Shown: positions 1-11,171 of the stretch, piece by piece
Position numbering within the stretch: the stretch's first letter is position 1
How the letters are laid out: every line of letters starts with the position of its first letter
Assembly: GCA_040757115.1 (NCBI GenBank)
Contig: JBFLYA010000123.1
Span: 1 to 11,171 of the forward strand
Source: a bacterium
GTDB taxonomy: Bacteria; UBA9089; CG2-30-40-21; SBAY01
Direction: 5' to 3'
DNA length: 11,171 nucleotides
The notes under the pieces: generated by a model
What the model was told of the DNA's origin: nothing
The model's database searches: none
What the model saw: only the letters and a program-made list of their open reading frames with translations
Translations under genes and position numbers: made by a program

Positions 1-40
1 CAGTTTAATGGCACTTCAGTAACAAAAATTCAAATATAAC

Positions 41-69
41 TTGACAGCAGATAAAATGTTTAGTATAAT
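41..69 (+). promoter_or_regulatory. Consensus sigma-70 promoter of the porV-like operon
   Basis: TTGACA (41-46) and TATAAT (64-69) are both perfect consensus hexamers separated by the ideal 17 bp, with an A/T-rich stretch upstream (21-40) that could act as an UP element. Transcription should start near 75-77, which is exactly where the inverted-repeat element 76-348 begins; the last two bases of the -10 box belong to that element's left target duplication (68-75). Removing the element and one duplication leaves about 30 nt between this start and the ribosome-binding site at 371-378, as expected for the native leader. Confidence 0.85.
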
Positions 70-75
70 AAAATT

Positions 76-348
76 GTAACCGTTCAGGCTATATATCAAA
101 AGTGTAAGAAAGGGGATAAGGAGATAAAAGTGATATGGAGATAAGATAATAGAAATAGATTGAAATTTATAGAAATAGGTAGAAATTGATTGTGGAAAAC
201 AACAAATTGGTCACTGGTCAATGGTCATTGACTAATGACTAATTTCTATAAATTTCTATTAGTTTCTATTAATTTCAATTTTTTTAATAATATCTCCCTA
301 TCTCCTTAATCTCCACATCTCCTTTTGTTACACCACCTGAACGCTTAC
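76..348 (+). mobile_element. Family A miniature inverted-repeat element, copy A1 (IS66-type ends)
   Basis: This 273-bp non-coding element has ends GTAACCGTTCAGG (76-88) and CCTGAACGCTTAC (336-348), which are inverted repeats with one mismatch. It is flanked by the exact 8-bp direct repeat ATAAAATT (68-75 and 349-356). The left half is purine-rich and the right half is an imperfect reverse complement of it, so transcribed RNA could fold into a long hairpin. A nearly identical copy lies inverted at 8830-9066; A1 differs by a 36-bp central insertion (209-244) and about two substitutions. GTAA ends with 8-bp duplications match what is known of IS66-family elements. No transposase is encoded, so movement would need a transposase from elsewhere. 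Confidence 0.9.
209..244 (+). repeat. 36-bp imperfect palindrome present only in copy A1
   Basis: The segment GGTCACTGGTCAATGGTCAT followed by TGACTAATGACTAATT is absent from copy A2, and its length equals the whole size difference between the copies (273 versus 237 bp). It is an imperfect palindrome centred near 224. An ATT is found at both junctions, compatible with a small insertion or a slippage deletion. It shares the 14-mer TCAATGGTCATTGA with the hairpin at 5082-5115. Confidence 0.7.
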
Positions 349-385
349 ATAAAATTGTCATAATTTAATAAGGAGGAGATATAAA

Positions 386-1312
386 ATGGAAAATGCAAAA
401 TGGAAAATGTTAGCGGTTATTATTCTTCTTGGTTATTCTTTAAATGTAGATGCCGCAATTTATAAAAAGGCAGGGACAACTGTTGGTCAGGTGTTAGAAT
501 TTGGTGTTGGAGCAAGGGCTTGTGCTATGGGTGAGGCATTTACCGGACTGGCAGATGATTTTAGCGCCTTCTACTGGAATCCCGCAGGTATTGCTCAAAT
601 TGAAGATTTAGAGTTTAATTTTATGCATAATGATTGGTTTCAAGGGATAAGATATGAACTTGTTTCCACTGTTTTACCATTAGAAGAAGAATTAGGAGCA
701 ATGGGCTTAAGTATCATCGTCTTAAAAGCAGATGACATCGTGGGGCGAGATACAAATGGAAATTTTACCTCAAATTTTGAAGCAAAAGACAGTGTTATGA
801 GCCTTAGCTTTGGTCAAAGATGGAATGACAAAATATTAATTGGGGCAACGATTAAAAGGATTAACCTGCATATAGAAAACGAAGGAGGGACACAGTTTGC
901 CTTTGATGCAGGTGGATTATATAAATTTCAGAATACTGATTTAACTCTCGGCGCAGTTGTCCAGAATATTGGTAAGAAGATAAAATTTATTGAAAAAGAG
1001 GAGCGATTACCTTTAAATTTCAAACTTGGCATTCTGTATAAGATGTTAGAAAAAAGAGTGTTACTAACATCAGATTTGAGTAAATCTATTGACCGTGCTC
1101 TAAAACTCAATCTGGGCACAGAAATAATTATTAATTCAATCACAAAATTCAGGTTTGGGTATAACTCAACTAATGATGCTGACAATGGTTTTACTGCGGG
1201 TATAGGACTTAAGATAAAAGATATAATTGAGTTAGATTATGCCTACATCCCTTATGGAGAACTTGGTGATTCTCAACGAATTTCGCTCACCACGAAATTT
1301 AAGGTTGAATAA
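386..1312 (+). CDS. PorV/PorQ (UPF0164) family outer-membrane beta-barrel protein
   Basis: A 308-residue secreted protein. The N-terminus is a Sec signal peptide with hydrophobic core 9-18 and a likely cleavage after VDA (residue 23). Residues 40-68 carry the family signature: GARACAMGEAF, then GLADD and YWNPAG. The rest alternates polar and hydrophobic residues like a FadL/PorV-type barrel and ends in an amphipathic strand. In Bacteroidota PorV belongs to type IX secretion, but the family is much wider and no other secretion gene is visible here, so the role is probably a general outer-membrane channel or export factor. The start is fixed by AGGAGGAG (371-378), seven bases upstream. It is first in a likely operon with the VanZ and ligase genes. 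Its leader is interrupted by element A1, which should lengthen the 5' UTR by about 280 nt and add strong structure. Confidence 0.85.
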   Translation: MENAKWKMLAVIILLGYSLNVDAAIYKKAGTTVGQVLEFGVGARACAMGEAFTGLADDFSAFYWNPAGIAQIEDLEFNFMHNDWFQGIRYELVSTVLPLEEELGAMGLSIIVLKADDIVGRDTNGNFTSNFEAKDSVMSLSFGQRWNDKILIGATIKRINLHIENEGGTQFAFDAGGLYKFQNTDLTLGAVVQNIGKKIKFIEKEERLPLNFKLGILYKMLEKRVLLTSDLSKSIDRALKLNLGTEIIINSITKFRFGYNSTNDADNGFTAGIGLKIKDIIELDYAYIPYGELGDSQRISLTTKFKVE

Positions 1313-1321
1313 TTTTTTAAT

Positions 1322-2206
1322 ATGAACCCGATACTTAAAAAAATTTTTCCATTGATTCTATTCGTTATATTTGTAATTTATCTCTTTTATGCAACCCTTT
1401 ACCCTTTTAATTTCTCTTTCCAGGAAGATAATATTCTTTATAATCTTAATAGGGTAAATATTATCCCTTTCAGTTGTTGGGGTGGCAGAGAAATTTCATG
1501 GTCGGATGTCGTCAGTAATCTTCTTCTTTTTATTCCCTATGGTTTCTTACTAAACTGGGAATTACAAAATAGAAACATTGGAAAACTTAAATCTAAATTA
1601 ATATGTATCATCTCTGCTTTTTTACTTAGTTCGACATTGGAATTTTTACAATTGTTTTCTTTGAGAAGAAGAACCGGAATGACGGATATTGTCAATAACA
1701 CGATTGGGAGTTGGATAGGTTGTGTTTTAAGTAATGATTTTTTAGTTTCTTTTAAAGATAAACTCTTTCATCAAATAAATCTACTCCGTCGTGAAAATCC
1801 TTTGCTTGTTTATTTAGGTTTATATAGTTTATTAATCATGCTTGTATTTATCTATCCCTTCGATATATCTATTGCGAGGGAGAATATATACTATGCGATT
1901 AAGAATTTTAACCTGACGCCTTTTTACTATCGGGGACATCTTAATATTTCTTTTAGTGAAAATGGGATTAATATAATTTTATTTATCATCTTTGGTTTTC
2001 TTGTTTATGTTTCATTTAGAAGATATTACTCGAAAATATTAACGCTATTTATCACCATATTCATAGGATTTTGTCTGGCAACTTTAATTGAATTTACTCA
2101 GATAATTATACCCAACAGAGTTCCAGATATAACTGATATTATTTTCTATATGATAGGAACTTTACTCGGCGACCTGCTCGCTTTTGTAACTTTATACAAA
2201 AAATAG
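1322..2206 (+). CDS. Tandem VanZ-domain membrane protein
   Basis: A 294-residue integral membrane protein containing two VanZ-like modules. Module one (about 5-137) shows LYPFNF, NIIPF, SNLLLFIPYGFLL, LEFLQLF and TDIVNNTIGSWIG. Module two (about 163-290) repeats the order with IYPFDI, NLTPF, NIILFIIFGFL, IEFTQIIIP and DITDIIFYMIGTLLG. VanZ was named from the teicoplanin-resistance cluster, but most family members have no proven activity, so resistance should not be assumed. The gene starts 9 bp after the porV-like stop without a clear Shine-Dalgarno sequence, which suggests translational coupling. The next gene begins 7 bp after its stop. The context of a barrel protein and a glycan ligase suggests an envelope role. 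Confidence 0.85.
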   Translation: MNPILKKIFPLILFVIFVIYLFYATLYPFNFSFQEDNILYNLNRVNIIPFSCWGGREISWSDVVSNLLLFIPYGFLLNWELQNRNIGKLKSKLICIISAFLLSSTLEFLQLFSLRRRTGMTDIVNNTIGSWIGCVLSNDFLVSFKDKLFHQINLLRRENPLLVYLGLYSLLIMLVFIYPFDISIARENIYYAIKNFNLTPFYYRGHLNISFSENGINIILFIIFGFLVYVSFRRYYSKILTLFITIFIGFCLATLIEFTQIIIPNRVPDITDIIFYMIGTLLGDLLAFVTLYKK

Positions 2207-2213
2207 GAAAATT

Positions 2214-3491
2214 ATGAAATATAAATCCACTTTCCTTTTAACTTTTGCTATTCTTTCAGGAATAATTATAGGCATTGCCATTTTATTTCGTCCTGATATA
2301 TATGTTCTTGCTGGTAGTTGTTTCGCCATAATCACTCTAATACTCATCTTTATTCGGCCATATTTTGGTATTATTATTTATTATGCGACTCTTTTTATGC
2401 TCCCGGAGGAATTAGCAGGAACTCCTGCTCCCTTGATAATATGTTTAATCACAACCTTATTTTGCCTTAAAGATGTTATTAAAACTCGAGGATATAAATT
2501 TGTCTTTGGGAAACAGAGTTATTTCCTATCAGGATTATGGTTAATGATGGTAGTATCCGTGGTTTTTGCCTACGAAAAAAGCCATTGTTGGAAACCATTA
2601 TTAAGTTTTAGTAAAACATTTATATTTTATTTCGTAACAATTAATCTTATAAGGACAAAGAAAGATTTTAAAATACTACTCTGGGCAATCGCAGTTATCT
2701 TTGGCATTTTAGCCTTAAAGTGTAATGTTCATTGTTTTCTATTTGGACCTGGACGCGTTGCCGGTGCTGGGGGTGATAATAATCATTTTGCCTTAGCGTT
2801 AATAATGGCATTACCTTTTAGTATTTATCTATTCTTTTCAGAAAATCTACTCCTTAAAAAACTCCTTTTAGGAATAATCTCATTGTGTATCATTGCAACG
2901 GTTATTCTTACTTTTTCAAGAGGTGGTTTTATTGGATTAATTGGGGTATTAAGTTTAATATTTTTAAAGGCAAGAACTAAGGCATTAGCTCTCTATGGAA
3001 TTGTATTTTTAGTTCTATTGTTCATAGTTTCAATACCTTCAGGATATATAGAAAGACTAAACACTATCTTAGAGTATCAGAAAGATGATTCTGCTATGGG
3101 AAGGATATACGCCTGGAGAGCAGGTGGACAGATGATATGGGAACGACCACTAATAGGAATAGGATTGGGTAATTTCGCTCCCTTAGCCCATACCTATGAT
3201 TCCCGATTAGATAAATCTATGGAGGCTCATAACTCATTTATCCATTTAGCGGGTGAGTGTGGTTTGATTTCATTATTACTCTTTATTATGTTAATATCTA
3301 CTTCGATGATAGATTCATATAGAATCAGAAGAAATATAGATGAAAGATTTTCTAAGATAACAGTTCCTGCTTGTAAAATAATAGAGGTAAGTCTTGGTGG
3401 ATATGTGTTAGCGGGTAGTTTTCTAAGTGAGGTAAATTTTGAGCTTGTTTATCTTTTATTTGCATTGAGTGTGATACTTAAACGATTGTAA
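2214..3491 (+). CDS. O-antigen ligase/polymerase-like membrane protein (Wzy/WaaL superfamily)
   Basis: A 425-residue protein with about ten to twelve hydrophobic segments. Superfamily features are GGDNNHFALALIMALPF (186-202), TFSRGGFIGL (233-242) with the conserved Arg in a membrane-proximal loop, the large extracytoplasmic loop with RIYAWRAG and RPLIGIGLGNF (297-321), and EAHNSFIHLAGECGLI (337-352). Such proteins transfer or polymerise lipid-linked glycans on the periplasmic face. The DNN and SRGG segments also recall exosortase-associated O-glycosylation ligases, but no exosortase gene is in view. A weak AGGAA precedes the ATG. The stop codon TAA lies inside the left end of the element at 3488-3913. 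Without that insertion the frame would read on through TTA TAC CAG AAC ACA to TAA, so the original protein was probably four residues longer. Confidence 0.85.
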   Translation: MKYKSTFLLTFAILSGIIIGIAILFRPDIYVLAGSCFAIITLILIFIRPYFGIIIYYATLFMLPEELAGTPAPLIICLITTLFCLKDVIKTRGYKFVFGKQSYFLSGLWLMMVVSVVFAYEKSHCWKPLLSFSKTFIFYFVTINLIRTKKDFKILLWAIAVIFGILALKCNVHCFLFGPGRVAGAGGDNNHFALALIMALPFSIYLFFSENLLLKKLLLGIISLCIIATVILTFSRGGFIGLIGVLSLIFLKARTKALALYGIVFLVLLFIVSIPSGYIERLNTILEYQKDDSAMGRIYAWRAGGQMIWERPLIGIGLGNFAPLAHTYDSRLDKSMEAHNSFIHLAGECGLISLLLFIMLISTSMIDSYRIRRNIDERFSKITVPACKIIEVSLGGYVLAGSFLSEVNFELVYLLFALSVILKRL

Positions 3492-3913
3492 GCGTTCAGC
3501 AGTCATCTATCAGTTGTCAACTGATGGCTGACCGCTGGGTGTATGTAAAATTTGTGGGTAAAAAATATTGAGGAATATTCATCTTTTTGCCGATATAAAG
3601 AAATAGATGAAATTCAATGCGAAAATTACAAATTCCAAGCACCAAATCTCAAATAAATTCCAAATTCCAATTTCCAAATAAGTTTCAAATTCCAAAGATT
3701 ATATGACAACGAGAGGAATTTATTTAGATTTCTCAATAATTGAAGAAAAAATCTTTTTCTTGTCTTGTTTGGAATTTTGAATTTTGGTCATTGAAATTTA
3801 TTTGTAATTTGGTATTTGTGATTTGGAATTTTGTGATTTTCAATTGATTTAACCGTTAATTCAGACGGGTAAATAGTTACCCATAAATTTTACACGCACC
3901 CCTGACCGCTTAC
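3488..3913 (+). mobile_element. Element D: nested inverted-repeat element with IS66-type ends
   Basis: A 426-bp non-coding element filling most of the gap after the ligase gene. The ends are GTAAGCGTTCAG (3488-3499) and CTGACCGCTTAC (3902-3913), flanked by the exact 8-bp repeat AAACGATT (3480-3487 and 3914-3921). Here the base after the right duplication is A, which shows that the duplication is 8 and not 9 bp. Inside are layered palindromes: a subterminal hairpin (3490-3536), a 25-bp inverted repeat with 22 matches (3537-3561 against 3877-3901), and a core of AAATTCC-rich arms (about 3614-3700 against 3765-3848) that are imperfect reverse complements. Apart from its ends it is unrelated to family A, suggesting that different palindromic cargo has been captured between the same transposon ends. 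Confidence 0.85.
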
Positions 3914-3968
3914 AAACGATTATACCAGAACACATAATATTCATCTCCCCTAATGTAGCGAAGGTCGA

Positions 3969-3987
3969 TATATTCCTCAAGAATATA
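3969..3987 (+). promoter_or_regulatory. Inverted repeat upstream of the secreted-protein gene
   Basis: TATATTC (3969-3975), a five-base spacer and GAATATA (3981-3987) form a perfect 7-bp inverted repeat about 60 bp before the start codon at 4046. It could be an operator, but the surroundings are A/T-rich and no convincing -35/-10 pair is visible, so the assignment is weak. The stretch 3922-4031 otherwise shows nothing recognisable. Confidence 0.25.
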
Positions 3988-4045
3988 AAAAGTTACAACG
4001 GGAAGATGTTTAAATATATCAAATTAAATACGAGGAGGTAGGAAG

Positions 4046-5062
4046 ATGAAAAAGAACACAATAAATATCTTAACAGCGTTGATAGTAAGTCTGTTTTTAA
4101 TTGGATTAACTATCACACCGTCAAATGCCACAGGGTGGCCAGATTTGAAAATAGCAAAGGTGAAAAGACCAGAAGGCGTAAATCAACCACTTCCACCACT
4201 GCCACCAGTGCCAACAAAGGTAGTGATGAGTGACCCAGATGGCGATTCACAATTAAGCGATATCTACGAGTGGGAAGTCATTCCGGGTATTGGAGTCCCC
4301 ACTGTAGATGTTGTTCAACTTGAGGCAGGGATAGGAATAAGTATGGGAAGTCCGGCGGTAACACTTCGACTCACATTTAACCAATGGACAGATATATCCA
4401 CAGTCATTGGATATATTGACCTTGATACAGACCAGGACCGGTACACAGGATGGGGTCCGTGGAAATATCCTGAAATTGGAGGAGGGTTTGAATATGCTCT
4501 AGACTTCTTTTCCCTTCCTACTGTTTCAATTTACGATATAAATTGGAACTTGATGGGAGAACTAACCGCGGTTCTGGGAACAGATACCATTGAAATTACT
4601 ATTCCATTAGGGATGCTTGGTAATGATGATGGGGTAATGGATTTAGAAATGATAGTGGGAAACTGGGATGCTCCAACAGATCTGGCGCCACCCTCAGATG
4701 CCTATAGCGCTCACTCAATACCAACAAACCCTGTGGTCAGAATGTTTAGTAACGATGAGGTGTATACAACTGGCGAGACACTGAATGCCGAGGTTAAGGT
4801 AGTTAATGACGGAGCTACAATGACGGTTGATGTCCACATTTATGCCCAGGGATTCCATCCCTCTCCACTATGGGGACAGGTTCCACTAGTTCTCATGGAT
4901 GATGTAGTTATTCCTGCAGGATTTAATCTGACCGTGCCGGTGATAAGTTACCCCATTACACCTGCTTCACCACAAGGTATTACAAAATTAGGAGCAAGAA
5001 TCTGTGACCCAACCACAGGTGATATTTTGAGTGATGGTTCTAAGTTAATCATTATCGAGTAG
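4046..5062 (+). CDS. Secreted two-domain beta-rich protein of unknown function
   Basis: A 338-residue exported protein that I cannot assign to a named family. A Sec signal peptide (hydrophobic 7-24) has a probable cleavage after SNA (residue 28). A proline-rich linker follows (48-57, QPLPPLPPVP). The first domain (about 60-225) contains SDPDGDS, the acidic run DLDTDQDRYTG (125-135), which resembles a calcium-binding loop, and GFEYALDFFS, ITIPLGMLGNDDG and PTDLAP; this looks like a DOMON- or CBM9-like beta sandwich, by inference only. The second domain (about 228-338) has NDEVYTTGETLNAEVKVVND, typical of an Ig-like surface fold. GAGGAGGT at 4032-4039 gives a strong ribosome-binding site. It appears to be a single-gene unit, with element D upstream and a hairpin downstream. 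Its G+C is visibly higher than in the adjoining genes. Confidence 0.75.
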   Translation: MKKNTINILTALIVSLFLIGLTITPSNATGWPDLKIAKVKRPEGVNQPLPPLPPVPTKVVMSDPDGDSQLSDIYEWEVIPGIGVPTVDVVQLEAGIGISMGSPAVTLRLTFNQWTDISTVIGYIDLDTDQDRYTGWGPWKYPEIGGGFEYALDFFSLPTVSIYDINWNLMGELTAVLGTDTIEITIPLGMLGNDDGVMDLEMIVGNWDAPTDLAPPSDAYSAHSIPTNPVVRMFSNDEVYTTGETLNAEVKVVNDGATMTVDVHIYAQGFHPSPLWGQVPLVLMDDVVIPAGFNLTVPVISYPITPASPQGITKLGARICDPTTGDILSDGSKLIIIE

Positions 5063-5081
5063 ATGACGAATTCTCTCTCGT

Positions 5082-5115
5082 CTGTTCAATGGTCATTGAA
5101 ATGACCATTGAACAG
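5082..5115. repeat. Perfect 16-bp-stem hairpin between convergent genes
   Basis: CTGTTCAATGGTCATT (5082-5097) is exactly reverse-complemented by AATGACCATTGAACAG (5100-5115) with only GA between. It lies 20 bp after the secreted-protein stop and 6 bp from the end of the 817-codon gene on the other strand, a position fit for a bidirectional terminator. There is no U-run on either side, so a classical intrinsic terminator is not supported. It shares a 14-mer with the 36-bp insert of copy A1, suggesting a dispersed palindromic repeat. Confidence 0.75.
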
Positions 5116-5120
5116 CGGGA

Positions 5121-7574
5121 TTAAAAATTCCCTTTAACTAACCCCTTAAATATCCCAAATTCTAATTGATATACCTTCAATAATTCCTCATCAGGAATAA
5201 TACTGTCAGATATACCCATTTTTGCGTCAGTAAATCTATCTGCAAAGGATAAAACCAGTAAAGTTCCAGTTCCTACTTTAACGCTCACACCAATTGTCTG
5301 ATTCTCCGGGGTAAAGAAAATAGGATTGCCACCTTCAATAATGGCTGAATTTACCTCTGATGGATAATACTTATTAAATGGTTGGGCATAGAGATGGGAT
5401 GAGTAGATGGATTGATTAATCTTTACGCCAAAGGCAGATAGAAGTGAATTAGCGGTAGAACTACCGTTAGACAGACTATCCAGGAGCAATATTTTTCCAC
5501 CAGAATGGAGATAATCTTTAATCCAGGATATATCCTTTGATGTAAACTTCTTTTTAGGTTTGATGATGACTACGACTTCAGGTTTTTCCTTTTTAATATC
5601 TTCGCAGACTATTGGAAAATACCCCAGTCGTAATACCCATTGATAAAACATCTCAAAACTACACTCGTTATCCTGGACAAACCCTTTGATTGGGAGATTA
5701 AGGTCAGAATGTTTTGACTCAAAACAAATCTGAATTGGCTTAGTGTGAGGTTTTGGCAATGGATAATTTAATTTATTCACGAAGGTAAAACCGACCATCC
5801 CTAAAGCCGTCATAAAGATTATCAGAGGCAAAGATTGAATATTGAATTTAGAAATAAATAGCCCAACGACGAATAATCCTATTCCTAAAATCAAGAATAA
5901 GTAGTTTAACCGGCTCAGAAAATTTTCTCTATTTAACCAATTTAGTGTGCCTAAGAGTAATTCAGGTTTGCCTGGAATAAATGCCGAGAAGTTAGAGAAG
6001 CAGGTTGAATCTGTAAACCCCACCACCCGACCCTTGCCATATTTTACCCCAATTGTTTGAATAAAAGTCCCAAAATCCATCTTCGTGCTATCTATAACCT
6101 GGGGATAAAAATTACTGCTTGAATAATCAATATCTAACGACTTTAAGCCAGAAGATAAAATGACATTTTCCCATAAATAATCTTTTGGCTCAACAGAACT
6201 GGAAGTGGCAAAGAGAAAACAAGGCATATTTTGAACGATAGGATGTGGTAGAAGTTTTGGAGGATAATATACTTGCTCGAATTTTTTCTCAATATCAAAT
6301 AGGCAATCATACCGAAAATAAAAACCAAATCTTTTTGCTATTGGATTAAGATAACAAGAAGAGCCAAAGACATTGGTATGTTCCCCTAATAAAAATAACC
6401 CACCACCAGCCTTAACAAATTCTACAATTGCCTCTATCTCCTTATCTAAAAACCTGGATGTAGGAATCTTCAAAACCAGAATATCATAATTACTTAATAA
6501 TTTAGATGTTATTGAACCCAAATTGCGGTCCACTTTATAATAATAACTCAAATAGTCTGTCATACAGTAATAATTATAACCTGATTCCTGTCCATACCAG
6601 GTTGTATCGTATTTTCTGGTGGTTTTTTCCCAATCGCTATGTGCCTCATCTATGAGAATTCTTCCTTGTCCGGGGATACCAGGGTCATGAAATCCAAAAT
6701 AACCAATGATAAATAACACCCCCAGACTGATTAAAACTAACCCTTTTATTTTTAAGGGGTTAAATGGTGGAGGTGTTATTTTAAGCTTAAAAAACCGACA
6801 TAATAAAAATAGATAAGGAATAAAACTAAGTGTAATGATTGTTGGATTCCAGAAGAGAAAAACCTTATCTGCTTCCTCTTCATCAGGCACAAAATACTCC
6901 AGATAAAGAAATATTAATATCATTAAGATATACCTGAATATGAGGTAAAGCACGGTGGTGATGGTAAAAAGTCCGGTGGTTATCCACAATCTTCTGGAGG
7001 TAGAAAAGAGCCGAAGTAATATTATCCCTCCAATTAAAAGATTTAAGGCAGGAAAAACGCCCAATTTATCCCAGGTGGTAGGGAATTCATAGAGTTTCCG
7101 CATTGTCTCAATAAAGATAGTATCTTGACTTAAACTCACCGGCAGGGTTAAAAATTTTAGTATCTGGTAAATTACAGGGGTGAAGGCAGGACATTGTTGC
7201 CATTTAGCCGTAAAACACATATAAGGATGCCCAATAACACTCTGGACACTCAAAAATCCCCCCACTAACCATAAACTACAAACTAATGGCGCCAATCTGC
7301 GAAAAGGAAGTAGTAAGAAACTTAAACCTAAAACTGCTGGACCTAAATTATAAGGGAAAGGCAATATAAGATAAGCAATTAATAATGGCAGGCAAAAAAA
7401 AGGGTAGCGTTTATCAATATTCTCAAGTTTTACCTGTCGCAAACCAAATAAAAGAAAAATAATGGCTAATCCAATTAAAATAAAAGTCCCAAAATAATTA
7501 GTTTTAATATAAAGGGATGAAGAGAAAAGCCAGGTTGTTGAAATTAAAATCATGCAAAACCAGATACCAAACAT
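5121..7574 (-). CDS. Large membrane protein with two GldG/DUF4350-like extracytoplasmic domains
   Basis: An 817-residue protein. Residues about 1-295 hold some eight hydrophobic segments. A soluble domain follows (about 303-552) with GRILIDEAHSDW, NYDILVLKIP, EFVKAGGGLFLLGEHTNVFG and KYGKGRVVGFTDS, a pattern seen in the DUF4350 and GldG/ABC-transporter-auxiliary (GATase-like) families. Two more membrane segments (about 556-600) lead to a second, shorter version of the same fold (about 612-780) with PEVVVIIKPKKKF, DYLHSGGKILLLDSLSNG and GTGTLLVLSFADRF. Such domains usually sense or scaffold envelope processes next to ABC transporters or MoxR/DUF58 genes, none of which are visible here, so the function is unknown. 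The start is supported by GGAGGT six bases upstream on the - strand (complement of 7581-7586). It is last in the - strand array, separated from birA by a repeat element. Confidence 0.75.
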   Translation of the reverse strand: MFGIWFCMILISTTWLFSSSLYIKTNYFGTFILIGLAIIFLLFGLRQVKLENIDKRYPFFCLPLLIAYLILPFPYNLGPAVLGLSFLLLPFRRLAPLVCSLWLVGGFLSVQSVIGHPYMCFTAKWQQCPAFTPVIYQILKFLTLPVSLSQDTIFIETMRKLYEFPTTWDKLGVFPALNLLIGGIILLRLFSTSRRLWITTGLFTITTVLYLIFRYILMILIFLYLEYFVPDEEEADKVFLFWNPTIITLSFIPYLFLLCRFFKLKITPPPFNPLKIKGLVLISLGVLFIIGYFGFHDPGIPGQGRILIDEAHSDWEKTTRKYDTTWYGQESGYNYYCMTDYLSYYYKVDRNLGSITSKLLSNYDILVLKIPTSRFLDKEIEAIVEFVKAGGGLFLLGEHTNVFGSSCYLNPIAKRFGFYFRYDCLFDIEKKFEQVYYPPKLLPHPIVQNMPCFLFATSSSVEPKDYLWENVILSSGLKSLDIDYSSSNFYPQVIDSTKMDFGTFIQTIGVKYGKGRVVGFTDSTCFSNFSAFIPGKPELLLGTLNWLNRENFLSRLNYLFLILGIGLFVVGLFISKFNIQSLPLIIFMTALGMVGFTFVNKLNYPLPKPHTKPIQICFESKHSDLNLPIKGFVQDNECSFEMFYQWVLRLGYFPIVCEDIKKEKPEVVVIIKPKKKFTSKDISWIKDYLHSGGKILLLDSLSNGSSTANSLLSAFGVKINQSIYSSHLYAQPFNKYYPSEVNSAIIEGGNPIFFTPENQTIGVSVKVGTGTLLVLSFADRFTDAKMGISDSIIPDEELLKVYQLEFGIFKGLVKGNF

Positions 7575-7597
7575 CTTTTTACCTCCACTGAACTGCT

Positions 7598-7803
7598 GTA
7601 ACTATTCACCGCAGAGACGCGGAGACACAGAGAAAAAATTAAAATCTATTGGCTATACGCTTAATTCCATTTCTAATAGACCTGGACCTAATGTCTTATG
7701 TATTTCAATTGCTGTACCAATAATTTTTTCTGTTATCTGATTTATTTCCATGTTTTCTCTGTTCCTCTGCGTCTCTGCGGTGAATTACTATCTGAACGGT
7801 TAC
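7598..7803 (-). mobile_element. Element E: inverted-repeat element carrying a GxxExxY relic
   Basis: The left end GTAACTATTCACCGCAGAG starts at 7598. The right end, read on the - strand from 7803, is GTAACCGTTCAG followed by a second GTAATTCACCGCAGAG. The CACCGCAGAGACGC arms (7608-7637 and about 7753-7782) are near-perfect inverted repeats. The outer right 12 bp are identical to the family A end at 76. No 8-bp duplication is present (GAACTGCT left, AATTTGAA right), so this insertion is older or has been rearranged. It lies between the birA stop and the ribosome-binding site of the 817-codon gene. Confidence 0.7.
7653..7751 (-). pseudogene. Truncated GxxExxY-family gene remnant
   Basis: Read on the - strand from the ATG at 7751, the 32 codons give [20 protein letters not shown] followed by [12 protein letters not shown] and a stop. 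The first 27 residues match the typical N-terminus of GxxExxY proteins (MEINxITEKIIGAAIEVHKxLGPGLLE), after which the family normally continues with a (S/A)xY motif and about 90 more residues. Here the frame leaves the family pattern directly after GLLE and stops, so most of the gene is deleted. The GxxExxY function is not established. The relic is framed by CCGCAGAGACGC arms, a pairing I recall as common around these genes in uncultured bacteria. Confidence 0.7.
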
Positions 7804-7821
7804 AATTTGAAAATGCTCTTA

Positions 7822-8592
7822 TCATACCATTACTTCTCCAGCGGTAATTATTTCTGTCTCTCCATTTTCTAATTCCACTAAAAGTCTTCCTTGTCCATCA
7901 ATTGACACCGCAGAGCCTTCTATTGATTTATCTGGTAATTGAACCGTTATGTGTCTGCCCACGATTGAGGATAACTGGTTGATTTCATTTAAAAAAGGAG
8001 CGAGATTTTGCACCTTCTTGAATTTAAGATAATCTTTTTCCATACCTTCCAATATCTTTGCTAAAATTTCTATTATCGGAATTTCTTTTCCCAATGCATC
8101 TTTGAGTGATGTTGCCTTTGATGGAAGTGTTTGAGAATCCACATTGACATTAATCCCTACCCCGATAATAATATATCTAACCGCAACTTCAACCGTTGAG
8201 CTTTCTGTCAATATTCCACCTACTTTTTTATTATTGAGATACAGGTCATTAGGCCATTTGATAAGGATATTCAGGTTAGTCATTTCTTTGATTGCCCGGG
8301 CAATACTCAAGGCAACTAAAATCGTCAATCCAGAGGCTTGATTTATGTTCATTAAGGTTGGTGTGAGGACCAAAGAAAACCACAAACCTCCTTTTGGGGA
8401 TATCCATGTTTTTGATGGTTGTCCTTTGCCTTCAGTCTGGATTTCGGCAATAACTAAAGTTCCTTCAGGTGCACCAAAAGCGGCTAATGAATGAGCAATA
8501 TCCTGAGTTGAACCCACCTCGTCAAATGTATGTATCTGCCGACCGAAAATTTTACTCACAAGATTTTCTTTAATCTCTTGTGCCTGCCACAT
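7822..8592 (-). CDS. birA: Biotin--[acetyl-CoA-carboxylase] ligase, monofunctional (no HTH)
   Basis: A 256-residue cytoplasmic enzyme that forms biotinyl-5'-AMP and transfers biotin to a lysine of the biotin carboxyl carrier protein. Catalytic-domain motifs are EVGSTQD (25-31), the biotin/ATP loop EGKGQPSKTW (54-63; most relatives have GRGRxGRxW), SPKGGLWFSL (65-74), IKWPNDLYLNNKKVGGILTE (111-130) and GVGINVN (144-150). The C-terminal domain (about 208-256) includes GQGRLLVELENGE. It lacks the N-terminal helix-turn-helix of E. coli BirA, so it should not act as a repressor. I chose the ATG at 8592 because GGAGCG lies upstream and family similarity starts there. A longer frame reaching 8697 adds 35 residues encoded by heptamer repeats and is unlikely to be translated. 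Confidence 0.9.
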   Translation of the reverse strand: MWQAQEIKENLVSKIFGRQIHTFDEVGSTQDIAHSLAAFGAPEGTLVIAEIQTEGKGQPSKTWISPKGGLWFSLVLTPTLMNINQASGLTILVALSIARAIKEMTNLNILIKWPNDLYLNNKKVGGILTESSTVEVAVRYIIIGVGINVNVDSQTLPSKATSLKDALGKEIPIIEILAKILEGMEKDYLKFKKVQNLAPFLNEINQLSSIVGRHITVQLPDKSIEGSAVSIDGQGRLLVELENGETEIITAGEVMV

Positions 8593-8605
8593 AAGTTTTC
8601 GCTCC

Positions 8606-8769
8606 TTTTCCCCTGAAAATAGGAAGTAGAAAGTAGAGAGTAGAAAGTAGAAAGTAAAGGAAACATCACTCCTCACGCCCATCTCCTTACCTCCCACCTT
8701 CTATCTCCTACCTACTATTTTCATCCTCATTTGTGAACCCACGGTTCATGAGCGTTTCCCCTGAAAATA
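8606..8769. repeat. Heptamer-repeat palindrome bounded by a 15-bp direct repeat
   Basis: TTTCCCCTGAAAATA occurs at 8607-8621 and again at 8755-8769. Between them lie five tandem 7-bp units of the type AGTAGAA (8625-8659) and then a pyrimidine-rich stretch (about 8680-8720, CATCTCCTTACCTCCCACC) with the same 7-bp rhythm in degenerate form. The two tracts are rough reverse complements, so the whole is an imperfect palindrome. A small hairpin GAACC-CAC-GGTTC (about 8735-8747) follows. This lies directly in the birA leader and probably separates the gene from its original upstream sequence. Confidence 0.6.
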
Positions 8770-8770
8770 C

Positions 8771-8801
8771 ATTCGCAGATTTCGCAGATTACACAGATTT
8801 T
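8771..8801. repeat. Short dispersed repeat (CGCAGATT type)
   Basis: CGCAGATTTCGCAGATTAC (8775-8793) contains two tandem CGCAGATT units and then ACACAGATTTT, of a kind I recall seeing dispersed in genomes of uncultured bacteria. Its right end is the 8-bp target duplication CAGATTTT (8794-8801) of element B1; the sequence resumes with a second CAGATTTT at 9156-9163. Confidence 0.5.
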
Positions 8802-9155
8802 AGAACGGTTCACTTTTGTTTGAAATCTTGTAAGCGTTCAGGTGGTGTAACAAAAGGAGATGTGGAGATTAAGGAGATAGGGAGATATTATTAAAAAAAT
8901 TGAAATTAATAGAAACTAATAGAAATTTATGGAAATTTGTTGTTTTCCACAATCAATTTCTACCTATTTCTATAAATTTCAATCTATTTCTATTATCTTA
9001 TCTCCATATCACTCTTATCTCCTTATCCCCTTTCTTACACTTTTGATATATAGCCTGAACGGTTACGAAATCTTGTGGTTAGAAAATGGACTGTGAATGT
9101 TTACAAATGTATATCCGAAACAAATCATAGGGAAAACGATAAAATGAACCGTCCC
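8802..9155 (-). mobile_element. Family B element, copy B1, interrupted by element A2
   Basis: The ends are AGAACGGTTCAC (8802-8813) and GAACCGTCCC (9146-9155), flanked by the exact 8-bp repeat CAGATTTT (8794-8801 and 9156-9163). Taking out A2 and one of its duplications leaves about 109 bp. B1 is inverted relative to copy B2 (9860-9994): its left 29 bp match the reverse complement of 9966-9994 at 26 positions, and its right end matches the reverse complement of 9860-9896 with about three mismatches. No coding capacity is visible. Confidence 0.8.
8830..9066 (-). mobile_element. Family A miniature inverted-repeat element, copy A2 (nested in B1)
   Basis: This is the reverse complement of A1, 237 bp long and lacking A1's 36-bp central insert. 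I count about two substitutions against A1. The ends are GTAAGCGTTCAGG (8830-8842) and CCTGAACGGTTAC (9054-9066), flanked by the exact 8-bp repeat GAAATCTT (8822-8829 and 9067-9074). The uninterrupted sequence can be seen in copy B2, where CAAGCTTTCAAAC (9966-9978) corresponds to the pre-insertion CAAGATTTCAAAC. This gives an internal empty-site control for the insertion. Confidence 0.92.
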
Positions 9156-9204
9156 CAGATTTTTAATTTTTCCTCCCTCGCTGGCGGGGAGATTGTTTGA
9201 TAGA

Positions 9205-9804
9205 TTATCCTGACAGAGCACTCCATAAATCCATCTTAAGTTGGGATATGGATTGAAATAATATCCCGTTCATCCCAATTTTACTTGCCGAGGCAATATG
9301 TTCTTTTATATCATCGATATAAATACATTTTTCTGCCTCAACATTTGCCCTTTTTAACGCTTCATAAAATATCTCTTTAGCTGGTTTGCTAAATCCTACC
9401 TGATATGATAAAATATACTCATCTATAAAATTTAAGACATCAAATTTAGCCATAGCGAATTCAAAGTGTATTTCGTTGGTATTTGACAATAAAAAGAGTT
9501 TATATCTACCTCTAAGACTCAATAATATCTCTTCAATCCCTTCATTTAGCCAGAAAATATCTTGCCAGATTTGTTTAAACCCTGTCAAGGAAATATTTAA
9601 TTTAAGTCTATTTGATACCTTTTTAAAAAAATCCCTTGTTGAAATCTTTCCTTCATCATACAATCGCTCTAATCCAGAGGTAAATATTATCTCATAAACT
9701 TGTTGTGGTGAAAATCTGGATATTTGAGATAATTTTCTACAGATGATATTATGGTCAAAATTTAAGATGACATTGCCTAAGTCAAAGATTATTAATTTAA
9801 TCAT
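9205..9804 (-). CDS. HAD-superfamily phosphatase, YihX-like
   Basis: A 199-residue cytoplasmic hydrolase. Motif I is IFDLGNV (6-12) with Asp8 as the expected nucleophile. The second acidic residue of the usual DxD is replaced by Gly10, as is normal for the YihX and epoxide-hydrolase-N-terminal branch. Motif II is LLSNTNE (105-111), motif III is Lys140 in GFSKPAKEIF, and motif IV is YIDDIKEH (162-169). E. coli YihX dephosphorylates alpha-glucose-1-phosphate; the substrate here is unproven. I start at the ATG at 9804 because motif I follows at once; a 48-residue extension upstream is encoded by repeat element C and is not credible. No Shine-Dalgarno sequence precedes this ATG: element C ends nine bases upstream, so the native leader seems to have been displaced and expression may be reduced. 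Confidence 0.85.
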   Translation of the reverse strand: MIKLIIFDLGNVILNFDHNIICRKLSQISRFSPQQVYEIIFTSGLERLYDEGKISTRDFFKKVSNRLKLNISLTGFKQIWQDIFWLNEGIEEILLSLRGRYKLFLLSNTNEIHFEFAMAKFDVLNFIDEYILSYQVGFSKPAKEIFYEALKRANVEAEKCIYIDDIKEHIASASKIGMNGILFQSISQLKMDLWSALSG

Positions 9805-9859
9805 AGTTGTAATGTAACTATTCAGCCACAGATGGACACGGATGAAACACTGAAAATTC

Positions 9860-9994
9860 GGGACGGTTCCTTTTATCGTTTTTCCTATGATTTTTGTTGG
9901 AAATTGGAAATTAGAAATTGGGCTTTTGTCTCTCTCCCTAATTTCCAATTTCTAATTTCAATCCGCAAGCTTTCAAACAAAAGTGAACCGTCCC
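9860..9994 (+). mobile_element. Family B element, copy B2 (nested in element C)
   Basis: This 135-bp non-coding element has ends GGGACGGTTC (9860-9869) and GAACCGTCCC (9985-9994), perfect 10-bp inverted repeats. The flanks GAAAATTC (9852-9859) and TAAAATTC (9995-10002) agree at seven of eight bases, consistent with an 8-bp target duplication. The centre has a palindrome of GGAAATTGGAAATTAGAAAT (from about 9899) and its approximate reverse complement ending near 9960, which is absent from B1. Confidence 0.75.
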
Positions 9995-10047
9995 TAAAAT
10001 TCGTAATCCGTGTCCGTAATTAGGCTAAAGGTTTTTCCGCCTGTTGT

Positions 10048-10089
10048 CCTCTGCCTTCTGCCCTCTGCCCTCTGCCTTCTGCCCTCTGT
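10048..10089. repeat. Six tandem 7-bp repeats (CYTCTGC)
   Basis: Six contiguous units, CCTCTGC, CTTCTGC, CCTCTGC, CCTCTGC, CTTCTGC and CCTCTGT, run without interruption. Short heptamer arrays of this kind resemble the STRR-type repeats described in cyanobacteria. This one lies inside element C, and a second heptamer array of different sequence is at 8625-8659. Confidence 0.85.
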
Positions 10090-10100
10090 ATTTATCCGTG

Positions 10101-10790
10101 CTAATCCGTGTTAATCAGTGGCTGAATAGTTACGACTAAAGTAAATATTTTATCCACTTCTTCTAAACTATTTACGACCAAATCGGCACAAGAGAAATCC
10201 AGTCCTTGAGTAAACTGGTTTGGAACAGCGATACATTTCATTTTAGCCGCTTTTGCTGACATTACACCTGTTAGTGCATCTTCTAACACCAGGCACTCTT
10301 GCGGACTAATGTTTAATTTTTCTGCGGCTAATAAGTAAATATCAGGATTTGGCTTACCGTATTTGACCTCTTCTCCAGAAACAATTACTTCAAACTGCTC
10401 AACGATGCCTAATTTATTAACAATCAATTCAATAAATCGTCTTTTGGAAGATGAGGCAATGGCTTTCCTTATTCCGATTTCATTTAATAGATGAAGGAGC
10501 TTAAAAAATCCAGGCATAGGTTTTATATTTTGTGCCAGAAGTCTTGTATAAATCTCTTCTCGCTCTTCTAAAAGCTTTATTGCTGGTTCCTCCAATTCAA
10601 GTTCTTCTTTGAATATCGTTAAACTTTCAATCGGGAGTCTTCCCATCAATTTTTGTTTAAGCGGTAGGGTAAAGCATTTACCTCTTTTTGCGGCTACCTG
10701 TTTCATTGCCTCAGAATATAAAGGCTCGGTATCAACCATTAGCCCATCCATATCAAAAATAACGGCTTTAATGGAGTAGTTTCTTTTCAT
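10101..10790 (-). CDS. HAD-superfamily hydrolase, beta-phosphoglucomutase-like (subfamily IA)
   Basis: A 229-residue cytoplasmic protein. Motif I is IFDMDGLMVDTEPLY (11-25) with nucleophile Asp13 and acid/base Asp15. The cap domain spans about 25-90. Motif II is ASSSKRR (112-118), motif III is Lys146 in GKPNPDIY and motif IV is LVLEDALTGV (167-176) with Glu170 and Asp171. Relatives include beta-phosphoglucomutases and small sugar-phosphate phosphatases; the substrate cannot be told from sequence. AGGG lies seven bases before the start on the - strand. The last ten residues (VTIQPLINTD, 220-229) and the stop are encoded entirely by the end of element C, entered at 10133 in codon phase, so the native C-terminus has been replaced. 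The catalytic domain is complete before that point, so activity is probably retained. Confidence 0.88.
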   Translation of the reverse strand: MKRNYSIKAVIFDMDGLMVDTEPLYSEAMKQVAAKRGKCFTLPLKQKLMGRLPIESLTIFKEELELEEPAIKLLEEREEIYTRLLAQNIKPMPGFFKLLHLLNEIGIRKAIASSSKRRFIELIVNKLGIVEQFEVIVSGEEVKYGKPNPDIYLLAAEKLNISPQECLVLEDALTGVMSAKAAKMKCIAVPNQFTQGLDFSCADLVVNSLEEVDKIFTLVVTIQPLINTD

Positions 10791-10819
10791 TAGTTTCCCT
10801 GTCTAAAGTTTCACCATTT

Positions 10820-10916
10820 GTAAGCGTTCAGCCACAGAGGCACAGAGTTCACAGAGAATTAAGGAAATTAACCACAAATGCACACGAATTAACCTCTGAC
10901 ATCCCATAAATGTAGT
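10820..10916 (+). mobile_element. Left part of a further GTAAGCGTTCAG-ended element (F)
   Basis: GTAAGCGTTCAGCCACAGAG (10820-10839) repeats the element-end sequence of families A, C and D, 30 bp upstream of the HAD start at 10790. It continues as short repeats of the CACAGAG and CACGAATTAACC types. No matching right end or second copy of the flank CACCATTT is found before the window ends, so the element is either incomplete or runs past the window. The boundary with the next repeat is arbitrary. Confidence 0.55.
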
Positions 10917-11171
10917 GCGAACCTTATTGCTTTTTCATAAATAGGTTCCTCTTTTGGGGAGAGCGATAGCAAGAAGAACTTTAATGTAAATATCAAAATG
11001 CAAATATCAAAATTACAATGCAAAATGCAAAAATACTTGTAAATTAACAAAGTAGCTGGAGAATATTTTGATTTTTGATTTGTAATTTTACATTTTGATG
11101 TTTGATTTTTAATTTATTTTATGGTATTCCAGAAAAGTGGAAGTTAATTTTGCAAAAACCATTAGGTTCGC
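10917..11171. repeat. Palindromic repeat G at the right edge
   Basis: GCGAACCTTATTGCTTTTTC (10917-10936) is matched at 16 of 20 positions by the reverse complement of the last 20 bases (11152-11171). A further GAACCT/AGGTTC pair lies at 10919 and 10943. The interior has A-rich arms (about 10985-11035, units such as CAAAATGCAAATATC) facing T-rich arms (about 11070-11115). This is probably another palindromic unit nested in F; its true end may lie beyond the window. No gene is visible here. Confidence 0.55.

Follow-up and report, generated by a model that had tools for sequence, protein, structure and literature searches.

What moves the short palindromic elements that recur along this 11,171-nucleotide stretch of bacterial DNA (hereafter the window)? 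An earlier note had taken them for non-autonomous elements that depend for their movement on an IS66 transposase encoded at another site. Our analysis supports that reading: judging from sequence comparisons, the elements are very probably (we estimate about 0.9) MITEs mobilised in trans by single-ORF IS66-family transposases, those of the ISBst12 type. Their inverted ends come in two main forms, a type-1 end, GTAA(C/G)CGTTCAG (GTAASCGTTCAG), and a type-2 end, GTAAYTATTCAS.

Three insertions in the window are flanked by exact 8-bp repeats, and both the coordinates and the repeats previously reported for them proved correct. Two of these belong to one family, family A: a 273-bp MITE at 76–348 (+ strand; type-1 ends GTAACCGTTCAG and GTAAGCGTTCAG), with duplications ATAAAATT at 68–75 and 349–356, and a 237-bp MITE at 8830–9066 (– strand; hairpin z –8.0), with duplications GAAATCTT at 8822–8829 and 9067–9074. 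The element at 76–348 differs from its relative by two substitutions and, close to the hairpin tip, an additional heptamer-like insert of 36 bp. The third insertion, a 426-bp MITE at 3488–3913 (+ strand; ends GTAAGCGTTCAG and GTAAGCGGTCAG), lies between duplications AAACGATT at 3480–3487 and 3914–3921 and folds as a single hairpin (z –9.0); its right terminus is the variant GTAAGCGGTCAG, and its right side also holds an inner type-2-like end, GTAACTATTTA. Reading the sequence directly, we found that the GTAA terminus of this element supplies the TAA stop codon (3489–3491, + strand) of the ORF at 2214–3491, which is thereby four codons shorter than at the empty site, where the frame continues to its own stop.

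The elements beginning at 7598, 9814 and 10820 share these ends without being duplicated at their flanks, again as reported. An older MITE with CCGCAGAGACGCGG arms at 7598–7803 (+ strand) combines a type-2 end (GTAACTATTCAC) with a type-1 end (GTAACCGTTCAG), and the MITE at 9814–10133 (+ strand) has type-2 ends, GTAACTATTCAG, on both sides, with 30-bp arms that are 90% complementary. Only the left part of the type-1 MITE at 10820–11171 (+ strand; CCACAGAGGCACAGAG arms) is present, as it runs off the end of the contig. The window also contains heptamer-like tandem arrays at 8615–8650, 10045–10090 and 212–247 (AAGTAGA, CTCTGCC and TTGGTCA units), one of them near the hairpin tip of the 76–348 MITE and one within the 9814 MITE; the lengths of the first two are not the same here as in the genome of a congener, G001.

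We compared the window with its orthologous contig in G001 (G001:C110), which is 95–97% identical across most of the window from about position 1313 onward; the empty-site tests rest on this contig, and random stretches of the two genomes overlapped little. Exact empty sites were present for both 3488–3913 (ACTTAAACGATTATACC; the joined flanks match at 58/60 positions) and 8830–9066 (TTGAAATCTTGCGG), each with the duplicated octamer in single copy. The MITEs at 7598 and 9814 occur in both genomes and are therefore older. The congener also carries a complete, 229-bp homologue of the 10820 element (G001:C110:9778–10006), flanked by CACCATTT and CACCCTTT, which match at seven of eight positions. 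Near the start of the G001 contig (about 70–316; L106) lies a MITE with CCGCAGAG arms and a damaged far end, whose site is empty in the window (1312/1313).

The earlier note had proposed collecting further copies with their flanks. To gauge whether the repeats could be a chance effect, we paired adjacent inward-facing ends in 726 kb of stretches sampled from the same genome and compared their flanks. Among 58 pairs of strict ends, 24 had an exact 8-bp repeat, versus 0.48 with reshuffled flanks; repeats of 4–7 bp gave one or two cases, and those of 9–12 bp gave none. Extending the set with looser ends and 774 kb of the congener (1.5 Mb in total, two genomes) yielded exact 8-bp repeats at 70 of 307 pairs, falling into 21 sequence clusters, so that dozens of duplicated copies were found in the sampled stretches. 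Many end pairs lack a duplication, and many of these are old, recombined or mispaired. AT content of the duplications is 73%, and their second and seventh positions favour A and T, respectively. Genes are avoided: of 64 insertions with exact duplications, only 7 lie in an ORF of at least 120 aa, compared with 485 of 600 random points. One MITE is itself nested in another (L118:14102–15097; outer duplication TATTTCTT; inner element 14397–14883, duplication AATATTTG).

The elements are numerous. The type-1 end occurs 627 times in the 4.3-Mb genome that contains the window (reversed control, 1) and the type-2 end 417 times (control, 3); more than 1,000 strict ends in one genome implies on the order of five hundred elements. 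Elsewhere, type-1 ends number 619 in G001, 468 in G008 and 144 in G005, and 0–2 in genomes of other phyla. The MITEs are mostly 150–550 bp long, with inverted ends and hairpin z scores of about –8 to –9, the hairpin taking up nearly the entire element. Closed elements shorter than 700 bp make up 3.4% of the sampled sequence, a lower bound because unpaired ends were left out. Of the 237-bp family, at least 20 copies at different places in the genome are identical to the letter, which likely reflects a recent amplification. Many contig ends hold halves of this family, which together with the identical copies indicates that it has broken the assembly. We had considered whether type-1-ended stumps at contig ends were a hidden IS; these proved to be MITEs, of family A and of other kinds.

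A search of the genome for a full-length IS66 element with matching ends, as the earlier note had proposed, led to contig C277. Profile searches with PF03050 identified one nearly complete IS66 transposase gene in this genome, within a 1,563-bp element (G000:C277:3061–4623) whose single ORF spans the element and is broken by two in-frame stops, TAA and TAG. The read-through protein matches the NCBIfam IS66 model NF033517 at 287.6 bits (cut-off 180) and PF03050 at 138 bits, and the element is of the ISBst12 type of the IS66 family. It carries GTAACCGTTCAG at both ends (termini GTAACCGTTCAGGTATAGC and GTAACCGTTCAGGTAGGTAGG), which favours mobilisation of the MITEs by an IS66 transposase encoded elsewhere in the same genome. 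A MITE at C61:17213–17465, flanked by the exact duplication CAGAAAAG, shares most of the first ~30 bp of the left end of the C277 element. No target duplication was seen around the three near-complete IS66 copies of the phylum (C277, L059 and L064).

Type-2 ends are found on a second IS66 branch: GTAACTATTCAG ends bound a degraded element in G014 and the IS66 copies L064 and L013. In the window's own genome, copies of this branch are only partly assembled, at contig ends, with fragments in about a dozen contigs, including C130, C21, C325, C133, C40, C280 and C172. Several fragments stop ~126 bp from the contig end, giving them the look of a collapsed multi-copy element. Among the exact-duplication MITEs, 52 pair type 1 with type 1, 10 pair type 2 with type 2, 8 include a minor variant, and none pairs type 1 with type 2. 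This absence of mixing is what would be expected if two transposases each demanded a matching pair of ends.

Related ends also occur on IS66 elements farther afield. An intact 468-aa IS66 relative in G004, elsewhere in the same phylum, has GTAACCGTTCAC ends, which are also recorded for the IS66 copy L059. A scan of named genomes, in which the end search needed only inverted ends starting with GT and did not require the motif, found GTAACCGTTCAC-type ends on many IS66 relatives in other phyla; further relatives have GTAACCGTTCACGG ends (14/14 matching). Four relatives, from Singulisphaera, Thermoanaerobaculia, Omnitrophota and Desulfosarcina widdelii, are flanked by exact 8-bp duplications (ATCCATTT at L151, AATTCTTT at L153, TGAACTAC at L147 and, in D. 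widdelii, AAAGATAC at L165). A documented transposition event of ISDge4, a member of the ISBst12 group, involved TIRs GTGACTACTCAGCA and GTAACTGCTCAGCA and an 8-bp repeat (PMC12898284). A classic 522-aa IS66 in G005 (L075) has none of the MITE-type ends, indicating that these ends belong to one branch of IS66.

In the mechanism we propose, the transposase would recognise terminal repeats of ~12 bp (GTAA, three variable bases, TTCA and then G or C) and, on inserting the element, duplicate 8 bp of target, with a preference for AT-rich sites between genes whose octamer has A second and T seventh. Two or more IS66 lineages would be active side by side, one on type-1 ends, with the broken C277 element as its relative, and one on type-2 ends, with multi-copy remnants on C130, C21, C325, C133 and other contigs. 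New families would arise when a palindromic core lands between two compatible IS66 ends, and transposition is presumably replicative. That these particular IS66 transposases did the moving we infer from the ends they share with the MITEs.

We weighed two other accounts of how the elements spread. A mobiliser from another family that also makes 8-bp duplications might have converged on GTAA..TTCA ends, leaving the C277 element a coincidence. Consistent with this, no intact type-1 transposase is assembled in the window's genome, G001 or G008, and the latter two, with hundreds of type-1 ends each, have no C277-like IS66 protein beyond a short weak match. Against it stand IS66 elements that bear these ends and occur not only in the same genome but also in other genera of its phylum and in several further phyla, several being flanked by 8-bp duplications, and the correspondence of two end types to two IS66 lineages. 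Moreover, no transposase of another family, the kind of autonomous partner that would have spoken against IS66, was recognised between the longer end pairs of the 1.5 Mb among the matches listed, which included ordinary host genes only. We therefore judge such a mobiliser very improbable. Even less credible is the idea that the elements are immobile, old, REP/ERIC-like intergenic hairpins spread by such means as gene conversion or recombination, their duplications being fortuitous. Their intergenic location, strong hairpins and many copies without duplications would fit it, but exact 8-bp duplications are 50-fold above chance and enriched at no other length, the congener has exact empty sites, and 20 identical copies occupy different places. 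For exact-duplication copies this account is refuted; for degraded copies it may hold. Movement in trans by IS66 transposases thus remains our preferred explanation.

How the MITEs acquired their interiors is a separate matter. These interiors are palindromic and unrelated between families, and what the MITEs share with IS66 elements is the ends plus 10–30 subterminal bases; with no interior in common, they are not simple deletion derivatives of IS66. We nonetheless considered that each family might be a plain internal deletion of a full IS66 copy, with no exchange of cargo. Families A and D do retain a TATA-bearing end opposite a GGTGG/GGTAGG end, as does the C277 element (GGTATAGC left, GGTAGGTAGG right). 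The unlike interiors make this reading improbable, as do arms that recur with different ends. In two sampled genomes, CCGCAGAG arms adjoin type-1 (29), type-2 (13) and CTG (9) ends, and in G006 yet other ends; CCACAGATG arms have type-2 ends in the window's genome and type-1 ends in G008. Some ends are also stacked: in the C61 element (L016:1501–1753), a relic type-2 end is preceded, 17 nt farther out, by an IS66 type-1 left end, and it is this outer end that the exact duplication borders. Stacked ends also occur in the GTAATCCTTTA subfamily. Overall, stacking was seen at 13 of 282 type-1 ends, a count dominated by one subfamily, versus 0.8% of random 38-mers.

The same arms with different ends, together with the stacked end of the C61 element, indicate that cores and ends have recombined. 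The suggestion of repeated cargo capture thus stands in part: arms shared by different end types and a few stacked ends speak for exchange, but we saw no captured host gene inside the elements. Most arm copies in the two samples adjoin an end and arms are rare elsewhere, so that, with no host genes seen either, the data do not demonstrate capture of cargo as the term is usually understood. The same placement weakens the possibility, which we also considered, that the arms are independent repeats of the genome acquired fortuitously. So does the distribution of the junction of end and arm: among 17 genomes to which IS66 relatives elsewhere led us, only one, from Omnitrophota, has it, with two matches. 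We tentatively suggest, as one possibility, that the elements are modular, with palindromic cores passing between IS66 lineages when a new end is added outside the old one or replaces it; this rests on the C61 stacked end, the mixed ends of the 7598–7803 MITE and the finding that three or more end types accompany CCGCAGAG arms. If so, one core would be serially adopted by successive transposases, and the swarm would outlive each parent.

The window elements share with the ISBst12 group (ISDge4 and ISBst12) ends starting GTAAC..(T/C)TCA and 8-bp direct repeats. Members of that group encode a single-ORF PF03050 transposase, as the C277 element does, whereas the window elements are hairpins of 150–500 bp that lack a transposase gene, and what they have in common with it is limited to the ends and a few bases just inside them. 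In being short, non-coding, mostly intergenic, flanked by TIRs and present in many copies, they resemble MITECca01 of Cardinium, Chunjie of Geobacter uraniireducens, Correia and ERIC. MITECca01 has 169 copies, covers 3.5% of its chromosome and has a known IS parent, IS982; an IS parent is what we propose for the window elements too. Unlike those elements, the present MITEs have IS66 as their proposed parent and comprise, within one genus, 21 clusters with two end types, with more than 1,000 strict ends in one genome. In Pseudomonas syringae, MITEPsy1, for which movement in trans has been demonstrated, likewise has ends almost identical to those of an IS, but makes a 4-bp duplication and has a likely IS5-type parent (ISPsy2). 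In kind, then, these are ordinary MITEs; it is their number that is unusual. IS66 goes unmentioned in a 2024 review of prokaryotic MITEs, and an IS66 parent for MITEs is unreported in the literature we searched, with most subscription journals outside its scope. Through the ISBst12 group, IS66 would join the parent families of bacterial MITEs, and such elements account for much of the repetitive sequence between genes, and for many of the contig breaks, in genomes of an uncultured phylum. Offering hundreds of substrates with two end types, along with target sites marked by exact duplications, they also serve as a natural experiment on the requirements of an ISBst12-type transposase.

Other palindromic repeats accompany these MITEs. 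One, of 128–152 bp with GGGACGGTTC ends, lies inside the 9814 MITE at about 9860–9994, and the G001 homologue of that MITE lacks this insert. Further copies lie at L020:1801–1952, L036:3274–3401 and L046:1580–1707, and the four copies compared have no consistent target duplication. G006 contains CCGCAGAGACGCAGAG palindromes (L200–L207) with GTAACAGTTCAGCTAA ends or with flanks that are not of the GTAA type, possibly reflecting a third end type or another mobiliser.

Follow-up and report, generated by a model that had tools for sequence, protein, structure and literature searches.

A putative IS66-type miniature element nested within an older MITE-like element of an uncultivated bacterium

The analyzed window of 11,171 bp represents the entire contig C123 of a 4.3-Mb genome (G000; 462 contigs, 99.9% complete), whose host belongs to a small phylum represented by metagenome assemblies. 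A second genome of the same genus (G001) served for comparison; its orthologous locus is located on contig G001:C110, the main blocks of which align to the window with 94.9-97.4% identity. Rfam and tRNA scans of the whole window returned no matches. The mobile-element features of the window are given in Table 1, and the principal arrangement is that of a 237-bp element, A2, located inside a second element, B1. Upstream of these, a unit of approximately 165 bp (CCCCTGAAAATAGGAAGTAG..CATGAGCGTTTCCCCTGAAAATA; positions 8607-8780) is present about once in the window, while it is repeated several times at the orthologous locus of G001 and more than 40 matches were found elsewhere in G001.

Table 1. 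Mobile-element features of the window (TSD, target duplication)
Feature	Position	Strand	Description
A2	8830-9066	+	237-bp non-coding element with the features of an IS66-type MITE; ends GTAAGCGTTCAGG / CCTGAACGGTTAC
Target duplication GAAATCTT, left copy	8822-8829	.	Belongs to B1; single in the G001 ortholog
Target duplication GAAATCTT, right copy	9067-9074	.	Exact 8-bp match to left copy
A1	76-348	-	Second A copy; TSD ATAAAATT; 36-bp palindromic stretch in loop
B1	8802-9155	+	MITE-like element interrupted by A2 and older than it; ends AGAACGGTTCA / TGAACCGTCCC; internal hairpin gone
CAGATTTT, left	8794-8801	.	Putative B1 target duplication; within CAGATT-rich stretch
CAGATTTT, right	9156-9163	.	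Putative B1 target duplication; deleted in G001
B2	9860-9994	-	Intact B, internal hairpin present; flanks GAAAATTC / TAAAATTC; G001 ortholog lacks it
C	9814-10133	.	Older GTAA-ended element (GTAACTATTCAGCC..GGCTGAATAGTTAC) holding B2; common to G001
D	3488-3913	.	GTAA-ended element (GTAAGCGTTCAGC..CTGACCGCTTAC); TSD AAACGATT at 3480-3487 and 3914-3921
E	7598-7803	.	Older GTAA-ended element, CACAGAG-type interior; common to G001; no TSD

The terminal inverted repeats of A2 are 13 bp in length, start with GTAAGCG/GTAACCG and differ from each other by a single mismatch. No open reading frame of 60 or more codons is present within the element, which folds as a single long imperfect hairpin (DNA fold z = -8). 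The octamer that surrounds A2 is part of the B sequence and occurs once in uninterrupted B copies; an 8/8 match by chance at two random breakpoints of the window has a probability of 1.6e-4. The coordinates that an initial annotation of this DNA, made from the sequence alone, had assigned to A2 and B1 proved to be exact, as did the presence of GAAATCTT and CAGATTTT on both sides of the respective elements.

When A2 is removed, the joined arms of B1 align with the reverse complement of B2, and the left (24 bp) and right (~45 bp) arms of the two are nearly identical. B2 is uninterrupted at the point where B1 is split, as had been proposed, and it additionally carries a hairpin; B1 is a degenerate B element that lacks the inner hairpin found in other copies at GGA^CTGTGAATG. 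Among 23 distinct B left arms in G000, only that of B1 is broken at the A2 point, the other 22 being unbroken, so that A sequence is not an integral part of B at this place in other copies. The clearest test is the one suggested in the initial annotation, a comparison with relatives lacking A2: in the same-genus genome G001, the left part of the orthologous B1 has the sequence AGAACGGTTCACTTTTGTTTGAAATCTTGCGGTTAG, in which GAAATCTT occurs once and A2 is absent. Taken together, the GAAATCTT repeat, the 22 unbroken left arms and the A2-free B1 of G001 bear out the order that the initial annotation had deduced, i.e., B first and A2 later at positions 8794-9163, and this order of events is well supported. 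Since B1 is present in G001 without A2, B1 was in place before the two species separated and A2 came later; an exact loss of A2 in G001, as the alternative to its late arrival, is unlikely. The reading that A2 and B1 form one composite element, of which A2 is an integral part and B2 a deletion derivative, draws its only support from the location of A2 entirely inside the outer duplication of B1. It is refuted by the G001 ortholog and the unbroken left arms; furthermore, a deletion would need to be exact and to take one of the two 8-bp repeats with it, and no other A copy among those examined is enclosed by B arms, which leaves this reading with practically no probability.

The two elements differ in how firmly their limits are defined. 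The initial annotation regarded both sets of boundaries as confirmed, which holds for A, as at least 40 copies share the same end bases. For B the boundaries are confirmed mainly through other copies and through the empty site of B2 in G001, and less through B1 itself. The B1 of G001 is truncated on its right side, and therefore offers no test of the right boundary or of the right CAGATTTT. In addition, CAGATTTT constitutes weaker evidence than its length implies because it sits in a CAGATT-rich stretch (GCAGATTTCGCAGATTACACAGATTTT), and the duplication and right end of B1 are less certain than was originally claimed.

B is a MITE-like family separate from A, with a lower copy number than A, a size range of about 108-184 bp, GGGACGGTTC-type ends and an internal hairpin that differs among copies. 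Exact 8/8 duplications were observed at B1, L023, L024, L025, L028 and L052, the last of which is located in G001, while the duplication of B2 matches at 7/8 positions and has an empty site in G001. In the fragmented G000 assembly, 46 matches to GGNACGGTTC were found; none of the end pairs detected delimited a long element, and no B copy with a transposase was found. ISL3 was rejected as the source of B, three ISL3-type loci being without B-type ends, and an origin from REP sequences or IS200-IS605 (RAYT), suggested by the CGTC-containing end of B, was dropped because B copies have 8-bp duplications. Several B copies have common flanks (GTCCTTTT), since they sit in a larger repeat that has itself been multiplied; this repeat, which holds the B copies L027, L028, L029, L035, L136 and L137 and whose ends apparently resemble GGTGGTGTCTGAAAATA..TAAGACACCACC, is perhaps another mobile family.

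Nesting at this locus is not confined to A2. In the G001 ortholog B2 is absent and a single GAAAATCC is present, as compared to GAAAATTC-B2-TAAAATTC in the window. B2 was inserted in the GTAA-ended element C, i.e., in the reverse order, and the sequence of events at B1 therefore cannot be extended to the families as a whole. For element D, G001:C110 shows a perfect empty site, with one AAACGATT versus two in the window. The account of nesting in the initial annotation accordingly stands for A2 in B1, but it missed both the position of B2 inside C and the empty site of D. Elsewhere, a GTAA-ended element, together with an exact AGCCCAAT repeat, splits the B copy at locus L032 of G000, the B copy at L134 carries a GTAA element and after it an A copy within which the contig ends, and at positions 1166-1565 of L025 a B copy is split by a TAGCACTTATTA..TAATAACTGCTA element with TA at both borders, which resembles an IS630/mariner-type insertion. 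Nesting is thus recurrent and occurs in both directions. The GTAA-ended elements at 7598-7803, 9814-10133 and from 10820 onward have CACAGAG-/ACGGATG-type interiors unrelated to A, and the same kind of GTAA ends encloses many different palindromic interiors.

A search of G000 with A2 retrieved at least 40 full or near-full A copies with identical ends, and among the matches listed 29 copies are 100% identical across positions 1-237. The 4.3 Mb of G000 contain 526 instances of the end motif GTAANCGTTCAGG, versus one for a reversed-pattern control. Within the window, A1 differs from A2 by the 36-bp loop palindrome (TTAGTCATTAGTCAATGACCATTGACCAGTGACC..), which has AATT at both its borders. G001 also possesses several A copies that are 100% identical to A2, despite the several-percent divergence of orthologous sequence between the two genomes, and for one 99%-identical copy (G001:C3) no counterpart of its region was found in G000. 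Such near-identical copies in both genomes fit with transposition that postdates the split and may have crossed between species, although they may alternatively reflect mixed binning of the two genomes. No record of the exact A end was found in named genomes.

The flanks of 50 A copies in G000 (A1 and A2 included) and G001 for which both sides were readable were surveyed for direct repeats. An exact 8-bp repeat was present at 23 copies and repeats of other lengths at none; these 23 octamers are 85% AT, as compared to 65% in the window, with a preference for A in the 5' half and for T in the 3' half. The remaining 27 copies lack an exact octamer repeat, which may be due to recombination between copies or to chimeric contigs in the metagenome assembly. 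A case in point is L052, a B copy of G001 with matched GACATATA flanks, of which the left one is found in G000 at L031 and the right one at L022, suggesting that unmatched flanks arose where copies recombined or the assembly was misjoined; a search for flanks swapped among ~50 A copies gave one 8-mer match. For comparison, MITEAba12 is flanked by duplications at only 40% of its copies (PMC6382973). The unmatched flanks and the L052 case, together with the L134 contig that terminates within an A copy, are also what would be expected if the junction were an assembly artefact, in which a short-read metagenome assembler had used the identical 237-bp repeat to bridge unconnected B arms. Yet the flanks of A2 represent both halves of a single B copy, with an exact repeat of 8 bp, and farther out the sequence on either side matches the same orthologous locus, a situation that a random misjoin would not restore; we consider an artefact highly improbable.

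With respect to the enzyme that moves A, contig G000:C277 (L036) contains a 1563-bp element whose 13-bp ends (GTAACCGTTCAGG / CCTGAACGGTTAC) are identical to those of A and surround an IS66 TnpC gene. This gene has two in-frame stops, its pieces match Pfam PF03050 and NCBIfam NF033517, and the likeness of the element to A ends after 13-14 bp. An intact 468-residue TnpC-only IS66 (L107/L140) from a different genome of this order lies between GTAACCGTTCAC ends; its protein is 100% identical to one in the record 'bacterium isolate Yes70-11', and GTAACCGTTCAC-type ends were likewise seen at a Spartobacteria locus that encodes a related IS66 protein. IS66 ends have been reported to start with GTAAGCG and to generate 8-bp direct repeats (PMC11946415), and two IS66 elements with 8-bp repeats have been tabulated (PMC3281130). 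As the ends, the 8-bp repeats and the IS66 genes between such ends agree, A is assigned to IS66 by mechanism, and with its many copies, its lack of a gene and a co-resident IS66 relic, A2 has the sequence features of an IS66-type MITE. An intact transposase gene with exactly the ends of A was not found in G000, for which reason the role of IS66 as mover is one that we infer; an active IS66 may be missing from the assembly, high-copy 1.5-kb elements being easily lost in short-read assemblies. The same finding would suit another DDE transposase that generates duplications of 8 bp, e.g., that of ISL3 or IS256, the IS66-like ends being coincidental. This is very unlikely in view of the IS66 genes that lie directly between GTAACCGTTCA ends in G000 and in the same order, and of the agreement with published IS66 ends and repeats (PMC11946415), IS66 being the only family examined for A-type ends.

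We therefore consider it very probable that A2 is a MITE mobilized in trans by an IS66-family, TnpC-only DDE transposase, and that it inserted into the older B1 after the split of the two species. The transposase would recognize the GTAA[C/G]CGTTCAGG ends of the non-autonomous element and cut it out or copy it, upon which A2 would be joined to an AT-rich target with an 8-bp stagger, and repair of the gaps would produce the 8-bp direct repeat. The target lay in the left arm of B1, which belongs to another MITE-like family and was in place before the sister species separated; A2 arrived thereafter. Counting against this scheme are the two stops in the sole near-complete G000 IS66 with matching ends and the 27 of 50 A copies without an octamer repeat. 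A broader proposal is that one IS66-type system moves a large, open-ended set of elements that have only their ends of ~13 bp in common and whose palindromic interiors are acquired, lost and swapped as modules. Its basis comprises the loop palindrome that distinguishes A1 from A2, the hairpin loss of B1 and the unrelated CACAGAG-/AATTTCC-type hairpins between the same ends. We regard this proposal as doubtful; if true, it would imply a hairpin-cassette system instead of the descendants of one defective IS.

The insertion of A2 in B1 is an ordinary event of miniature-transposon biology, and the genome of this uncultivated bacterium is very rich in repeats. The filled and empty sites in two close genomes nevertheless give a clean order of transposition events, and a very abundant repeat family, with 526 ends in one genome, is now linked to the IS66 family. 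This suggests that many repeats in such genomes could be sorted into transposon families by means of their ends and target duplications.

Among known systems, the TnpC-only IS66 family (NF033517 / PF03050) has GTAAGCG/GTAACCG ends and 8-bp repeats in common with A, whereas A is devoid of a gene and resembles the co-resident IS66 in the terminal 13-14 bp only. MITEAba12 and other IS-derived bacterial MITEs are, like A, short, gene-less and near-identical, with the ends of a resident IS, and MITEAba12 likewise retains its target duplication at only part of its copies; it has ISAba12 ends and 9-bp duplications, in contrast to the IS66-type ends and 8-bp duplications of A (PMC6382973). The CGTC-tagged REP repeats (PMC3733652) resemble B in being palindromic, in having CGTC in the end and in that no dedicated transposase was found, but they measure 20-40 bp, whereas B spans about 108-184 bp and has target duplications of 8 bp. 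A literature search by end sequence returned only primer-like matches, and no IS66-family MITE was found described in the literature searched. MITECca01 of Cardinium (PMC9769881) and MITEPsy1 (PMC3189936) are MITEs located inside other mobile elements, as is A2, with an IS982-type parent for the former and probably ISPsy2 for the latter, as opposed to the IS66 type of A; no sister-genome empty site of the A2 kind was seen in the text consulted. The principle of a MITE within a mobile element has thus already been published in these two reports, and what is new here is the IS66-type MITE family, its abundance and its empty sites in a sister genome.
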